Source of the DNA: Methanomassiliicoccus luminyensis B10
GTDB taxonomy: Archaea > Thermoplasmatota > Thermoplasmata > Methanomassiliicoccales > Methanomassiliicoccaceae
Reading direction: 5' to 3'
Length of the DNA stretch: 64,000 nucleotides
NCBI RefSeq assembly: GCF_000308215.1
Contig: NZ_CAJE01000012.1
Coordinates: forward strand, 124,001-188,000
Shown: positions 1-64,000 of the stretch, one piece after another
Numbering within the stretch: position 1 is the first letter of the stretch
Layout of the letters: the number at the start of each line of letters is the position of its first letter
Notes under the pieces: generated by a model
What the model saw: only the letters and a program-made list of their open reading frames with translations
Databases searched by the model: none
Told to the model about the DNA's origin: nothing
Translations under genes and position numbers: made by a program

Positions 1-207
1 AGGCCTCAGAAGGAACGATGTCCCCTTCCACTCCTTGGCGTCACGGACGGCCAGGGCCACCGGCCACTCGTCCTCGTCCACGGCCAGGCGGGCCTCCTCG
101 GCCGGAGAGCTGAGCAATAGGTCGGTGAACGACCCTTCGGGAAGATGCTGGTAGGACGGCTCTATGAACTTGAGCGAGGGGACCTCAAAGATATCAAAGG
201 CTTTCAA
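1..207 (-). CDS. hypothetical protein, N-terminal part only
   Basis: An open frame runs from a TTG at 205-207 on the minus strand off the left edge of the window, giving about 69 residues that begin MKAFDIFEVPSLKF. A strong Shine-Dalgarno sequence (GGAGG on the minus strand, about 215-219) lies 7 nt before the TTG and fixes the start. The visible part is acidic with no membrane segment or metal motif. I do not recognise the family and most of the gene may lie outside the window. It is divergent from ycaO, so the two share the 208-323 intergenic region. Confidence 0.55.
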   Translation of the reverse strand, partial: MKAFDIFEVPSLKFIEPSYQHLPEGSFTDLLLSSPAEEARLAVDEDEWPVALAVRDAKEWKGTSFLLRP

Positions 208-323
208 CTCTAAACCTCCGCGGCAACCTCGCACGCCTTCCTCGATATAAGTGGTTTGCCGCCCCCGCCTCAGGGGGCTGGGCCCGAGAGAGGTTTATTA
301 CCGTTCATGAGCATGGCCGGGGC

Positions 324-1529
324 ATGAAGTTGGGCCCCTCCCCCAAAGGCTACAGCGCGGACGGGCAGAGGACCGCGGATCCCGCCGAGACGCTCAAGCG
401 GATCGAACCCCTGCTGAAGACGGCAGGCATCACCAGGGTCGCCGAGATCACCGACCTCGACCGCATCGGGGTGCCCGTCTTCTCCAGCATCCGTCCGGCC
501 GCGGAGAGCGGCGCGATATCGGTGTACAACGGCAAGGGCCTTACCAAAGAGGAGGCCAGGGTGTCCGCGATCATGGAGGGTATCGAGCGGTACAGCGCCG
601 AGGTCCGAGGCGATACCATCATCCGGCAGGGCGCCGACGAGTTCATGTCCTCCCGGAACGCCGTCGATCCCATCGACCTCATCCTGCCGAGGGGGGTGGC
701 CTACTGGGTCATGCAGCAGCAGGCCGTCGGCTGGGTCAAGGGCACCGAGCTGAACACCATGGAGGACATGTGGGTGCCTGCCAGCGCGGCATTCCATCCT
801 TATGCCTCCAGGGCCGACCTGATGATCTTCCGCACCTCCACCAACGGCCTGGCCTCCGGCAACAACCTCGAGGAGGCGATCCTTCACGGGCTGTGCGAAG
901 TGATCGAAAGGGACGCCTGGTCATTTGCGGAGGCGCACCGGAAGACCGGCCGGCGCATCGCTCCGCCCGCCTCCGGCCGGGTGAGGGAGATCATCGACAG
1001 GTTCACCTCGCAGGGGGTAGAGGTCCACCTGAAGGACCTCACCTCTGACATCGGCATTCCCACCGTCGCCGCGGCCGCCGATGATGCGGCCATGCAGGAC
1101 CCCGCGCTGCTGAACCTGGGATTGGCGACGCACCTTGACCCCGAGGTCGCGGCCTTGAAGGCGCTGCTGGAGGTGGCCCAGAGCCGCCTCACCCAGATCC
1201 ATGGGGCCAGGGAGGACACCGTCAGGGCGGAGCAGACCAGGAAGCTCGGGTACGAGCGGATGAAGCGGCTCAACAAGATGTGGCTGGACGAGGAGGGGGA
1301 GGCCGAGGAGCTGACCGACCTGCCGTCCCTGGCGACCGACGACGTGTTCGACGACCTGCAGCTCGTCCGCGCCAAGCTCAACTCCAGAGGGCTCACCCGC
1401 ACCGTGGTGGTCGACCTTACCAGGAAGGCGCTGGGCATACCGGTGGTCCGGGTGATCGTGCCGGGGCTGGAAGTGTACGCCATCGATGAGGACCGCATCG
1501 GACCCCGGCTCATGGGCAGCTCGACATGA
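324..1529 (+). CDS. ycaO: YcaO cyclodehydratase-like protein for McrA thioglycine formation (methanogenesis marker 1)
   Basis: This 401-residue protein belongs to the YcaO ATP-dependent superfamily, whose methanogen members thioamidate a glycine of McrA. The signature GLCEVIERDAW lies near residues 189-199 and supplies ATP/Mg-binding acidic residues. The C terminus (VPGLEVYAIDED, about 377-390) matches the methanogen subgroup. The start is the ATG at 324. A TTTATTA box at 294-300 lies about 27 nt upstream, which would make the message almost leaderless. tfuA follows with a 4-nt overlap and the mcr operon comes next, so the modifying enzyme sits beside its substrate gene. The family role is established for other methanogens; its action here is inferred from homology and context. 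Confidence 0.93.
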   Translation: MKLGPSPKGYSADGQRTADPAETLKRIEPLLKTAGITRVAEITDLDRIGVPVFSSIRPAAESGAISVYNGKGLTKEEARVSAIMEGIERYSAEVRGDTIIRQGADEFMSSRNAVDPIDLILPRGVAYWVMQQQAVGWVKGTELNTMEDMWVPASAAFHPYASRADLMIFRTSTNGLASGNNLEEAILHGLCEVIERDAWSFAEAHRKTGRRIAPPASGRVREIIDRFTSQGVEVHLKDLTSDIGIPTVAAAADDAAMQDPALLNLGLATHLDPEVAALKALLEVAQSRLTQIHGAREDTVRAEQTRKLGYERMKRLNKMWLDEEGEAEELTDLPSLATDDVFDDLQLVRAKLNSRGLTRTVVVDLTRKALGIPVVRVIVPGLEVYAIDEDRIGPRLMGSST

Positions 1530-2166
1530 GGCCGGTGGTGTTCGCGGGCCTGAGCATCGCCGAGGAGGAGGCGGCGAAGATCCTCGACGCCGACTACCGC
1601 CCCCCGTTCGGCGGGGCGATCTGCTGGACCTCCCCAAGGGCACCAGGACCGTGGGCATTATCGACGGCGTCATCCTCAGCGATGCCGCGGTGGGCCACCG
1701 CGAGATACTGGACGTGATGAGGTCCGGGATCACCGTCATCGGCGGGGGCAGCATGGGAGCGCTGCGGGGGGCCGAGCTGAAGGACTTCGGGATGATCGGC
1801 GTCGGGAGCGTGTACGAGGAGTACGCGAGCGGCCGTGTGGAGGGTGACGACGAGGTCCTCCTGGCCTATGATCCATCCACCCACGCCCCCCTGTCCGTTC
1901 CCCTGATCAACCTGCGGCTGAACCTCCGGAAGGCCGTGGAGCACGGCGTTCTCGACGCGGGCAAGGCCGAGGGTATATTGAGAGATCTCAAGCGGCAGTT
2001 CTACCCGGTGAGAAGCTATGATCTCATGCTCGATATCGCCAGGCGGACCCTGCCGGAGGAGGAGTCCGCGAGGTTCGAAAAATTCGAGAAAACTCAATTC
2101 GAGGACTTCAAGAAAAAAGACGCATTATTGGTCTTAATGGCCGTTAAGAAAATGGACCAAAAATGA
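1526..2166 (+). pseudogene. tfuA: TfuA-like protein, interrupted by a one-base frameshift
   Basis: TfuA proteins partner YcaO in McrA thioamidation. The N terminus reads MRPVVFAGLSIAEEEAAKIL from ATG 1526, overlapping the ycaO stop. The frame then derails after ADYRPP at a C run (1600-1605). The family motif PPVRRGDLLDL and the whole remainder continue in the other frame from 1600 to the stop at 2166. Adding one C to the run restores a single protein of about 213 residues, the normal family length. The C-terminal part is well preserved, so this is either a homopolymer sequencing error, a very recent mutation, or a -1 frameshift on the C run. The function is probably intact if it is an error. 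Confidence 0.8.
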
Positions 2167-2235
2167 AAAAAATATACCCCCGTTAAGGAAAACGGAAAAA
2201 CTCTGGCTACTTTCTAAAAAACACGACTATCCACT

Positions 2236-2270
2236 ATGGATGGATGCTCCATCCATCACCAAATATATAT
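2236..2270 (+). promoter_or_regulatory. mcr operon promoter with palindromic operator
   Basis: A perfect inverted repeat, ATGGATGGA at 2236-2244 and TCCATCCAT at 2248-2256 around a 3-nt centre, ends 4 nt before an AT-rich TATA box (AAATATATAT, 2261-2270). Transcription should begin near 2290-2295, leaving a leader of about 120 nt before mcrB. The palindrome occupies the position where an archaeal regulator could block or help TFB/TBP binding. No other gene lies between tfuA and mcrB, so it belongs to the mcr operon. Confidence 0.6.
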
Positions 2271-2360
2271 GCTTCTCTTTGCTTACTCGGTTCTCGCAAG
2301 GGGATTCGATTTTCATCGCATGACAAGATTTTGTGCAGATGAAGATCATTAAAAAATTTA

Positions 2361-2386
2361 GTCGGCAGGGGGGTACCTCGGCCGAC
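2361..2386 (+). promoter_or_regulatory. hairpin in the mcr 5' leader
   Basis: GTCGGC (2361-2366) and GCCGAC (2381-2386) form a perfect 6-bp stem, and AGG/CCT inside it can extend the pairing. The hairpin lies about 16 nt before the ribosome binding site of mcrB (AAGGAGGT, 2402-2409). It could affect translation or message stability. This is a structural prediction only. Confidence 0.35.
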
Positions 2387-2416
2387 GAAGGAAGATGAAA
2401 TAAGGAGGTAGAAAAT

Positions 2417-3736
2417 TTGGCGAAATACAAGGACAAAATAGACTTGTATGACGACAGGGGCAAGATCATCGAGAAGGATGTCCCCCTGGAAGCTATCAGC
2501 CCGTTATACAACCCTGCCATCCAGAAGATTGCCTCCTTGGCCAAGAGGACCATCGCCGTGGACCTGGCTGGACTTGAGAAGAGCCTCAAGACCGGCAAGG
2601 TCGGCGGTGGCTACATCAAGGGCAAGGAGATCGACGCCGCGGTTGTAAGCAACGCTGACAAGGTAGCAAAGAAGGTCAAGGACATCCTGAAGGTCGACAA
2701 GGACGACGACACCGATGTAAAGGTCCTCGCGGACGGGAAGAAGATGGTCGTTATTGTTCCATCTCTTAGGCTCGACTCCGGTGTTGAGTACACCACCGGT
2801 TTCACGGCCACCGCCGCGGCCGTGACCCAGGCCCTCATCGACATATTCGATGTGGACATGTTCAAGGCGAACATGGTGAAGGGTGCCGTCTGGGGCAGAT
2901 ACCCGCAGACCCTTACCTTCCAGGGTTCCAACCTCAAGTCCATCCTTGAGGTGCCGCAGAACAACGAAGGTGCTGGTTACGCTCTGAGGAACATCATGGC
3001 CAACCACATCGTCGCTCTGACCGGCAAGAACTCGATGAACGCCGCTGCTCTCTCGTCTATCTTTGAGCACACCGCTATGTTCGAGCTCGGTGACGCCATC
3101 GGGCCCTTCGAGAGGTACCACCTCTTGGGCCTGGCTTATCAGGGCCTGAACGCGAACAACCTGACCGTCGACCTCGTGAAGGCGAACGGCAAGACCGGGA
3201 CCGTCGGTACCGTCATCGAGTCCCTCGTTGACCGCGCTATCGAGGACAAGGTCATCAAGGTGAAGGAAAAGCTGCCGTCCGGGTACAAGGTGTACACGAC
3301 CAACGACTTCCCGCTGTGGAACGCCTATGCGTCCACCGGTATGCTCGCCGCTATCATGGTGAACGTCGGTGCTGCAAGGGCCTCCCAGGGTATCCCGTCC
3401 ACCATCCTGTACTACAACGACCTGCTTGAGCACGAGACCGGACTGCCCGGTGTTGACTTCGGGCGTGCGATGGGTGTTTCCGTCGGTATGTCCTTCTTCT
3501 CGCACTCCATCTACGGTGGAGGCGGCCCCGGTCTGTTCCACGGCAACCACGTCGTGACCAAGCACTCGAAGGGATTCGTCATCCCCGTGATCGCCGCCGG
3601 CTGCGCTCTCGATGCTGGAACCCAGATGTTCTCGCCCGAGGCGACGTCCGGTCTGATCAGGGATACTTTCGGAGACATCCCCGAGTTCAAGGCGCCGTTG
3701 AAGGCTGTTGGCAAGGAGGCCAAGAAGCTGAAGTAA
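2417..3736 (+). CDS. mcrB: methyl-coenzyme M reductase beta subunit
   Basis: McrB is the beta subunit of the (alpha-beta-gamma)2 enzyme that releases methane from methyl-CoM and CoB. The 439-residue length is typical for the family. The start is a TTG at 2417 behind a near-perfect Shine-Dalgarno AAGGAGGT (2402-2409), which yields the family N terminus [18 protein letters not shown]. Conserved stretches such as [20 protein letters not shown] close to the C terminus line the active-site region. It is the first gene of mcrB-mcrD-mcrG-mcrA-DUF2098, with its own promoter at 2236-2270. Confidence 0.97.
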
Positions 3737-3758
3737 TCGGTGCTACGGTGGTCTATAC

Positions 3759-4178
3759 ATGAGTACTGACAAATTTGAACCGGTCCCCCTTCCCGAGATC
3801 CTGATCTTCCCGAACCGCCTGCTTTCCGCAGAGACGACGGAGAAATTATTGAACAGGGTCTACGATGTGCCGCACGTCCGGCAGGTCAACATCAGCGGCG
3901 AGGGGGTCCCCGCCATGGTGGGGTCCGGCCCGGGGAAAGGTCTCCCCGTCGAGCACGAGGGACGAAAGGTCATCAACGTGAAAGGCCGGGAGATCGAGCT
4001 CCAGTTGCTCGTAGGCAGGGTGTTCGTCGAGATCGACGACATCGACGTGGTCGAGAAGGCCATTGAGGCCATCGACGAGATCTGCCAGGAGCTGTTGCCG
4101 TTCGGCTACAATCTGGAGGTCGGAAGGTACTCCAAATATAGGCCAACAGTCACCGATTATAAGAAAGGCAAGAGGTAA
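3759..4178 (+). CDS. mcrD: methyl-coenzyme M reductase operon protein D
   Basis: McrD (139 residues) is the conserved non-subunit gene product of mcr operons. It associates with immature MCR and is thought to assist assembly or delivery of coenzyme F430. The central pattern VNISGEGVPAMVGSGPGKG and the C-terminal VGRYSKYRPTVTDYKKGKR are typical of the family. It lies 22 nt after mcrB and its stop touches the start region of mcrG. The mcrC partner usually found next to mcrD is absent here and is found at 12.6 kb. Confidence 0.93.
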   Translation: MSTDKFEPVPLPEILIFPNRLLSAETTEKLLNRVYDVPHVRQVNISGEGVPAMVGSGPGKGLPVEHEGRKVINVKGREIELQLLVGRVFVEIDDIDVVEKAIEAIDEICQELLPFGYNLEVGRYSKYRPTVTDYKKGKR

Positions 4179-4183
4179 TGACT

Positions 4184-4957
4184 ATGGCATACACTAGACA
4201 GTTCTACCCTGGAAAGAGCCAGGTAGCCGAGAACAGGCGCCGCTACATGGACCCGTCCAAGAAGCTGAAGAAGCTCAGGGACGTTGCCCAGGACGACGTC
4301 GTCAGGATCATGGGCCACAGGTCCCCCGGTGAGGATTACAAGTCTATCCACCCCCCACTGGAAGAGGGCAACGAGCCCGATGACCTGATCAGGAAGCTGG
4401 TCACCCCCATAGAGGGAGCCAAGAAGGGCGACAGGATCAGGTACATTCAGTTCGCTGACTCCGTGTACTTCGCCCCCATGACCCCCTACATGAGGGCCTG
4501 GATGTATATGTCCAGGCTGCGCGGCTTCGACACCGGTACCCTCTCTGGAAGGCAGATCATCGAAATGAGGGAGAGGGACCTGGAGAAGGTCGCCAAGGAG
4601 CTGATCGACAACGAGACCTTTGATCCCGCCAGGTGCGGCATCAGGGGCGCCACCGTGCACGGGCACGCCTGCAGGCTGGACGAGAACGGAATGATGTTCG
4701 ATGCCTGGCAGAGGTACCGCTGGAACGCCAAGAAGGGAGAGGTCGAGTACGTGAAGGACCAGGTCGCTATCCCACTGGACAAGCCCATCTCCGTGGGCAA
4801 GCCCATCGCCGAAGCTGACCTCAAGAAGATGACCGCCATCTTCAGGTCTGACGGCATTGACATGAGGGACGACCCCGAGGTCATGGCCACCCAGCTGAGG
4901 ATCCACAGGCTTAGGACCCTCTGTGGTTACCAGGCCTACGCTCTGAAGGGAGAGTAA
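4184..4957 (+). CDS. mcrG: methyl-coenzyme M reductase gamma subunit
   Basis: McrG is the gamma subunit of MCR. The start at ATG 4184 gives the family N terminus [19 protein letters not shown] and puts the Shine-Dalgarno AGAGGT (4171-4176) 7 nt away. An in-frame ATG at 4178, overlapping the mcrD stop, would add two residues but is too close to that site. The product is about 257 residues, the normal size. Conserved segments include [17 protein letters not shown] and the C-terminal [15 protein letters not shown]. Confidence 0.96.
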
Positions 4958-4961
4958 AACT

Positions 4962-6626
4962 ATGGCTAAGGAAAAGCAGAAGATGTTCATGGACTCCTTG
5001 AAGCACAAGTTCAAGGAGGACCCGACCGACCAGAGCACCCATTACTACACCTACGGTGGCTGGAAGCAGTCCAAGAGGAAGAGGGAGTGGGTCGAGCAGG
5101 CGAACAAGATCGCCAAGCAGCGTGGCATCCCCATGATGAACCAGGACATCGGTGTCCCCCTGGGACAGCGTGTCCTGATGCCCTACCAGCTCTCTCACAC
5201 CGACATATACGCTGAGGGCGATGACCTGCACTTCGTCAACAATGCCGCTATCCAGCAGGCTTGGGACGATATCCGCAGGACCGTCATCGTCGGTCTCGAC
5301 ACCGCCCACAACGTTATCGAGAAGAGGCTTGGCAAGGAAGTCACCCCTGAGACCATCAACCACTACCTGGAGACCGTTAACCACGCCATGCCCGGCGGCG
5401 CGGTCGTTCAGGAGCACATGGCCGAGTGCAGCCCCGCTCTGACCGCGGACTGCTACGTCAAGGTCTTCTCCGGTGACGCCGACCTGATCAGCCAGCTTGA
5501 CAAGCGCTTCGTGATCGACATCAACAAGGAGTTCCCCAAGGACCAGGCCAAGCAGCTGAACGACGCTGTCGGCAAGTCCCTGTACCAGGTCGTCCGCTGC
5601 CCGACCATCGTCGGCCGCGTTTGCGACGGCGGTACCATGTCCCGGTGGAGCGCCATGCAGATCTCGATGTCCTTCATCAGCAGCTACAGGCTGGCCGCCG
5701 GTGAGGCCGCTATCGCGGACTTCGCCTATGCCGCCAAGCACTCGTCGGTCCTCGAGATGGGTACCATGATGCCCGCCAGGAGGGCCAGGGGCCCCAACGA
5801 GCCCGGTGGAATTCCCTTCGGGTTCCTCGCTGATATGGTCCAGTCCACCCGTGTCTACCCCGACGACCCTGCCAGGGCCGCTCTGGAGACCGTTGCTCTG
5901 GGTGCCATCATCTTCGACCAGATCTACCTCGGGTCCTACATGTCCGGCGGCGTCGGGTTCACCCAGTACGCTACCGCGGCCTACACCGACGACATCCTGG
6001 AGGACTACACCTACTGGGCTCTTGACCTGATCAAGACCAAGTACGGCGGGCTCTGCAAGAGCAAGCCCTCCATGGACCTGATGGAGAAGCTCGGCACCGA
6101 GATCAACTCCTACGCTCTGGAGATGTACGAGAGATACCCCGCCGCCATGGAAACCCACTTCGGTGGTTCCCAGCGTGCCACCGTCGCTGCCGCCGCCACC
6201 GGTATCGGCTGCGCGATGGCCACCGGCAACGCCGACTTCGGTGTCAACGGCTGGTATCTGTCCATGCTCCAGCACAAGGAGAGGCACGGACGCCTTGGCT
6301 TCTACGGCTACGACCTGCAGGACCAGTGCGGTTCCGCCAACTCGTTCGCCTACAGGAGCGACGAGGGCCTGCCCTTCGAGCTCAGGGGCCCCAACTACCC
6401 GAACTACGCCATGAACGTCGGTCACCTGCCCGGCTATGCCGGTATTGCAGCGGCGCCTCATGCGGCCCGCGGCGATGCGTTCGCTGCCAGCCCGCTGATC
6501 AAGATCGCCTTCGCCGACAAGAACCTGCCCTTCGACTTCGCGAACATCACGAAGGAGATCGGCCGGGGCGCTCTGCGCGAGTTCGTGCCTGCTGGTGAGA
6601 GGACCGTAATCATCCCCGCTAAGTAA
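4962..6626 (+). CDS. mcrA: methyl-coenzyme M reductase alpha subunit
   Basis: McrA (554 residues) carries most of the F430 site. The sites of post-translational modification known from other MCRs are all present: the His in [11 protein letters not shown], the second Arg in [13 protein letters not shown], the Gln in [10 protein letters not shown], the glycine expected to become thioglycine (about Gly449 in [11 protein letters not shown]) and the Cys seven residues later (about Cys456). The thioglycine target agrees with ycaO-tfuA immediately upstream of the operon. mcrA follows mcrG by 4 nt. Whether each residue is actually modified cannot be read from DNA. Confidence 0.98.
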
Positions 6627-6631
6627 GTACC

Positions 6632-6910
6632 ATGCAAGTAGGCGACGTCGTTAGGTACAGACACACCGGGACGGTGGGCAAGATAGTGGACATCAGCGAG
6701 GAGGAAAAGGTGACCTGGATGCACCTGGACACTACCAACCTCCTCTACGATTCCACCACCCTTGACCCGGCGTCCGAGGAGGACTACCGCGGTGCCGCCG
6801 AACGCGAGAAGGGCGTGAGGGATTCCCTCGAGGACATCGAGCGTCTCCGCGAGGAGGCGGAACAGATGGCCGAGAAGATCTCCCGCATCACCCCTTCCGG
6901 CGCGGGATGA
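6632..6910 (+). CDS. DUF2098 family protein, last gene of the mcr operon
   Basis: This 92-residue protein begins 5 nt after the mcrA stop and is co-transcribed with it. Its N-terminal half (VGDVVRYRHTGTVGKIVDI) resembles a small beta-barrel fold and is the hallmark of DUF2098, a family largely confined to methanogens. The last 35 residues are charged and probably form a coiled coil (SLEDIERLREEAEQMAEKIS). Function is unknown; position suggests a role in MCR synthesis or assembly. Confidence 0.8.
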   Translation: MQVGDVVRYRHTGTVGKIVDISEEEKVTWMHLDTTNLLYDSTTLDPASEEDYRGAAEREKGVRDSLEDIERLREEAEQMAEKISRITPSGAG

Positions 6911-6935
6911 ATTTCGGGCACAGCCATAAACCCCT

Positions 6936-6962
6936 TCCTTTCACATTTTTCTGGTTTTGTTG
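6936..6962 (+). terminator. probable terminator of the mcr operon
   Basis: Pyrimidine-rich DNA with several T runs (TTTCACATTTTTCTGGTTTTG) begins about 25 nt after the stop of the last operon gene. Archaeal termination commonly occurs at such T tracts without a strong hairpin. The facing gene on the minus strand ends at 7091. Confidence 0.4.
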
Positions 6963-7090
6963 ATCAGCGCGAGCTCTCTTCTATGAGTATGCCAAGCCAC
7001 CTCAGCAGAGCATCGGGGATGCCCCGCGACCCTCGCCGGCCAGAGGGTGGCCTGTTTGAGACGATGAGAAATTGAAAAAAGGAAACGAGC

Positions 7091-7651
7091 TCAGAGCTCG
7101 ATGGTGCTGGAATTGAACCCGATCAGGATGGAGGCGAGGCGGGGGTCGTCCTCGTAGCCGTGCATCTGGCGCAGCATCATGTCCGACGGGGCGGAGGGAG
7201 AACAGGAGACAACGTCCGTTACGCCCTCGTACTGCTCCACTTCGGGGAAGGACACCGGGGGCATTACGAACATTTCCTTCAGGTTCCCGGTGCGTTCGGG
7301 GTACATGACGAACTCCTCGGAGAGCCAAACGACCTCTTCCTTGTTCTTCTCCAAGAACTCCTTCTTGCGGTGGGGGAGGACCTCCTCGCCCAGTATGGTA
7401 GCGTCATCGGAGACGAGCAGAACGGTGGCCTCCGGTGGCGGGCGGAAGGCGCGGTTCTTGATGATGCAAATGACATGATCGCGCTTGAGGCACTCCTCCA
7501 CGCCGGCGTTGATGACCGGTATGCCCAGGGCGGCCTTGATGTCCTTCTCGATGTCCCAAATCTTGGTCCTGCATTCATTGTTCAGCGGGAAGACGTAGAC
7601 GCTTCCCCTCATTTTTTGAAGCATTTCCACGATCTCGGTCATCCGTACCAT
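7091..7651 (-). CDS. uncharacterised protein A of an MCR-linked paralogous pair
   Basis: I do not recognise the family by name. The 186-residue protein has an N-terminal helical part, then a segment alternating hydrophobic strands (HVICIIKNRAF, ATVLLVSDDATILGEEV), a motif EFLEKN..VWLSEEFVMYPE near residues 95-115, and a C terminus ending in ILIGFNSSTIEL. The last 110 residues align with the protein at 13221-13793: the ExLEK, LS-E/D-E/D-F, V-T and C-terminal G-F motifs fall in the same order. It is convergent with the mcr operon. No membrane segment or metal motif is seen. A small alpha/beta sensor or binding domain is possible but unproven. Confidence 0.7.
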   Translation of the reverse strand: MVRMTEIVEMLQKMRGSVYVFPLNNECRTKIWDIEKDIKAALGIPVINAGVEECLKRDHVICIIKNRAFRPPPEATVLLVSDDATILGEEVLPHRKKEFLEKNKEEVVWLSEEFVMYPERTGNLKEMFVMPPVSFPEVEQYEGVTDVVSCSPSAPSDMMLRQMHGYEDDPRLASILIGFNSSTIEL

Positions 7652-7777
7652 AGGTGATTGGCAACGACATTGGATGTAATAAACCCTTGGCTGGATGGCT
7701 TATATCCAGCCAGCCGCGGGCGGTGTTGGATGCATTGCGGCGCAAGCATTATTAGGCGAGGCGGCGGTCTTTCAGCT

Positions 7778-8077
7778 ATGAGCCTCACTCTCATCGCCAA
7801 GCAGCAGCCGTCTTCCATCAACGCGTTGTTCCGGCTCCGCAACGAGGTCTTCAAGGACGGGGCCCTCAGCGCCAAGGAGAAGGAGATAATGGCCGTATGC
7901 GTGTCCTGTCTTCTCAAGTGCGATCAGTGCCTGGAGACGCACGCCAAGCTGGCCAAGGACCTCGGGGCCACCGTCGACGAGCTGAGGGAGGCGATGCTGG
8001 TGGCCATGTACCTGGCCGGCCCCTCTTCCGTTATATGGTCCCCCAAGGTCGACGAGATACTGGGGGCCCAGGATTGA
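7778..8077 (+). CDS. carboxymuconolactone decarboxylase/AhpD-like protein
   Basis: The 99-residue product has the AhpD-type redox motif: a conserved Glu (KEKEIMAV) followed by CVSCLLKCDQCLETHAK, that is CxxC and a His three residues after the last Cys. Such proteins act as thiol peroxidase partners or as small hydrolases. The start at ATG 7778 has a purine-rich AGGCGAGGCGG upstream. An in-frame ATG at 7658 would add an N-terminal stretch unlike the family, so I reject it. Its substrate cannot be inferred. Confidence 0.85.
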   Translation: MSLTLIAKQQPSSINALFRLRNEVFKDGALSAKEKEIMAVCVSCLLKCDQCLETHAKLAKDLGATVDELREAMLVAMYLAGPSSVIWSPKVDEILGAQD

Positions 8078-8404
8078 TCAGCACTCGAAGTCGAACCTGA
8101 CGTTCCTCTTCAAGCCGAGGCCGGCCACTACCTCGGCGCATTTTATCAGCGCCGAAGGGATGGGGCAGGCCGAGTGTATCAGCACCTTCCCGCAAGTAAT
8201 GTATATGGGGTTCTCCGCGAACGGCATTTTCAGGGCCTCGAACGGGCTCAGTCGAGGGTCCAGCTCGCCCTCCAGCTTGCTGGCGTGGGGGCAGTCGGTC
8301 TGGATGTGATATCGGATCGCCCCGTCCTGGTACTCCGCCTTGATCTTGGTCTGGAACCGGCATACTCCCGGGTCCACCGACATGCAGGTGCTGCCGTCGC
8401 TCAT
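8078..8404 (-). CDS. small cysteine-containing protein of unknown function
   Basis: A 108-residue protein ends right at the stop of the AhpD-like gene (convergent, no gap). It has seven cysteines, several in conserved-looking settings (QTDCPHASKL, YITCGKVLIHSACPIP, FDFEC at the C terminus). These suggest a metal or Fe-S site, but no standard spacing is present. No transmembrane segment is seen. I do not recognise the family. Confidence 0.65.
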   Translation of the reverse strand: MSDGSTCMSVDPGVCRFQTKIKAEYQDGAIRYHIQTDCPHASKLEGELDPRLSPFEALKMPFAENPIYITCGKVLIHSACPIPSALIKCAEVVAGLGLKRNVRFDFEC

Positions 8405-8430
8405 GCGGGCTCAAAGCGTTGCTGAACCGT

Positions 8431-9273
8431 TTAACCTTTTCTGAGATCCGTGGCACGGAGCCGCGTGAGCGTCCTGGGATCGCACAGCGCGGCGATGACG
8501 GCGGCGGTCAGAACGATGGTGCCGTATCCCACCGCCCCGCCGCTCAGCTCGAACCCGGCCCGGCCGCCCGGGAAGGCGGTCCGTCCGGTGTTACCGATGG
8601 CGTGGGTCAGGATGACGGCGAACACGCTCTTCCCGGCATTGTTGTAGATCCAGACATAGATGACCCGCCAGGCCATCGTAGCGGCGAGCCCGAACGCCAT
8701 CAGCGCCCCGCTCTGTCCCAGCGCGATCATCGAGGGCACATGCCAAAGTGCCCACAGGGTCCCTATGAGCAGGGCCGTGGTCAGCGCGCCCCAGCGTTCC
8801 TGCAGTGGGTCGGTGGCATATCCCGTATATCCAAGCTCCTCCGCCGCCGCTCCTACGAGGAAGAACAGGAACGTCGGCACGGTCAGGATCGAGATCTCCC
8901 ACTCGCCGGGGAGGTCGATGCCGATGACGCCCATGACCCCTGCGGTCAGCAGGTAGATGGCGGGCATAAGGAAAAGGACGGGCAGGTACCACGCCCTCCG
9001 TCCGATCCTCCGGATATCGAAAGCCCTCCCCAGCAGCTTCCTGACCCCGCCCGCTCCCTCCTCCTTGTAGATCAGGATGCACGCCGCGGCCGTGGGCATG
9101 AACACCGCGCCGACATCAGTGATGGGAAGGCTGTCTGGAAGGCCGCTGCCCTTGAACAGGATGCCGGCGGCCCAGAACGGAGCGCTCATCAGATAAAGGA
9201 GCGCGAAGAACCGAACGGGAGACCTTTTCGTCGTGACCTGCCGCCCCTTGAAGGACTGCGTCCGATCATTCAT
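8431..9273 (-). CDS. CPBP-family intramembrane metalloprotease-like protein
   Basis: The 280-residue integral membrane protein has about seven hydrophobic segments. The CPBP (CAAX-type prenyl protease/bacteriocin-processing) motifs are present: AAEELGYTGYA with the paired glutamates, WALWHVPS with the His, and ILTHAIGNTG near the C terminus. The usual arginine of the EExxxR motif is replaced by Thr (EELGYT), so the active site is slightly atypical. The start overlaps the end of the upstream HTH gene by 8 nt, so the two are co-transcribed. Substrate unknown. Confidence 0.83.
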   Translation of the reverse strand: MNDRTQSFKGRQVTTKRSPVRFFALLYLMSAPFWAAGILFKGSGLPDSLPITDVGAVFMPTAAACILIYKEEGAGGVRKLLGRAFDIRRIGRRAWYLPVLFLMPAIYLLTAGVMGVIGIDLPGEWEISILTVPTFLFFLVGAAAEELGYTGYATDPLQERWGALTTALLIGTLWALWHVPSMIALGQSGALMAFGLAATMAWRVIYVWIYNNAGKSVFAVILTHAIGNTGRTAFPGGRAGFELSGGAVGYGTIVLTAAVIAALCDPRTLTRLRATDLRKG

Positions 9274-10240
9274 GGCGGTCCTTGCGGGAGCGCGATATGG
9301 CCTCGAACATGCCTCCCTTGGTGATGTCCACTACGCCGAAGACCGCCACCACTTCCTTCTTGCGGACTATGGGGACGACCACCACGGCCATGCCCCGGTA
9401 CGGTCCCGCCGGAGAGACCCTCCGCACCACCGTGCCCTTCCTGAGCACCTCCTCCAGCACCGGGCCGGTGTAGCTGTTGTCCACTATATCGCCGTCCTCG
9501 CACCTCACTCCGTAGTGGTTCTGGCTGCGCATGGTGACCGGCAGCCTGCCTACCAGCTCGTGCACCGCCAGAGCGAGGCACCGGAGGTCCTCGGCCTCGG
9601 TGTCCGGCCCGATGAGGCCGTCCCCTGCCGGGACGTCCCTCCAGCCAGCCCGGGTCTGGTCGCCCAAGGCCAGGGCCGCGGTGACCGCTCCCTTTTCTGC
9701 CGCCTCGTACGAGTGCGCGGTGCCCACCACCACGGCGTCCCCGTCCTCGATATCGAAGACCGAACGGAGCGGCAGCACATCGTTCTGGTCCGGCTCGGTC
9801 ATGTCCGGAAAATACAGCTTGCCGTCCCTGGCTATGAAAGTGGTCGCGCCCACCGCCCCCGCCCTGGCGGCGTCGTCCCTCTGCTCGTACCCGGTGGCGA
9901 TGCGGCCGGCCATCCCCTTCACCAGGACGGCGCAGTCCTGGGCGGAGATGGTCATGTTGGCCATCCTCACCGGCGCGGCGGAGATGCCGGAGTTGCGGAA
10001 CACCTTTCTCCCCCTCTCGGTAAGCTCGGCGCCCTTCTTGGTCATCTCCACCGAGCCCTCACGGATCAGCTTGTCCAATATGGTCCTGGTGCTGCCTTCC
10101 CCGATCCCCAGCGTCTGTGATAAGGCCTTGCGCCCGATGGGGCCGTGGGTGCTTATGATATCATAGGACTTCCAGACATGGAACAGGGTGAACTTGGGAG
10201 TGGGGCCGCCGCCAGTATATGACTGGAACTTCAGGACCAT
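9266..10240 (-). CDS. HTH regulator with DUF4443-like N terminus and C-terminal DUF2111 domain
   Basis: The 324-residue protein begins with a winged helix-turn-helix (about residues 25-85, including ALSQTLGIGEGSTRTILDKL). A middle domain (about 95-215) follows. The C-terminal domain (about 225-315, with YTGPVLEEVLRKG and PYRGMAVVVVPI) corresponds to DUF2111, found mainly in methanogens. The arrangement suggests a DNA-binding sensor, with the C-terminal domain as ligand- or partner-binding part. It shares an operon with the CPBP protein. The ligand is unknown. Confidence 0.75.
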   Translation of the reverse strand: MVLKFQSYTGGGPTPKFTLFHVWKSYDIISTHGPIGRKALSQTLGIGEGSTRTILDKLIREGSVEMTKKGAELTERGRKVFRNSGISAAPVRMANMTISAQDCAVLVKGMAGRIATGYEQRDDAARAGAVGATTFIARDGKLYFPDMTEPDQNDVLPLRSVFDIEDGDAVVVGTAHSYEAAEKGAVTAALALGDQTRAGWRDVPAGDGLIGPDTEAEDLRCLALAVHELVGRLPVTMRSQNHYGVRCEDGDIVDNSYTGPVLEEVLRKGTVVRRVSPAGPYRGMAVVVVPIVRKKEVVAVFGVVDITKGGMFEAISRSRKDRHE

Positions 10241-10309
10241 CGGCCCTGGATGGAGTATCCATCCTATAAAACCTGTTCAAACCTGGCACGGAAGGGACGG
10301 AGCAGGGAC

Positions 10310-10798
10310 TCAGTAAGGTTCCTTGCCGTTCCTCTTCCTGAACGCATCCACCAGAGCCCCGAAGATATCGTCCGAGACCAGCATCGGCATGCGCTTGCCC
10401 TCCTGCACCAGGATGCCGCTCGGCGCACCCTGGCCGCCCCGCCTCCGGGGGATCAGCACCACGAGGCTCCAGGGAATAAGGATATCCTCCTTCTTCCCAA
10501 TATATGGGGTCACCCCGTTGTTGTCGATGATGATCCTGGTCGGACGGATCTTGCGGTCCTGCCAGAACGCGGTGATGGGGCCCAGGGCGAGGAACACCGC
10601 CAGCAGAATGAGCAGGGGCTGGTCGGTATACAGCAGGTATATGACCAGCGCCACCATGATCGCCGGCTCCAGGACCAGTACGATCTTGGTCCTCAGGGGC
10701 ATGGGATTGACATGCTCCGACCTGACGATGCTCTCGATCTTCGTCCTCGGCGCCTCCGGGGGCTTCGTCTCCTCCTCGACCCTGATCTTTCTGGCCAT
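10310..10798 (-). CDS. two-helix membrane protein with a PH-like cytoplasmic domain
   Basis: Starting at the ATG on 10796-10798, the 162-residue product begins MARKIRVEEET. It has two adjacent transmembrane helices (about residues 40-59 and 62-79), then a soluble domain with the order expected for membrane-anchored PH-like proteins (RIIIDNNGVTPYIGKKEDILIPW). An earlier in-frame start at 10876 would translate through promoter-like DNA and is unlikely. It is divergent from atwA and shares its regulatory region. Function unknown. Confidence 0.65.
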   Translation of the reverse strand: MARKIRVEEETKPPEAPRTKIESIVRSEHVNPMPLRTKIVLVLEPAIMVALVIYLLYTDQPLLILLAVFLALGPITAFWQDRKIRPTRIIIDNNGVTPYIGKKEDILIPWSLVVLIPRRRGGQGAPSGILVQEGKRMPMLVSDDIFGALVDAFRKRNGKEPY

Positions 10799-10873
10799 GG
10801 ACCAACCTCGACCGGGGGGACATGTCATATTGGCTATATATCTTGATGTCCCCTGCGGGGACCGCCCCAAGAG

Positions 10874-10922
10874 CAATCGTTAAGGATGATTGTTAAAGGC
10901 AATTGTTAAGCGCAATTGTTAA
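10874..10922 (+). promoter_or_regulatory. four tandem 13-bp repeats upstream of atwA
   Basis: CAATTGTTAA-like decamers start at 10874, 10887, 10900 and 10913, exactly 13 bp apart, each followed by a 3-nt spacer. Copies three and four are identical (CAATTGTTAA); copies one and two differ at one or two bases (CAATCGTTAA, TGATTGTTAA). The array ends about 40 bp before the atwA TATA box and lies 75 bp from the divergent membrane-protein gene. The regular spacing points to cooperative binding of a regulator. Confidence 0.65.
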
Positions 10923-10962
10923 TACCAGAACCTCTCCAAATAGGGATGGAACAGGGAAAGGC

Positions 10963-10970
10963 TTTATACT
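10963..10970 (+). promoter_or_regulatory. TATA box of the atwA-mcrC operon
   Basis: TTTATACT is centred about 28 nt before the atwA ATG at 10995, the distance expected between an archaeal TATA box and the transcription start. The atwA message is therefore probably leaderless, consistent with the lack of a Shine-Dalgarno sequence there. Confidence 0.5.
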
Positions 10971-10994
10971 GTTAATAATGGTTGTCGGATTATT

Positions 10995-12620
10995 ATGGCC
11001 GAGTCGTCCGAGGCGTTCGTTATCATCAGCAATGTAAGCAAGATGTTCAACGGTTCGTATGTGCTCAGAGATGTTAGCGCATCAATCCGCCCCGGGGAGA
11101 TACTCGGCCTGATCGGGCGGAGCGGGGCCGGCAAGTCGGTGCTCATCAACATGTTGAGGGGAAGCCCGGACTACAAGCCGGACTCTGGCAAGGTGATCTA
11201 TCGCTTCAATTCCTGCAGCGCCTGCAACTGGGCGGACCTGCCGCTGGCCGGCAAGAAATGCGGCCACTGCGGGAGGGACATGGAGACCGTGGAGGTCGAC
11301 TATTGGGCCTTGGATGACGACGACCCCCTCAAGGGTCAGATCCGCAGGCGCATAGCCATCATGCTCCAGAGGACCTTCGCCCTGTTCGGCGACATGACCG
11401 TCATCGAGAACATCTTCGAGGCCCTGCCCGAAGGCATGGGTGAGAATCGGAGGGTCGAGAGGGCGCTGGAGCTCCTGCGCCTGGTCAAGCTGGACCACCG
11501 CATCACCCATATCGCCCGTGACCTGTCGGGCGGCGAGAAGCAGAGGTGCGTGCTGGCGAGACAGCTCGCCAAGGATCCCATATTGTTCCTGGCCGACGAG
11601 CCCACCGGCACTTTGGACCCTCAGACCGCGGAGATAGTTCACGACGCCCTGATCGACGCGGTCCAGAAGACCAACATGGCCATGGTAGTGACGTCCCACT
11701 GGCCCAAGGCCATCAACAGCCTGGCCGACAAGGCCATCTGGCTGGAGTCGGGCGAGATGATGAAGATCGGCGAACCCGAGGAAGTGACCTCCGAGTTCAT
11801 GGTGGGTTTCGAGCCCAAGATCGAGAGCAAGGTGGATATCGGGCAGCCCCTGGTCAAGGTGGAGAACGTCAAGAGGTACTTCTATTCATACAATCGCGGC
11901 GTGGTCAAGGCGGTGGACGGCGTTTCCCTGGAGGTCGGGGAGAAGGAGATCATCGGGCTGGTAGGCCTCTCCGGCGCCGGCAAGACCACCCTGTCCAGAA
12001 TGATATCCGGCCTGGGAGAGCCGTCCGAGGGAAAGATCACCGTCAGAGTAGGCGATGACTGGGTGGACATGTCCGAGCCCGGGCCGATGGGAAAGGGGCG
12101 GGCTACCCAGTACATCGGGATCCTCCACCAGGAGTTCTCCCTGTATCCTTTCGATACCATCCTCCAGAACCTCACCGTGTGCATCGGGATCAACCTCCCC
12201 GCGGAACTTGCCAAGATGAAGGTCATCCAGGTTCTCATGGGCGTGGGTTTCTCGCGCCAGGAGGTCGAGCGCATCCTCTACGCGTACCCGGACAACCTGA
12301 GCGTCGGCGAGAAGCAAAGGGTCGCCCTGGCACAGGTACTGATACGCGAGCCGCGCTTGGTAGTGCTCGACGAGCCCACCGGCACCATGGACCCCATCAC
12401 CAAGCTGTCCGTGGCGAAGTCCGTCCTGACGGCCCGAAAGGACCTCGGCGAGACATTCCTTATAGTCTCGCACGACATGGACTTCGTCATGAACTGCTGC
12501 GACCGCGCCATCCTGATGAAGGACGGGAAGGTCATCGCCGAGGGCGACCCTTCCAGCGTGATAGAGTACCTGACGCCCCAGGAGTCAGAGGTCATGCTCA
12601 CCAACGGGGCGAGGTCTTGA
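10995..12620 (+). CDS. atwA: MCR activation component A2 (ABC-type ATPase)
   Basis: AtwA is the ATPase that powers reductive activation of MCR. The 541-residue protein has two ABC nucleotide-binding domains. The first has Walker A GRSGAGKS near residue 41 and signature LSGGEKQR near 177. The second has Walker A GLSGAGKT near 325 and signature LSVGEKQR near 436. Walker B motifs read LFLADEPTG and LVVLDEPTG. Domain one carries an inserted CxxC...CxxC cluster (CSACNW ... KCGHCGRD, about residues 73-95), as in other A2 proteins. No membrane part is present. It starts a two-gene operon with mcrC. Confidence 0.95.
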
Positions 12621-13219
12621 AGCAGCAGATCGGCCGGAAGATGAGCTTCGTGGAGTGCCGGGAGTCCCGCGGCCTGGGAGTGGGCGGGGGCCTGGCCCAG
12701 AAGGCCACCATCTCCGAGAGCGGCAGGGACGTGGTGGCCGTGGCCATGGGTCCCGGCAAGAGGCACATCACCAAGCCGGTGTGCGAGATCACCTATGCGC
12801 TCAGAGAGGAAGGCATCGATACCAGCGTCATAGTCATCAACGCCGGGTCCGGCGTTCCCGCCGACGCTCCTGACGTGAGCACCGGCTCCATCTTCGGCCT
12901 GGACCCCATCGAGGTCGATAGGATCCAGCAGTTCAAGGTCGCGCTGATCCACCTGGGGAACGTGCGCAACCACATAATCTACAAGGCCAGGTTGATCCTG
13001 AGGAATGTGGACCTGCCCGCGGTCATCGTATGCCAGGCTCCCGTGGACTTCGAGGACTTCGCCCGCATAGGCATCAAGACCCGGCTGGTGATGCCCACCA
13101 AGGAAAACATCGCCACCAAGGGCAGGATCGAGGAGATCGTGACCGGCGTGGTGAGGGGGACGACCGCCCCGCAGAACAAGCTGGACGAGATCGTATCCAA
13201 GGTCCGCGCCAACCTTTGA
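12617..13219 (+). CDS. mcrC: methyl-coenzyme M reductase operon protein C
   Basis: McrC is a core subunit of the MCR activation complex. In Methanococcus maripaludis it co-purifies with Mmp3, Mmp7, Mmp17 and A2. The start is a TTG at 12617 overlapping the atwA stop by 4 nt, giving [19 protein letters not shown] and a 200-residue product. Family motifs are clear: [33 protein letters not shown] and [14 protein letters not shown]. The gene has left the mcr operon and joined atwA, so one message makes two parts of the same machine. Confidence 0.95.
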
Positions 13220-13220
13220 T

Positions 13221-13793
13221 TCAGAGATCGATGTCGAACCCCACCAGGTGGGTCCAGTCCTTGGACCCGTTGTACCCCATGACGTTCCTTATCCAGTCGT
13301 CGGTGAGAGTCGATATGCTGCCGGAGGTGACCCTCGCCACGCCCTTGATGTTTTCGAGGTATGGGAACAGGACCTCCCCGATGAGGATGTACGGCTCCCC
13401 CTCCGGCATCACGTCGGGATGGAGGCAGAAGTCGTCGGAGAGGAAGCTGGCATTGGGGTCCTTCTCCAGGATCTCGTCCCTCTGGTCGGGCCGCACGTAC
13501 TCGCCGATGACCCGCCCCTTCTGGTCGACCATCAGCACGAGGTTCTCCCCTCCCCCTACCAGCAGGTGGGCGTTGCCGACGATCATGACGCTGACCTCGC
13601 GGTCGAGCGATTCCCACACCCCCTTGTTGACGAACGGCATCAGCCCCGCGCAGGCGCCGTTCTCCTCCGCCAGCCGCTCCATCCGCCGCACCTCTTCCTT
13701 CAGCTCGGGCTCGAGGAACCTCAGGCCCGCCACCCCGGGAATGGAGCGCAGGCGCTTCTCCACCGCGGCCAGGACCGCCTCTCTGTCCGACAT
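13221..13793 (-). CDS. uncharacterised protein B of an MCR-linked paralogous pair
   Basis: The 190-residue product aligns over its C-terminal 110 residues with the protein at 7091-7651. Shared positions run from a strand rich in valine and leucine (NLVLMVDQKGRVIGEYV) through EILEKDPNASFLSDDFCLHPD to HLVGFDIDL at the C terminus. Its N-terminal third is helical and charged. It is transcribed against the activation genes and its stop lies one base from the mcrC stop. No catalytic motif is evident and I do not recognise the family. Confidence 0.72.
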   Translation of the reverse strand: MSDREAVLAAVEKRLRSIPGVAGLRFLEPELKEEVRRMERLAEENGACAGLMPFVNKGVWESLDREVSVMIVGNAHLLVGGGENLVLMVDQKGRVIGEYVRPDQRDEILEKDPNASFLSDDFCLHPDVMPEGEPYILIGEVLFPYLENIKGVARVTSGSISTLTDDWIRNVMGYNGSKDWTHLVGFDIDL

Positions 13794-13924
13794 GAGAATC
13801 TCCAGCGTGCTATCGGGGCGCCTGGATTTTATTCTTTCTCCTCCAGTAAGGTGCGGAACGTTCTCTGGAGGGCGCAGAACGGCTAAACAATAATAACCCG
13901 GATGTGCGTTGAGAGGATGACTCG

Positions 13925-15739
13925 ATGTTGCTCAGACTGAACGGACGCGAGGTGGACACTGGGACCAAGAGCGGATTGTCCGATATTATTGAAGGAGAGC
14001 CGTACGCGCCCGGAACGCTGGTGGCTGTTACACGGTCCACCAGCTCGATGAAGAAGGAGACCAGCGAGTTCGAGATCGTCACCCCCCGGGGCTCGTTCAT
14101 AGTCCGCCTGAACGGTTCAGAGTTCGCCAAGGCCTGGAGGGACCTTCTTCCCCAGATCAAGGAAAGCGGGGTGAGGTGGCGCACCACCAAGGTGCTGGCG
14201 GTGGGGGCGTTCCCCTCGTCGGTGGAAGTAGAGCGGGGCCATCACGCCTACTCCGAGTACGACTGCTTCCTGGCACTGGGCGGGTACGACAGCTCCACCA
14301 CCTACATGATGATCGCCCGTGCCGACCACGTCGGCGCCTACGGCGTGAAGGGGGGCAGGTTCGGCAAGGTCACCCGGGGAAGGTACGTCCTGGACCTGGT
14401 GCAGGAAGGGGACAATATACTGGACATCCGGCCGGTGGTGTTGGAGATGTCGGCGAAGGACTCCTTCGCCACCTCCGACATGGAGCTGAAGCTGGAAGAG
14501 GGGATGTCTGTCGACACCTACGTCGGCGTGGACCTGGAGAAGCGCTCCCCGGTCAGCTGCGAGCAGTTCCTGGTCATCGCCGGGGACGGCGTGCTGACCA
14601 TAACGGACTACACCCCCACGTACTCGGCCAATTCCAGCCGCACCGATGTCACGCTGATCAACGAGTACTCCGAGGTGCGGGAGGAGGGGGATGTCACGGT
14701 ACGGCACGAGGGACCCGGCACCGGCCGCCTGTACTTCTACCGCAAGAGGAGGCAGCTGTCCCAGGCGCACAACCTCGTGGGCAAGGTCACCAACGGCCTG
14801 GAGCTGCTGAGGCTGGCCCAGGCCGGGTCCAAGGTCACTCTGGTCTCTGTTCCGTCCAGGCTCATGGTCATCGGCATGACCCAGAAAGAGGCCCAGGGGT
14901 TCCTGGAGTCCAGGGGGATGCGGCAGAAGAGGACTGGGCTGCAGGGCGACGATGCCAGGGTGGTAGAGCAGGAGCCCGAGCTGACCATGGAGATGCGCGA
15001 GGGCAGCGAGGTGGAAACGTTCGGCGTCAAGGCGGAGAAGATATCCGTGCTGGAGCTGAACGAGACCTCGCCCAAGACGGTACGCTATTTCCGCAAGATG
15101 ACCGGCCTAGACCACAAGCCGGTGGGCACCATGAAGGTGTTCTTCACCTACCAGGACATGCCCATGATCACCTTCGAGGGCAATGCCAAGGAGGCCGCGG
15201 TGCTGCTGCCGGAGAAGAGTTTTGACCCCGATTCCCCGAGGGGGCAGATCGGCATAACCAACATGTCCCGCCCCAACAGGGGGGCCATCGGCATAAGGCT
15301 GGAGGTGAGCGAGGAGTTCGGCCCCACCGGCGAGGAGCGCTACGGGACCAACATCGCGGGGAGGATGATCTCGGACCTCCCCCTCCTCATGGAGGGCATA
15401 AAGGACGGGGACATCGTGTATGTGCGGGAGGCCCGTCCGGGCGAGAAGGCAGTGGCCCCGCCGCCCGAGGAAGTGCCGAAGAAGATCATCCCGGAGGAGG
15501 TAGCGGAGATCGCGGCTGGGGAGTTCCAGTCCCACGCCCCCCCGCCCACACCGTTCGGCGCCCCTCCCGAGAGAGAGGAGCTGGCCGGCCGGGAGGAGCC
15601 GGCGGAGCCGGAGAAGAAGCCCAAGCCCAGGGCCAAGAGGGCCGCGCCGAGGAAGTCGGCGGCAAAGCCTAAGAAGGCGACCGAACCAAAGAAGACCACG
15701 GGGGGACGGCCACGGACCAAGAGACCGAAACAAGGATGA
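13925..15739 (+). CDS. mmp3: methanogenesis marker protein 3, MCR activation complex subunit
   Basis: Mmp3 is one of the proteins that co-purify with McrC in the activation complex. The 604-residue product begins with a ubiquitin-like/beta-grasp segment (MLLRLNGREVDTGTKSG), followed by cyclophilin-like beta-rich domains. Typical signatures include FFTYQDMPMITFEGNAKEA and GQIGITNMSRPNRGAIGIRL. The last 95 or so residues are rich in Pro, Ala, Glu and Lys and end in a strongly basic tail (AKRAAPRKSAAKPKK), probably disordered. This makes the protein longer than the roughly 500 residues I expect for the family. It begins a six-gene block with overlapping stops and starts. Confidence 0.92.
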   Translation: MLLRLNGREVDTGTKSGLSDIIEGEPYAPGTLVAVTRSTSSMKKETSEFEIVTPRGSFIVRLNGSEFAKAWRDLLPQIKESGVRWRTTKVLAVGAFPSSVEVERGHHAYSEYDCFLALGGYDSSTTYMMIARADHVGAYGVKGGRFGKVTRGRYVLDLVQEGDNILDIRPVVLEMSAKDSFATSDMELKLEEGMSVDTYVGVDLEKRSPVSCEQFLVIAGDGVLTITDYTPTYSANSSRTDVTLINEYSEVREEGDVTVRHEGPGTGRLYFYRKRRQLSQAHNLVGKVTNGLELLRLAQAGSKVTLVSVPSRLMVIGMTQKEAQGFLESRGMRQKRTGLQGDDARVVEQEPELTMEMREGSEVETFGVKAEKISVLELNETSPKTVRYFRKMTGLDHKPVGTMKVFFTYQDMPMITFEGNAKEAAVLLPEKSFDPDSPRGQIGITNMSRPNRGAIGIRLEVSEEFGPTGEERYGTNIAGRMISDLPLLMEGIKDGDIVYVREARPGEKAVAPPPEEVPKKIIPEEVAEIAAGEFQSHAPPPTPFGAPPEREELAGREEPAEPEKKPKPRAKRAAPRKSAAKPKKATEPKKTTGGRPRTKRPKQG

Positions 15740-16140
15740 TCGTCATCGCACCCACCTCCGAGCTGACGCCGGACCAGGTGGCCAGGTTCATTCATGCGCT
15801 GGGATTCGAGATCAATGTCAAGGAGACCTGCTACGGGGCCAACATCGAAGGTCCCCGAGAGGATGTCCGCAAGGTGCTGCAGGAGGTGAGGAAGCTCGAT
15901 CCCAACCGCATCTACTCCAAGATCAGGGCCTTCCCTATCGGCGACGAGAGGAGGTGCCGCGCCCACCACGGGTCGAGGCCCGGCTTCCCCCAGCTGGAGA
16001 AGGAGTGGAAGGACCTTTCCCTTATCGACAAGGGGCTGTGCGCCGCTGAGAAGGGAGAGAAGTGCGAGGAGAAGCCCCCGCCCAAGAAGCTTCCGGTCAA
16101 GGAGCTGCAGAAGATAGTCGACGAGGTGTGCTGCAAATGA
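15736..16140 (+). CDS. mmp6: methanogenesis marker protein 6
   Basis: The 134-residue product starts in an ATGA overlap with mmp3. It carries family features FIHALGFEINVKETCYGANI and KIRAFPIGDERRCRAHHGSRPG, and a Lys/Cys-rich C terminus with three further Cys residues. The role is not established. Its constant company with the MCR activation genes suggests assembly or cluster maturation. The assignment to marker 6 rests on size, motifs and gene order. Confidence 0.82.
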   Translation: MIVIAPTSELTPDQVARFIHALGFEINVKETCYGANIEGPREDVRKVLQEVRKLDPNRIYSKIRAFPIGDERRCRAHHGSRPGFPQLEKEWKDLSLIDKGLCAAEKGEKCEEKPPPKKLPVKELQKIVDEVCCK

Positions 16141-16574
16141 CAAAGGTCTTCATTGTCCCGCCCAACAGCCTTATATTGTACGATCTGGTGGAACGCTTCG
16201 GGCACGAGCCTCTCTCCATAATGGGAGAGATGCGGGAGCGTGTCACCAAGCCGGAGATGGACTCCCCTCCGCTCAACGTTACTCAGGAGGAGATCAAGAA
16301 GGGCCTGAAGTACGCCGGCATCGAGGTGCCTTCAGGGGTCCGCGGGCGCCTGGCGCTGTGGGGCCCCCTGATCGATCAGGCCAGCGCGGCCATCATTATG
16401 CATGACATGCCCTATACCTTTGGCTGTGTCGGGTGCCATCGGACCAACCTCATGCTCATTTACATGGTCCGGAAGAAGAAGATCCCCGTCCTGGAGGTCC
16501 ACTATCCCAAGGACGAGGAGGAGGCCAAGGTCATGGTCACCCGGGTCAAGACGTTCCTGGAGGGATTGAAGTGA
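16137..16574 (+). CDS. mmp5: methanogenesis marker protein 5
   Basis: Translation begins at ATG 16137 inside the mmp6 stop (ATGA) and gives about 145 residues starting [20 protein letters not shown]. The segment [21 protein letters not shown] contains a CxxCH pair that could bind metal or a cluster. An earlier in-frame ATG at 16062 would only add a reading of mmp6 in another frame. Function is unknown; it is co-translated with its neighbours. Confidence 0.82.
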
Positions 16575-17803
16575 CGATAAAGATCGCGCAGCTGTCCTGC
16601 GGGACGGAGTACTCCGGCATACAGTCGGAGATAGAGAGGGCCGCCTCCACGGTGGGAGGGAAGATGGTCTACCCTGATGTCGCCTTCGACGACATCGACG
16701 TGGCGGTGGACGAGTTCGGCTTCGCGCCGGCGTCCCCCCAGCTGAGGATGATGATCGCCCGGGCCAAAGAGCTGGCCGACGGGCACTATGATGCGGACGC
16801 GGTGTTCATCGCCACCTGCTTCCGGTGCGCCGAGGGAGCGCTGGTGAGGAACGAGGTCCGGAGGTACATCCAGGAGCATACCCGGCTTCCGGTGGTGACA
16901 TACTCCTTCACCGAGCGCCTGAAGGCGGCGCAGCTGCTGACGAGGATGGAGGCCCTGGTCACCATCGTGGAGAAGAAGGAGCTGCTGGCCCGGGAGCGCC
17001 AGGTCGGCCTCACCGCCGGGATCGACTCGGGATCATCGACCACCAAGGCCATGATCCTGAGGGATAACAAGATCATCGGCAAGTCCTGGACCCCCACTGG
17101 GGAGGTCATGGGGACCGCCCAGGAGGTGCTCGACAAGGCACTGGCCGAGGCTGGCGTCAAGCAGAGCGAGCTTGAGGGCATCGGGGTCACCGGCTACGGC
17201 CGCTTCCTCATCGGCAAGAAGCTCAACGCCAAGCTGGTGCAGGAGGAGCTGACCACCAACGCCAAGGGAGCGGTGTGGCTCGCGGACCGCCAGAGGGGGG
17301 AAGCGACCATCATCGACATCGGGGGGATGGATAACAAAGCCATCACCGTGCGGGACGGCATCCCCGACAACTTCACCATGGGCGGCATCTGCGCCGGCGC
17401 CTCCGGCAGGTTCCTGGAGATGGTGTCCAAGAGGCTGAGGGTGGAGATCGAGAACCTGGGGTCCCTGGCCGACAAGGGGGACTGGAAGAAGGTCAACATG
17501 AACTCCTACTGCTCGGTGTTCGGCATACAGGACCTCGTGACCTCGCTGGCCGCGGGCAACACCATCGAGGACGTGGCCGCGGCGGCCTGCCACTCCGTGG
17601 CCGAGCAGGTGTACGAGCAGCAACTGCAGGAGATCGATGTCCGGCAGCCCGTGATACAGGTGGGCGGGACGTCCCTCATCAGCGGCCTGGTGACCGCGGT
17701 GGGCGACATGCTGGGAGGCAAGCCCATCATACCGCACGACTCGCAGTACATCGGAGCGGCCGGAGCGGCCCTGCTGGCCTCGGGGTTCCTTGAGGGAATG
17801 TGA
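16571..17803 (+). CDS. mmp15: methanogenesis marker protein 15 (BadF/BcrA-type ATPase)
   Basis: The start is a GTG at 16571 in a GTGA overlap with mmp5, giving about 410 residues ([16 protein letters not shown]). An N-terminal domain of about 140 residues precedes an ASKHA-fold ATPase related to activators of 2-hydroxyacyl-CoA dehydratase. Its phosphate loop is [14 protein letters not shown]. Two cysteines, in [11 protein letters not shown] and [11 protein letters not shown], correspond to those that hold a subunit-bridging [4Fe-4S] cluster in that family. It may couple ATP hydrolysis to low-potential electron transfer, which fits MCR activation; this is inferred from the fold. Confidence 0.88.
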
Positions 17804-18360
17804 TGAGCCGGCAGGACGAAGGCTTCGCGTACCAGAACTTCGACGCCATATTCAGGTCCACCATGGCCGACCTGGGGGTCAGCCGCATGGTGCAGGCGTT
17901 CAAGATACTGGCCGACCCCGAAGCGCCGTACTTCCTCATCTCCATGAAGCTGGGCAAGCCCCGAGCGGCCATCAGGATCCCTGACATGTCCACCCTGGAC
18001 GACAACACCAGGGGCACCATGATCACCATCACCGACGAGGAGTGGGCGCCGGCCCTGCTGACCAAGCTGTGGCAGAGGTACGGGCGGGACGGAGTGGAGC
18101 AGCTCACCCGGTTCGAGCTCCTGGTGAAGAACGTCAAGGTCTCCGAGCTCGAGAAGATCGAGCTCGACCCCGGCGAGGAGCTGAGGACAAAGCTGCTGGA
18201 TGCAGTATGGAGGGTGTTCCCGGAGGGCTTCAAGGTCCGCCACAACCTGGTGGACGACAAGGTTCTGACCATAATAGGGACGGAGCACGACATGAAGCAG
18301 GAATGGATCGACATAGCGACCAAGGTCCACGAGGAGATGCATCACGCGGAGGCGGAGTGA
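17800..18360 (+). CDS. mmp17: methanogenesis marker protein 17, MCR activation complex subunit
   Basis: The 186-residue protein starts in an ATGA overlap with mmp15. Mmp17 co-purifies with McrC, Mmp3, Mmp7 and A2 in the M. maripaludis activation complex. Family features visible here are an acidic, cysteine-free alpha/beta sequence with [16 protein letters not shown] at the C terminus. It lies 1 nt before mmp7, matching the usual mmp17-mmp7 pairing. Confidence 0.88.
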
Positions 18361-18361
18361 G

Positions 18362-19312
18362 ATGTACGAAGTGCTGATGTACGACGGGGGCGTTTACCGG
18401 GTCAACGAGCTGTACGAGCTGATAGAGGACATCGGCGGCTTTGTCATCCAGAAGAACCAGGTGCAGGTGCAGATCCTCGTTACCATGGCCATCCCCGAGG
18501 AGGAGCGCCCTGCCATCGAGGCCAAGACCGTGGAGCTTGGAGGCAAGCTCGTCAACGTGCCCCTGGCGGGAACGGAGATAGCGGTGGTCGCCCCCACCCT
18601 GGGCCGGCATCACATGCCCCACCCCACCTGCGACATCGCCGAACAGCTCCGGCGGCTCGGCGCGATCACCGTGGTCATGGGCCTGGCCCGCGGAAAGGGA
18701 CGGAAGACCGCGCAGATCTCCGCCGAGGAGAAGGCGGTCATCGAGGAGTACGACGCCGCCGTGTTCGTGCTCGGCAACTTCAAGGACTGCATACTGGAGC
18801 ACAAGGTGAGGTTGTTCGAGGACATCCACATCCCCGTCGCGGTCATGTGCGGGCCTCAGATCGACCAGCTGCCCAACTGCGAGTCCCTGGTGTGCGGGGT
18901 CGGACGCAAGGTCGAGAGGATGAGGCGGGAGGAGGAGATCACCAAGCTCGACGAGATCGCCGACGCGGTGGACCACATGGTCCGGGACCGGCGCAGGGAG
19001 CTGGACGAGGATCCCCTGTTCGTGCACCCCGCCGAGGTCAAGGACCGCATCTCTGAGCTGGAGCCGGTGCAGGCGAGCTTGCGCCCGGCCCCGGTGGTGC
19101 TGCACCTGGACGGGCTGAGGGTGAAGATACCGTACGAGCAGTACAAGAACCAGCTGGCCGCGGTGGAGGTCTACGGCCATCGGCTGGGGGACATCGCCAC
19201 CATCAGCAGCTCGCGCCTGGGCGGCAGCACCCTTATCAAGATCTGGTCCCGCGCCGAGGTCGAGGCCATGGACGCCAGGAAGAAGGCGTCCCCGGCCAAG
19301 GCGACCTCATGA
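18362..19312 (+). CDS. mmp7: methanogenesis marker protein 7, MCR activation complex subunit
   Basis: The 316-residue product is another subunit of the activation complex, in which several large iron-sulfur clusters form an electron path to F430. Landmarks are PTLGRHHMPHPTCDIAEQLR near residues 80-100, GNFKDCILEHKVRLFEDI near 140 and ESLVCGVGRKVERM near 180. These cysteines are candidates for cluster ligands. A short basic tail (ARKKASPAKATS) resembles the tail of Mmp3 in composition. The next gene overlaps by 4 nt. Confidence 0.9.
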   Translation: MYEVLMYDGGVYRVNELYELIEDIGGFVIQKNQVQVQILVTMAIPEEERPAIEAKTVELGGKLVNVPLAGTEIAVVAPTLGRHHMPHPTCDIAEQLRRLGAITVVMGLARGKGRKTAQISAEEKAVIEEYDAAVFVLGNFKDCILEHKVRLFEDIHIPVAVMCGPQIDQLPNCESLVCGVGRKVERMRREEEITKLDEIADAVDHMVRDRRRELDEDPLFVHPAEVKDRISELEPVQASLRPAPVVLHLDGLRVKIPYEQYKNQLAAVEVYGHRLGDIATISSSRLGGSTLIKIWSRAEVEAMDARKKASPAKATS

Positions 19313-19776
19313 GCGGCGGAAGGACGCCGGGCGCGTACATACTCCTTCTGCGTCTGGACAAGGATGAGGATATCACGGTGGGAAAGCTCGGCCCCGCCAG
19401 GTTCCCCCGGGGCGCCTACGCCTACGTGGGCTCGGCCATGGGCGGGCTGGAGGCTAGGGTTCGCCGTCACCTCGACGGCGGGGAGAGGAAGCACTGGCAT
19501 ATCGATCACCTATCAGAGGTCGCCAGCGGCAGGGAGGCGCTGCTGTTCCCTTCGGATGAAGACAGGGAGTGCACTCTCAACGCCATGGTCGCCACCCTGC
19601 CGGGGTCCCGCATTGTCCTGAAAGGCTTCGGCAGCTCGGACTGCCGCTGCATCACCCACCTTCACCTGCTGAGCGCGAAGGGCGAAGAGCTGTTGAGGGG
19701 CATGCCGGGGCCGCGCATGCGCCCCTCGAAAGCTCGACCGGATCAGGGTCCAGAGAACAATATCGCCCCTTTCTGA
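19309..19776 (+). CDS. GIY-YIG (DUF123) nuclease-like protein
   Basis: The 155-residue protein overlaps mmp7 by an ATGA. It fits the archaeal DUF123 group of GIY-YIG domains: GAYILLLRLDKDE, then FPRGAYAYVGSAMGGLEARVRRHL with Tyr, Gly and Arg at catalytic-like positions, HWHIDHL and a late FGSSDCRCITHL. The role of these stand-alone proteins is unknown. Its position as the last gene of the mmp operon may be incidental. Confidence 0.82.
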   Translation: MSGGRTPGAYILLLRLDKDEDITVGKLGPARFPRGAYAYVGSAMGGLEARVRRHLDGGERKHWHIDHLSEVASGREALLFPSDEDRECTLNAMVATLPGSRIVLKGFGSSDCRCITHLHLLSAKGEELLRGMPGPRMRPSKARPDQGPENNIAPF

Positions 19777-19793
19777 ACGGTCGAGCCAGAACG

Positions 19794-19800
19794 TATAAAT
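19794..19800 (+). promoter_or_regulatory. TATA box for a possible small RNA
   Basis: TATAAAT lies about 18 nt after the GIY-YIG stop and about 27 nt before the first of three hairpins. No protein-coding gene starts within 400 nt downstream, so the promoter appears to serve an RNA. Confidence 0.4.
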
Positions 19801-19819
19801 ACAATCATTATCTAATTAG

Positions 19820-19930
19820 AAAACGCTCAGAGGCGGAATGCCCCCTGAGCGAAGCTGGATAGAAAACGGGACCGTTCAAGGACGATTCTGGTTCTATCCT
19901 GTTCCATCTATGGTTCACAACCATAGTGTG
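19820..19930 (+). ncRNA. candidate structured RNA with three consecutive hairpins
   Basis: Three perfect stems occur in a row. CGCTCAG (19824-19830) pairs with CTGAGCG (19845-19851), with GGC/GCC nested inside. GGATAGAA (19857-19864) pairs with TTCTATCC (19892-19899), enclosing a smaller AACG/CGTT stem. CTATGGTT (19908-19915) pairs with AACCATAG (19919-19926) around CAC. A TATA box precedes the first stem by the right distance for a transcription start near 19820. No open frame covers the region. The rest of the gap to 20244 holds the glcD promoter and nothing else I can support. It could be a small regulatory or guide RNA, or a long leader of glcD. Confidence 0.45.
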
Positions 19931-20152
19931 TTGGCGCCGGATCAATGAGGCTGTCGACGTCCAACATATCCCAACCCTCAATAAAATATGGTCAACGTCC
20001 GTGCTTACGGCCTGATCAGGGTAAGAATGGTGCTCATCGGACCAAAGCGAGGTGATTGCTAGGAAATCGATGAGACTTCCTCTACCGGGGCTACGTGAAC
20101 TCTGAGCGCAATTTTTCTTTTCCCATAAATCTCGGGTCGCTCGACTATCTGC

Positions 20153-20160
20153 TATATATA
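20153..20160 (+). promoter_or_regulatory. TATA box of the GlcD-type gene
   Basis: TATATATA lies about 90 nt before the ATG at 20245. Transcription would start near 20185 and leave a leader of about 60 nt that ends in a good Shine-Dalgarno sequence (AGGAGG, 20232-20237). Confidence 0.5.
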
Positions 20161-20244
20161 CCATTTTGCCCGCGGCGGGGGCAGGCTTCAAATATCACAA
20201 TGCGACTATCAGGTTCGAATTTAGCCACACCCAGGAGGCATATC

Positions 20245-21852
20245 ATGGAAGCCACCGCGGACGTTTCTGAAAAGACTCAAGGTTCTATCGTGCAAAAGCT
20301 AGAGGCCGCCATCGGTGCGGAGAACGTAAAGACCAGCAAGATGGAGAGGCTGCTGTACGGCCATGACAGCACCAACGTGCCGAAGGAGATCCTGTTGGGC
20401 TTCAATACCATCCCCGATATCGTGGTCCGCCCCCGCTCCACCGCGGACGTGCAGAGGATCGTGGCGACCGCGGCGAAGGAAGGCATGTCCATCACCCCGA
20501 GAGGAGCGGCCAGCTGGTACCTCTCTGGAGCGGTGACCGCTTATGGCGGAATACTCATCGACATGGTCGGCGGGATGAACAAGATCCTCAAGATCGACGA
20601 GGAGAACATGACCATCACCGCTCAGGCCGGAGCTTCCTGGAAGCAGGTCTACGACGCCGCGTGGGAGAAAGGCTTCCTGCTCGGTTCCTATCCCAGCAGC
20701 TTCCCCTCCGCCTCCCTGGCTGGATGGATATCCACCGCGGGGGTCGGCATCGGCACCTACAAGTACGGGAACGCCGGGGACAACATCCGGAACATGGTCG
20801 TGGTCACGCCCACCGGAGCCGTCATCAACACCGGGTTCAACAACCTCTTTGACGCCTCATCCGGATACAACCTGAACCGCCTGTTCGTGGGCACCGAGGG
20901 CACCCTCGGCGTCATCTGCGAGGTCACCTTCAAGCTGGTCCCCCGCCCCGAGGTGCTCAAGCCCCTCGCCTACTCCTTCGAAAGCGTAGAGAAGCTCGCG
21001 GAACCCATCAGGGAGATAACCAGGTCCAGGGCCGTGCCCCTTCATATATCGTGGTCCGACCGGAACTACTTCAAGTGGCTGCAGAAGATCGGGCACGGCG
21101 GCCTTGACGTGGGCGCCCTGCTCCTGGTCACCCTGGAAGGCGACAAGACCATCACCGACTACGAGGAGAAGGTCGTCGACGCCATCGCCACCAAGTATGG
21201 CGGGAAGAGGGAGAGCGACGAGGTCGCCATGCACGAATGGAATGAGCGCTGCTACGAGCAGCGGGGCGGCGAGCTCGGCCTCGGGGTCATGGCGAGCGAG
21301 GTCCTGGTGCCAACCAGCGAGTACGCCATTACTGCCAAGGAGCTTTACGGCCTTATAGACTCTATGAAGATGGAAGCGGGCATCATCGGCATCATGTGCG
21401 ACCGCAACACCGTCATGTTCATGCCCATGTTCCTGTACGACAAGGAGTCCCTGACCAAGTCCATGGTCTCCTTCGGCTTCGCCTACAAGGCCGGCGAGGT
21501 GGCCAAGAAGCACGGCGGCAGGCTGCTGGGCGGTTTCGGGATGCTGATGGGCTCCCAGCTGAAACCCCTGCGCGGGGAAGGCTACGACGTCATGGTCGCC
21601 ATCAAGAACGCCCTCGATCCCAAGGAGATCATGAACCCCGGCAAGCTGCTGGGCATGAAGACCCGGTTCGGCCTTCCCGTGGGGGCCGGTCTCCTCGGCT
21701 TCGGCATGACCGCCATATCCGCGGCGAAGAAGGTAATGCCTGGGGACACCTCCTTGGTGGACAGCAAGGCCGAGGCTTTCGAGCAGGAAGAGCTGGAGAG
21801 GGACAAGCCCCACCAGTATAAGCATGACCCCCTCAAGGACAAGAAGGACTGA
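20245..21852 (+). CDS. FAD-binding oxidase, GlcD/D-lactate dehydrogenase type
   Basis: The ATG at 20245 is chosen because AGGAGG lies 7 nt upstream; longer frames run through promoter DNA. The 535-residue protein is a PCMH-type FAD oxidoreductase. Its FAD-binding half has VVRPRSTADVQRIV, TPRGAASWYLSGA and GGWIST-like SLAGWISTAGVGIGTYKYGN, and its C-terminal FAD-linked cap ends in ALDPKEIMNPGKLLGM. Related GlcD-like proteins in Methanomassiliicoccales have been linked to HdrD-type electron transfer, but no hdr gene is adjacent here, so its electron acceptor is open. The C-terminal 70 residues include a hydrophobic stretch (VGAGLLGFGMTAISAA). Confidence 0.85.
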   Translation: MEATADVSEKTQGSIVQKLEAAIGAENVKTSKMERLLYGHDSTNVPKEILLGFNTIPDIVVRPRSTADVQRIVATAAKEGMSITPRGAASWYLSGAVTAYGGILIDMVGGMNKILKIDEENMTITAQAGASWKQVYDAAWEKGFLLGSYPSSFPSASLAGWISTAGVGIGTYKYGNAGDNIRNMVVVTPTGAVINTGFNNLFDASSGYNLNRLFVGTEGTLGVICEVTFKLVPRPEVLKPLAYSFESVEKLAEPIREITRSRAVPLHISWSDRNYFKWLQKIGHGGLDVGALLLVTLEGDKTITDYEEKVVDAIATKYGGKRESDEVAMHEWNERCYEQRGGELGLGVMASEVLVPTSEYAITAKELYGLIDSMKMEAGIIGIMCDRNTVMFMPMFLYDKESLTKSMVSFGFAYKAGEVAKKHGGRLLGGFGMLMGSQLKPLRGEGYDVMVAIKNALDPKEIMNPGKLLGMKTRFGLPVGAGLLGFGMTAISAAKKVMPGDTSLVDSKAEAFEQEELERDKPHQYKHDPLKDKKD

Positions 21853-22061
21853 ACCCCTTTTCCAACCCTTTCCCTTTCTTCATTTTCAGATCCGGCTCAA
21901 TTCAGGGCCATAATGCCGCCTCTCCTCCGGACGGCGTTCCTGGGCCGCCGGCACTCGGTCGGAAGATTATGCGCCCGTTTGTCGTTCGCATGTAATGAAA
22001 ATGGCCCTGCTGACGTTTCTTTGACAAAGGTTAATATCCTAATGCTCCCAAACATTCCATT

Positions 22062-22655
22062 ATGAGCTTGGACGATAACGACATCAATATCCTCCATGCC
22101 CTCCAGACCAACGGCCGGCTTTCCTTCCGCCAGATCTCGGAGAAGGTCAAGATCAGTGTGCCTACGGTGAGCAACAAGGTGAACAGCATGGAGAAGTTGG
22201 GCGTGATACGCGGTTATCGTGCCGACCTCGACCCCGAGCGGCTGGGGGAGCTGAGCGCTGTGGTCACTATAAAGGCGAAGCCCGCCGACCTGGTCCAGAT
22301 AGGGGAAAAATTCGAGAACGATCCCCAGGTGCGGCAGATGTTCCACCTCAGCTCCGGCCGCCTGCTCCTCATATGCACCTTCGTGGACGCGCACCTCATC
22401 AACGAGTTCGCCACCCGCCTCGGTTCGGTATCGGAGATATCCGAATACGAGATCGCCAACGTCATCAACGTGGCCAAGGAAGAGGAGCGGGCGGTGGTCG
22501 CCAACGGCCTTAATGTGATAGTTCAGTGCTCGCAGTGCGGACGGGAGATGAGGGACCAGCCCATGAGGCTGCGCGAGAACGGCAGGGAGGTCTACCTATG
22601 CTCTCCCGCCTGCATGAACGCGTTCCAGGCCAGGAACGGGCCGGGTGGCGGATGA
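22062..22655 (+). CDS. Lrp/AsnC-family regulator with C-terminal TRASH zinc finger
   Basis: The 197-residue protein starts with an Lrp-type helix-turn-helix (about residues 5-55, SFRQISEKVKISVPTVSNKV), followed by the RAM-like ligand domain (about 60-140). The C terminus carries CSQCGREM...YLCSPACMNAFQ, the CxxC...CxxxC pattern of TRASH domains thought to sense or bind metals. The combination suggests a metal-responsive transcription factor. Its nearest likely target is not evident; ridA is convergent and ends next to its stop. Confidence 0.88.
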   Translation: MSLDDNDINILHALQTNGRLSFRQISEKVKISVPTVSNKVNSMEKLGVIRGYRADLDPERLGELSAVVTIKAKPADLVQIGEKFENDPQVRQMFHLSSGRLLLICTFVDAHLINEFATRLGSVSEISEYEIANVINVAKEEERAVVANGLNVIVQCSQCGREMRDQPMRLRENGREVYLCSPACMNAFQARNGPGGG

Positions 22656-23036
22656 TCACCCCAGCGTGGCTATCGCTTCTATCTCGACCTTCCCGCCCAG
22701 GGGGAGCTTGGCGACCCCCACGGTGGAGCGGGCCGGCGGATCGAACTCGAAGTACGCGGCGTAAACCTCGTTGACGTCCTTGAAGTCGTTCATGTCCGTC
22801 ACGAAGATGATGGTCTTGACCACCGACATCATGGACGAGCCGGCCTCTTCCAGCACCGCCTTGATGTTCTCCAGCGCCTGCTTGGTCTGCTCCCCGGCGC
22901 TCTCTCCCGCGAACTTCCCGGTCCTGGGGTCCAGGCCCAGCTGTCCTGAGCAGAACACCAGGCCTCCGGCCTTCACAGCTTGCGAATAGGGGCCCACCGG
23001 ATTGGGGGCCTCCTTAGTGTACACCGCTCTTCCCAT
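22656..23036 (-). CDS. ridA: RidA family enamine/imine deaminase
   Basis: The 126-residue protein matches RidA/YjgF: an N-terminal APNPVGPYSQAVKAGGLVFCSGQ, and a C-terminal PPARSTVGVAKLPLGGKVEI whose Arg and following Glu (EIEAIA) form the substrate site. Members hydrolyse reactive enamine or imine intermediates from PLP enzymes. It forms a likely operon with the HAD gene upstream, 21 nt apart. Homotrimer formation is expected from the family. Confidence 0.92.
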   Translation of the reverse strand: MGRAVYTKEAPNPVGPYSQAVKAGGLVFCSGQLGLDPRTGKFAGESAGEQTKQALENIKAVLEEAGSSMMSVVKTIIFVTDMNDFKDVNEVYAAYFEFDPPARSTVGVAKLPLGGKVEIEAIATLG

Positions 23037-23057
23037 AGTTGCAAATCACTCCCCTTT

Positions 23058-23744
23058 CTATTTAGCGGATCGGAGCAGGTCCGGCAGCGAGAGAACGCTG
23101 TCGACGACATCCACGCACTCCGCGCGTTCCCAGTCCTCCTTCCCGAACGCCCCGGTGAGCACCCCCACGAACCTGGCTGATGATGACCTCGCGCAGGACA
23201 GGTCGATGAGGTGGTCGCCGACGAGGAGGCACTGCTCCACCGGGACGCCCAGCATGTCGGCCATCCGTTTCATCGCCACCCCGTTCGGCTTCGCTTCCGT
23301 CTCAGGGTAGTCGTCCCGGCACACCACGGCGTCGAAGCCGATATCCAGGCCAGCTACGCGCAGTGCCTCGCTCGCATACGCCCGGGAGCCGCGGGTCAGC
23401 AACCCCAGCCGGTACCCCCTCTCCCTGAGCAGGGGCAAGACCTCCCTGGCCCCCCTCACTGGGGTGGTCTCCTCCACCCTCTCCAGCTCAGTGCGGTTCA
23501 TGACCTCGCTGATCCAGGTGCGCAGGGAGGGCAGGTCACCGTCCCGTCCCTCTGATATCAGGTACGACTCGGCCGCGGGCAGGATGGTGGCGATGACGTC
23601 ACGGGGGTCCCGCAGATGCGGCGGCACCCCCATGGTCTCCAGCCGCAGGACCAGCGCCCCCTTCATCTTGCGGAAGTCCACGGTAGTGTGGATGAGGGTC
23701 CCGTCCATGTCGAAAACGATCGCCTTAATGCCGCTCAGGTTCAT
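23058..23744 (-). CDS. HAD-superfamily phosphatase (phosphoglycolate phosphatase-like)
   Basis: The 228-residue protein has motif I DMDGTLIHTTVDF (nucleophile and acid Asp near residues 12-14), motif II LLTRGSRAYA near 118, and motif IV GDHLIDLSCA near 185. A helical cap is inserted between motif I and II, as in the phosphoglycolate phosphatase/beta-phosphoglucomutase subgroup. Substrate cannot be decided. It is followed by ridA on the same strand. Confidence 0.87.
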   Translation of the reverse strand: MNLSGIKAIVFDMDGTLIHTTVDFRKMKGALVLRLETMGVPPHLRDPRDVIATILPAAESYLISEGRDGDLPSLRTWISEVMNRTELERVEETTPVRGAREVLPLLRERGYRLGLLTRGSRAYASEALRVAGLDIGFDAVVCRDDYPETEAKPNGVAMKRMADMLGVPVEQCLLVGDHLIDLSCARSSSARFVGVLTGAFGKEDWERAECVDVVDSVLSLPDLLRSAK

Positions 23745-23893
23745 CTTCCGCTCCCTTCCCCGTCAATGCGCGGACCCCTATATAGGGTGTGCTCCAAATG
23801 ATATGCGGAATTGACTAAGAACGGGCTCAGCCAGGAGAGCGCCGGGAGGTATTTTTTATTCTGATTCTCAAAATGCATTATTTATAGGTATGT

Positions 23894-23927
23894 GTAGCAT
23901 GCTCAACCACCTATTTTATATTCACAA
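23894..23927 (+). promoter_or_regulatory. shared promoter element, copy A (before the octapeptide-repeat gene)
   Basis: GTAGCATGCTCAA (23894-23906), five variable bases, then TATTTTATATTCACAA (23912-23927). The same arrangement with the same spacing occurs at 27017-27050 before the DUF835 gene. The first block holds the palindrome GCATGC; the second contains the TATA box. Transcription should start near 23940, about 20 nt before the coding start. Confidence 0.7.
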
Positions 23928-23963
23928 GACCAAACCGGTGCAACCCATATCAAATTGGTGAGG

Positions 23964-24215
23964 ATGATGAAGACAAGAACCCTGGCAATAATGGGAGTGG
24001 CGATATGCGTCGGCGCGCTCGGAGTTGCGATCGCCTTCGGCGCCCTGAGCGTGCCCCTGGTGGGATATACAATTCCCCTGATCGACCCGCACACAATTCC
24101 CCTGATCGACCCGCACACAATTCCCCTGATCGACCCGCACACAATTCCCCTGATCGACCCGCACACAATTCCCCTGATCGACCCGCACACAATTCCCCTG
24201 ATCGACCCGCATTAA
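23964..24215 (+). CDS. short membrane-anchored protein of six identical octapeptide repeats
   Basis: The product is about 83 residues. Residues 1-10 are basic, about 11-32 form a hydrophobic helix (AIMGVAICVGALGVAIAFGA) that is a signal anchor or signal peptide, then SVPLVGY leads into six tandem copies of TIPLIDPH up to the stop. GGTGAGG lies just before ATG 23964; ATG 23967 and upstream GTG/TTG codons are alternative starts. The repeated part should face the outside if the N-terminal helix follows the positive-inside rule. Asp and His recur every eight residues and could bind metal. I do not recognise the family. Its promoter element matches that of the DUF835 gene beyond the STAND regulator. 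Confidence 0.6.
   Translation: MMKTRTLAIMGVAICVGALGVAIAFGALSVPLVGYTIPLIDPHTIPLIDPHTIPLIDPHTIPLIDPHTIPLIDPHTIPLIDPH
24069..24212 (+). repeat. six tandem 24-bp repeats inside the octapeptide gene
   Basis: ACAATTCCCCTGATCGACCC plus GCAC repeats at 24069, 24093, 24117, 24141, 24165 and 24189. The copies are identical at the DNA level except for the last base of the final copy (CAT instead of CAC before the stop). Identity including third codon positions points to recent amplification by slippage or recombination, so the copy number may vary between strains. Confidence 0.9.
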
Positions 24216-24263
24216 TCAGGTAAACCAATTCACCTCCCAGCAATGGGAGGTTCCTACCCGTTT

Positions 24264-26960
24264 TTATGCACCGTTCTGCGCCAGCGCTTCCTCTATATCT
24301 TTCTTGATCTGATCCATGGGCTCGTTCTGAAAATACATCTGAGCCTCGGACAACATCGCGTAGGCCGCGGACCTCTCTCCATTTTTGGCGTATTCCTTGG
24401 AGACCCAGAACAGCCATCTCCCCAGGATAGAGGGCTTGTTCATTTTACGCAGCATATCTAGGGCCAGGTTAAATTCATCCTTGCCCCATTCCCATTCTTG
24501 CTTCTTTTCGTACAGGTAGCCCCGCATCAGGTGCATGTGGGCCACCAGCAATTTGATGTTCAGTTTCTCGAAGATCTTGGACGACGCGGTCAGCAGATCC
24601 TCTGCCGCTCCGAACTCCTCCAACTCGATGTGCGCGGCGGCGGCGTGGCGCATCGCATGCCCCTGAAGTTCGAGATTCCCAGAAGCCTTCCCAATATCGA
24701 TTGCTTTCTCGAGATAGTTGGCCCCTTCTCTGAAGTTACCAATGTCCAGCAGACTGTGACCTATTCCGACATACACCCTGGCGATGTTGTCGACATCGCC
24801 GGTCTTCTCCATGATCTCCAAAGCCTCTTTCTTGTACGTTATGGCCCGGTTGTGGTCCAGAAGGTCGGTGTGGACCCTCCCGATGCCGTACAGCGCCTTT
24901 CCCCGCCCCACATCGTCGCCGACCGTCTGGGCAAGCTCCCGGGACATCGAGAAGGCGCTCAGAGCCTCCTGGTTCCTTCCGCGGCTCTGGAACACCCCGC
25001 CCAAATCATAGTAGATGTCCACCAGGGTGTGAGTGTCCTGAATGGCCTGCGCGATCCCCAGACTCTTCACCAAGTATGTCTCGGCCTCGTCGAACAGGGA
25101 CCTGCGCAGGTAGATGCCACCTATCCGGCGGTTTATCTCCGCGAGCAGCCTTTTATCCTTCTCAGGGTCCGCCAGCGTTCCTGCCTCATCGAACCTGACG
25201 ACCGCCTGGTCCCATTCCCCCTTGACCTCGTAGATGTCGCCCTCCAACAGGAGTATCTCCATTTTCTCGCTATTGTCGATGTGTTCGCACTGCTCTCTCA
25301 GCTGGGCGAGCAGCGGGCCGAACGGAAGGCCATAGCCCTTGGCGATGATATCCCTTCCATAGCTGGCCGCGATCTTGGTAGCGGTGGAGTATTCCTTGGC
25401 CATCAGGCAGTGGTACATCGCCTCCACGTGCGACGGCGCGGACCGGTCCTGCAGATAGTACCTTGACGCCGCTTTATGATAGGCCATCCGGGACCTCGGG
25501 GCCAGTCGCGAATAGAAGAAGTCCCTCAACAGGTCGTGCATGCCGATCATGCGGCCGGTGGACTCGTGCATCAGGGACTTGTTGAGCAGCTGGTCGATGG
25601 TGTCATAGTCCACCATGTAGTCTTTGTACTCCAGCTCCTTCTGGGCGAACCCCATCTCCTTGGCGATCCCCTCCTCCATGCTGAAGAACGCATCGATGAG
25701 GACGGGGTACCTGAATATGGAGGCGATTTCCAGGATCCTCCTCTCGGTGGGGTCGAGCTTGGCGTACACCTCCTGTTCGATGAACATGCGGACGTTCTTG
25801 CCGAGCGCGCTCTTGGGGCTGTCGATAAGCTCCAGGAAGAGAGGGTGGCCACGGGTGGCGGTGTATATGGCCATGAGCTCCGATTCCGGGAGCTCCCGGT
25901 TCCGGATCAGGCGGAAGCTGCTGTCCATGTCCAGGCCGTCCAGCATCATCTCCACGACCTCCCCCTTGAACACCACGCTGCGCGAGTAGAACGACGGTAT
26001 CTCGCGGCTGGTGAATATCATGGATACGTGGGGAAGCGATTCCAGCACCCCCACCATGGCGGCCAGGAAGTCATGCACGGTCTGGTCGGCCTTCTGCACA
26101 TCGTCCAGTATGAACACCGCGGGCAGGTCCTTCAGCTCGGTCTCCAGGATTGACGACACCTCTCCCACGCTGGGCGTCTCGGTCCTCGACAGGTACCTCT
26201 CCAGCCCTTTCCTCCCCATCTGGGAGAGGAACTCCGCGATGGGCGAGAGGAGGATCTTCAGGTTAACCCACTCGTGGACCCGGTACCAGAACACGTTGTG
26301 GCGTTCCCTCACGTCCTGCACGAACTTCGCCAGCAGGGTGGTCTTCCCGATGCCGGGGATCCCATACACCACCATTATCCGGGCGGTCTCGGAGGTAATG
26401 AAGTCGTTGAGCTTCTTCAGTTCTTCCTGCCGGCCGAAGAACGTCCTCACCGACGGCTTCCGATCGGTGTAGTCCACATAGCGCCTCTCCTCCCTCACCT
26501 TGCCGTGGTGGAAGGAGGAGCAGTCGAACCTCCCCCTGGTCACGCCGAGGGCTATCTCCAGGAAGGTGTAGCGCTTCGGAAGGTATTTGCTGAGCTTTCC
26601 CACCTCATCGGTGATCTCCTTCCCGTCGAAATCGACGATGACCACCTTGGTGCTCTCGATCTCGGCCTTAAAGGCCAGTCCTTCCTGGAACCCCTTCTGG
26701 GTCAGGAAGTACACCTTCTTGACGCTGGCGAAGCCCTTCACATGTTTGGTGTGCACCTCCACGATCCCCTCGTCGGCGAGGACGTTCACCGCCTTTGACA
26801 CGTTGTTGCGTCCGACGTCGACCGCGTCCGCTATGCCTTCCTGCGTGATGGCCATGGGCGCATCGGAGTCTTGCAGGAATTTCTGGTATGATAAGATATG
26901 AAGGACGATCCTCTCCCTTGCCGTCAGCAGGGACTTCTTGGACGCGCGGTTCAATGCCAA
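24264..26960 (-). CDS. STAND-type regulator: winged HTH, ATPase and TPR repeats
   Basis: The 898-residue protein starts at a TTG on 26958-26960. Residues 15-95 form a winged helix-turn-helix (TQEGIADAVDVGRNNVSKAV). FFGRQEEL near 174 precedes an NB-ARC/NACHT-like ATPase: Walker A GIPGIGKTT at 200-208, Walker B AVFILDDVQ at 281-289, sensor-like FTSREIP near 320. From about residue 560 to the end there are tandem TPR units (LLAEINRRIGGIYLRRSLFD, VDIYYDLGGVFQSRGRNQEA). This is the architecture of MalT/AfsR-like signal-gated transcription regulators. Its signal is unknown. It lies between two genes that carry the same promoter element, one of which it shares as divergent promoter region, so those genes are likely targets. 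Confidence 0.88.
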   Translation of the reverse strand: MALNRASKKSLLTARERIVLHILSYQKFLQDSDAPMAITQEGIADAVDVGRNNVSKAVNVLADEGIVEVHTKHVKGFASVKKVYFLTQKGFQEGLAFKAEIESTKVVIVDFDGKEITDEVGKLSKYLPKRYTFLEIALGVTRGRFDCSSFHHGKVREERRYVDYTDRKPSVRTFFGRQEELKKLNDFITSETARIMVVYGIPGIGKTTLLAKFVQDVRERHNVFWYRVHEWVNLKILLSPIAEFLSQMGRKGLERYLSRTETPSVGEVSSILETELKDLPAVFILDDVQKADQTVHDFLAAMVGVLESLPHVSMIFTSREIPSFYSRSVVFKGEVVEMMLDGLDMDSSFRLIRNRELPESELMAIYTATRGHPLFLELIDSPKSALGKNVRMFIEQEVYAKLDPTERRILEIASIFRYPVLIDAFFSMEEGIAKEMGFAQKELEYKDYMVDYDTIDQLLNKSLMHESTGRMIGMHDLLRDFFYSRLAPRSRMAYHKAASRYYLQDRSAPSHVEAMYHCLMAKEYSTATKIAASYGRDIIAKGYGLPFGPLLAQLREQCEHIDNSEKMEILLLEGDIYEVKGEWDQAVVRFDEAGTLADPEKDKRLLAEINRRIGGIYLRRSLFDEAETYLVKSLGIAQAIQDTHTLVDIYYDLGGVFQSRGRNQEALSAFSMSRELAQTVGDDVGRGKALYGIGRVHTDLLDHNRAITYKKEALEIMEKTGDVDNIARVYVGIGHSLLDIGNFREGANYLEKAIDIGKASGNLELQGHAMRHAAAAHIELEEFGAAEDLLTASSKIFEKLNIKLLVAHMHLMRGYLYEKKQEWEWGKDEFNLALDMLRKMNKPSILGRWLFWVSKEYAKNGERSAAYAMLSEAQMYFQNEPMDQIKKDIEEALAQNGA

Positions 26961-27016
26961 TGGATGCCTGTCTGTGGAAAAAAAGGTTGCGAGGGTACTT
27001 GCGAATTAACGAAAAA

Positions 27017-27050
27017 GTAGCATGCTCAAATCGGTATTATATAATCACAA
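27017..27050 (+). promoter_or_regulatory. shared promoter element, copy B (between the STAND regulator and the DUF835 gene)
   Basis: GTAGCATGCTCAA (27017-27029), five variable bases, then TATTATATAATCACAA (27035-27050). The first block is identical to copy A at 23894 and the second matches at 14 of 16 positions. It lies in the 126-bp divergent region of the STAND gene and the DUF835 gene; a regulator here could control both directions. The TATA core (ATTATATAAT) is almost symmetric and might work both ways. Confidence 0.7.
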
Positions 27051-27086
27051 TCCAACAAGGCCTGAAGTGAGCGGAGGGGTTGAAGG

Positions 27087-27632
27087 TTGAAGGAAGAGAC
27101 CAGAATATCACTGCTAATAGAAGGCTACCCGCGCTATGGATACCAGACATACTCTCGGATCGTTGGCTCTGCCAGCAACAGCCTGTGCATCAGTCGGCTG
27201 CACCCGGAATACGTGGCCCATAAGTTCGGCCTGGAGAGGTCTAAGCACTACTGGCTTAGCGGACAGAAGGGACAAGACGTGATCTCCCCGAGATCGATGC
27301 ACCATCTGGTGAAGGCGCTGCGCATCGATCTCCGCGGCAGGGGCGGCGGGGTGGCGTTCATGGACGGGCTGGAATACCTGCTCCTGTTCAATGACACCGC
27401 CAGGGTCATGGAGGGGCTGGAGGAGATCGACGCGCTGCTCCGGCAGGCCAACGTGGACCTGATCATCGCGGTAGACCCGCTGACATTAGAACAGAACGAT
27501 CTGGACCGCCTGTACGAAGCGTTCCCGAGGCACTCGGTGAGGTCGATCCTGGAAAAGTACTCTATCCTAGGATCTCAGCAAATCTCTGAAGCCGTGCCAG
27601 GTAGCGAGGCTCAAGGGATCGCGGGTCTATAG
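27087..27632 (+). CDS. DUF835 domain protein 1
   Basis: The 181-residue protein starts at TTG 27087 with GGAGGGG 6 nt upstream. It is a DUF835 domain: a P-loop-free RecA/KaiC-like fold with LCISRLHPEYVAHKFG, HYWLSGQKGQDVISP, GGGVAFMDGLEYLLLFND and DLIIAVDPLTLE. The GLEYL motif is the family mark. DUF835 proteins are abundant in Thermoplasmatota and often attach to sensor domains; stand-alone function is unknown. Its last 71 nt overlap the end of the convergent DUF835 gene. Confidence 0.83.
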   Translation: MKEETRISLLIEGYPRYGYQTYSRIVGSASNSLCISRLHPEYVAHKFGLERSKHYWLSGQKGQDVISPRSMHHLVKALRIDLRGRGGGVAFMDGLEYLLLFNDTARVMEGLEEIDALLRQANVDLIIAVDPLTLEQNDLDRLYEAFPRHSVRSILEKYSILGSQQISEAVPGSEAQGIAGL

Positions 27633-28101
27633 GCACAATAAGGATGGCCTGCGAGGCCATCACCACATCGTTCACCTGCTCGATGAACGCCTGGACTCTG
27701 GAGAACTCGTTGAAGGCGCAGAGATATTCGATGCCATCTATCAGTACCACGCCGTGCTTTTTCCCCATGAGGAACGAGCTCACTCTCTGAGCGATGTGGC
27801 CAAGCTGATCGGGCGGTACGTTATTGGGTCCGTTCCGCTCGCTCAGCCACAATGCCTCTACGCGTTTTCCGGGCCACCGGCCCTGCATTAGGTCGGGGTG
27901 CATTCGGGTCACGCACATCACCTTGGACCCGGAATAGAGGAAGTCCTGCACGATCCGGCAGGCCTTGTCCATCTTCTTCTCGTTGATGAAATAGGTCCTT
28001 CCGTAATCGAACTCTATGGGACTGATGCCCATGGAGATGCTCAGCGGCTCGAGCTTTTGTTCCTCATCCTTTATCGGCCCAGGTACGAACAGCGCGGACA
28101 C
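27562..28101 (-). CDS. DUF835 domain protein 2
   Basis: The 179-residue product starts at a GTG on 28099-28101. It shares the DUF835 motifs with its convergent neighbour: VMCVTRMHPDLMQGRW, ALWLSERNGPNNVPP, GVVLIDGIEYLCAFN and AILIVPIDPRSLEPRYL. A TATA-like ATATTTAT on the minus strand near 28147-28158 would start transcription about 20 nt before the GTG. The two genes end inside each other's coding sequence (27562-27632), so their transcripts are mutually antisense there. Confidence 0.82.
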   Translation of the reverse strand: MSALFVPGPIKDEEQKLEPLSISMGISPIEFDYGRTYFINEKKMDKACRIVQDFLYSGSKVMCVTRMHPDLMQGRWPGKRVEALWLSERNGPNNVPPDQLGHIAQRVSSFLMGKKHGVVLIDGIEYLCAFNEFSRVQAFIEQVNDVVMASQAILIVPIDPRSLEPRYLARLQRFAEILG

Positions 28102-28261
28102 CTACCGAGAGTTTTCCCCTTGGGAAATTGGGGGTGACAGCGCCTTGTGGGTATAAATATCTGACTTAATAAATGGACTCCAGGCGGCATCGCTGCTGCG
28201 CTTTTCGCAGCAGGCGCCCCCGAAGAAAAAGGTTTTCCTAAAGGGGTTTGACCGCGGGCGT

Positions 28262-29566
28262 TCACTTCAGCTCGCCGTGGATGTACTTGCCGTATCCAGC
28301 CATGTCCAGCAGCCCGTGGCCGGACAGGTTGAACACGATGACCTTCTCCTCGCCGGTCTTCTTGGCCTCCAGGGCTTTGTCGATGGCCGCTTTGATGGCG
28401 TGCGAGGACTCCGGCGCGGGGATGATGCCCTCGGTCTTGGCGAAGGTCAGCGCGGCCTCGAAGGTCTCGGTCTGTACGTACGATACCGGGGTCACCAGGC
28501 CCATATTGGTGACCGCAGAGACGGTGGGGGCCATTCCGTGGTACCTCAGCCCCCCGGCGTGGATGGGCGAGGGCATGAAGTCGTGGCCCAGAGTGTACAT
28601 CTTAAACAGCGGGGTCATTCCGGCGGTGTCGCCGAAGTCGTAGCGGTACTCCCCCTCCGTGAGGGACGGGACCGATTTCGGTTCGACGGCAATGAACTCG
28701 GTGTCGATCTTGCCCTTAAGCTTCTGCTCCATCATGGGGAAGGCGAACCCTCCGAAGTTGGAGCCGCCGCCCACGCAGGCGATCATGTAGTCAGGCTGGA
28801 CGTCGATCATCTCCAGCTGCTTGATGACCTCCTGCCCGATGACGGTCTGGTGCAGGATGACATGGTTGGTGACGCTGCCCAGAGCATACTTGGTGTTCTT
28901 GTGGGTCACGCAGGACTCGATCGCTTCCGATATCGCGATGCCCAGGGAGCCGGGGTTGTTGGGGTCCTGCTCCAGCAGCTTTCTCCCGAAGTTGGTATGG
29001 GGAGAGGGGGACGCATACACCTTTCCGCCGTACGATTCCATGATCAGCCGGCGGAAGGGCTTCTGATCGAAGGACACCCGGACCATCCAAACCTGGCAGT
29101 CCAGGCCGAAGTGGGCGCAGGACAGCGAAAGGGCCGTGCCCCACTGTCCCGCCCCGGTCTCGGTGGTCAGGTGCTCCACGCCCTCTTTCATATTGTAGTA
29201 CACCTGGGGGATGGCGGTGTTCGGCTTGTGCGAGCCCGCGGGGCTCAGGTCCTCGCGCTTGAAGTAGATCTTGGCGGGGGTCTTCAGGAACTGCTCGAGC
29301 CTCCTGGCCCTCTGCAGGGGAGAGGGGCGCTGGAGCATGACATAGGCGTCCCGCACCTCCTCGGGGATGTCGATGTAACGGTCGGTGGAGATCTCCTGAG
29401 CGATGATTCTCTTGGGAAAGATGGCCTCAAGGGTCTCGGGCTTGGCCGGCTCGTTGGTCTTGGGGTCGACGGGCGGGGGCAGTTGAACGTCCCCGCCGAT
29501 GTTGTACCATTTGCGCGGTATGTCGTCCAAGCTCAACATTACGCGGTCATCTTTGTGAATAGCCAT
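28262..29566 (-). CDS. trpB2: tryptophan synthase beta-like protein (TrpB2)
   Basis: The ATG at 29566 gives [20 protein letters not shown]; a longer frame to 29623 would add an unrelated stretch. The 434-residue protein is the TrpB2 subtype, with a long N-terminal extension and PLP lysine at about residue 114 in AGSHKPNTA. Other landmarks are [16 protein letters not shown] and [10 protein letters not shown]. TrpB2 condenses serine or phosphoserine with indole without needing TrpA; no trpA lies nearby. An 8-bp hairpin downstream (28193-28213, CTGCTGCG/CGCAGCAG) may mark its 3' end. Confidence 0.92.
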
Positions 29567-29639
29567 GCTATGTGGGAAGGCGATAAAGCATATATAATTA
29601 TATTTTTGATGATTAGTGCACATACTTGTACACTATTCC

Positions 29640-31415
29640 TCACCCACACGACTCGCATTGCATGGCGCCCTCCTCCGCCCGCATGGGCTGCCCGCAATGG
29701 GGACAGAGGCTGATGCTCCCCAGGGCGGTGAGGACCTGCCCCTGCCGGGAACCCTCCCTGTACACCGTGATGCCCTTGCACTTTTTGGAGTGCGCGTACT
29801 GGTACGCGCGGAGCACATCCTTCCAGGATGACGACTCCGGGAGGTTGATGGTCTTGGACACTGCGTTGTCGACGTGCTTCTGGAACACCGCCTGGACATC
29901 GACCTGCTCCTCCACCTCGATGTCGTGGGCGGTGACGAAAGCGTCCTTCGCTTCCTTCGGTACCTCATCCAGCCCCTGCACCGACAGGGACGTGGTGAGC
30001 TTGCGCATGAGCTCCTCGGAATAGAAGCCCCCCTTGACGGCCGCGGACACGAAATGAGGGTTCACTTCCATGAGACGCTGCCCGCCCAGCACGTTCTTGG
30101 TGTAGGCGATGGCGTAGTACGGCTCGATGCCCGAGGAGCATGACGCGATCATGCTGATGGTCCCGGTCGGAGCGATGGACAGCACCGTGGCGTTGCGGCG
30201 GGGGCCCTTGAATATCGACTTGGAGATGTTGGGGAAGTCTCCCCTGGACCGGGCGATGTCGCCCGAGGCCTTCTCAGCCTTGTCCTTGATGAACACAATG
30301 AGATTCTCGGCGATCTCCAGCGATCTCTTGCTGCCGTAGCGCACCCTCATGCGGGCGAGCATGTCGGCGAAGCCCATGACGCCCAGTCCGATCTTGCGGT
30401 TGCCCAGCACCACCGCTCTCGTCTCCTCCAGGGGGAACCGGTTGGCGTCGATGACGTTGTCCAGGAAGCGGACCCCGAGGTCCACGGTCCTGGCCAGCTT
30501 GTCCATGTCCAGCTCGGCACTGTCATCGCCGAACATGCGGTCCAGGTTGATCGAGCCGAGGTTGCACGCCTCGAACGGGAGCAGCGGCACCTCCCCGCAG
30601 GGGTTGGTGGCCTCAATATCTCCCAGCCCAGGGGTGGGATTGCTCCTGTTCACCGCGTCTATGAATATGGCCCCGGGATCGCCGGTGTTCCACGCCGAGG
30701 TGGCCATCCTCTCCAGTATGTACGGCGCCGACACCGTGCGGGAGACCTTGTCGGTTCGGGGATTGACGAGGTCGTAGTCCTCGCCCTTCCCGGCCTTCTC
30801 CATGAACTCGTCGGTGACGGCCACCGAGATATTGAAATTGGTCAGCGCCCCCGATTCCTCCTTGGCGGAGATGAACCTCTCCACATCAGGGTGGTCGACC
30901 CTCAATATGCCCATGTTGGCCCCCCTCCTCCGACCGCCCTGCTTTATGGCCTCGGTGGCGGCGTCGAACACTTTCATGAACGACACCGGGCCGGACGCGA
31001 TGCCGCCGGTGGATTTGACCGCGTCGCCGGCGGGGCGGAGGCGGGAGAAGGAGAAGCCGGCCCCGCCCCCGGTCTGATGGATCAACGCCGCCTGCTTCAC
31101 CGCGGTGTAGATGGACTCGATGGAGTCGTCGATGGGAACGACGAAGCAGGCCGAGAGCTGCTGCAGGTCGGTCCCGGCGTTCATCAGGGTGGGCGAGTTC
31201 GGCAGGAACTCCAGGTCCCTCATGGCCCGGTAGAACTTCTCTTCCTCCTCCGCCCTCTTGCGATCATGGTAGTGGTCGTTGACGGCGGCGACGTTCCTGG
31301 CGACCCTGCGGAACATCTGGTCGGGCGTCTCGATGACCTTCCCGTCCTCGCCTTTTATCAAATAGCGCTTCTCCAGGACCTGGAGGGCGTTGGCGCTGAT
31401 GGGAGGAGAGTTCAT
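29640..31415 (-). CDS. nrdJ: adenosylcobalamin-dependent (class II) ribonucleotide reductase
   Basis: The 591-residue protein makes deoxyribonucleotides using a radical from coenzyme B12. Active-site features are LSACFVVPIDDSIE near residue 88, HQTGGGAGFSFSRLRP near 112, NPCGEVPLLPFEACNLGSIN near 270 and the PTGTISMIA loop near 410. The C terminus has a CPHCGQPMRAEEGAMQCESCG zinc ribbon/redox tail. It lacks an N-terminal ATP cone, so allosteric activity control is probably absent. No thioredoxin gene is adjacent. Confidence 0.93.
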   Translation of the reverse strand: MNSPPISANALQVLEKRYLIKGEDGKVIETPDQMFRRVARNVAAVNDHYHDRKRAEEEEKFYRAMRDLEFLPNSPTLMNAGTDLQQLSACFVVPIDDSIESIYTAVKQAALIHQTGGGAGFSFSRLRPAGDAVKSTGGIASGPVSFMKVFDAATEAIKQGGRRRGANMGILRVDHPDVERFISAKEESGALTNFNISVAVTDEFMEKAGKGEDYDLVNPRTDKVSRTVSAPYILERMATSAWNTGDPGAIFIDAVNRSNPTPGLGDIEATNPCGEVPLLPFEACNLGSINLDRMFGDDSAELDMDKLARTVDLGVRFLDNVIDANRFPLEETRAVVLGNRKIGLGVMGFADMLARMRVRYGSKRSLEIAENLIVFIKDKAEKASGDIARSRGDFPNISKSIFKGPRRNATVLSIAPTGTISMIASCSSGIEPYYAIAYTKNVLGGQRLMEVNPHFVSAAVKGGFYSEELMRKLTTSLSVQGLDEVPKEAKDAFVTAHDIEVEEQVDVQAVFQKHVDNAVSKTINLPESSSWKDVLRAYQYAHSKKCKGITVYREGSRQGQVLTALGSISLCPHCGQPMRAEEGAMQCESCG

Positions 31416-31569
31416 AGAAAGCGATGGGGCGTGCTGTTCTTATAACCCTGTCGAACGATGGCGCTCCGGCTAGCAAGCGGAGGGGGCCGCATGGCAAGGC
31501 GTTCTCCACCGCGCTCCCGACCGCAAAGCGCTCAAGTCAAGCTATACTTCCGATGGAACAGGACGGAGG

Positions 31570-31837
31570 TCATCCCCTGGGACCTGCTGTACGTTCCGAC
31601 CTTGAGCCGAGGATCAGGAACAAGAAGACGATCATCGCGATGATCGACATGGTCGGGAGCGACATGGTGGCTAAGAATCCTCCCTACTGGGTCACGTTCG
31701 AGATCGCGGACCTGCAGGCCGCTAGGAGTCTTGCGGTACAGCAGCTCCCGTACGTCGTTCTCCTTCCCTGGCCCCGCAAGGTCATTCAGAGATGCCCCTG
31801 CCTTTTCCGACTTCTTGTCGCTTATCAAGTTACTCAA
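31570..31837 (-). pseudogene. possible frameshifted small membrane protein
   Basis: A minus-strand frame from TTG 31837 encodes a polar stretch (MSNLISDKKSEKAGASLNDL onward, about 52 residues), but its continuation is not protein-like. In the neighbouring frame an ATG at 31663-31665 opens 31 residues with a clean transmembrane helix (MSIIAMIVFLFLILG) and a TGA at 31570-31572. Joining the two by a one-base shift near 31680 would give a plausible tail-anchored protein of about 85-90 residues. This is weak evidence. The rest of the gap 31416-31986 shows nothing I can support apart from the ferredoxin promoter region. Confidence 0.25.
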
Positions 31838-31986
31838 CCCTTCACTCCCTGGCTGTTTTCAGTTGAGGGGTAAGAGGAATAAGCAAAAAGACAGCCCCGA
31901 ACCTGATTGCCAGGCCGAAGGGCATCGAAAAGTCTTATTTCCCCAGAACGCCCTTTTGCTCCACAAAGGAGCATGGAGGCAAGATC

Positions 31987-32205
31987 ATGGTTACCAAGAG
32001 CTACGAGAGCCAGACCAAAGGCGTAAAGATCGATGTCGACCAGGAGCTGTGCAAGGGCCTCAATGATTGCGTGGAGGTATGCCCGGTGGACGTTTTCGAC
32101 CTCATAGACGGAAAGGCGGTGGCCTCGCGGATCGACGATTGCATAGAGTGCTGCCAGTGCGTGGACGCCTGCCCTGAAGGGGCCATAAAGCACTCGTCCT
32201 GCTGA
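31987..32205 (+). CDS. small ferredoxin with an incomplete first cluster motif
   Basis: The 72-residue protein has two ferredoxin motifs. The second is complete (CIECCQCVDACP). The first reads CKGLNDCVEVCP, where the second cysteine of CxxCxxCxxxCP is Leu. One site can therefore bind [4Fe-4S] and the other probably [3Fe-4S] or a cluster with a non-Cys ligand. An AAAGGAG Shine-Dalgarno sequence (about 31968-31974) lies upstream. The role is electron transfer with an unknown partner. Its 3' end overlaps a convergent gene by about 100 nt. Confidence 0.87.
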   Translation: MVTKSYESQTKGVKIDVDQELCKGLNDCVEVCPVDVFDLIDGKAVASRIDDCIECCQCVDACPEGAIKHSSC

Positions 32206-33100
32206 TCGACTCAGGGGGCGGGGCCCGGATGAGCCCGCGCGCGGACCAGCCCCTCGCCACCCTCCCTGATTTTATCGCCGTACGGAGATGCGGCGGGGTC
32301 ATGGTCCCGCGGTCGGTGATCGCTTCGGCGAACAGGTCCAGCGGGGTGCTTTCGAACACCTGGATATGCTCGCTGAGCCTTTCCCCGATGACCTCGTCCC
32401 TGACCATCAGGTCCGAGAGGATGACGGGGCATACCTTGCTCCATCCGCACAGTGCGTAAGCGGGTACGCCGGCGGAGCGGGCCGCCTCTGCAAGAGCTCG
32501 GGTCCCCACCTTGTTGATGAGCCCCCCGCCGGTCATGGAGTCGGCGCCAGTGATCGCGGCGTCGACATCGGCCATGCGGGCGAATATGGTAGAGTCGTAG
32601 ATTATCTCGCAGTCCATATGCTCAGATAACAGGCGCGCGAACTGCCGGCCCTCCGCTCCGGGAGCGGATTCCGTTATCGTGACCTTGACAGAACGGCGCT
32701 CGGAAAGCGCCAAGAGCGCCTTGGCCACCGTTGAGGAGTAAGATGTGGTCATGATCCAGTCGCCCTTGACGCTCCTGGCGGCCTCCTCGGCGATAAGCGG
32801 TCCGCTGCGCTTCTCCATCTTCTTCATTTCCGTCAGGACCTCGCGTAGGCGCGCCAGGCCGGACGCCCCCTCCTCAGCCAGGAGCATGATGGAATTGGCG
32901 ATGTTGAACACCGGCGCGATGCTCGGCTTCCCCCGGTGCATGGCGACGGCGAAGTCCTCCCACTCCCGGGTAGGGATGGCGGCAGCGTCATCGTCCGGGA
33001 TGGCCAGGATGCCGTCCAGAACAGTCCCCATCATCTCCGCCGCGCCGGATCGAACGTCCCCGGCCAGGCTGTCCGCGATCGCATGCAGGCGCCGGTCCAT
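32102..33100 (-). CDS. eIF2B alpha-like/ribose-1,5-bisphosphate isomerase family protein
   Basis: An ATG at 33100 lies about 25 nt after a TTTAAAAATA box, so a leaderless start there (MDRRLHAIADSLAGDV) is more likely than the GTG at 33121. The core of about 280 residues matches the eIF2B-alpha/R15P isomerase/MtnA family, with GADSMTGGGLINKVGT, a proline-containing PVFNIANSIM and AGVPAYALCGWSKVCP. Subgroup and substrate are uncertain. After TDRGTMTPPHL the sequence becomes arginine-rich and low in complexity, running about 50 residues into the antisense of the ferredoxin gene. The natural stop may have been lost by mutation or a sequencing error near 32210-32290. Confidence 0.75.
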   Translation of the reverse strand: MDRRLHAIADSLAGDVRSGAAEMMGTVLDGILAIPDDDAAAIPTREWEDFAVAMHRGKPSIAPVFNIANSIMLLAEEGASGLARLREVLTEMKKMEKRSGPLIAEEAARSVKGDWIMTTSYSSTVAKALLALSERRSVKVTITESAPGAEGRQFARLLSEHMDCEIIYDSTIFARMADVDAAITGADSMTGGGLINKVGTRALAEAARSAGVPAYALCGWSKVCPVILSDLMVRDEVIGERLSEHIQVFESTPLDLFAEAITDRGTMTPPHLRTAIKSGRVARGWSARGLIRAPPPESISRTSALWPLQGRRPRTGSTLCNRRSARPPPFRL

Positions 33101-33169
33101 GGTGCCTGTATCGGAGAACACGTATTTTTAAACAGTTTATAAGAAGGGGTTTGAAAAAGGCGGGGCCGG

Positions 33170-33643
33170 TCAAGCGTAGCTCGATATGACCTCGTCCGAT
33201 ATGTTCTCGAGCTTCACCAGCTTCTGCGGGTAGTGGCTGCGCGGGTCCAGGCTTATGATCAGGTTGCTGCCCTCGGTGTTCACCTTCTCGTGGGTGCGGG
33301 ACAGCACGTCCAGCACGGGGCGGAACCCATTCCACATTTCCAGCACGTCCAGGCCGTTCAGCACTATGATCCCGTCCTTGTTGCGGGACAGGAACACATC
33401 GATGTTCTCCTCGAACATCGCCAGGTTCATGGGCGGTATGCAGTCGGGGTTCGGCCGGGTGCTCAACCACATGGTCTCCAGCATATCCTCATCGAAATCG
33501 AGCTGGGACCGGAGGAGCCGGGGCGGATTCTTGGAGATGTACAAGGTCCTCCGTCCCTTGTCCAGCTCCTTCCTCAACACTTGGTGCGTTCTCAGCGGGA
33601 CCCTCTCTTCGAACAGATAGAATTTACCCTTCGACAACTTCAT
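33170..33643 (-). CDS. DUF835 domain protein 3
   Basis: The 157-residue protein is a third DUF835 member: TLYISKNPPRLLRSQLDF, TMWLSTRPNPDCIPP, GIIVLNGLDVLEMWN and SNLIISLDPRSHYPQK occupy the positions of the equivalent motifs in the genes at 27.1 and 27.6 kb. The GLD-L motif replaces GIEYL. A TATA-like ATTATATAATT lies at 33721-33732 on the far side, about 80 nt before the start. The GCATGC promoter element of the first DUF835 gene is not present here. Confidence 0.8.
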   Translation of the reverse strand: MKLSKGKFYLFEERVPLRTHQVLRKELDKGRRTLYISKNPPRLLRSQLDFDEDMLETMWLSTRPNPDCIPPMNLAMFEENIDVFLSRNKDGIIVLNGLDVLEMWNGFRPVLDVLSRTHEKVNTEGSNLIISLDPRSHYPQKLVKLENISDEVISSYA

Positions 33644-33743
33644 CTAAAACCTCCATTCCCTCCAGTTGGGCCATGATAAAAGTGATTGAATATTAACGGC
33701 TTTCCCGTGATTCGGTCCGAAATTATATAATTATACCACAAAT

Positions 33744-33800
33744 ATAGCGCAATAATGCCATATTGAATAGATATTATTAGATGCTGGCATATGGCGCTAT
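33744..33800. promoter_or_regulatory. inverted repeats between DUF835 gene 3 and rnpB
   Basis: ATAGCGC (33744-33750) is repeated inversely as GCGCTAT (33794-33800), and GCCATAT (33757-33763) as ATATGGC (33789-33795). The elements sit just upstream of the TATA-like box of the DUF835 gene at 33170-33643. They may be operator half-sites. The rest of 33644-33926 is AT-rich with no open frame I can support. Confidence 0.3.
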
Positions 33801-33926
33801 TATGACGGAGTGAGGCGCACAAGTCGCCATGCTAGGGGGTATATGATTGTTTCCAACGAATCATCTGGGCGTATGAGCTGGATTGGGTGAAAGGAGAATT
33901 GGTCGAAATTTGGACGGAGAAAAAGG

Positions 33927-34225
33927 TGTCAGGTGAGGGTAGTAGGCCCCCTTCTGTTTCAGGCAGCATTCAACTAAGCACCCTACCCGTCGGTCCTGAG
34001 TAGTCACTCCGACTGTTTGGGCTTGCTCCGGTGGGGAGTCGCCGTTTCACCATATCCTAGACCAACGTCACCGCCGGGCGGATCATTCTCGGTCAAGGCT
34101 GTGTCGTTTCTGCGCCCTTGCCTTGGCTCTCACCAAGCCACTCGCGTGGCCCACCATCTCATGGAGGGGGGACCTTCCTCAGCTGGGCTTGCGCCCTACC
34201 GTCGGCCGCCCTCCCTCTCCTGACA
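33927..34225 (-). ncRNA. rnpB: RNase P RNA
   Basis: On the minus strand the conserved regions of archaeal type A RNase P RNA appear in order: CTGAGGAAGGTCCCCCCTCC (CR I), GGCGCAGAAACGACAC (CR II), GGTGAAACGGCGACTCC (CR III), GGAGCAAGCCCAAACAG (CR IV) and ACAGAAGGGGGCCTAC (CR V). The ends pair as P1 (GTCAGG near 34219-34224 with CCTGAC near 33928-33933). A T run follows on the minus strand at 33921-33924. A TATA-like sequence lies upstream near 34235-34250. Length is about 300 nt, normal for the family. Short open frames in this stretch are accidental. Exact ends are estimates. Confidence 0.9.
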
Positions 34226-34364
34226 GTTTGTGCTAAACTATTATTGTATATTAATTTTGAGCAGGGCTGCTGGATTTTCGTCGTTCATGGAATTTCCCTG
34301 CCGTCCACAACCCCCTTCAGCATGGAAAGTTTTTTAAAAGAGCCCATCATACCGAGAAGAGCAA

Positions 34365-34451
34365 GCAGGGGTAGCCAAGCTTGGCCAACGGCGCAAGATT
34401 GAGGGTCTTGTCCTTAGTGGTCCGAGGGTTCAAATCCCTTCCCCTGCACCA
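34365..34451 (+). tRNA. tRNA-Leu (GAG anticodon), CCA encoded
   Basis: The acceptor arms GCAGGGG (34365-34371) and CCCCTGC (34441-34447) pair perfectly. The anticodon arm is CAAGA-TTGAGGG-TCTTG with anticodon GAG (Leu). A long variable arm, typical of class II tRNAs, precedes the T arm GAGGGTTCAAATCCCTT. The discriminator is A and CCA (34449-34451) is encoded. No intron is seen. Confidence 0.95.
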
Positions 34452-34576
34452 CCACACTTCTCCAGCATACTGATTGTCGAGCCAAATCACGGTGTTTTTC
34501 ATGTCCGGACAGTGATATCCCTCTTCACAGGCGATATCGTCCTATTCCGTCGATACCTGCTGATTAATAATTCCCT

Positions 34577-35406
34577 ATGAATCTATTGGATGGCCTTTTA
34601 TCATTGCAGATATCTTCCAGTGAGATGGCTCCTGATCCCCAGGCCCAAAATGCCCTCGTGTGTGCGAGGTGTGGAAAGAAGTTCAAGAGATTCAGCAAGG
34701 GAAACCTCCTTGTGGGCCTCCCAATCGCTTTGCTTATTATACTTCTGCCATTTTCCGTTTTCTCGATGCTCGAAGGCACGGACTTCGGTATCATCTCCAC
34801 CCCCTATTTTCTGGCGTCCATCATTGTCGTGGCGGCTATCCCCGCCGCGATAGGTTTTCGAATGATGAATCAGGAGAAAAAGAAGTACCTGGTCAGGGAG
34901 GCCGATGGGGAAAAGGGGAAGATGTACTGTCTGGAATGCCAGGAGAAGCTGAGGAGCGAGACCGAAGCATATGGGCGCGATCTCAAGGCCGTCGACGCCG
35001 ACCCGGTGATGCGGCCGGTGATGCAGGAATGGAGGCTGGCACATGGCGATGAAGAACCTGCCCAGGCCCAGTGGGAAGAGCTTCGCAAGGCCGTCGGCCT
35101 GGACATGGCCGGCCAGTTCGAGGAAGCCGCCAAGATCTTCGAGAAGCATAAGATTTGGAAGATGGCTGGAAGGCTCGTGAGAAGGACCGCGTGCAGACAG
35201 TCAAGCACGTCACCGTGGACATGAACCAGCTCATCGACCAGATCCACACCCGCGGCCTGGTGGTGCCGTACAAGTGCCAGAGCTGCGGGGCCACCATCAC
35301 TATCGACCAGAACTCCAGCGCTTCAGGCCTGAAGTTCTGCTCCTACTGCGGGACCGCCAACAACATCGAGGATATTTCCAAGATCGTGCAGGAAGCTCTG
35401 GGCTAA
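34577..35406 (+). pseudogene. zinc-ribbon membrane protein, interrupted by a one-base frameshift
   Basis: The first frame (from ATG 34577) encodes a zinc ribbon half (CARCGKKF), two transmembrane helices (about residues 47-66 and 75-95), a second CLEC pair and a helical part ending EEAAKIFEKHKIWKMAG. Near 35169 it shifts into junk. The next frame continues KAREKDRVQTVKHVTVDMNQ and a C-terminal zinc ribbon (CQSCGATITIDQ...CSYCGTA) to the stop at 35404-35406. Adding one base at about 35169 gives one protein of about 276 residues with the order seen in related archaeal proteins. The frames are otherwise clean, so this is a recent mutation or sequencing error. Function unknown. Confidence 0.7.
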
Positions 35407-35888
35407 GTTGCGGCCTCACCCGCCCTCTCAACCCTCTTCTTCAGCGCTCGGTTCATCTCCTCGAACCCCCGCCGGGTAGCGTCCAGGAGCTTGCCGGAAA
35501 AGGGGACCAGCAGGCCTACGAAGCTCTCCTCCTGGATGACCCTGGAGGCGCCCTCTCCCGCTGGCTCGACGCGCAGAGTATGCCTTCCGTCGAAGACCTT
35601 GGGCAGCAACAGGCGGCCCAGCCACTGGAGGCGGCGGTTCGGGATGACCGAGGTCACGGTCGGCCGGATGCGCCATTCCTTTCTACCGGGAGGCCGGATG
35701 ATCACCTCTATCTTCTCGCCAACTTCCCGCTTCCCCTCGGCCCTGGGCATAAAAGGGTTCCACTCCGGGTACCGTTTGAAATCTATGAGCGCCGCCCAGA
35801 CTCGCTCCGGCGGCGCCCTTACCTCGATCTCGCTGCGGATCTCCCTGCGTAGCACATGTTCGTATTGGGCGGCACGGGTTCTTGACAT
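35403..35888 (-). CDS. SRPBCC-superfamily (polyketide cyclase-like) protein
   Basis: The ATG at 35888 has GGAGA 7 nt upstream and is preferred over the in-frame ATG at 35924. The 161-residue product has the START/SRPBCC pattern: EIRSEIEVRAPPERVWAALI, DFKRYPEWNPFMP, a central basic strand and a C-terminal helix (KLLDATRRGFEEMNRALKK). Such domains bind hydrophobic ligands in a deep pocket. The ligand is unknown. Its stop overlaps the stop of the zinc-ribbon gene by a few bases. Confidence 0.85.
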   Translation of the reverse strand: MSRTRAAQYEHVLRREIRSEIEVRAPPERVWAALIDFKRYPEWNPFMPRAEGKREVGEKIEVIIRPPGRKEWRIRPTVTSVIPNRRLQWLGRLLLPKVFDGRHTLRVEPAGEGASRVIQEESFVGLLVPFSGKLLDATRRGFEEMNRALKKRVERAGEAAT

Positions 35889-35992
35889 TGGCGGTCTCCA
35901 AACTCGGGACGCGGGCTTTCTCATGAAATATCTTTGGATGCGATAAAATATCTCCTGGCAGCCGCATCATGTCGGCTGTCCGAGGAGCGGGG

Positions 35993-38900
35993 ATGGGGCC
36001 GAAGAAGATCGAGGTCGTGGTCACCGATCTTGGTGAGTACATCAACCAGCAGTGCTGCGAGCGCAGCTTCAAGCTCCGCCTCAACAAGCAGGAAGTGGCC
36101 AGGAAGTATCCTTTCTACCCTGCCGTTCGAAACCCCCTCAATCCCGTCCTCGCCACCACCGGCGCCAAAAGAGAAAAGGAGCTGAAGGAGGACCTCAAGA
36201 AGCGCATGAGGTACCTGAACCCCACGGAGGAGGACGGCACCAGGATCACCTGGGAACAGTTCGTGGACGCGCTCTCCGGCATCAAGGCCGGCGAGGACTG
36301 CTTCGCCACCGAGGTGGAGGTGGGGCGGGAGATGGACGCTTTCAGGGTCACCGGGAGGATGGATTTCGCCCTGGTGCTGTGGAAGGGCGGCGCGCCGTGC
36401 CTGAGGATCGTGGAGTGCAAGGCCAGCAGGAAGGACCGGACCTATCACCGGGTCCAGCTGGCTACGTACCGTATCATGGTCACGAAGCTGCTGGAGAACG
36501 GCCTGGTGATCGGGGGGAAAAGGTTCGACAGCGTCCCCATCGAGTCCGTGGTGGCCCGCATCGACGAAGGAACGAACCGCCTGCAAAACGTCCTGGAGCT
36601 GCCGTCCCTGGACCTCCGCGAGGAGATAGAGGACGTGCTGAGCCTGCTCTCCCCCGGAGGCCCCCTGGACTACGTGGCCGGGCATGACCTTGACGAGCTG
36701 GGGTTCTGCCTGGAGGCCAAATGCGATTCCTGCGTGCATTGCCCCATCTGCCTCCCCGATACCGCTCACAAAAGGAGGCTCGAGCTGGTGGGGGCCGACC
36801 CATCGGTGGTGAGGGTGCTGAAGGCGAACGGGGTCATGACGCTGGATGACCTCGCCGACCTTGACCTCTCCTCGGAGGCGGTGAAGGGGATCAGGGGGAC
36901 CACCGGCTTCAACGACGACCTCGACGATCTGGTCCGGAGGGCCAAGGCCAGGCGGTCCACCTTGCCCGGCCGCAGGGACGGCGACTTTTCGGTGATGACC
37001 AGAGCGCACCCGGGCCTCGGGCAGCTGCCGGCGCACGACAACGGCCAAGGCCAGAGGCTGGTCCGGGTGTACCTGGACGTCGGCTATGACTATGTCGAGG
37101 ACAGGGTGGTCTCCATGGCTGCCCACGTGACCGACAGCGCCGGCGAGTTGCTGACGCGGCGCAGCAACGGGGACGACCCGGTGCCGGTGGAGCAGGACGA
37201 CGCGGGGACCCCGTCCCTTCTGAGCGGCGAGGTCGTGGTCCGCTTCATGGAGGAGGCATGGACCGGCGAGCCCACCGCGGACGACGCGGCGGAGGGCAAG
37301 ATGATACGGTCCTTCTTTGGAGGCCTGGTGGAGGCGATAGAGAAGGTCAGTGGGGCCGATGACTTCCGCCCCCTGCACTTCTACGTGTGGAACCCGAGGG
37401 ACATGGTCCACCTGATCGACGCGTGTTCCCGGGCGGGAGGGCCGCTGCTGCGCAACCTCACCGAGCTGCTGGGGTGCCGGGAGGAGTGCCAGGGCGAGCT
37501 GGAGCAGATGATCTTCACCCCCCTGGGCGGAGAGATCGACAGAAAGATGGTGCTCGGCTACACCGGCCGGAGCCTGATCACGGCCACCGCCTTTAGGTGG
37601 TTCGGGCGCCCCGCCTTCCACTGGACCCGGCGGGTCAACGGGAGCAGCGTCGACCTTTCAAGGTTGTTCCGCCGGGACATTTTCGACTACCGGACGGTGC
37701 TCCATCTCGATGAGAACGATGAGTGGTGCGAGAAGGACCACCCCAGCGCGCGGAGGCAGAGCTTCGAGATACGCACCAGGTTCAGCGCGGACATAACCTC
37801 GCCATACTGGCATGCCATGTGGGGCATCCTGCCGGACGCGTCCTGCTTCAAGGACCCCCTGGTCAGGAGGACCGTGGAAGACTATCGCGCCGCGGGGAGG
37901 CCCGAACTCATCGCCGCGTTCCTGGAGTGCAAGTGCCAGGCGCTCAGGTGGCTGGAGGAGCATCTGAGGAAGGACGACCGGATAGTGAAGCCTCTCATCC
38001 CGGTGAAGATGTTGCCTCATATCGAGGACGAGTTCGCCGACCGGTACGACCTGGTGAGGGCCTGCCAAGACTTCCTGAGGCTGGACCACCACGTGAGGAA
38101 GGTGGACTGGCTCACTGCCGGCCTGAACTCTCCTGCCAACAAAGTGGCCGAGGGGCTGGCGGTCCCGGTGCGCAACGGCAGGTTCGTCAGGTCGGAACGC
38201 AGCACCACGCTGTTCGCCGATCTGGCCCTGGACGCGTACCCCGTGGACCGGAACGTGTTCTTCTCGGGCTGCACTATCGATGAAGGCTCCTTCGTTAGGG
38301 TCACGCCGTGCACCGGGGACATCGACCAGGGGCAGAGGGTCAGGGACCTCGTGAGCAACGGGGTCACCGGCACGGTGGAAAGGATCGATCCTGATTCCGG
38401 CACGGTGGAAGTGAGCATCATCACCTCGGCATACAACAACGATCTCGCCAGGGCGTACATCCTGCGCTCTCTTCCCGCCTCTGACCTCATGCCCCACGGG
38501 CTGGTGGGGGACAGCGTCTCCGACTTCGTCAGCTACCGCGTGGACTCCTGGCTGGAGGACAACGGCCGCGCCCCTGCCGTCGCATGGTTCGACCCCCATG
38601 GTCCCAGGGTGCCGGTGAGGCCGCCCCTCTCGCCCGGCCGCGCCAAGCGGTACGCCGCGCTGCTCAGGGAACTGAAGCTCTCGGGGCACGGGCTCGACGA
38701 GGTGCAGGCGGAAGCGTGCATGGACGGACTGTCCAGCACCGTCCAGCTTCTCCTGGGGCCCCCGGGCACCGGAAAGACCAACACCACCGCGGCAGCCATC
38801 CTGCTGCGGCTGGCGGCCCGTGACAAGAACAGCATGTTCATCGTATCGGCCAACACCCACACCGCCGTGGACGAGCTGATGAGCAGGCTCCGCCAGTCCA

Positions 38901-40060
38901 TCGTCCCGTTCATTGAGGCCGCCCGCCGGAACGGAGTGGACTGCAAGCAGGTGATACCGCTCCGGCTCAGCAGGGAGCTGGGAGAGGCAGGATACCATGT
39001 TCCTCCGGAGAACATCACCGAGATCATGGAGCGGGCCAAGCAGGGCCATCTCGTGATAGGCGGCTCCATCAACGAGGTGCTGAAGCTGGCGGGCAGCGCG
39101 CGCAAGGTCCTCGGCTCCCCCTTGAGAGTGGACGGCCTGACGGTCGACGAGGCCAGCATGATGATCTTCCCCGCTTTCCTGGCCCTCTCCACGCTGGTAT
39201 CTCCGGACGGGGAGATCATGCTCGCCGGGGACCACTTGCAGCTCTCCCCCATCACCGCGCACCAGTGGGAGGATGAGACCCGGGAGCAGGTTATGCGGTA
39301 CTCCCCGCACGAGAGCGCCTACATCGCCGTCCAGAAGCTGTGCTCGCAGTGCGGGCCGGGCATGATAAAGCGGTCGGCCTTGACCACCACCTACCGGCTC
39401 ACCCCCGAGCTGACGCATCTCATTTCGGGCATCTACCGCCGCGAGGGATACTCCCTAGAATCTAAGAAGGGGAACTCGGCGAAGAACGGGATGCCCACGT
39501 CCTTCCGGGACCTGTGGTCCAACGGCGGGGTGTTCCTGGTGGTGCACGGCGAGGCCGGGTCCAGGAAGAGCAACGAGTTCGAGGCCGCCCTGGTGCGGGA
39601 CATCCTGGCCGCCCGGCCCGGGCCGAAGGGATCGATACCTCCGGGATCGGTGTCCATAATCACCCCCCACCGCGCCCAGAGGGCGGTGCTGAGGACGACC
39701 TTGAAGGGCGGTCTCGGCAAACAGATCAAGATGATCGATACGGTGGAGAGGCTGCAGGGAGGGGAGTGCGAGACCATCATCGTGTCGGGGACGCAGAGCG
39801 ACGCTTCCGCCATCGCCGGCAACGCCGAGTTCATCCTCGAACTCAATCGCACCAACGTGATATTCTCCCGGGCCAAGGAGCGGCTCATCGTGGTATGCTC
39901 CCGGAACCTGCTCGACAGCGTCCCGGCCGACCTGGAGGACTATCGCTCCTCCTGGCTGTGGAAGCATCTGAGGTCCATATGCGACACCACCGCAGCGGTG
40001 GTGAGCGGGTATGAATATGATGTCAGGATAATGGTTCCGGGGAAGTACTGGACCGAGTGA
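35993..40060 (+). CDS. nuclease-helicase fusion (Cas4/RecB-like nuclease, middle domain, SF1 helicase)
   Basis: ATG 35993 has GGAG at 35984-35987 as Shine-Dalgarno; an ATG at 35969 would add eight residues. The 1355-residue protein starts with a PD-(D/E)XK nuclease: D in TGRMDFALVL and E-x-K in RIVECKASRKDR near residue 140, followed by a cysteine group (CDSCVHCPIC near 245-255) like the Fe-S cysteines of Cas4/AddB nucleases. A helix-hairpin-helix-like part and a middle domain starting VRVYLDVGYDYVEDRVVSMAA resemble the RNase H-fold of RecB-like/TM0106 proteins. The C-terminal 480 residues are a UPF1/Dna2-like SF1 helicase: GPPGTGKTNT near 922, VDEASMM near 1052, SIITPHRAQ and RLQGGECETI. Likely role is DNA end or flap processing. 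Confidence 0.85.
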   Translation: MGPKKIEVVVTDLGEYINQQCCERSFKLRLNKQEVARKYPFYPAVRNPLNPVLATTGAKREKELKEDLKKRMRYLNPTEEDGTRITWEQFVDALSGIKAGEDCFATEVEVGREMDAFRVTGRMDFALVLWKGGAPCLRIVECKASRKDRTYHRVQLATYRIMVTKLLENGLVIGGKRFDSVPIESVVARIDEGTNRLQNVLELPSLDLREEIEDVLSLLSPGGPLDYVAGHDLDELGFCLEAKCDSCVHCPICLPDTAHKRRLELVGADPSVVRVLKANGVMTLDDLADLDLSSEAVKGIRGTTGFNDDLDDLVRRAKARRSTLPGRRDGDFSVMTRAHPGLGQLPAHDNGQGQRLVRVYLDVGYDYVEDRVVSMAAHVTDSAGELLTRRSNGDDPVPVEQDDAGTPSLLSGEVVVRFMEEAWTGEPTADDAAEGKMIRSFFGGLVEAIEKVSGADDFRPLHFYVWNPRDMVHLIDACSRAGGPLLRNLTELLGCREECQGELEQMIFTPLGGEIDRKMVLGYTGRSLITATAFRWFGRPAFHWTRRVNGSSVDLSRLFRRDIFDYRTVLHLDENDEWCEKDHPSARRQSFEIRTRFSADITSPYWHAMWGILPDASCFKDPLVRRTVEDYRAAGRPELIAAFLECKCQALRWLEEHLRKDDRIVKPLIPVKMLPHIEDEFADRYDLVRACQDFLRLDHHVRKVDWLTAGLNSPANKVAEGLAVPVRNGRFVRSERSTTLFADLALDAYPVDRNVFFSGCTIDEGSFVRVTPCTGDIDQGQRVRDLVSNGVTGTVERIDPDSGTVEVSIITSAYNNDLARAYILRSLPASDLMPHGLVGDSVSDFVSYRVDSWLEDNGRAPAVAWFDPHGPRVPVRPPLSPGRAKRYAALLRELKLSGHGLDEVQAEACMDGLSSTVQLLLGPPGTGKTNTTAAAILLRLAARDKNSMFIVSANTHTAVDELMSRLRQSIVPFIEAARRNGVDCKQVIPLRLSRELGEAGYHVPPENITEIMERAKQGHLVIGGSINEVLKLAGSARKVLGSPLRVDGLTVDEASMMIFPAFLALSTLVSPDGEIMLAGDHLQLSPITAHQWEDETREQVMRYSPHESAYIAVQKLCSQCGPGMIKRSALTTTYRLTPELTHLISGIYRREGYSLESKKGNSAKNGMPTSFRDLWSNGGVFLVVHGEAGSRKSNEFEAALVRDILAARPGPKGSIPPGSVSIITPHRAQRAVLRTTLKGGLGKQIKMIDTVERLQGGECETIIVSGTQSDASAIAGNAEFILELNRTNVIFSRAKERLIVVCSRNLLDSVPADLEDYRSSWLWKHLRSICDTTAAVVSGYEYDVRIMVPGKYWTE

Positions 40061-40139
40061 GGGAAGTGGCCCGCCGCTGAGAGGTCGGCTACCTCGGACC
40101 TCACCGAACATTAATCGGGATATCGACGGATGCTCGAAG

Positions 40140-40967
40140 ATGGCTCATGGCATCTCTAAATACTATCAGCTCCCGCCCACACACCTCATGTACAGGAAGG
40201 CGACGGATGCGGACCGGCCGCTGACAGGTTCGTTCGGCTCACGAGCGCGCCCCACTCTGCTCAAGAAGCTGGTGGCCGAGGGGGTGGGAACCTTCATCTT
40301 GGTCCTCGCGGGCGTGGGGGCGGCTGTGTTCGCCGGGCACATATTCGGCCCGCTGGGAGTGGCCATCGCGTTCGGCGCGGCGGTGGCGGCGATAACCTTC
40401 GCCATCGGGCACATCTCCGGCGCTCACGTAAATCCCGCGGTGACGGTGGCGGTGGCGGCGACGAAAGGGATGGACCTCCGGGGCTTCTTGGGGTATATAA
40501 TCGTCCAGCTGATCGGCGCGACACTGGCGGCCGCCATCATTTACGCGATAGCCAACGGCCAGCCGGGAGGATATGATCTGGACCTCGGGCTCGGCGCCAA
40601 CGGCTATGGGGACCACTCGCCGGGCGGGTACAACGTCACCGCCGCGGCCATCGCTGAGGTGGTGCTGTCGTTCGCGTTCGTCCTCGTGGCCCTGTTCGCC
40701 ACCGACAAGTTCGCCCACAAGGAGCTGGCGGGCATACCCATCGGCATGGGCCTCGCCTTCGTCCATCTAGTCGGTATCCAGATCGACAACATGTCGGTGA
40801 ACCCGGCGAGGAGCTTCGGCCCTGCCATAATCGCCGGAGGGTGGACCATCGAGCAGCTCTGGCTGTTCATAATCATGCCTATTGTGGGTGCGCTGATCGC
40901 GGCGGTGGTGTACCGCTACATCGGCAGCTACGCGCCGCCAAAGGATGATACACCTCCAGCACACTGA
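40140..40967 (+). CDS. aquaporin/glycerol facilitator (MIP family)
   Basis: The 275-residue protein has six transmembrane helices and two half-helices with the NPA signatures, GAHVNPAVTVAV near residue 100 and MSVNPARSFGPAII near 222. The selectivity-filter Arg follows the second NPA. It resembles archaeal AqpM. The first 40 residues form a hydrophilic extension (YYQLPPTHLMYRKATDADRP) beyond the usual start, so an internal start at the second Met is possible. Water, glycerol or gas permeability is expected from the family. Confidence 0.93.
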   Translation: MAHGISKYYQLPPTHLMYRKATDADRPLTGSFGSRARPTLLKKLVAEGVGTFILVLAGVGAAVFAGHIFGPLGVAIAFGAAVAAITFAIGHISGAHVNPAVTVAVAATKGMDLRGFLGYIIVQLIGATLAAAIIYAIANGQPGGYDLDLGLGANGYGDHSPGGYNVTAAAIAEVVLSFAFVLVALFATDKFAHKELAGIPIGMGLAFVHLVGIQIDNMSVNPARSFGPAIIAGGWTIEQLWLFIIMPIVGALIAAVVYRYIGSYAPPKDDTPPAH

Positions 40968-41134
40968 GGCCGCATAACGGCCCCGTTCCGGCGCCGAGCC
41001 CCTTTCTCGCGCCGGCGGGGTTTTTATTAAGGTGCCAGGGAGCGAGAGAGCTTCAGCTCCATGGCCTAATGATATGAGATGAAAATCAGGGACTTCTTGA
41101 TAAGAGGTTTAGGAAAGGGTTTCGACGTCCAGGC

Positions 41135-41305
41135 TTAGTACCTGTCCTTCGGCTTGTGCTTCTGGAAGCACTCCCTGCAATAGACGGGCCTGCCCTCGGT
41201 CGGCTTGAAAGGAACCTGGGTCTGAGCTCCGCAGTCGGAGCAAACAGCATCGTGCATCTCGCGGGGTTCGCGGTTGTAACCGCCCTGCCTTCTGTTTCCG
41301 TACAT
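41135..41305 (-). CDS. CxxC-x17-CxxC zinc-binding protein
   Basis: The ATG at 41305 gives MYGNRRQGGYNREPREMHDA, 56 residues in total; a longer frame to 41377 lacks family similarity. The metal site is CSDCGAQTQVPFKPTEGRP followed by VYCRECFQKHKPKDRY, with 17 residues between pairs. This small archaeal family is abundant and highly conserved. The Arg/Gly-rich N terminus suggests nucleic-acid contact. Precise role unknown. Confidence 0.85.
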   Translation of the reverse strand: MYGNRRQGGYNREPREMHDAVCSDCGAQTQVPFKPTEGRPVYCRECFQKHKPKDRY

Positions 41306-41562
41306 TACTGATCTACCTACTTTGTTGTTGTATCGCAAGGACCTGAAAGGACCTCGCGACATGATAGCTAAGCACATTTACTATAAAAACTAATGCATTC
41401 TGGCCACAAGATACCGGCCCGAGCCGGCGTGAAGTGATGTTCCTGTAGGGGTTCATTATAAGTGCTTCGATGGCATCGTGTTAGTGGTCCGAGCCTTGGC
41501 GGCTTCCGCGCCGTTCCGGCATGGGTACGCCATCGAACGTCGGGCCGAAATGAGATGTAGAC

Positions 41563-41709
41563 ATGACTGACAAGATAAACACGGTTTGTGCCAAGTGCGG
41601 AGAGAAGTTCGAGACCCTCTATGAGCTGGGCGAGCACATGGAGGATGTTCACGGCGAGATGCAGAGAAAGGTAAAGCCCCAGCGCCCCAAGCCAAAGAAG
41701 AAGCGCTGA
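41563..41709 (+). CDS. small C2H2 zinc-finger protein
   Basis: A 48-residue frame from ATG 41563 reads MTDKINTVCAKCGEKFETLY, then ELGEHMEDVHGEMQRK and a basic tail (KPQRPKPKKKR). C-x2-C-x12-H-x4-H is a classical C2H2 finger, and the basic tail fits nucleic-acid binding. A GAGATG purine stretch (41552-41557) precedes the start. The gene is small but the motif is complete and the stop is clean. Confidence 0.7.
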   Translation: MTDKINTVCAKCGEKFETLYELGEHMEDVHGEMQRKVKPQRPKPKKKR

Positions 41710-41731
41710 GCGGATGCCGGCCGCGGGGCCC

Positions 41732-42523
41732 TCATGTTCTCCCCGCAGCTGCCAGCTCTTTCACCAAAATATTGAAGAAGGCGTCCCTGGCCTTTCTCTC
41801 GTTCCACGGCTCGTGGCCGCAGTCCTCCAACAGGACGAAGCGGAAGTCCCGAAGCGTTCTGGAGAGGGGCTCCTTCACCCCTGCAAGGGGATGAGGATCA
41901 TAATCCCCGTGGATGGCCAGCACCGGGCATCTGATGCTCTTGCCTATCTCCAGCAGCCAGCCGCTCCGCCTCAGCTCCGCCGCTTCCGCCGACACCTTCA
42001 GGAAGACGTCCTTGCTCACCGGGAGCCTGCCGCCCTTTCTCAAGGCATCGAAGCTGTCGGCTTTGGACATCAGGGAGCCGAACTCGCTCAGCTCCTCATC
42101 CGTGGTCGAGCTTGCGGGACCCCCGAGAGCGTTCAGCAGGACCAGCGCCCTTTGGCGGTCCCGGGCGTCCAGACGTCCCAGCCTGGTGGCGGTTATGCCC
42201 TCGGCATAGCGCTCCTCGAACGGGCCGCTGCCCACCAGGACGAGTTCGTCGACGATCTCGGGGTGCTCCGCCGCCACTATCCAGCTCAGCCACGCTCCCC
42301 AGGAGTGTCCCACCAGCACCATCGGGCTGCCAGCCTCCTCCAGCGCTTCGCGGAGCTCGGCGACCTGCCCGGCGATGGTGTCGGCGGTCTGCAGCGGCTC
42401 CAGCACCCCGACCGTCCTGGACAGCACCTCGGCCACCGGGGCCATGGCTCCTGCCGCCCCCGGCCCGCCGTGCACCGCCGCCACCCTGAACGGAGCCTGC
42501 CCATGCTTTCGCAGCTTAGCCAT
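41732..42523 (-). CDS. alpha/beta-fold hydrolase
   Basis: The ATG at 42523 yields MAKLRKHGQAPFRVAAVHGG, about 263 residues. Catalytic triad candidates are the nucleophile Ser in GHSWGAW (about residue 85), Asp in IHGDYDPHP (about 217) and His in DCGHEPW (about 243). The oxyanion-loop HGGPG near residue 18 puts it with proline-iminopeptidase/haloperoxidase-like hydrolases. Substrate unknown. It follows csaA on the same strand with a 44-nt gap. Confidence 0.88.
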   Translation of the reverse strand: MAKLRKHGQAPFRVAAVHGGPGAAGAMAPVAEVLSRTVGVLEPLQTADTIAGQVAELREALEEAGSPMVLVGHSWGAWLSWIVAAEHPEIVDELVLVGSGPFEERYAEGITATRLGRLDARDRQRALVLLNALGGPASSTTDEELSEFGSLMSKADSFDALRKGGRLPVSKDVFLKVSAEAAELRRSGWLLEIGKSIRCPVLAIHGDYDPHPLAGVKEPLSRTLRDFRFVLLEDCGHEPWNERKARDAFFNILVKELAAAGRT

Positions 42524-42567
42524 ATCGGATTCTCCCTGCCCTATGTTTCCATCGCGGTTAGAAAAGG

Positions 42568-42915
42568 TCATCCCAGTTTATCGCCCTTTTCAACCTTTTG
42601 CTGAGGCGCAACGAGGACGACCCCATTGCGGGAATAGACGCCAAGCACAAGGACCTCCGACATGAGGTCCGCGACCTGCCGTGGAGGAAAGTTCACAATG
42701 CCCAGGACCTGCCTGCCGATCAATTCGTCCGCTCTGTATAGCTCAGTTATCTGCGCGCTGGACCTTTTTATCCCTATATCGTCCCCAAAATCGACCAATA
42801 GCTTGTAGGCAGGCTTTTTTGCTTTTGCAAACGCCTCGCATTGAACGATCTCTCCCACTCTTGTATCAAGCTTCAAAAAGTCGTCAAATGTTGCCACCGC
42901 GATCGCTCGCTCCAT
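42568..42915 (-). CDS. csaA: tRNA-binding/OB-fold protein, CsaA-like
   Basis: The 115-residue product is a stand-alone EMAP/CsaA-type OB fold: FLKLDTRVGEIVQCEAF, KPAYKLLVDFGDDIG, RSSAQITELY and GRQVLGIVNFPPRQVADLMS. Bacterial CsaA is linked to protein export and tRNA binding; the archaeal role is not settled. It probably shares a transcript with the hydrolase downstream. Confidence 0.9.
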   Translation of the reverse strand: MERAIAVATFDDFLKLDTRVGEIVQCEAFAKAKKPAYKLLVDFGDDIGIKRSSAQITELYRADELIGRQVLGIVNFPPRQVADLMSEVLVLGVYSRNGVVLVAPQQKVEKGDKLG

Positions 42916-42982
42916 ACGATCTCACTTTTTATCCCCTTATCCCCTGTTCCAGGGGTTTTGCGCCTTTCTCAAGATAACGGGT

Positions 42983-44422
42983 TCACTCCGTCCCGTTCCG
43001 GGGGCGGGAGCTCTTGAGGTCCATCCCCCACTCCTGGAAGAAGGTGTCCAGCCACCAATAGATATCATGCTCCCGGACCACCGAGCGGAGGGAATCAATG
43101 TGCCGCGTCCTTTCCTCTTCGGGCATGGTCAGGGCGCTGAGGATGGCCCGGGAGGTCATCTCGACATCATACGGGTTGACTATCAAGGCATCCTTCATCT
43201 CCTCGCTGGCCCCGGCGAACTCGCTGAGGATGAGGGCGCCCTGGTCATTGACGGTGACGTACTCCTTGGCCACCAGGTTCATGCCGTCGATGACCGGCGT
43301 CACCATCGCCACGTCGGCCAGCTCGTACAGCACCAGCAGCTCGTCGGAGGGGATGTGGCGGTTGATGTACACGATAGGGGTCCAGTTGGGTGTCTGGAAC
43401 CTGCCGTTGATCCGGCCCACCGTCTCCTCCACCTGCCTCTTCATCTCCCGGTACTCGTGGATCAGGGAGCGGCTGGGCGACGCCACCTGGACGAACGACA
43501 CCTTCCCCATGTACTTGGGATTGCTGTCCAGGAACCTCTCGAAGGCCAGGAAGCGGTTCAGGATGCCCTTGGTGTAGTCGAGGCGGTCCACTCCCAGCAG
43601 GACGCGCTCCACGTCCATCTTCCGGCGCAGCTTGGCCGCTCGCTTGTGCACCACTTCCTCCTCCCCCTTGGCCCGGTAGGTCCCGAAGTCGATGCCAATC
43701 GGTATCGCCCTGACCTTGGTCACATGACCGTCCAGCTCGATCGCATCGTCGGTGACAGAAGCGTCCGGGAACTCCCTCCGGACCGTGCTCAGGAAGTTGC
43801 CAGCGTAGGCATGGGTATGGAAACCGATGAGGTCAGCGTCCAGCAGCCCTTTTAATATCTCATTCCTCCAAGGGATGCAGGCGAACGTCTCCACCGCCGG
43901 GAAGGGGATGTGCCAAAACATCGCTATGCTGGCATCGGGGACCTTGGCCCGTATCATCGACGGCACCAGCGAGAAATGGACGTCCTGCACCCACACGTTG
44001 CTACCCTGGTCCATCTCCTCGACGGCCGCGGCCGCGAACTTCTCGTTCACGCGCTTGTACGCCTCCCAGTACGACTTGTTGAACTGGGCATTCTCCTGGA
44101 ACATGTGGCAGATCGGCCACAGCACTCGGTTGCTGAACCCCAAGTAGTAGTCCGCCACTTCCTTGGTGGACAGCCACACCCGTCGCAAAGTGTACTTGGG
44201 GTCCTCCGGCGGCACCGCGATCCTTCCCCGGGGGTCGCTGACCTCCATGTCGGCGTTGCCGCTCCCCCAGGCTATCCAGGTGCCTCCGGTGGCCTGCATG
44301 ACCGGGTCTATGGCGGTGACCACGCCGCCGGGCGGAACCTTGCACTTCACACCCTTCTTGGTCCTCTCGTGCACATAGGGTTCCCTATTAGAAATCAATA
44401 CCAGTTTCCCGGACCCGCTCAT
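42983..44422 (-). CDS. otsA: trehalose-6-phosphate synthase
   Basis: ATG 44422 gives MSGSGKLVLISNREPYVHER, 479 residues; an upstream frame to 44527 adds only an arginine-rich stretch. GT20 landmarks are present: SNREPY, GGTWIAWGSG, IPFPAVETFACIPWR, DLIGFHTHAYAGNFL, GVDRLDYTKGILNRF and MVTPVIDGMNLVAKEY. It makes trehalose-6-phosphate from UDP-glucose (or similar) and glucose-6-phosphate. No trehalose-6-phosphatase domain is fused and none is adjacent, so the second step must be encoded elsewhere. Confidence 0.94.
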   Translation of the reverse strand: MSGSGKLVLISNREPYVHERTKKGVKCKVPPGGVVTAIDPVMQATGGTWIAWGSGNADMEVSDPRGRIAVPPEDPKYTLRRVWLSTKEVADYYLGFSNRVLWPICHMFQENAQFNKSYWEAYKRVNEKFAAAAVEEMDQGSNVWVQDVHFSLVPSMIRAKVPDASIAMFWHIPFPAVETFACIPWRNEILKGLLDADLIGFHTHAYAGNFLSTVRREFPDASVTDDAIELDGHVTKVRAIPIGIDFGTYRAKGEEEVVHKRAAKLRRKMDVERVLLGVDRLDYTKGILNRFLAFERFLDSNPKYMGKVSFVQVASPSRSLIHEYREMKRQVEETVGRINGRFQTPNWTPIVYINRHIPSDELLVLYELADVAMVTPVIDGMNLVAKEYVTVNDQGALILSEFAGASEEMKDALIVNPYDVEMTSRAILSALTMPEEERTRHIDSLRSVVREHDIYWWLDTFFQEWGMDLKSSRPRNGTE

Positions 44423-44617
44423 CCTAAACGAATGCAATAGGAATCCCCCTTCTCTTGAAGCTATCCCAGGACCCGGTACCCGCCGGGGGCGCAGGAACAG
44501 GAACCTCCGCCCCCGCGCTCTCTCCAAGAACCGCTCTCTCGGTGGTCAGGATACATTATCTCTATTGATACCCATTACCGAACCTTATTAATTAGGTCCT
44601 TCCTCGCTATATCCCGG

Positions 44618-45160
44618 ATGCTTGGCTTTACTCATCTGGTCGTAGTTCTTCTCCTCATCAAGCTGTTCCGTTTGGACAAGAACGAGGCCTTCGCCGCTCT
44701 CCTCTTCGGAGTCTTCATCGATTTCGATCACGTGTTCGGCATGGCCGAGTTCGTCAAGCAGGACGGCATCGAGAACGCTCTGAACCTCGACGCCGCGCTG
44801 ACCTCGGACGTCCAGTGGAAGAGCCTTATGCACGACCCCATGGCGGCCATCATCCTGGTCCCAGCAGCCATCGGCTTCCGATTCGTGGTCCCCCTGCTGG
44901 CGTGGGGGATGCACTTGGTCATGGACTATGTGCAGATCAACTACTTGGGCGTGATGTCGGTGCCGGAGTTCATCCTCCTGGGCATATTGGTGGCGATCTT
45001 CGTGTACATAGAGGCCCGGGAGGTCCAGAACGCCGGGAAACCCATCACCGTCCGCAATCTGTTCGAAAGCTGGGGCTCTCAGGTCGACGATCTCATACGG
45101 GACATGCCGCTGCTGGGCCGGCTCAGCAAGAGGAAAGGACCTCAAGATATCGCCGGGTGA
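44618..45160 (+). CDS. YdjM-like (DUF457) membrane hydrolase family protein
   Basis: The 180-residue protein begins with a hydrophobic helix (LGFTHLVVVLLLIKLF) and has conserved His/Asp pairs: FIDFDHVFG, SLMHDPMAAI and GMHLVMDYVQINYLG. These match YdjM/DUF457, predicted membrane metal-dependent hydrolases. Three to four membrane segments are likely, with a soluble C terminus. Substrate unknown. Its last 38 nt overlap the end of the convergent dehydrogenase gene. Confidence 0.72.
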   Translation: MLGFTHLVVVLLLIKLFRLDKNEAFAALLFGVFIDFDHVFGMAEFVKQDGIENALNLDAALTSDVQWKSLMHDPMAAIILVPAAIGFRFVVPLLAWGMHLVMDYVQINYLGVMSVPEFILLGILVAIFVYIEAREVQNAGKPITVRNLFESWGSQVDDLIRDMPLLGRLSKRKGPQDIAG

Positions 45161-46118
45161 ACTCCCGGGTGCCCAGGCTCCCGCCGGCGTCCCTGGTCCT
45201 GATCCCCTGCTCCAGCGCTGCGGGCACCGCTTTCTCTACCCTGTCCGCTGCGTTCCCGCTGCCTAGGTAGCGGAGCATCATGGCCGCGGAGAGTATGGCG
45301 GCCGTGGGGTTGGCCAGATCCATCCCGGCGATGTCCGGGGCGGAACCGTGGGTCGGCTCGAACAGGGCGAACTTCTCTCCCAGGTTGACGGACGGGGCGA
45401 AGCCCAGGCCGCCCGCCAGCGCGGCCGCCTCGTCGGACAGGATGTCCCCGTACAGATTCAGGGTCACGAGGAAATCCAGCTTCCGGGGCTGCGATACCAG
45501 CGCCGCGGCGGCGGCGTCCACCAAGAGCTCGCTGGCCTCGAGGCCGGACCCCTTCATGCGGTCCAGGAAGACCTCCCTGAACAGGCCGTCGGAGCGGCGA
45601 AGGACGTTGGACTTGTGCACGCATGTAACTTTCTTCCCCCCGTCGGCGCGGCAAAGCTCGATGGCCTTGTCCACGATGCGCCGGCATGCGTACTCGGTGA
45701 CCTTGCGCTCGGTGACGATGCCCCCCGGGACCTCCCTCTCCTCGCCGGTGTACATGCCCTCGGTGTTCTCCCTCACGATGACCACGTCGAGGTCCACCAG
45801 GCCCACGGAGGGGTGAAGCCTCTTCACCGGCCGGATGTTGGCGTACAGGTCCATGCTCTTGCGGAGTGACAGCAGCGGGGACCGGTAATCGGCCCTGTCA
45901 GCGGGCGAGGTGATGGCCCCGAACAGGGCGGCGTCGCTGTCGTTCAGCAGGTCTATGGTGCTCTGGGGAAGGTAGGAGCCTGTTCTCGTATGGCACTGCA
46001 GCCCCATGCACCCCTCGACCATCTCCAGGCCGGGGGAAACAGCTTCCAGCACCTGCACGGCCGAGGCGATGACCTCGGGACCGATGCCGTCGCCTTCTAT
46101 GATGACGGCCCGCTTCAT
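45123..46118 (-). CDS. isopropylmalate/homoisocitrate-type dehydrogenase
   Basis: The start ATG at 46116-46118 overlaps the deoxyhypusine synthase stop (ATGA) and gives 331 residues. It is a beta-decarboxylating dehydrogenase: MKRAVIIEGDGIGPEV, RENTEGMYTGEE, CVHKSNVLRRSDGLF and LYGDILSDEAAALAGGLGFA. Substrate specificity between 3-isopropylmalate (LeuB) and homoisocitrate (AksF, for coenzyme B) cannot be decided from motifs; both exist in methanogens. No leuCD or aksDE partner lies in the window. Confidence 0.9.
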   Translation of the reverse strand: MKRAVIIEGDGIGPEVIASAVQVLEAVSPGLEMVEGCMGLQCHTRTGSYLPQSTIDLLNDSDAALFGAITSPADRADYRSPLLSLRKSMDLYANIRPVKRLHPSVGLVDLDVVIVRENTEGMYTGEEREVPGGIVTERKVTEYACRRIVDKAIELCRADGGKKVTCVHKSNVLRRSDGLFREVFLDRMKGSGLEASELLVDAAAAALVSQPRKLDFLVTLNLYGDILSDEAAALAGGLGFAPSVNLGEKFALFEPTHGSAPDIAGMDLANPTAAILSAAMMLRYLGSGNAADRVEKAVPAALEQGIRTRDAGGSLGTREFTRRYLEVLSSC

Positions 46119-47056
46119 TCGGACTCCAGCCTCTCTACCAAGCTGGCGACTATGATGGGCAGCGCGATGGTAGCGTCCCCCTCCACGGTAACGTGATCGG
46201 CGGTCTCCTTGACCTTCCCCCACGATACGGCCTCGCGCACCTGCGCGCCGGACAGGGAGCCGTCGTACTCCACCGCGGTGGTGAGGTAGACGGCGTGGTC
46301 CAGGCCGCCCCGGAACTGGCTCCACCAGATGGTATGGTGCTTGGAGATGCCGCCCCCGATCATGATGGCGCCGGCCTCCTTGGCCGTGAATATGATGTCC
46401 ATGAGGTCCTGCTCGTCCTGGAACAGGTTCATGGTGGTCTTCCGATGGTCCTGCCAGTACATCCACATCTGGCTCCCGAAGGAGCCGTCGGTGATCCCCG
46501 GCACGAACATGGGAACATTGTTGCGGTGGCACCAGTGGACCAGGGAATTCTCGTCGTCCACACGGGCGCCGACCTCGTCGATCAGCTCGCGGGTGGAGAT
46601 GGTGGTACGGTCCTTCATGATCTGCCGGAACATCGGCTGAAGCTTCCTCTCCAGTATGGTCCCGTAGCTGGAGTTGGGTACCAGGACGTTGCCCAGGCGG
46701 TTGACGCCTTCCTTGTGCAGCTTTACGTCGTCCATCAGGAAGTCGCCGTGGTAGTAGGACTTCCACACCCTGGCCAGATCGTGGTCCAGAGTGCCGCAGG
46801 TGGTTATGATTACGTCGACGAGCTTCCTCTTCACCAACTCGACGATGACGCCCCTGGTCCCGGTTGCCATGATGCAGGCGGGGAACGACAGGAAGGTGAT
46901 GCAATCGTCCTTTCGGACCATCTCCTCGACGATGTCCACGGCCTCGGCCAGCTTCCTGCCGGTGAAGCCGCCGGAGCTTCCCATCTGGCGGATGAGCGAA
47001 TCGACGGTCATGGGCTGGTCGAGCTTGATGTCCTTAACGGGTCTTTTTGCCTTCAT
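46115..47056 (-). CDS. dys: deoxyhypusine synthase
   Basis: The 313-residue enzyme transfers the aminobutyl group of spermidine to a lysine of initiation factor aIF5A. Family features are FLSFPACIMATGTRG, DVIITTCGTLDHDLAR, FVPGITDGSFGSQMW and GGGISKHHTIWW, which contains the catalytic Lys. It is the first gene of a two-gene unit with the dehydrogenase downstream. The pairing is probably operon convenience; no functional link is known. Confidence 0.94.
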   Translation of the reverse strand: MKAKRPVKDIKLDQPMTVDSLIRQMGSSGGFTGRKLAEAVDIVEEMVRKDDCITFLSFPACIMATGTRGVIVELVKRKLVDVIITTCGTLDHDLARVWKSYYHGDFLMDDVKLHKEGVNRLGNVLVPNSSYGTILERKLQPMFRQIMKDRTTISTRELIDEVGARVDDENSLVHWCHRNNVPMFVPGITDGSFGSQMWMYWQDHRKTTMNLFQDEQDLMDIIFTAKEAGAIMIGGGISKHHTIWWSQFRGGLDHAVYLTTAVEYDGSLSGAQVREAVSWGKVKETADHVTVEGDATIALPIIVASLVERLESE

Positions 47057-47123
47057 TTAGAGGTCCCTTTCATTTCAGTATAGTGGTCCAAGCAATCCCC
47101 TCGTCCTAATTATAATATTTGTT

Positions 47124-47714
47124 TTACCGGGCGGAGGGTTCGGGATCCTTCCACTCCTTCACGATGGCCTCCAGCCGGGCGCGGGAGGCCTCCTGGTCGC
47201 CGCTGTTGTCCAGGACCGTCCATCCTTCTGACAGCGCCAGGGTGACGGCCCGCACCCTGGTCAGGGCGGAGAGGTTCTCGAACATCTCCTCCTCGTCCCG
47301 CCGCGTCGCGATGCGCTGCAGCGCCGTTGCTGGGTCGACATCCACCAGGAGCAGCCTCGATGGGGCGGGCAACGTTCTGGATAGGACCGCGTATCCTATC
47401 CCGGCAAGGCGGCCCGGCAGGTACGCCGCGGCCATTAGGTACCTGACGAAGATGACCACGTCATGGTCCCTGGATCGTCGCCTCAGGAGGCTCAGCGACA
47501 CCAGGAGGTCCGCCAGGAAGAAGAGGGAGGCCAGCGGGTACATGAGGCGCTCTTCGCCCTGCAGGCACCTCCGGGCCAGCCGGCCCAGCCGCCTCTCCGA
47601 CGGGTGCACCTGCACCAGCACCCGCTCCCCCCTTTCGCGGTAGTGCTCCTCCATCCACCTCGCCACGGTGGACTTGCCGGAGCCGTCGATGCCGTCGATA
47701 ACGATCCATCTCAT
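47124..47714 (-). CDS. thymidylate kinase-like protein
   Basis: The ATG at 47712-47714 gives MRWIVIDGIDGSGKSTVARW, 196 residues; a longer frame to 48239 only reads antisense to the phosphate transporter. The P-loop and the overall order fit dTMP kinase. However the usual DRY-type motif after strand 3 reads VIFVRYLMAAAYLPG, lacking the Asp, so a different nucleoside-monophosphate substrate is possible. It is divergent from the phosphate transporter, with a TATA-like GATATCATAT between them. Confidence 0.78.
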   Translation of the reverse strand: MRWIVIDGIDGSGKSTVARWMEEHYRERGERVLVQVHPSERRLGRLARRCLQGEERLMYPLASLFFLADLLVSLSLLRRRSRDHDVVIFVRYLMAAAYLPGRLAGIGYAVLSRTLPAPSRLLLVDVDPATALQRIATRRDEEEMFENLSALTRVRAVTLALSEGWTVLDNSGDQEASRARLEAIVKEWKDPEPSAR

Positions 47715-47880
47715 CCTCGCCTCTCCCGGGGCAACATCACGGAAAGGGCTATCAAGGATATCATATGGGGCCTCTTCATCCCGGCCGCCGCGACGACCTC
47801 GGGGGAGCACCCCCATCCCATATGGCCGCCGGCCGCCAAACAAGATATACGCGCATGGCGATGGCCGTGCGGTGGCATAA

Positions 47881-48912
47881 TTGGCGGACGTGGTCCTGGT
47901 AGCCCTGGCGGTCGTCGTCGTCACCGCTGTATTCGCCTTCACCAACGGGTTCCAGGACTCCGCTTCGTCGGTGGCGACCATGATCGCTGCCGGGGCCGCC
48001 ACCCCTCGGCAGGGGGTGCTGTTCTCCGCGCTCTTCAATTTCATAGGCGCGGTCCTGGGAGGGAGCGCCGTTGCCTTCACCGTGCAAGGCCTGGTCTCCG
48101 TGAACGTGGGCATTGAGCTAGCCGCGGTGCTCCTGGCCGCGGTGGTGTCGGCCACCGCCTGGAACCTGGTCACCTGGTGGTTCGGGCTGCCGTCGTCATC
48201 CACCCATGCCCTGGTGGGCGGTCTGGTGGGCGCGGGCATCGCCGCGGCGGGGGCCGGCAGTGTGTCCTGGGGGCTCGCCGAGCTGGCGAACGGTCAGCTC
48301 ACTGGCATCTCCAAAGTGGTGGCGCTGCTGCTCCTCTCGGTCCTGGCCGGTTTCCTGGGCGGGTACCTGGTCAAGAAGCTGAGCCTGGGCCTGCTGCGCA
48401 ACGCCAAGCGGGGCATCAACGGTCCGATAAGGAAAAGCCAGTTCCTCACCGTGGCCGCCCTGGCCTTCGCCCACGGGGCCAACGATTCCCAGAAACAGAT
48501 GGGGGTGATGACCATGGCCCTGCTCTCCGCGGGACTGGTGGCGACCGCGAGCATCCCGGTGGAGGTAAGGCTTCTGTGCGCTCTAATGGTGGGCTTGGGG
48601 ACCATCGGCGGCGGATGGAAGATCATGAAGACCCTGGGCCGTAAGATCTACCGGATCAAGCCCGTCGACAGCCTGGGCTCCCAGATAGCTTCGGTGGCGA
48701 CCATCGTAGGCTCGACCCTGGCGGGAGCGCCGGTATCGTCCAATCAGGTGGTCTCGTCCAGCGTCATGGGGGTGGGAGCGGCCGAGAACGCCCGGCTGGT
48801 CCAGTGGTCGGTGGGGAAGCAGATGGTGGTGTCGTGGTTCATCACTATCCCCGCGGCCGCCCTGTTGTCCTCGCTCATTTTCATTATGCTGGAAGTGCTT
48901 ATAGGGGGATGA
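47881..48912 (+). CDS. pitA: PiT-family inorganic phosphate transporter
   Basis: The 343-residue protein starts at TTG 47881 and has about ten transmembrane helices. The two inverted PiT signatures are present: FAFTNGFQDSASSVATMIAA near residue 17 and FAHGANDSQKQMGVMTMALL near 195. GLPSSSTHALVGGLVGAGI and GAPVSSNQVVSSSVMGVGAA are the repeat-linked substrate motifs. It imports phosphate with protons or sodium. It is followed 10 nt later by a DUF47 gene, the usual partner. Confidence 0.94.
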   Translation: MADVVLVALAVVVVTAVFAFTNGFQDSASSVATMIAAGAATPRQGVLFSALFNFIGAVLGGSAVAFTVQGLVSVNVGIELAAVLLAAVVSATAWNLVTWWFGLPSSSTHALVGGLVGAGIAAAGAGSVSWGLAELANGQLTGISKVVALLLLSVLAGFLGGYLVKKLSLGLLRNAKRGINGPIRKSQFLTVAALAFAHGANDSQKQMGVMTMALLSAGLVATASIPVEVRLLCALMVGLGTIGGGWKIMKTLGRKIYRIKPVDSLGSQIASVATIVGSTLAGAPVSSNQVVSSSVMGVGAAENARLVQWSVGKQMVVSWFITIPAAALLSSLIFIMLEVLIGG

Positions 48913-48922
48913 GGTCGGGAGC

Positions 48923-49564
48923 ATGGACGAGGGCAGAGGGTTGAAAAGGGGAGGAATAATCGACTCCATATTCCCGCCGAAGTACGACTTCCAAGGCATG
49001 GTCAGAGACCAGGCCGACATGGCCAAGGAGGGGGTCCGCGCCCTGGTGGACTGGCTCAAGGATGGGAGCATGTCCTCCCCCGACACGCTGATCTCGATCG
49101 AGCAGAAGGCCGACGATGCCAGGCACCTGATGGAGGAGAAGCTCATGGAGGCATTCTCCACCCCCTTCGACCGTCAGGACATATACTCTCTGGCGAGGCA
49201 GATCGATTATATCCTTAATTACTCCCTCTCCACCGCCCAGGAGATGAGGGCCTTCGAGCTGCCGCCCGACGGGGCGATAATGGGCATGGCGATGGCCCTT
49301 CAGTACGGGACCGCATCGGTGGCCGAGGCCGTGCGCATCGTGGGGACCGAGACCTCCCACGTGGACCGCATGGTCAAGGAGATGCGCCGCGCCGAGCGCG
49401 AAATAGAGGCGATATACATCGAAAGCATGAGTTCGGTGTTCAATAACGACGATCCCATATTGGCTATGAAGAAGAGGGAGGTGTACCACCACCTCAAGGA
49501 CGCCGGGAGGACCCTGAGCGTCACCATTGACGTTCTGCACCGCATCGTGGTGGGCATCGCCTGA
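48923..49564 (+). CDS. DUF47 (PhoU-like) partner of the phosphate transporter
   Basis: The 213-residue protein is all-helical, as PhoU-like DUF47 proteins are: SIFPPKYDFQGMVRDQADMA, a conserved SIEQKADDARHLMEEKLMEAF, and FDRQDIYSLARQIDYILNYS. The acidic EQKADD and DRQD stretches are metal-binding in this family. It is thought to regulate the cognate PiT transporter and is co-transcribed with it here. Confidence 0.9.
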   Translation: MDEGRGLKRGGIIDSIFPPKYDFQGMVRDQADMAKEGVRALVDWLKDGSMSSPDTLISIEQKADDARHLMEEKLMEAFSTPFDRQDIYSLARQIDYILNYSLSTAQEMRAFELPPDGAIMGMAMALQYGTASVAEAVRIVGTETSHVDRMVKEMRRAEREIEAIYIESMSSVFNNDDPILAMKKREVYHHLKDAGRTLSVTIDVLHRIVVGIA

Positions 49565-49721
49565 TTCGAAAACCGCCCTGCGGGGACGAAAAGCGGCCAT
49601 ATTAAAATTATTGCCCCAGCACCCTCTGCCAGATATGAATTTTATCAGACTCCGGAATGAACAAACCATATATACATGTACCATAATTACGGGCGAAAAA
49701 CCTTGAAAGAGGGTTCTATGT

Positions 49722-51893
49722 ATGGAAATTGACGCATTGGTTTATCTTATACCAATAGCGGGGATAATCGGTCTGCTCATCGCGGTCCTCCTTACCAGGA
49801 TAGTCCTGAGGAAGGATACCGGCACCCCTGAAATGAAGGCCATAGGGGATGCCATCCGCGAGGGAGCGATGGCCTATTTGGCCCGCCAGTACAAGACGAT
49901 CGCCGTGATTAGCGTGATCCTTGCTGTGATCATCGCTATCGCATTGAGGTGGGAGATCGCTGTCGCGTTCCTGTTGGGCGCGGGCTTCTCGTGCCTCTCC
50001 GGGTACATCGGGATGTATGTATCCGTAAACTCCAACATCCGGACCGCCAGCGGCGCGAGGAGGAGCCTCAACGAGGCCCTGCAGACCTCCTTCCGCGGCG
50101 GCGCCGTTTCCGGTCTCGCCGTGATCGCTTTGAGCCTTCTCGGCGTCGCGGGCATATTCTTCCTCTACCTCCTGTTCGTGGTTCCCGAGCCCCTCACCAG
50201 CCCGCTTGGGTATGGCTTGGAATCCTGGCATGTGGTGGAGACCCTGAACCTGGCCGTCGGGTATGCCTTCGGTGCATCCTTTGCTGCGCTGTTCGCCCAA
50301 CTGGGCGGCGGCATCTACACCAAGGCCGCCGATGTCGGTGCTGACCTGGTCGGAAAGGTCGAGGCCGGCATCCCCGAGGACGATCCCCGGAACCCCGCTG
50401 TCATCGCTGACCTGGTCGGCGACAACGTGGGCGACTGCGCCGGCCGTGGTGCCGACCTGTTCGAGTCCACCGCCGCTGAGAACATCGGCGCCATGATCCT
50501 CGGTGCCGCCATCTTCGGCTTCACTGGGAACGCCAACTGGGTGTTCTTCCCTCTGGTGGTCATGGCCTTCTGCCTGCTGGCTTCCATCGTCGGCATATTC
50601 CTCGTCAAACTGAGGAATGAGAACGAAGAGCCCATGAGGGCCCTGAACCGCGGGTACTATGTCACCGCCGTCATCGCCGCGATAGGCATATACTTCCTGT
50701 CCGACTACATGCTGGGCACCTGGCACTTCTTCGTTTGCGCTGTCATCGGCATAATCCTGTCGATCGCCATCGTGTTCATCACCCAGTATTACACCTCGGG
50801 CAGCTACAGGCCCGTGCGCGAGATCGCTAGGAACTCCGAGACCGGCCCGGCCACCAATATCATCTCTGGCTTCTCCATCGGTCTCGAGACCACCGCTGCG
50901 CCGATCATCGCCATCGCGATCGCTCTCCTGTCCTCCTACTTCGTGGGGCAGGAAGCCGCCTACGCCCTGCTGACCAACCCCGGCGCCAACGAGGTCTTCA
51001 TCTTCGGCCTGTTCGGCACCGCAGCAGCAACCATGGGTATGCTGGCCACCGCCGGATTCGTACTGGCCATGGATACTTTCGGGCCGATCACCGACAACGC
51101 CGGCGGCATCATAGAGATGTCCCAGCAGCCCGATGAGATCCGCAACAGGACCGACAAGCTCGACTCGGTCGGCAACACCACCAAGGCCCTCACCAAGGGA
51201 TATGCTCTGGGGTCCGCAGCCCTCGCCGCGTTCCTGCTGTTCGCCGCCTTCTTCCAGGAGGTCGCGGTAAAGCTGAACCAGCCTCTGCTCGAGGTCTTCA
51301 GAGTCGACCTGGCCCAGCCCCCGGTGTTCGTTGCCGCCCTCATCGGCGGCATGCTGGTGTTCCTGTTCTCCTCCCTGGCCATCCGCGCTGTCGGCAACGC
51401 TGCCGGCGACATGATCAATGAGGTCAGGAGGCAGTTCAAGGAGAAGCCCGGCATTCTTGCCGGGACCGAGAAGCCGGACTACGCCCAGTGCGTGGACATC
51501 TCCACCAAGGGCGCCCTGAAGGCCATGATCCTGCCGGGCATCCTTCCGGTGGTCACACCCATCCTGGTCGGTCTTATCTGGCGCTTCGCCTACCCCGATG
51601 CGGCCGCTCAGATGTCGGTACAGGCGGTCGGCGGCTTCCTAATGGTCGCCACCATCACCGGTATCCTCATGGCCATCGTGCTCAACAACGGCGGCGGTGC
51701 CTGGGACAACGCCAAGAAATACATCGAGTCCGGGCACCACGGCGGGAAGAAGTCCCCCGCGCACGCTGCCGCTGTGGTCGGTGACACCGTCGGCGACCCC
51801 TTCAAGGACACCGCCGGTCCGTCCCTGCACGTGCTGGTCAAGCTGCTGTCCACCATAACATTGGTGTTCGCGAGCTTGTTCATCATAACGTGA
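49722..51893 (+). CDS. hppA: membrane-bound pyrophosphatase, K+-independent type
   Basis: The 723-residue protein has about 16 helices. The pyrophosphate-binding signature DLVGDNVGDCAGRGADLFES lies near residues 230-249 and TKAADVGADLVGKVEAGIPE just before it. The segment GNTTKALTKG has Lys at about position 488, where K+-dependent enzymes have Ala; Lys marks the K+-independent, proton-pumping group. It converts pyrophosphate from biosynthesis into an ion gradient. A TATA-like box (CATATATAC, about 49669-49677) lies roughly 50 nt upstream. The gene stands alone. Confidence 0.94.
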   Translation: MEIDALVYLIPIAGIIGLLIAVLLTRIVLRKDTGTPEMKAIGDAIREGAMAYLARQYKTIAVISVILAVIIAIALRWEIAVAFLLGAGFSCLSGYIGMYVSVNSNIRTASGARRSLNEALQTSFRGGAVSGLAVIALSLLGVAGIFFLYLLFVVPEPLTSPLGYGLESWHVVETLNLAVGYAFGASFAALFAQLGGGIYTKAADVGADLVGKVEAGIPEDDPRNPAVIADLVGDNVGDCAGRGADLFESTAAENIGAMILGAAIFGFTGNANWVFFPLVVMAFCLLASIVGIFLVKLRNENEEPMRALNRGYYVTAVIAAIGIYFLSDYMLGTWHFFVCAVIGIILSIAIVFITQYYTSGSYRPVREIARNSETGPATNIISGFSIGLETTAAPIIAIAIALLSSYFVGQEAAYALLTNPGANEVFIFGLFGTAAATMGMLATAGFVLAMDTFGPITDNAGGIIEMSQQPDEIRNRTDKLDSVGNTTKALTKGYALGSAALAAFLLFAAFFQEVAVKLNQPLLEVFRVDLAQPPVFVAALIGGMLVFLFSSLAIRAVGNAAGDMINEVRRQFKEKPGILAGTEKPDYAQCVDISTKGALKAMILPGILPVVTPILVGLIWRFAYPDAAAQMSVQAVGGFLMVATITGILMAIVLNNGGGAWDNAKKYIESGHHGGKKSPAHAAAVVGDTVGDPFKDTAGPSLHVLVKLLSTITLVFASLFIIT

Positions 51894-52020
51894 GCTGGCC
51901 CAAACCCCCAAACCCTTTCACTTTTCCTTTTATCCAGCATCCGGAAAACGTCTATTTTCCAGCACCCTAGACTATAAATAAGGGTTTCCTCATCCCCAAT
52001 TATCGTTCAGAGGATATGCC

Positions 52021-52587
52021 ATGTATTTGCTTACAACGAAGGAGAAGGTCGTACGCATACCCCCAGAAAAACTGGGGGACGATCTCACTGACGTTATAAA
52101 CCAGCTGAGCTGGGAGTCCTTCGAGGGCAGGATCGAGGGGAGCGATTCCCTCACCGTCCTGGTGTCCAAGATAGAGCCCCAGGGTCCTGGACGTATAGTC
52201 CACGGCGACGGCGCCATCTACCAGAAGGTCAAGTTCGACAGCCTGGTGTTCCGCCCCCAGCTCCAGGAGGTCATCGAAGGGACCGTAGTGGAGGTGCTGA
52301 AGTTCGGTGCCTTCGTCCGCTTCGGCCCGCTCGACGGTCTCCTTCACATCAGCCAGATAATGGACGACCGCATCGATATCGACCCTGACAACGGCCGCTT
52401 GATGGGCAAGGATACCAAGCGTGACCTCAAAGTCGGGGACAAGGTGCGGGCGCGCATAGTGGCCCTTAGCCTGAACGAGAGGAGCCCGCGCGAGTCCAAG
52501 ATCGGCCTGACCATGAGACAGCCCGGACTGGGCAAGCTGGAGTGGATCGAGGAAGATCGGAATAAGGTGGCCGGGGGTTCCGCATGA
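52021..52587 (+). CDS. rpo7: RNA polymerase subunit Rpo7 (RpoE1)
   Basis: The 188-residue protein has the Rpo7/RPB7 layout: an N-terminal RNP-like tip domain (MYLLTTKEKVVRIPPEKLGD) and a C-terminal S1/OB domain (GTVVEVLKFGAFVRFGPLDG, about residues 85-165). It forms the RNA polymerase stalk with Rpo4. A TATA box (CTATAAATAA, about 51972-51981) precedes it. spt4 overlaps its stop by 4 nt. Confidence 0.95.
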   Translation: MYLLTTKEKVVRIPPEKLGDDLTDVINQLSWESFEGRIEGSDSLTVLVSKIEPQGPGRIVHGDGAIYQKVKFDSLVFRPQLQEVIEGTVVEVLKFGAFVRFGPLDGLLHISQIMDDRIDIDPDNGRLMGKDTKRDLKVGDKVRARIVALSLNERSPRESKIGLTMRQPGLGKLEWIEEDRNKVAGGSA

Positions 52588-52769
52588 AGGTACAAAGGGC
52601 CTGCAAGCACTGCAGCTACATCACCGAGGAAGACACCTGCCCGCTGTGCAGCAACCCGACGTCCAAGGACTGGCAGGGCTATGTCATCATCGTAGACCAC
52701 ACCCGGTCGGAGATAGCGCAACGGATGGGTATTCATGTCAACGGTAAGTTCGCCCTCAAGGTGCGCTGA
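52584..52769 (+). CDS. spt4: transcription elongation factor Spt4 (RpoE2)
   Basis: The 61-residue protein is the zinc-ribbon partner of Spt5: ACKHCSYITEEDTCPLCSNP holds four cysteines and is followed by WQGYVIIVDHTRSEIAQRMG. It starts within the rpo7 stop. This rpo7-spt4 pairing is standard in archaea. Confidence 0.95.
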   Translation: MKVQRACKHCSYITEEDTCPLCSNPTSKDWQGYVIIVDHTRSEIAQRMGIHVNGKFALKVR

Positions 52770-53292
52770 ACTAAGGTGCCCCAAGAATGGATGGGCTCTT
52801 CCGGATCATATGAGGGAGGAGCTGAGCACCGGTTTCGGTCACCTCGTCAAGCTCGAAGGGCTTGCCGCGGAGTTCGAAGGATGCGAGATGCTCATGGCGG
52901 TCGGAGACATGGTCTCTTTCACCCTGCTGGAGAACGGCTACAAGCCTAACCTGGTCATATACGACCTCAAGACCGAGCGGAAGCACTATACCCCTCTCGC
53001 TTCCAAGCTGGTCTCGCTCATCGGCGAGGACGTAGTGGTCAGGAACCCCGCGGGACAGATAACGGCCGAGCTGGTCCGTGCGATCAGCGAAGCATTGAAC
53101 AGGAACGTTCCAACCAAGCTACGGGTCGAAGGGGAGGAGGACCTGGCCGCGCTGGCCTGCGCGGCGATGGCACCCCTGGGCTCCTGCTTGATGTACGGCG
53201 TCCCCGGAAAGGGGATGGCCCTGGTGAGGATCGACCAAGAGGTCGCAGGCCGAGCAAGATCAATGATATACGCGATGGAGGAATTGAATTGA
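52735..53292 (+). CDS. GTP-dependent dephospho-CoA kinase (DUF359)
   Basis: DUF359 enzymes catalyse the last step of archaeal coenzyme A synthesis with GTP. The core FEGCEMLMAVGDMVSFTLLE, IYDLKTERK, VRNPAGQIT and VEGEEDLAALAC is typical. The start is uncertain: the conserved LPDHMREEL segment lies upstream of ATG 52810, and the only in-frame start before it is ATG 52735 inside spt4. I chose 52735. An out-of-frame ATG at 52787 with AAGGTG upstream hints that a base may be wrong here. Position before rps24e is typical. Confidence 0.85.
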   Translation: MSTVSSPSRCAELRCPKNGWALPDHMREELSTGFGHLVKLEGLAAEFEGCEMLMAVGDMVSFTLLENGYKPNLVIYDLKTERKHYTPLASKLVSLIGEDVVVRNPAGQITAELVRAISEALNRNVPTKLRVEGEEDLAALACAAMAPLGSCLMYGVPGKGMALVRIDQEVAGRARSMIYAMEELN

Positions 53293-53618
53293 ACGTAGAA
53301 GTCGTCAGCAAGACCGAGAACAAACTTATGGACAGGGTCGAGGTCACATTCAAGGCCACCCACACCGGGGAGTCCACCCCTGCCAGGGACGCTGTCAGGA
53401 CCTCCCTGGCCGGAGCCCTGAACGTCCAGAAGGAGAGGGTCGTGGTCTCGGAGATGCACTCCGAGTACGGCCTGGGCTCCACCGACGGCGCTGCCAAAGT
53501 GTACAGCTCCGCCGAGAGTGCCAGCAAGCATGAGCGCAACTACATGCTGGTGAGGAACGGCCTCGCCCAGAAGAAAGAGAAGAAGAAGGCGGCCCCCGCG
53601 GCCAAGAAGAAAAAGTGA
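53289..53618 (+). CDS. rps24e: ribosomal protein S24e
   Basis: The 109-residue protein (MNVEVVSKTENKLMDRVEVT, VHTG-like THTGESTPARDAVRTSLAG) matches S24e. A TTG start at 53289 overlaps the upstream stop. The C terminus ends in a Lys/Ala tail ([11 protein letters not shown]) that recurs in the N terminus of the next protein. Confidence 0.94.
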   Translation: MNVEVVSKTENKLMDRVEVTFKATHTGESTPARDAVRTSLAGALNVQKERVVVSEMHSEYGLGSTDGAAKVYSSAESASKHERNYMLVRNGLAQKKEKKKAAPAAKKKK

Positions 53619-53628
53619 GGTGACCTGA

Positions 53629-53847
53629 ATGGCAGACGACAAGAAGAAGGCGGCCCCCGCGGCCAAGAAGGGCGCCGCGCCCAAGGAAGCGACCTCCAAG
53701 AAGAACTACTACGCCGTGGAAGGCGCCAAGCTGGAGAGGAAGAGGAAGAACTGCCCCAAGTGCGGACCCGGCGTATTCCTGGGCGAGCACAAGGACCGGA
53801 CCACCTGCGGCAAGTGCGGGTACACCGAGTTCAAGGGCAAGAAGTAA
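53629..53847 (+). CDS. rps27ae: ribosomal protein S27ae
   Basis: The 72-residue protein has an N-terminal Lys/Ala-rich extension ([18 protein letters not shown]) and the S27ae zinc ribbon: [14 protein letters not shown] and [11 protein letters not shown]. It follows rps24e by 10 nt. The DNA encoding [10 protein letters not shown] is nearly the same at the end of rps24e and start of this gene. In many archaea a KEOPS gene follows; here the foreign cassette begins instead. Confidence 0.93.
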
Positions 53848-53892
53848 ACCCCTTTCACCAACCCCTTTCCAATTTATCTTTGTTTTTCTTGC

Positions 53893-53910
53893 GGTTCGAA
53901 TCCCGACAGG
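53893..53910 (+). other. tRNA T-arm fragment
   Basis: GGTTCGAATCCCGACAGG is identical over 18 bases to the T-arm and acceptor start of tRNA-Arg(CCG) at 59742-59759. No tRNA body precedes it (upstream is a T-rich stretch after rps27ae). It is a relic of a tRNA gene or of an attachment site. Confidence 0.6.
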
Positions 53911-53928
53911 TTCGCCCCTCCCGCCATA
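53907..53928 (+). repeat. left direct repeat of the Hsp70 cassette
   Basis: CAGGTTCGCCCCTCCCGCCA plus TA matches 58729-58751 in the same orientation except for one missing T. Weaker similarity continues for about 30 bp (TCTACCAA occurs in both). The two copies bracket the foreign genes. The stretch 53848-54249 otherwise holds no gene: it contains this repeat, the tRNA fragment and the operators at 54188-54215. Confidence 0.65.
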
Positions 53929-54187
53929 AAAAAACCGTGGACCGTCTACCAAAGTCTCGTATGGGGGACGCGGCCCCGTGCATGTTCAGGCCGTCGAGCA
54001 CCATCGCCACGGTTCGTCGAACAGGAAATGCTGTCTTCTAGGACGTACTCGTGATTGCACTGATCCGCTGGCCCGGCCCGGGGAAGGGGCGGCCGCCATA
54101 TTTGCCGCATTCACTCATGAATTTTTTGCGTATTTGCATTGAGATATCGACACGCGGCGCATCGTGTCGCATTAAGTTTATTATAGA

Positions 54188-54215
54188 TGACACCTTGTCA
54201 CATGACATCCTGTCA
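54188..54215 (+). promoter_or_regulatory. two tandem palindromic operators before the cassette
   Basis: TGACACCTTGTCA (54188-54200) and TGACATCCTGTCA (54203-54215) are perfect TGACA-N3-TGTCA palindromes with centres 15 bp apart. A further CGACAC...GTGTCG inverted pair lies near 54150-54171. A TTATTATAG stretch just upstream could be the promoter. Size and symmetry fit TetR-family binding, and a TetR gene is second in the operon. Confidence 0.6.
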
Positions 54216-54249
54216 TAGAAGGTTGACGTCTCTAAAACGAGGAACAACA

Positions 54250-54645
54250 ATGAGAACACGGCTGCAGCATTTTATGTACGGGCGTTATGGGCAGGACGAT
54301 CTGAATAGGGCCCTATTGATATTCGCAATAATTCTCTATGCGGTCTCCATATTCACGCGATTGACGATACTGACCTCTTTGGGCCTGGTATTGCTGGTGC
54401 TCTGCATATTTCGCATGTTCTCACGCAATGCGAGAGAACGGGCGCAGGAAAATTTCGCCTTTCTTGGCATGAAGGGAAAAATAGTGCAAAAGCTCAGATT
54501 GATTAAGACTTGGTTTCGACAGAGAAAAACCCACCGGTTCTACAAATGCCCTTCCTGCAAGCAAACACTGCGCGTTCCAAAAGGGAAAGGCAGGATCATT
54601 ATCCGCTGCCCGAAATGCCAAATGTCATTTGAAAAGAAAAGTTGA
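54250..54645 (+). CDS. membrane-associated zinc-ribbon protein (Firmicutes-type)
   Basis: ATG 54250 is preceded by ACGAGGA. The 131-residue product begins MRTRLQHFMYGRYGQDDLNR, has a hairpin of two hydrophobic helices (about residues 20-55), RMFSRN, a basic linker and a C-terminal zinc ribbon with CPSCKQTLRVPKGKGRI and CPKCQMSF. This exact layout is common in gut Clostridia. Codon use and GC are unlike the flanking archaeal genes. First gene of the cassette; function unknown. Confidence 0.8.
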   Translation: MRTRLQHFMYGRYGQDDLNRALLIFAIILYAVSIFTRLTILTSLGLVLLVLCIFRMFSRNARERAQENFAFLGMKGKIVQKLRLIKTWFRQRKTHRFYKCPSCKQTLRVPKGKGRIIIRCPKCQMSFEKKS

Positions 54646-54661
54646 AACGGGGTAGGAAAAA

Positions 54662-55288
54662 ATGCCAACGCAAACTTTCTATAACCTGCCGGAAGAAAAA
54701 AGGCAGAAGCTGCTGGATGCCATTCATGAAGAATTTTCCCGCGTGCCTTTCGATGATGTATCCATTAACCAGATCATCAGGCTGGCAGGCATCCCCCGCG
54801 GCAGCTTCTACCAATATTTTGAGGACAAGCAAGACCTGCTTCAGTATCTAATGGCCGATTATCGGAAGGTGTTCAAGCAGCATGCTCTGGCAAGCCTTGA
54901 ACGTACCGGCGGAAATCTATTTCAGATGCTGCTCGACATCTTTGATTTCACACATGCGTTTGTCACCGAAGAAAAGAACAATGCATTTTTTAAAAACCTC
55001 TTCTCTGACATTCGCGTAAATATTGATTTCTTGCATCAGCAGGCCGATGGGAATACTTATGATGATTTTTCTGCCGAACTGCTCCCCCATATCGATATGG
55101 ATTCGCTCGATATCCGCAGCAAAGATGATTTCGGAAACATGCTGGGCATTCTATTGCCACTTACTGGGGAAGCCTTTGCCAGGGCCTTTTTTGACGTATC
55201 CAGTTATGAGCATGTCCGCGCACAGTACTCTGCACGGCTGGACCTGTTGAAGCGGGGGCTCCTGAAAGTGAAGGAGGCAGGCACATAA
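54662..55288 (+). CDS. TetR-family transcriptional regulator of the cassette
   Basis: The 208-residue protein has an N-terminal TetR helix-turn-helix (about residues 5-55: VSINQIIRLAGIPRGSFYQYFEDKQDL) and a helical ligand/dimer domain. It starts 16 nt after the zinc-ribbon gene. The two palindromes at 54188-54215 are its likely binding sites, giving autoregulation of the operon. The inducer is unknown. Bacterial codon use. Confidence 0.9.
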   Translation: MPTQTFYNLPEEKRQKLLDAIHEEFSRVPFDDVSINQIIRLAGIPRGSFYQYFEDKQDLLQYLMADYRKVFKQHALASLERTGGNLFQMLLDIFDFTHAFVTEEKNNAFFKNLFSDIRVNIDFLHQQADGNTYDDFSAELLPHIDMDSLDIRSKDDFGNMLGILLPLTGEAFARAFFDVSSYEHVRAQYSARLDLLKRGLLKVKEAGT

Positions 55289-56101
55289 ATGTTTGGATAC
55301 GTCGCGGCAGATCTTCAGGCTCTCTCGGAGGAAGAAAGAGATCGGTACAGAAAACACTATTGCGGACTCTGCTATCAGCTGGATGCACGGTATGCCAGCG
55401 CTGGCCGGGCCAGCCTGACCTACGATATGACATTTCTTAACATATTGCTCTCATCTCTGTATGATCTCGAAGAAGTTCAGGGCAGCCAGCATTGTGTTTG
55501 CCACCCGCTGAAACAGCACCCGTACATTGTGACACCAGCTACCGTATATGCGGCAGATATCAGCATCCTGTTGGCCTACTACCAGTGCCTAGACGACTGG
55601 AACGATGATCATGATCCGGTAGCCAGAAAAAAGAACAAGGTACTCGAAAAATATCTGGGCAGTATAGAAGGTTCCAATCCTCGCCAGTATCAGGCAGTTA
55701 CGGACAGCATGCGGCAGCTTGGGAGGATGGAGCAGGCCAATGAACTTAACCCGGACCTGCCCGCCAACTGCTTCGGGGAGCTGATGGGCACGTTGCTTGT
55801 CTGGCGGCAGGACGAATATGCCGACACGCTGTGGCATATGGGCGCGGCCCTCGGTCGTTTCATCTACTTACTGGACGCGGTGAACGATTTGAAGGCTGAT
55901 ATCAAAAAGCAGCGGTACAATCCGCTGGTGGCGCAGATGAACTCGGATTTTATGCCTGCGCTCACCATGATCATGGCCGAATGCACCGCCGAATTTGAGA
56001 GACTGCCCATCGAACGGGACCGGCGCATCCTGCAGGACCATCTGTACTCCGGCGTCTGGCAGAACTACCGGGTGCGGCGAAAGAGAGGGATGGATGCATA
56101 A
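55289..56101 (+). CDS. DUF5685 family protein
   Basis: The 270-residue protein starts directly after the tetR stop. Landmarks are [63 protein letters not shown] and [18 protein letters not shown]. The CGLC pair and the CVCHP segment could bind metal. The helical, DxxxD-containing pattern recalls prenyl-transferase-like folds but no catalysis is known. The family is typical of Firmicutes, next to DnaJ/Hsp70-like genes. Confidence 0.8.
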
Positions 56102-56102
56102 G

Positions 56103-56819
56103 ATGGACGACCCATACAATGTGCTGGGCCTAAGTTCCTCCGCGTCAGAGGAGGAAGTTACGAAAACCTATCGTAGGCTGGCCAAAAAATACCATCCGGA
56201 CCTGAACCCGGGGGATAAAGCCGCTGAAAAAAAGATGCGTGAGATAAATGCGGCCTACGAGCAGATCAAAACACAGAAAACCGGTGGAACTTCATACGAG
56301 CGGCCCGACGGAAGCTACGGACCCCAGCAGCATACACAGCCTGGCGGGGGCTATACCTACCGGGGCAACGATCCCTTTGGCGGGTTTGATTTTGGGGGCT
56401 TCGGAGATATTTTCGGAGATATCTTTGGAAACGCGTGGCAACAGCAAACCAACGGTCAAGCCGGTCCTCCCACAATCCGGCAGGCCCGCAGCTATGTTCA
56501 GGTTCGCCAGTATCAGACCGCTCTGCGCATACTCTCACAAATATCGGAGCGTGACGCTGAATGGTATTACCTTAGCGCCGTTGTCAATGCCGGGGTCGGC
56601 AACCGGGTCACGGCGCTCAATCACGCAAAAGATGCAGTGCGGATGGAGCCGAACAATTCAGAGTACCAGCAGCTGTTGAACCAGTTCCAGCAGGGCAGCT
56701 TTACATACCAACAGAACGGGCAAAATCAAGGATTCAACATGCAGAAAATGGGCCGCAGCATTCTGCAGGTCATGCTTGCACAGATGGCTTGCATATTTTG
56801 CTGCCATGAGGGCTGCTGA
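56103..56819 (+). CDS. J-domain protein of the cassette
   Basis: ATG 56103 gives [20 protein letters not shown]; an ATG three codons earlier (56094) is an alternative. The 238-residue product has an N-terminal J domain with the HPD motif ([14 protein letters not shown]), a Gly/Phe-rich linker ([17 protein letters not shown]), and a C-terminal TPR-like helical part ([17 protein letters not shown]). It ends with a hydrophobic cysteine-containing tail ([11 protein letters not shown]). It has no zinc-finger or DnaJ C-terminal domain. It should stimulate the Hsp70 encoded next. Confidence 0.88.
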
Positions 56820-56861
56820 AGCGTACATCGCTGTGCACCACAATAGTGGAGGACTCACAAT

Positions 56862-58598
56862 ATGGGAAAAATTATCGGGATCGATCTTGGCACCACCAAT
56901 TCCTGCGTGGCGGTCATGGAGGGCGGAAAGGCAGTCATCATACCAAGTGCCGAGGGAGGCCGCACCACACCGTCTGTGGTCGCCTTTGCACAAAGCGGTC
57001 AGCGCCTGGTGGGGCAGGCAGCGGTGCGGCAGGCAGTAGCCAACGCAGAACGTACAATTACTTCCATCAAACGGGAGATGGGGTCTGCCTACGAGATAAA
57101 AATTGATGGGAAGACCTTCACCCCGCCGGAGATATCGGCCATGGTGCTGGGCAAGTTGAAAAAAGATGCGGAGGCATATCTTGGCGAGGCGGTGAACGAG
57201 GCAGTAATCACAGTTCCCGCCTATTTTACCGATGCCCAGCGTCAGGCAACCAAGGATGCTGGCACTATTGCCGGGCTGGAGGTGCGGCGCATCATCAACG
57301 AGCCCACGGCTGCGGCACTGGCATATGGTGCGGATAAAGAGGAAAACCGGAAGGTGCTGGTGTTCGATCTCGGAGGCGGCACCTTTGATGTGTCGGTGCT
57401 AGATATTAAGGACGGCGTGATCGAGGTGGTCGCCACGGCGGGGAACAACCGTTTAGGCGGTGATGATTTTGACGCCTGCATCGTGGAATGGCTTGTAGCT
57501 GAATTCGAAAGGGAACACCGGGTGAACCTGTCCGGGCAGCTTACCGCAATGATTCGTTTGAGAGAGGCTGCCGAGCAGGCAAAAAAAGAACTGTCTTCCG
57601 CCAAAAATGCTACTATCAGTCTACCTTATCTCTCCGAATCCAAAGGGACACCTCTGCATCTGAACCTTACCCTTTCACGGGCCAAGTTTGACGAATTGAC
57701 CGCCCATCTGGTGAAAGCCATGGCCGCACCGGTGCAGCAGGCTATGGGCGACGCGCATATCTCAAAGGACAACATCGGCAAGGTCCTGCTGGTAGGCGGC
57801 GCCACGCGCATGCCCGCCGTACAGGAGCAGGTGAAAAACATTACCGGCAAGGACGGCTTCAAAGGGATCGACCCCGACGAGTGCGTCGCCATGGGAGCAG
57901 CGTTGCAGGGCGGCGTTATGATCGGCGAGGTCAACGGGCTACTTCTTCTGGACGTGACGCCGCTGTCTCTTGGCATTGAGACCGTGGGCGATGTTTGCAC
58001 TCATGTGATCGAGCGCAACACCACGATCCCCATATCCAAAAGCCAAGTGTTCACCACGGCGGCCAACTTTCAGCCTTCAGTTGAGGTCCATGTACTGCAG
58101 GGCGAGCGCCCGCGGGCCAGCCAGAATAAGACGTTGGGCAAGTTCAGGCTCAAGGGAATCCAAAAGGCAATGGCGGGGGTGCCTCAGATCGAGGTGACTT
58201 TCACCATCGATGTCAACGGCATCGTACATGTTGCCGCAAAGGACCTGAAAACCGGAAGGGCCCAGGACATCACTATCGAATCGTCCTCCAATATGAGCGA
58301 TGAGGATATTCAGAACGCGATTCGGGACGCCCAGCAGTATGCTGCCGATGACGATAAGTTCCGTCAGGCAACCGAGGCGCGCGGACAACTGCAAAGGCTG
58401 CTGGGACAGGCTGACGAATTAGAAAACCAGGCAAAAAGCAAGGATAAGCAAGCCTATAAAGCGATGAAGGAAGCGCTGAGCGGACCGATAAAAACTGCGA
58501 AAAAGGCCTTGGGGAGCAAGAACCCGGATGAGGTAATGTCGGCGTGCGATGCGTTGGAGACCGCCATGGGACCATATAGGAACGGCGATGAAAATTGA
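56862..58598 (+). CDS. Hsp70-like chaperone of the cassette
   Basis: The 578-residue protein has the Hsp70 ATPase ([17 protein letters not shown] near residue 5, [17 protein letters not shown] near 168, [12 protein letters not shown] near 308) and the substrate domain ([20 protein letters not shown]). The C-terminal lid is short and there is no acidic EEVD-like or DnaK tail. It is shorter than the roughly 610-640 residues of housekeeping DnaK and has no grpE beside it. It is probably dedicated to the cassette with its J protein. Codon use is bacterial. Confidence 0.92.
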
Positions 58599-58728
58599 TC
58601 CATATGCACGTTAGCCATTACAAGACGGCATGATGATGAACAGCTTGCCATGGAAAAGAAAATAGGCTCGCTTTGCAGCGGAGGTTTACGCGCAGGAACG
58701 GCATAAGCGCAGCGCAGCAAGTTTTCGG

Positions 58729-58751
58729 CAGGTTCGCCCCTTCCCGCCATA
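58729..58751 (+). repeat. right direct repeat of the Hsp70 cassette
   Basis: CAGGTTCGCCCCTTCCCGCC plus ATA copies the left repeat at 53907-53928 with one extra T. It lies 130 nt after the Hsp70 stop and merges with the proC promoter region, where archaeal GC-rich sequence resumes. Confidence 0.65.
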
Positions 58752-58786
58752 TTATATCAACGGATTCTCTACCAAGGGCGACGAGC

Positions 58787-59608
58787 ATGAAGGTCGGGTT
58801 CATCGGCTACGGTAACATGGGCAGCACTATGGTGAGGAGCTTCCTGTCCTCGGGGGCGCTGGCGCCGAGCCAGGCCATCGTTGCCTCCCGCAGGAAGGAG
58901 GCGAGGGACGAGATCCGGGGGTCCTTCCCCGGCATCGAGGCCACCGATTCCAATAAGCACGCCGCGAGGGAGAGCGATGTCCTGCTGCTCAGCGTCCGCA
59001 GCGATGAGGTCAGGGCCGTCCTGGACGAGATCGCCGGGGACCTCCGACCGGACGCGCACGTCATCTCTGTCAACGACGGCGTTACATTGAAGGATATAGG
59101 ATCGATCTTCTCGGGCAAGGCCACCAAGGTGATGCCCCCGATCACTATGGAGGTGGGCCGCGGCGTCACGCTGGTCTGCCACAATGACAAGGTGCGCGAA
59201 CCGGACAAGGCGGCGGTCCGCTCGCTTTTCGGGAGGGTGAGCGTGGTGAAGGAGATCCCCGAAGGCCGGTTCGAGGTGGCCGGGGACCTCACCAGCAGTG
59301 CCCCGGCCTACGTCGCGGCGTTCATCGAGCTGTTCGCCGAAGGCGCGTGCAGAAGCGGCGGGATCGGGCGCGAGGAAGCGGTCGAGCTCGCGACGGAGAC
59401 GCTCTTCGCCACCGCCGGGCTGATGGAGGCCCAAAAGCTTGACGCGGCCACTCTGGTGAGCAAGGTGGCCACGCCGGGCGGTATCACTGAGCAGGGCGTC
59501 GATGTGCTCGAAGCGGAGATGCCCCACGTCATTGACCGGCTGTTCCGCGAGACCGGGGAGCGGCACGAGCGGGCCAAGGAAGCCGTCCGCAGGCAGTTCG
59601 ACGCCTGA
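58787..59608 (+). CDS. proC: pyrroline-5-carboxylate reductase-like protein
   Basis: ATG 58787 gives MKVGFIGYGNMGSTMVRSFL, a Rossmann dinucleotide-binding start; a longer frame upstream reads through the direct repeat. The 273-residue product has the ProC order VLLLSVRSDEVRAVL, VMPPITMEVGRGVTLV and VATPGGITEQGVDVLE. It reduces pyrroline-5-carboxylate to proline with NAD(P)H. Substrate is not certain because archaeal ProC-like proteins vary. A TATTATATC stretch just upstream is the likely TATA box. Confidence 0.88.
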   Translation: MKVGFIGYGNMGSTMVRSFLSSGALAPSQAIVASRRKEARDEIRGSFPGIEATDSNKHAARESDVLLLSVRSDEVRAVLDEIAGDLRPDAHVISVNDGVTLKDIGSIFSGKATKVMPPITMEVGRGVTLVCHNDKVREPDKAAVRSLFGRVSVVKEIPEGRFEVAGDLTSSAPAYVAAFIELFAEGACRSGGIGREEAVELATETLFATAGLMEAQKLDAATLVSKVATPGGITEQGVDVLEAEMPHVIDRLFRETGERHERAKEAVRRQFDA

Positions 59609-59667
59609 CCTCGTGGCATGGCCACATGTTCGACAAACTTTATTAGTCCCTTCTCTATCTGAGCCAT

Positions 59668-59763
59668 GGGCTTGTAGTGTAGCTTGGATATCACCGAGGC
59701 CTCCGGTGGACCTCCACGGTCCAGGGAAAGCCTCAGACTCGGGTTCGAATCCCGACAGGCCCG
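59668..59763 (+). tRNA. tRNA-Arg (CCG anticodon) with an intron
   Basis: Acceptor arms GGGCTTG (59668-59674) and CAGGCCC (59756-59762) pair. The anticodon stem GAGGC/GCCTC encloses loop CTCCGG...A with anticodon CCG. An intron of about 22 nt follows position 37 and contains a perfect hairpin (TGGACC and GGTCCA), consistent with a bulge-helix-bulge splice site. The T arm is TCGGGTTCGAATCCCGA and the discriminator G. CCA is not encoded. A T run follows at 59765-59768. Confidence 0.92.
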
Positions 59764-60084
59764 CTTTTACAATATTCTGGATGTCAACCTTATTGCTCCA
59801 GCGGCATTCTTTCGATTATTTCAAGTTCACGTTTCATCGCCGGTTCGGTCTTTCAAATGATCGAGAGGTCCGATCCCCTATGCAGATATATTGGAAGATA
59901 AATTGACAGGATGCGTCTATGAATGATTTGTGAATATAATCTCAGACCCTAGGCGGAGCCTTGCGGAGTTCACCGCTCAGCGCATATATCATCACCTGGG
60001 ACTTATCTGCATCCTTCAGATAGCATAATGGCCTTAAATATATCTCAATGGTAGATAAATATATCTTACATCTAAGATACCAAT
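59764..60084. other. gene-free AT-rich stretch
   Basis: No open frame or RNA that I can support lies here. It contains two ATATATCT-type boxes (about 60035-60067), one of them within a near-palindrome AGATAAATATATCT, and an inverted pair TATCTG/CAGATA near 60005-60023. They might be promoter elements, but neither neighbour is oriented to use them clearly. Confidence 0.4.
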
Positions 60085-60864
60085 CTATGCCAGTCCCCTC
60101 TTCTTTTTCACAACCTCGTCCACCGGCTTGCCGTATGGGCACGCGAGGTTGCAGATGGTGCACTCCATGAACCCGCGCTCGGTGATTTGCCTGATGTGCT
60201 TCAGGTGCGCTGGCGTGATGTCCCTATCCATTTCGTGCGACACCACGCACTTCGCATAGTCGACCTTCTTCCCCGGCTCCATGCCCTGCGACGGCCCCGG
60301 AACGATGGCCTGATATGGGCATGATCTGACGCACAGCGACGCCTTCTGGCAAAGCGGCTGCTCGGCGCACAGGTCCTTCGCGAACGGTTGGTCCGGTTCG
60401 AGATCGGCATCGGTGAGAACGACCAGCCACCGGACCCGCGGCCCGTACTGAGGAGTGACGACCTGGGTGTTGTGGCCTATGAACCCCAGCCCCGCCAGCG
60501 TCGCCGCGATCTTCGCTTGCACAGTGTGTGTCGGCATGGCACTGATTCCCAGTTCCTTCCTGGCCCGCTCGACGAAGCGCCATCCCCGGGTCTCCAGGAC
60601 CTCATAGTACAGGTTCAGGTAGTCGGTGGCACCGCCGCTGAAGTCCCCCGCGCTGGCGGCCGCCACGGCCGAGTTCATGGCCTCGTCCCAGATGACCATG
60701 CCCATGACGATGGCGGAGCGGGCGTCCTTCATGACCTCGGACGGCCTCATGAGCCCTCGCCCATCGGGGAATGGAGCGGACTCCAGTCTCTCGAGGTCAG
60801 ATACGCCGAACAGCTGGAAGCCGCTTTCCGCCGCGATCTTCCGGATATCCTCTTTCAACGATGA
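60085..60864 (-). CDS. epoxyqueuosine reductase-like iron-sulfur protein
   Basis: ATG 60864 gives MSSLKEDIRKIAAESGFQLF, about 259 residues; 18 further upstream residues are possible. The C-terminal third carries Fe-S cysteines: LCAEQPLCQKASLCVRSCPY, then YAKCVVSHE and FMECTICNLACPYGKP. The middle part (GLGFIGHNTQVVTPQYGPRVR) matches the QueG family, which are cobalamin/Fe-S reductases. Archaea use archaeosine rather than queuosine, so the true substrate is probably different. No partner gene is adjacent. Confidence 0.8.
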   Translation of the reverse strand, partial: SSLKEDIRKIAAESGFQLFGVSDLERLESAPFPDGRGLMRPSEVMKDARSAIVMGMVIWDEAMNSAVAAASAGDFSGGATDYLNLYYEVLETRGWRFVERARKELGISAMPTHTVQAKIAATLAGLGFIGHNTQVVTPQYGPRVRWLVVLTDADLEPDQPFAKDLCAEQPLCQKASLCVRSCPYQAIVPGPSQGMEPGKKVDYAKCVVSHEMDRDITPAHLKHIRQITERGFMECTICNLACPYGKPVDEVVKKKRGLA

Positions 60865-60986
60865 CATGTGCTTCGCCTGCGGAAGGATATCGCTCCCGTG
60901 CTGTATATAAGATTTCAAGGATCCCGCCGATTGTCGGCGAGCTCGATCCTCTAATGCAAAGAATGGGAAAGGGGTTGAAAAGGGTT

Positions 60987-63280
<2,294 letters not shown>

Positions 63281-63282
63281 GA

Positions 63283-63297
63283 CTGACGGTCGGTCAG
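63283..63297 (-). promoter_or_regulatory. palindromic operator of the TetR-MFS operon
   Basis: CTGAC (63283-63287) and GTCAG (63293-63297) form a perfect inverted repeat around GGTCG. A TATA-like ATAATATATA lies about 15-25 nt upstream on the minus strand (63307-63320). The operator would cover the transcription start. Confidence 0.55.
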
Positions 63298-63364
63298 CAT
63301 ATTTCACTATATATTATTTGTGCTAGTACAAACTGATTGCATAAATAGATGGTAACGGCTGGCG

Positions 63365-63425
63365 AGATCCCATGCTCCGGCGGTCAGGAACCTGTCTCGG
63401 GCCCCGAAGGGGGATGGAGCGTAAG
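63365..63425 (+). ncRNA. candidate folded RNA element
   Basis: GCTCC (63374-63378) pairs with GGAGC (63416-63420), enclosing CAGG-AA-CCTG (63385-63394) and a CCCC-GAA-GGGG hairpin (63402-63412). The result resembles a small multi-branched fold. A TATA-like CATAAATAG (about 63339-63347) lies at a suitable distance. Strand and extent are uncertain. The remaining gap to 63622 holds a CCCCTT/AAGGGG hairpin (about 63540-63560) and no open frame I can support. Confidence 0.3.
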
Positions 63426-63622
63426 AATCAATCCGGCCAATTTCAAATCCTCAAAAGCAAGTAGTGCCAACTATCAGGCGATCTCATCAAGTACGCTCTC
63501 GTGAAGGCATTCCGTGAGATCGTTTGAAGGCGCTTCCGCACCCCTTTAGCCAAGGGGGAGAGCTACTACGGCGCGTGTCGCCACTGCTCATGTCGACCAG
63601 TTGATCCCCTCAGCTTTTTCTA

Positions 63623-63976
63623 TTATACAGACACGATCAGTCGTTCGTTGGTACATTCCAGGATTATCATCCCAGTCATGATGTCCTTCTTCTCGATGCT
63701 GTGGTCCATACCATTAAGGGCGCCCTCGATGAACTTGCTCAACATCTCGGTCTCTTTCGAAGATATGGTCCCTGAAATGCATATCAGCATTATGCTGCCT
63801 TTCTCTTCTTTGACCTCGACTTCGTTCAGGTCCCATCCCATCGATTCCAGAAATAGCTTGAATACGGTCAAGGGGTCGTCGAAAGTCCTGTTTATGTACG
63901 TTCCGTGCCATCTTCCGCACTCATACCATTGCTCCAGCAGTTTCTCCCTTTCTTGATCGTCCACGACCAAGTCCAT
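63623..63976 (-). CDS. uncharacterised 117-residue protein
   Basis: The product begins MDLVVDDQEREKLLEQWYEC and contains a mixed alpha/beta pattern (KGSIMLICISGTISSKETEM, KDIMTGMIILECTNERLIVS at the C terminus). It is acidic and has no membrane segment or obvious catalytic motif. The C-terminal two-strand layout recalls small sensory or V4R-like ligand domains, but I cannot support a name. The start is the ATG at 63976 near the window edge. Confidence 0.6.
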   Translation of the reverse strand: MDLVVDDQEREKLLEQWYECGRWHGTYINRTFDDPLTVFKLFLESMGWDLNEVEVKEEKGSIMLICISGTISSKETEMLSKFIEGALNGMDHSIEKKDIMTGMIILECTNERLIVSV

Positions 63977-64000
63977 AAACTGTACAAAGATGGATCTAGG

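Follow-up and report, generated by a model that had tools for sequence, protein, structure and literature searches.

What does a promoter element that recurs on both sides of a STAND regulator gene control, and how is the octapeptide-repeat gene beside that regulator to be understood? Both questions arise from the window, by which we mean the whole stretch of 64,000 nucleotides analysed here from Methanomassiliicoccus luminyensis B10. The features concerned, in window coordinates, are as follows.

23878..23886, minus strand: AT-rich box TTATTTATA, the mirror of the element 1 TATA box across the palindrome
23894..23927, plus strand: element 1 (34 bp), at the precursor-gene promoter; exact match, same place in 32 genomes
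23896-23903, plus strand: element 1 operator AGCATGCT, followed by CAA, five bases, the TATA box and TCACAA
23912-23920, plus strand: element 1 TATA box, TATTTTATA
23964..24215, plus strand: peptide-precursor gene (83 aa), from the open reading frame list; precursor homologues occupy the equivalent place within the order
24069..24212, plus strand: six tandem TIPLIDPH copies, the candidate mature peptide
24264..26954, minus strand: HTH-STAND-TPR gene, 896 aa counted from the conserved start, 898 aa if the TTG at 26960 is used
26670..26954, minus strand: winged-HTH part, residues 1-95, from the secondary structure of the model; GRNN (residues 48-51) invariant in an alignment of 26 homologues
27017..27050, plus strand: element 2 (34 bp), between the divergent STAND and DUF835 genes; exact match, conserved in 30 genomes
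27019-27026, plus strand: element 2 operator AGCATGCT, followed by CAA, five bases, the TATA box and TCACAA
27035-27043, plus strand: element 2 TATA box, TATTATATA
27087..27632, plus strand: DUF835 gene with element 2 at its promoter (PF05763, E 1.7e-17); conserved beside STAND within the order
27562..28101, minus strand: second DUF835 gene (PF05763, E 1.8e-28), convergent with and overlapping the first; syntenic

The repeated element and the STAND gene

Both copies of the element are exact, at the coordinates and on the strand given by the earlier note, with a chance expectation of 0.00 in 100 dinucleotide shuffles. The note had found no further copy in the window, and this holds for the 2.62-Mb genome, which contains none at up to three mismatches (a reversed control pattern likewise gave 0 matches). 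On its own, the GTAGCATGCTCAA half has one additional occurrence in the genome, on contig C20, 5' of a TATA-like box. The TATTnTATAnTCACAA half comprises the TATA box and a stretch 3' of it, the latter conserved chiefly at the precursor promoter. The description of the element as a 34-bp unit fits the two exact copies here, but what does not vary is an 8-bp core, the palindrome AGCATGCT, with its centre about 17 bp 5' of the TATA box. When sites were collected across genomes with up to two mismatches to AGCATGCTCAA tolerated, this core was exact in 32/32 precursor promoters and 30/30 STAND/DUF835 intergenic sites; the CAA on its 3' side is less fixed (30/32 and 27/30). Conserved columns of the type TATttAAa lie about 17 bp to the left of the palindrome centre at the precursor and RNA sites, and column conservation of the collected sites reveals no such columns at the STAND/DUF835 sites. 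The box TTATTTATA may be a second promoter that serves the HAD gene. No TATA box is seen at the mirrored spacing on the STAND side of element 2; autoregulation of the STAND gene through this element is possible because the site lies between STAND and DUF835.

Within Methanomassiliicoccales, the element is present in 32/32 STAND-positive genomes versus 3/115 STAND-negative ones (Fisher p 3e-29, without correction for phylogeny), and these three are incomplete assemblies. Synteny comparison shows that homologous loci retain both copies at the same places, about 3 kb apart and with conserved gene order. Nor is the element scattered across unrelated promoters; such scatter, or a lack of the element at homologous loci, is what the earlier note had named as fatal to its reading. 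STAND-less genomes from several separate genera have a clean empty site between the flanking genes. Taken together, these genome comparisons make a STAND-linked regulon well supported, and we infer that the STAND protein binds AGCATGCT. The dedicated regulon proposed by the note is thus upheld, but its extent was incomplete, as the regulon also reaches a remote RNA gene.

A DUF835 gene also adjoins STAND at two loci outside the order, and a degraded-looking copy of the second DUF835 gene is retained in the STAND-less genome G010. An Lrp-type regulator with a TRASH domain is encoded nearby and is syntenic in many genomes. It is very unlikely that this Lrp/AsnC-type neighbour, or some other regulator, binds the operator and that STAND is linked to it by position only. 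The synteny and a palindrome suited to a dimeric HTH protein are compatible with such a binder, but the distribution of the Lrp-TRASH protein does not fit. Genus g30 keeps STAND and the element with no Lrp homologue in any genome (E<=1e-25), and the Lrp gene is present in G010, G013, G014, G015 and G132, which lack both STAND and the cassette. STAND is the only DNA-binding protein found to match the distribution of the element, and the Lrp candidate was rejected.

A third site upstream of a kinase gene

A third site, found also in the genome of the window, lies 5' of a kinase gene, where it precedes a conserved short RNA bearing a terminator hairpin. This remote site and its RNA are present in 28/30 STAND-positive versus 4/23 STAND-negative genomes examined, and the kinase gene itself is near-universal. 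Several STAND-less lineages lack both the cassette and the RNA, and STAND-less genomes with an empty cassette site have no such RNA at the kinase gene. G133 (99% complete, without an orthologous STAND) carries an RNA-like remnant in which the palindrome is altered to AGTATGCT. G130 and G134 possess STAND and have no RNA at the kinase gene. We note that a pattern search with the RNA core only is noisy, giving matches in 109/147 genomes, many of which have control matches too.

From its sequence context, the third site is predicted to act as a promoter for a short terminated RNA, which would extend the regulon outside the locus. A coding role for the transcript (a 22-codon open reading frame in this genome) was set aside on inspection by eye, as the core has single-base insertions between genomes and no common start codon. 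The conserved block could instead be a cis-acting 5' leader of the kinase gene, a reading that we consider doubtful, if well short of far-fetched, and that is compatible with the rest of the analysis. In every case the block is immediately 5' of the kinase gene and on the same strand, as a leader should be; however, most genomes have a GC-rich hairpin followed by a T-run between the two, the sequence beyond the RNA core folds more stably than shuffled versions (median z -3.8), and a related core is found by itself at another place in the genome. The hairpins have a common position between genomes and no common sequence, and they align poorly. Rfam has no match for the third-site loci and only a sub-threshold CopA match for the related RNA locus.

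The octapeptide precursor and its candidate receptor

The precursor begins with Lys/Arg, continues with a hydrophobic segment and ends in the repeats, with the stop codon directly 3' of the last His. Throughout the order, precursors have a hydrophobic N-terminus (the leader was judged by hydrophobicity only) and 1-12 copies of a species-specific octapeptide resembling [hydrophobic]IPxxDPH. The reading frame usually ends exactly at the last copy, and some genomes have only 1-2 copies. The octapeptide is sometimes constant while the spacers between copies vary. In many genomes the copies are usually identical as protein and differ in DNA at synonymous codon positions: every copy has different DNA and the same peptide in G017, G019 (eight copies, eight DNA versions), G134, G143, G144, G141, G001 and others. 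Deviations are found in G135, where the copies are nearly identical in DNA and the frame is lost part-way, in G002, with imperfect copies, and in G125 and G134, whose repeats have no His. The repeats reported by the earlier note are present, but the gene makes a more convincing multicopy peptide precursor than a conventional repeat protein: a membrane- or secretion-type leader precedes identical peptide copies on which selection acts. There is next to no probability that the array is a 24-bp DNA minisatellite whose peptide product is not selected. The six copies in this genome do comprise just two nearly identical DNA versions, and copy number varies by species; nevertheless, the synonymous differences elsewhere contradict this reading, and spaced copies also retain the peptide.

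Pfam assigns TPR_12, AAA_16, NB-ARC and HTH_Crp_2 to the STAND protein, and its AlphaFold model (mean pLDDT 80.8) consists of a winged HTH, an NTPase and a TPR superhelix. The predicted winged HTH, with its GRNN motif and its co-occurrence with AGCATGCT, is a candidate sequence-specific DNA-binding domain. The GIPGIGKT region of the NTPase is conserved, with invariant P-loop residues in 26 homologues. The TPR domain is the most variable part, with a mean identity of 41.8% versus 57.7% for the HTH. Covariation with the peptide gives a partial correlation of 0.18 for the TPR versus 0.34 for the HTH; as the TPR value is the lower, phylogeny dominates this measure. The best Foldseek match in the PDB is PH0952 (6mfv, E 6e-22), and the matches of the TPR domain include RapF and Rap phi3T with its pheromone (8rtc).

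Outside the order, where STAND identity is roughly 25-35%, STAND genes often have unrelated repeated peptides at the equivalent position. A total of 51 STAND loci yielded 27 reading frames with a leader plus repeats, each located 3' of the STAND gene, and 97 control loci yielded none. Among 40 inspected STAND loci that were paralogous or lay outside the order, about half showed no recognisable precursor. Inside and outside the order, the peptide types are IPxxDPH, GPHPxxPxxW, DDPPLDYDYA and a leaderless MxGPPKxPx. One palindrome flanks STAND on both sides in several cases: ACACATGTGT in G152, AACATGTT in G207, and AGCATGCT in G179 and G198.

A proposed peptide-signalling unit and related systems

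The locus is probably an archaeal unit in which a secreted peptide signals to an HTH-STAND-TPR receptor, and the receptor in turn controls the peptide gene, its own gene region and an RNA; the octapeptide would be the STAND ligand. The precursor would be inserted in the membrane or secreted, and proteolysis would free the identical octapeptides strung together in its outer part. Once concentrated enough, the peptide would enter the cytosol, perhaps by way of an Opp-type importer, and bind the TPR superhelix. The genome encodes one SBP_bac_5 protein, of a family that includes peptide importers; one such protein is no proof of import. The NTPase would then adopt its ATP form and multimerize, like MalT-type STAND regulators, and the N-terminal winged HTHs would bind AGCATGCT, which co-occurs with the protein directly upstream of TATA boxes. 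Judging from the operator position, transcription would most likely be activated. The outputs suggested by the promoter sites found would be more precursor (autoinduction), DUF835 protein, possibly STAND, and the remote short terminated RNA.

The main competitor is a STAND regulon without peptide signalling, in which another ligand is sensed and the repeat protein is an output with a cell-surface, adhesion or metal-binding (Asp-Pro-His) role. We regard this as improbable, albeit a serious contender. The regulon evidence fits it equally, the Asp/His-rich repeats could bind metal, and the Lrp-type TRASH-domain regulator lies nearby. It accords poorly with copy numbers as low as 1-2, with frames that usually stop right at the last copy, with an octapeptide that stays identical despite variable spacers, and with the repeats that lack His. 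Moreover, unrelated short repeated peptides occupy the same place beside STAND outside the order, which would not be expected if the role were structural and conserved. For the signalling unit in its wider form, the balance tips slightly in favour: Archaea would have their own peptide-pheromone communication, pairing a STAND ATPase transcription factor with a neighbouring multicopy or tiny peptide gene in numerous lineages across the class; the peptides would be specific to the species, and in Methanomassiliicoccales the system would also drive a dedicated small RNA.

To our knowledge, peptide-based cell-to-cell signalling of this kind is known only in bacteria. In the open-access literature on archaeal quorum sensing, we found no archaeal pair of peptide pheromone and receptor; the signals and receptors described there are acyl-homoserine lactones, LuxR solos and autoinducer-2. 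If the proposal is true, the locus supplies sequence-defined, synthesisable signals (TIPLIDPH here), a candidate receptor, a DNA site and three outputs, and thereby opens archaeal cell-to-cell signalling to direct tests in methanogens, gut species among them. It would also suggest peptides as possible ligands of archaeal STAND-TPR regulators, PH0952 for instance, and the shared operator with a neighbouring peptide gene would serve as a search rule for further pairs.

In its layout the precursor resembles that of yeast alpha-factor, in which a secretion leader is followed by several copies of one pheromone. The alpha-factor system is eukaryotic, with Kex2 processing and a membrane receptor, and the Lys-Arg spacers are absent here. 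The RRNPPA systems of Bacillota and phages (Rap, NprR, PlcR, Rgg/ComR, AimR) are alike in that a short propeptide gene adjoins the gene for a TPR protein. In them, a cytosolic TPR receptor often controls the precursor gene, and aimX acts as RNA. AimR controls aimX, as described in PMC9232636, and the accounts of RRNPP in PMC10075063, PMC9765709 and PMC12700828 are confined to Bacillota and their mobile elements. Pfam, the model and the Foldseek Rap matches identify a TPR domain in our protein as well, with predicted peptide binding. By contrast, RRNPPA receptors have no STAND NTPase, and their DNA-binding members carry an Xre-type N-terminal HTH, whereas our protein combines a STAND NTPase with a winged HTH, in an archaeal host and with precursors of several identical copies. 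Of the RRNPPA route of export, processing and reimport, only the hydrophobic N-terminus and the one SBP_bac_5 protein are seen here.

The ligand of MalT is maltotriose, and we know of no paired peptide gene for regulators of the MalT/AfsR type. These STAND transcription factors unite an NTPase switch, a TPR sensor and a DNA-binding domain (PMC10427625, PMC10936776). The same domain set, with a predicted DNA-binding domain, is found here, including the STAND NTPase core with its P-loop (AAA_16, NB-ARC, GIPGIGKT), but the HTH is N-terminal and not C-terminal as in MalT. PH0952 of Pyrococcus horikoshii is an archaeal STAND protein with a TPR sensor and a predicted N-terminal DNA-binding domain (PMC6468293). 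Although PMC6468293 mentions no peptide or pheromone, PH0952 is the best structural match and shares the same archaeal STAND-TPR plan.

The paired element and its promoters

A 34-bp element had been described in the earlier note on both sides of a STAND regulator gene in Methanomassiliicoccus luminyensis B10 and nowhere else in the window. Both copies are exact, on the forward strand and with the same spacing (chance expectation 0.00). No third match at up to three mismatches exists in the whole 2.62-Mb genome, where a reversed control pattern also has zero matches. The features of the locus are:

23878-23886: mirrored AT box, on the other side of the palindrome from the TATA box, with counterparts in related loci
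23894-23927 (+): element 1
23964-24215 (+): octapeptide precursor gene
24233-24262: possible shared terminator of the precursor and STAND genes, which converge here; an inverted repeat, ACCTCCCA...TGGGAGGT, and then a T-run
24264-26954 (-): STAND gene
27017-27050 (+): element 2
27087-27632 (+): first DUF835 gene
27562-28101 (-): second DUF835 gene, convergent with the first and overlapping it by 71 bases (27562-27632)

Among 147 genomes of Methanomassiliicoccales, the 34-bp pattern has matches in 15 and a looser core pattern in 35, with zero matches for the controls. Protein searches find the STAND gene in 32 genomes, every one within the 35 element-positive (Fisher p 3e-29, with genomes counted as independent of shared ancestry). 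The three element-positive genomes without STAND are G131 (64% complete), G146 (83%) and G008 (90%); in the latter two the precursor site lies near a contig end, so the absent STAND may be an assembly gap. Assembled loci carry two same-strand sites approximately 3 kb apart flanking STAND, in the conserved gene order HAD, precursor, STAND, DUF835, DUF835, TrpB. One site precedes the repeat gene and the other lies between STAND and DUF835.

The 8-bp palindromic core AGCATGCT, the candidate operator, is invariant in 32 precursor promoters and 30 STAND/DUF835 sites, and is directly followed by CAA in 30 and 27 of these, respectively. At both kinds of site a TATA-like box is centered approximately 17 bp from the palindrome center. 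Archaeal activators usually sit just upstream of the BRE/TATA region; because the palindrome occupies this position, immediately upstream of the expected BRE/TATA region, we read it as a site of activation. A second AT box at the mirrored position is present at the precursor sites and at those of an RNA-like block, though not at the STAND/DUF835 sites. Promoters with this box may be bidirectional, and the second direction at the precursor promoter would be the HAD gene.

G134 (contig C13, L138:4728 and 7831) has the same variant AGCATGCTCCA at both sites, a coordinated within-genome change. In G130, a STAND-positive genome with no RNA block before the kinase, an exact AGCATGCTCAA and TATA box precede what looks like a response-regulator receiver gene (C27:119087; L119:4088). 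A one-mismatch element in G005 (C14:313; L124:313) precedes an ORF resembling an archaellin start, possibly by chance. In G009 and G011 (L032, L033) a P-type ATPase motif AVDESMLTGESVPVD adjoins an Lrp-TRASH gene near the cassette, possibly a metal-homeostasis neighborhood.

Precursor and candidate receptor

The ORF after element 1 occurs in about 30 genomes. Its product opens with a segment that contains Lys/Arg, continues with a hydrophobic stretch and carries 1-12 octapeptide copies. The octapeptide is TIPLIDPH in M. luminyensis B10 and elsewhere IIPGIDPH, IIPGLEPH, TIPMLDPH, IIPGTDPH, SIPFLDPH, AIPFIDPH, YIPMSDPH, YIPVNDPH, VIPGNSPH, GIPGNDPH or NIPGIDPI, with GLPGMTPH and PLPGVGPV more distant. 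The stop codon usually follows the last copy immediately. Families f2 and f3 and genome G136 have variable spacers between unchanged octapeptides. Protein-identical copies differ in DNA in most genomes tested, the differences being synonymous by construction because only exact peptide matches were taken; the eight copies of G019 have eight DNA versions with 4.8 differences per pair of 24 nt. Imperfect copies are found in G002 and G005, the G135 precursor loses its frame after three copies, and the precursors of G011, G012, G139, G146 and G129 are partly hidden by masked bases or contig ends. Judged from these sequences, the repeat gene is best read as encoding a precursor of peptides.

The STAND protein contains TPR, AAA/NB-ARC and HTH domains (Pfam). 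An AlphaFold model from 26 sequences (mean pLDDT 80.8, pTM 0.67) comprises a winged HTH, an NTPase and a long TPR superhelix, and its best PDB match is PH0952 (6mfv), an archaeal STAND protein with a TPR sensor. The PH0952 paper describes a predicted transcription factor and mentions neither a peptide nor a pheromone (PMC6468293). All 26 homologues aligned share the GRNN motif of the HTH; identity is 41.8% in the TPR versus 57.7% in the HTH, and about 60% in the NTPase and middle parts. A conserved HTH and variable TPR are consistent with a DNA site that stays fixed and a ligand that varies. In a peptide-TPR covariation test, the signal was inseparable from phylogeny.

Across the class, 117 of the 400 genomes have a STAND relative, order members included. 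A candidate peptide gene lies convergent at the STAND 3' end in about half of 40 outside or paralogous loci. Clear leader-plus-repeat cases contain DGPHPSEPGSW, GPHPADNYAW, DDPPLDYDYA, DGPHPTDPSNW, TGPKPPLDGWDW or GPHPPGDTPW; G198 and G156 are less clear, G179 has a 44-aa hydrophobic ORF, and tiny ORFs in G186, G207 and G244 are weaker candidates. In family f27, six genomes share a 9-codon ORF, M[DA]GPPK[DE]P[NSH], at a distance of 30 bases from the stop codon of STAND. At the precursor position, G152, G178 and G159 (L246, L251, L253) have secreted proteins without repeats; by eye, these resemble calcium motifs of the thrombospondin type 3 or dockerin kind, and they end in a Pro-rich tail. A mechanical scan for leader-plus-repeat ORFs yields 27 in 51 STAND loci, each of them located at STAND, and 0 in 97 control loci; the control pieces are shorter (354 versus 576 kb), so this comparison covers density as well as place. 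One palindrome stands on both sides of STAND in G152 (ACACATGTGT), G207 (AACATGTT), and G179 and G198 (AGCATGCT).

The third site and probable cassette loss

Beyond the two elements, GTAGCATGCTCAA occurs once more in the M. luminyensis B10 genome. Downstream of this third site, and of its counterparts in other genomes, comes a short block that combines the core GGRGAAGGTCCRYGGGG with a GC-rich hairpin and, in most cases, a T-run. After the block stands an adenylate-kinase-like gene, which 131 of 147 genomes have. The stretch beyond the core has a stronger predicted fold than its shuffled versions (median z -3.8, with z below -2 in 25 of 32), and an Rfam search with the block gave no match. Operator and RNA precede the kinase in 28 of 30 STAND-positive versus 4 of 23 STAND-negative genomes examined, counting G008 and G004 by sites read in the sequence (AGCATGCTACG and AGCATGCTATC) and missed by the automatic scan for AGCATGCTCAA. 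The four STAND-negative genomes (G021, G146, G008, G131) are 64-90% complete. G133, 99% complete and without an orthologous STAND, retains an RNA-like remnant with AGTATGCT. The block may be transcribed as a separate RNA or form a leader of the kinase gene.

A second, unlinked RNA-like locus (G000 C13:212983; L216:1440-1560) has the exact core GGAGAAGGTCCACGGGG within a longer conserved block, GAGGAGYCCCCGAAGA...GGTGGGGAAGTTGGAGAAGGTCCACGGGGACTCCCC. Its distribution covers 19 genomes of families f1-f3, STAND-less ones among them; it has no AGCATGCT upstream and no Rfam match. The third-site RNA may be a STAND-controlled relative or mimic of this locus.

In five STAND-less genomes (G010, G013, G014, G015, G132) the Lrp/HAD and TrpB flanks lie close together; precursor, STAND and first DUF835 gene are all gone, as is the RNA block at the kinase, and in G010 the second DUF835 gene survives as a broken copy. 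These genomes represent three genera, two of which (g2, g28) also hold element-bearing genomes, so several independent cassette losses are likely, as read from genus membership.

A candidate peptide circuit

In its anatomy the locus matches an autoinducing peptide circuit. The sites and their conservation, the co-occurrence with STAND, conservation at the peptide level and the domain architecture are observed directly. The octapeptide would be secreted, processed and taken up, the single SBP_bac_5 protein of the genome being a candidate for uptake. It would then be bound by STAND, which would bind DNA and activate transcription. DUF835, which has been annotated as an inactivated KaiC-like domain (PMC5847659), and the RNA would also have roles in the circuit.

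A first archaeal peptide-pheromone family would be the stronger claim; the literature check behind it covered open-access papers. The locus would work like RRNPPA peptide sensing in bacteria, although its receptor architecture places it outside that group, and like the STAND switching of the MalT type.

Follow-up and report, generated by a model that had tools for sequence, protein, structure and literature searches.

What could be the role of a protein that consists, after a hydrophobic helix, entirely of six copies of one octapeptide? The gene in question, here called REP, lies at positions 23964–24215 (+ strand) of the 64,000-nucleotide stretch of Methanomassiliicoccus luminyensis B10 DNA that was analysed (the window), and the original prediction offered three functions for it: metal binding, surface attachment or a peptide precursor. 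Comparison with relatives firmly shows that REP encodes several copies of a short peptide, that it is conserved and under selection, and that it belongs to a regulatory cassette which is inherited as a set and marked by a promoter box of its own. Taken together, REP, a tiny and probably exported protein, and the cassette, whose regulator is of a kind able to bind peptides, suggest a previously undescribed archaeal peptide signalling system.

The repeat gene and its relatives

REP starts at an ATG at 23964, with a second ATG at 23967, and stops at a TAA at 24213–24215, giving a protein of 83 or 82 amino acids in which six TIPLIDPH units make up the final 48 residues. By its codons the array of 24-bp units spans 24069–24212 (+ strand). 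TRF reported it at 24069–24211 (period 24, 6.0 copies, 143 bases, 100% matches) with a score of 286, against only 50–58 for the other five TRF rows in the window, and the predicted six-unit array behind a hydrophobic helix was right in its coordinates. Five units are identical in DNA and the sixth departs only at its last base (CAT for CAC). A DNA search found the array to be single in its own 2.62 Mb genome (one match). The N-terminus comprises two basic residues followed by a hydrophobic stretch (19-residue mean hydropathy 2.56), AlphaFold2 predicted a helix at residues 4–28 and a low-confidence repeat region (block means 40–54), and the predicted topology is N-in, C-out. Charge, hydropathy and helix agree with the proposal of an exported or membrane-anchored protein, as a prediction. 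No Pfam or NCBIfam family scored above cut-off for the REP protein. Eight PDB sequence matches, seven to circumsporozoite repeats or fusions and one to a designed protein, were rejected as a composition effect, and three proteobacterial matches in genome contigs, where IDPHTIPLG occurs within a longer protein, were taken as chance. None of 27 pattern-matching stretches in viral contigs encoded a REP relative.

A REP gene was present at a conserved locus in 33 of 61 genomes, the window's own included; the count refers to genes at that locus, and the presence lists for REP, for the neighbouring STAND regulator and for the promoter box were compiled by hand. A protein search with REP gave matches in 34 of the 61 at E ≤ 1, including weak ones, and G013, with weak matches (E 0.017 and above) at a site lacking the box, was scored as being without REP. 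The member in G040 was missed by the protein search and found via the promoter box, and G145 has a promoter box with no REP recognised. Among 400 genomes sampled from the class, the REP profile was found in 24, all in the window's own order, a sample in which, as in the other REP searches, members with altered units like that of G040 may have escaped detection. REP belongs to a family found in a single archaeal order. Its reading frame, whose non-conservation in homologues would have counted against the original prediction, is largely kept, with at least two frame breaks within the precursor, in G027 (L088, a single-contig genome) and G031 (L091). These may reflect sequencing error, decay or phase variation.

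Selection on the repeated peptide

Across the family a heptapeptide, in most cases IPxxDPH, forms the repeat unit, with 1–12 copies that are tandem or split by unrelated linkers. Many arrays are tandem octamers, and the G018 unit has 11 residues. Copy number ranges from one in G030, a 46-residue member, to 12 in G002. The length variation that had been expected from strain to strain was found between species: G002, G004 and G012, which belong to one genus and have similar N-termini, carry 12, 5 and 4 copies, respectively. Eight genomes (G017, G019, G022, G025, G028, G031, G034 and G044) have identical or near-identical cores separated by mutually dissimilar linkers. Because of these unlike linkers and of the single-copy G030 member, we regard the short peptide, rather than the array, as the unit.

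Copies were compared in 27 genomes with at least two counted copies (126 copies in total), a copy being counted only if it fitted [ILV]Pxx[DESNT]P[HI], which misses degenerate copies such as those of G031 and G034. Outside this comparison are G030 (one copy), G056 (contig end), G058 (contig-start fragment), G146, two partly masked members (of which one shows a deviating unit), G040 (other unit) and a second G050 fragment. All counted copies were identical in amino acids in 25 of the 27 genomes, and more than one DNA version was present in 23 of the 27. Within genomes, mean pN was 0.007 and mean pS 0.57 (pN/pS 0.012; 27 genomes). Between genomes pN was 0.17, with 16 peptide versions: IPLIDPH, IPGIDPH, IPGLEPH, IPFLDPH, IPFIDPH, IPLLDPH, IPMLDPH, IPMSDPH, IPVNDPH, IPGNDPH, IPGNSPH, IPGTDPH, IPGVDPH, IPRSDPH, IPGIDPI and LPGMTPH. 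In G010 a single peptide is encoded by eight copies in eight DNA versions, and in G017 one peptide is encoded using both serine codon families. The copies are under purifying selection within a genome, and the peptide changes between species.

The third-position identity noted in the original prediction holds for the window's genome, where pS among the copies is 0.06, but not for many relatives, whose copies are near synonymous saturation. Recent expansion, likewise proposed from the window, stands for that genome: the nearly identical DNA of its copies is recent expansion on top of peptide conservation. In G040 (L071, minus strand from about position 2326 of the reversed locus) the array consists of a MPLPGVGPV nonapeptide without the IPxxDPH core; its units differ by synonymous codons, and this precursor has no hydrophobic N-terminus. 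Copies fixed as peptides within genomes, with a peptide that differs from one species to another, are most simply explained by a specific partner. A multi-copy ligand precursor accounts for the codon pattern better than a metal-binding or structural role does. Should the peptide turn out not to be a ligand, copies that are peptide-identical despite codon differences, and that vary by species, would still call for a specific partner.

A co-inherited cassette with its own promoter box

Downstream of REP lies a gene for a STAND regulator of 898 amino acids (24264–26960, − strand), with an ortholog in 31 of the 61 genomes at E ≤ 1e-60, followed by DUF835a (27087–27632, + strand) and DUF835b (27562–28101, − strand), both matching Pfam PF05763. 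DUF835a is a co-inherited cassette member and DUF835b a loose one, kept also in the cassette-free genome G003. Upstream and divergent from REP is a HAD-family hydrolase gene (23058–23744, − strand). We surveyed 34 REP loci, namely those of the 33 genomes with REP and that of G146. In all 30 that contain STAND, it lies downstream of REP in convergent orientation. In 29 of these it is ≤600 bases from the REP start, whereas in G002 (L080) the distance is 1,730, an insertion having placed it ~1.3 kb further from REP than elsewhere. In the four loci without it (G018, G024, G050 and G056) the contig ends 127–245 bases past the REP start, and in G024 and G050 STAND lies at the edge of a separate contig with REP units at its start or end. 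HAD was seen in 32 of the 34 loci, always upstream and divergent, the remaining two loci beginning too near REP. Its distance from REP is ≤260 bases in 24 loci, 308 in G050, 354 in G044 and 850–2,360 in six (G017, G019, G022, G028, G031 and G034), in most of which the frame between the two genes is presumably epimerase-like. In family f6 (L075, L091, L102 and L103) such an epimerase-like gene takes the divergent promoter position between REP and HAD. FAD oxidase, Lrp-TRASH, RidA, DUF835b and TrpB2 genes recur near the REP/STAND core, though not at every locus.

REP and STAND were both present in 31 genomes, REP alone in two (G018 and G056, both at contig ends), STAND alone in none and neither in 28, or 31, 2, 0 and 9 without family f2; these are raw counts that ignore kinship. 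In genus g4 the set is present in three species and absent from three. The genomes with close DUF835a matches (E ≤ 1e-36) are precisely the 31 with STAND, and no other match was better than 1e-18. REP, STAND and DUF835a are missing from five of seven cassette-free loci (G001, G003, G005, G046 and G048) in which FAD oxidase, HAD and TrpB2 are retained; the other two (G015 and G020) have no recognisable neighbourhood at all. A search for HAD in G013 gave no match. Precursor, regulator and DUF835a gene are gained and lost together, and the HAD gene, retained in cassette-free genomes, is not part of the cassette.

The promoter block between HAD and REP (23881–23921), defined by alignment of 14 upstream regions, contains a TTTATA box (23881–23886), the palindrome AGCATGCT (23896–23903) and a second TATA-like box, TTTTATAT (23914–23921). 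All 14 regions share AGCATGCTC together with two AT-rich boxes, the first of them TATA-like. A ribosome-binding site, GGTGAGG, follows at 23957–23963 (+ strand), and GGTG-type sites also occur 5' of many homologues. Both expression signals of the original prediction, TATA box and ribosome site, are in place, with the promoter conserved across the alignment. The HAD/REP intergenic region has TATA-like boxes facing both ways. A second AGCATGCT palindrome lies at 27019–27026, between the divergent STAND and DUF835a genes. The pattern AGCATGCTCN{8,12}TTTWATA was found in 32 of the 61 genomes and in 34 of 147 genomes of the order, and the reversed pattern in none of either set. With a looser pattern, 12 cassette genomes gave 36 distinct sites, and none with the pattern reversed. 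HAD/REP and STAND/DUF835a account for 12 each and an unlinked kinase gene for 10, while the remaining two, both in G036, lie elsewhere.

The unlinked gene matches AAA_18 and, at 143.6 bits against a cut-off of 152, PRK03839. In a kinase-gene search covering 30 genomes, one of which (G010) gave no kinase match, the kinase-promoter box was present in 14 of 15 cassette genomes and in one of 14 others (Fisher p 2.9e-6, kinship ignored). The exceptions are G036, with a cassette and no kinase box, and G014 (80% complete), with a kinase box and no cassette detected. The AGCATGCT box goes with the cassette. Box symmetry was rejected as proof of divergent transcription, the kinase gene's upstream neighbour in the window's genome running in the same direction. 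In that genome the kinase-gene palindrome is at 3188 of L210 (G000:C20:77500-83500), between what we take to be a TruA-like gene upstream and a CDP-alcohol phosphatidyltransferase-like frame downstream. The AK6-like kinase gene of G036 has no box, and the two extra sites of this genome (L208:2088 and L209:2159) lie near genes that we assume to be receiver- or sensor-kinase-like. The stricter of the two box patterns gave one match each in G011 (L072, C4) and G009 (L073, C4), two species of one genus, 5' of a gene that presumably resembles a small heat-shock protein.

A candidate peptide ligand for the STAND regulator

The STAND protein has an NTPase (NOD) core, with the Pfam families AAA_16, ATPase_2 and NB-ARC above cut-offs, and a C-terminus matching TPR_12, TPR_1, TPR_2 and TPR_8, also above cut-offs. 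Its N-terminus is HTH-like (HTH_Crp_2 at 20.5 bits against a cut-off of 27, with TrmB and GntR weaker), and this below-cut-off match is the only DNA-binding-like domain recognised among the cassette genes. The AlphaFold2 model (mean pLDDT 83) places the helices of a TPR superhelix from about residue 508 to 897. Its best PDB match was 6mfv, a STAND protein with a TPR sensor (E 2.1e-24, TM 0.73 by target), and most of the next matches were TPR chains of LGN in structures with partner proteins; the maltose-system entry 8bob contributed the fifth-ranked chain, and a phage Rap solved with its pheromone ranked 50th. Mean pairwise identity among the STAND proteins is 0.40–0.45 in the TPR segments versus 0.57–0.64 in the core. 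With core distance removed, TPR distance correlated with peptide distance (partial Mantel r 0.31, p 0.001). The same test was also positive for TrpB2, an unrelated neighbour (0.25, p 0.003), and gave values between −0.25 and 0.05 for HAD, DUF835a, DUF835b, RidA, Lrp-TRASH and FAD oxidase. With one genome per peptide (13 genomes) the TPR–peptide correlation was gone (r 0.11, p 0.27).

Based on these observations we infer a mechanism in which REP would yield an exported or membrane-anchored precursor with several identical short linear peptides, to be freed by processing. The peptide would bind the TPR sensor of the adjoining STAND transcription regulator as its specific ligand, and STAND would bind and act at the AGCATGCT boxes of the precursor, its own and the unlinked kinase promoters. 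Such control would amount to autoregulation of the kind known from peptide quorum sensing, with the loop closed, and could serve density sensing. In our estimation the odds are even that the cassette's STAND regulator senses the peptide as a ligand; the peptide possibly also travels between cells, which is less certain than the ligand role. The full reading, an archaeal pheromone in which a secreted, species-specific heptapeptide precursor of 1–12 copies is read by a STAND HTH-NTPase-TPR protein that autoregulates the cassette and the kinase gene through AGCATGCT, is tentative, with a probability of just under 0.4. Counting against the ligand reading, the G040 precursor has a nonapeptide array and no hydrophobic N-terminus, one partly masked member has a deviating unit, G036 and G014 break the link between cassette and kinase box, and no peptidase or importer was found among the cassette genes.

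Alternatively, the repeats could bind some other extracellular partner (an adhesin, envelope protein, protease or surface receptor), with the STAND cassette merely regulating this surface protein; surface attachment, one of the functions first proposed, may apply to REP. Predicted topology agrees with this, any single specific partner would keep the copies identical, and the common promoter box fits simple regulation. On its own, however, an outside partner leaves unexplained that the regulator was never found without the precursor (0/31) and that one copy suffices in G030, and we consider it rather unlikely.

Repeats that bind or buffer metal through Asp and His in register, perhaps tied to the nearby Lrp-type TRASH-like gene, are improbable. 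His is present in 26 and Asp or Glu in 25 of the 27 genomes of the copy comparison, and the TRASH-like match three genes from REP scored 23.4 bits (cut-off 27). Yet the G054 unit lacks His, those of G017 and G018 lack the acidic residue and that of G040 lacks both. The Lrp-TRASH gene persists in three of the seven cassette-free loci (G001, G003 and G005). Metal binding does not require middle residues that are fixed within and changing between genomes, and it is not needed as an explanation and leaves the fixity of all seven residues within a genome unaccounted for. Among the three functions first proposed, codon pattern and context favour the peptide precursor.

Identical cores with variable linkers also look like the multi-core precursors of modified peptides (RiPPs), antimicrobial or signalling, that are cleaved from a precursor, and STAND weakly matches the RiPP-system TPR proteins FxSxx_TPR and HaaT. 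These matches (30.6 of 300 and 40 of 1125 bits) are far under the curated cut-offs, however, and no modifying enzyme, transporter or immunity gene was recognised among the co-inherited genes, which leaves a RiPP a slim prospect. A structural repeat protein, such as a fibre or elastin-like envelope component, is very improbable: PG-containing repeats and the MPLPGVGPV units of G040 recall one, but the repeats have no confident fold, the linkers are irregular, copy number runs from 1 to 12 and one member has a single copy in 46 residues. The chance of a DNA or RNA element with an incidental reading frame is negligible, despite the conserved promoter and leader, as such an element is contradicted by synonymous change with amino-acid identity and no Rfam match was found up to E 1 in 23700–24320.

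The peptide-ligand reading can be set beside known systems. Fungal mating pheromones are received by GPCRs, whereas the candidate receptor of the REP peptide is the STAND protein. RRNPPA receptors are not known to have an NTPase core; the STAND protein here has one, is archaeal, and is paired with a multi-copy precursor. The RRNPPA arrangement is otherwise similar in that a small peptide gene, with secretion predicted here, adjoins a TPR-protein gene: as outlined in the text available from PMC12700828, a small secreted peptide gene stands beside a TPR receptor with an optional N-terminal HTH, in gram-positive bacteria and viruses. The available passages of PMC10182648 describe Huntiella alpha-factor precursors as a signal peptide followed by several mature-peptide copies, 6 to 12 by species, with a mature sequence that differs between species groups. 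REP is like such precursors in its predicted signal sequence, multiple copies and species-variable number and sequence (G040 being without the hydrophobic N-terminus and G030 having one copy), and is likened to them by architecture. Fungal copies are cut at KEX/STE13 sites according to the same passages. Excerpts of PMC6468293 give DNA-binding, NTPase and TPR parts in that order for PH0952 (6mfv), an order that the cassette STAND, with its putative HTH, would share, and name maltotriose as the ligand of MalT, a STAND protein with a TPR sensor; they mention neither a ligand of PH0952 nor a repeated-peptide partner. A peptide ligand is an extension, because the named sensor ligand of this protein type is a sugar.

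Among the matches listed, in titles and abstract openings and with subscription papers mostly outside, the cassette was not described in the literature on Methanomassiliicoccales or archaeal quorum sensing, peptide pheromones, RRNPP or STAND. Density sensing in archaea is little known; three earlier true examples are named in the part of PMC12240190 available, one with a carboxylated AHL and one with an unknown signal, and the Haloferax density signal is given there as a proteinase K-resistant small molecule. If true, peptide signalling through a linked receptor would bring a new kind of density sensing to the archaea, namely peptide quorum sensing via a MalT/NLR-type receptor, and would reveal what one of their TPR-sensor STAND proteins naturally binds. 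DUF835 occurs in archaeal response regulators as REC-DUF835 in the available text of PMC5847659; the cassette DUF835 proteins give PF05763 matches like those domains but are encoded by stand-alone genes. In the window the DUF835 pair (27087–28101) is convergent with an overlap of ~70 bases, and the convergent pair is recurrent across the order.
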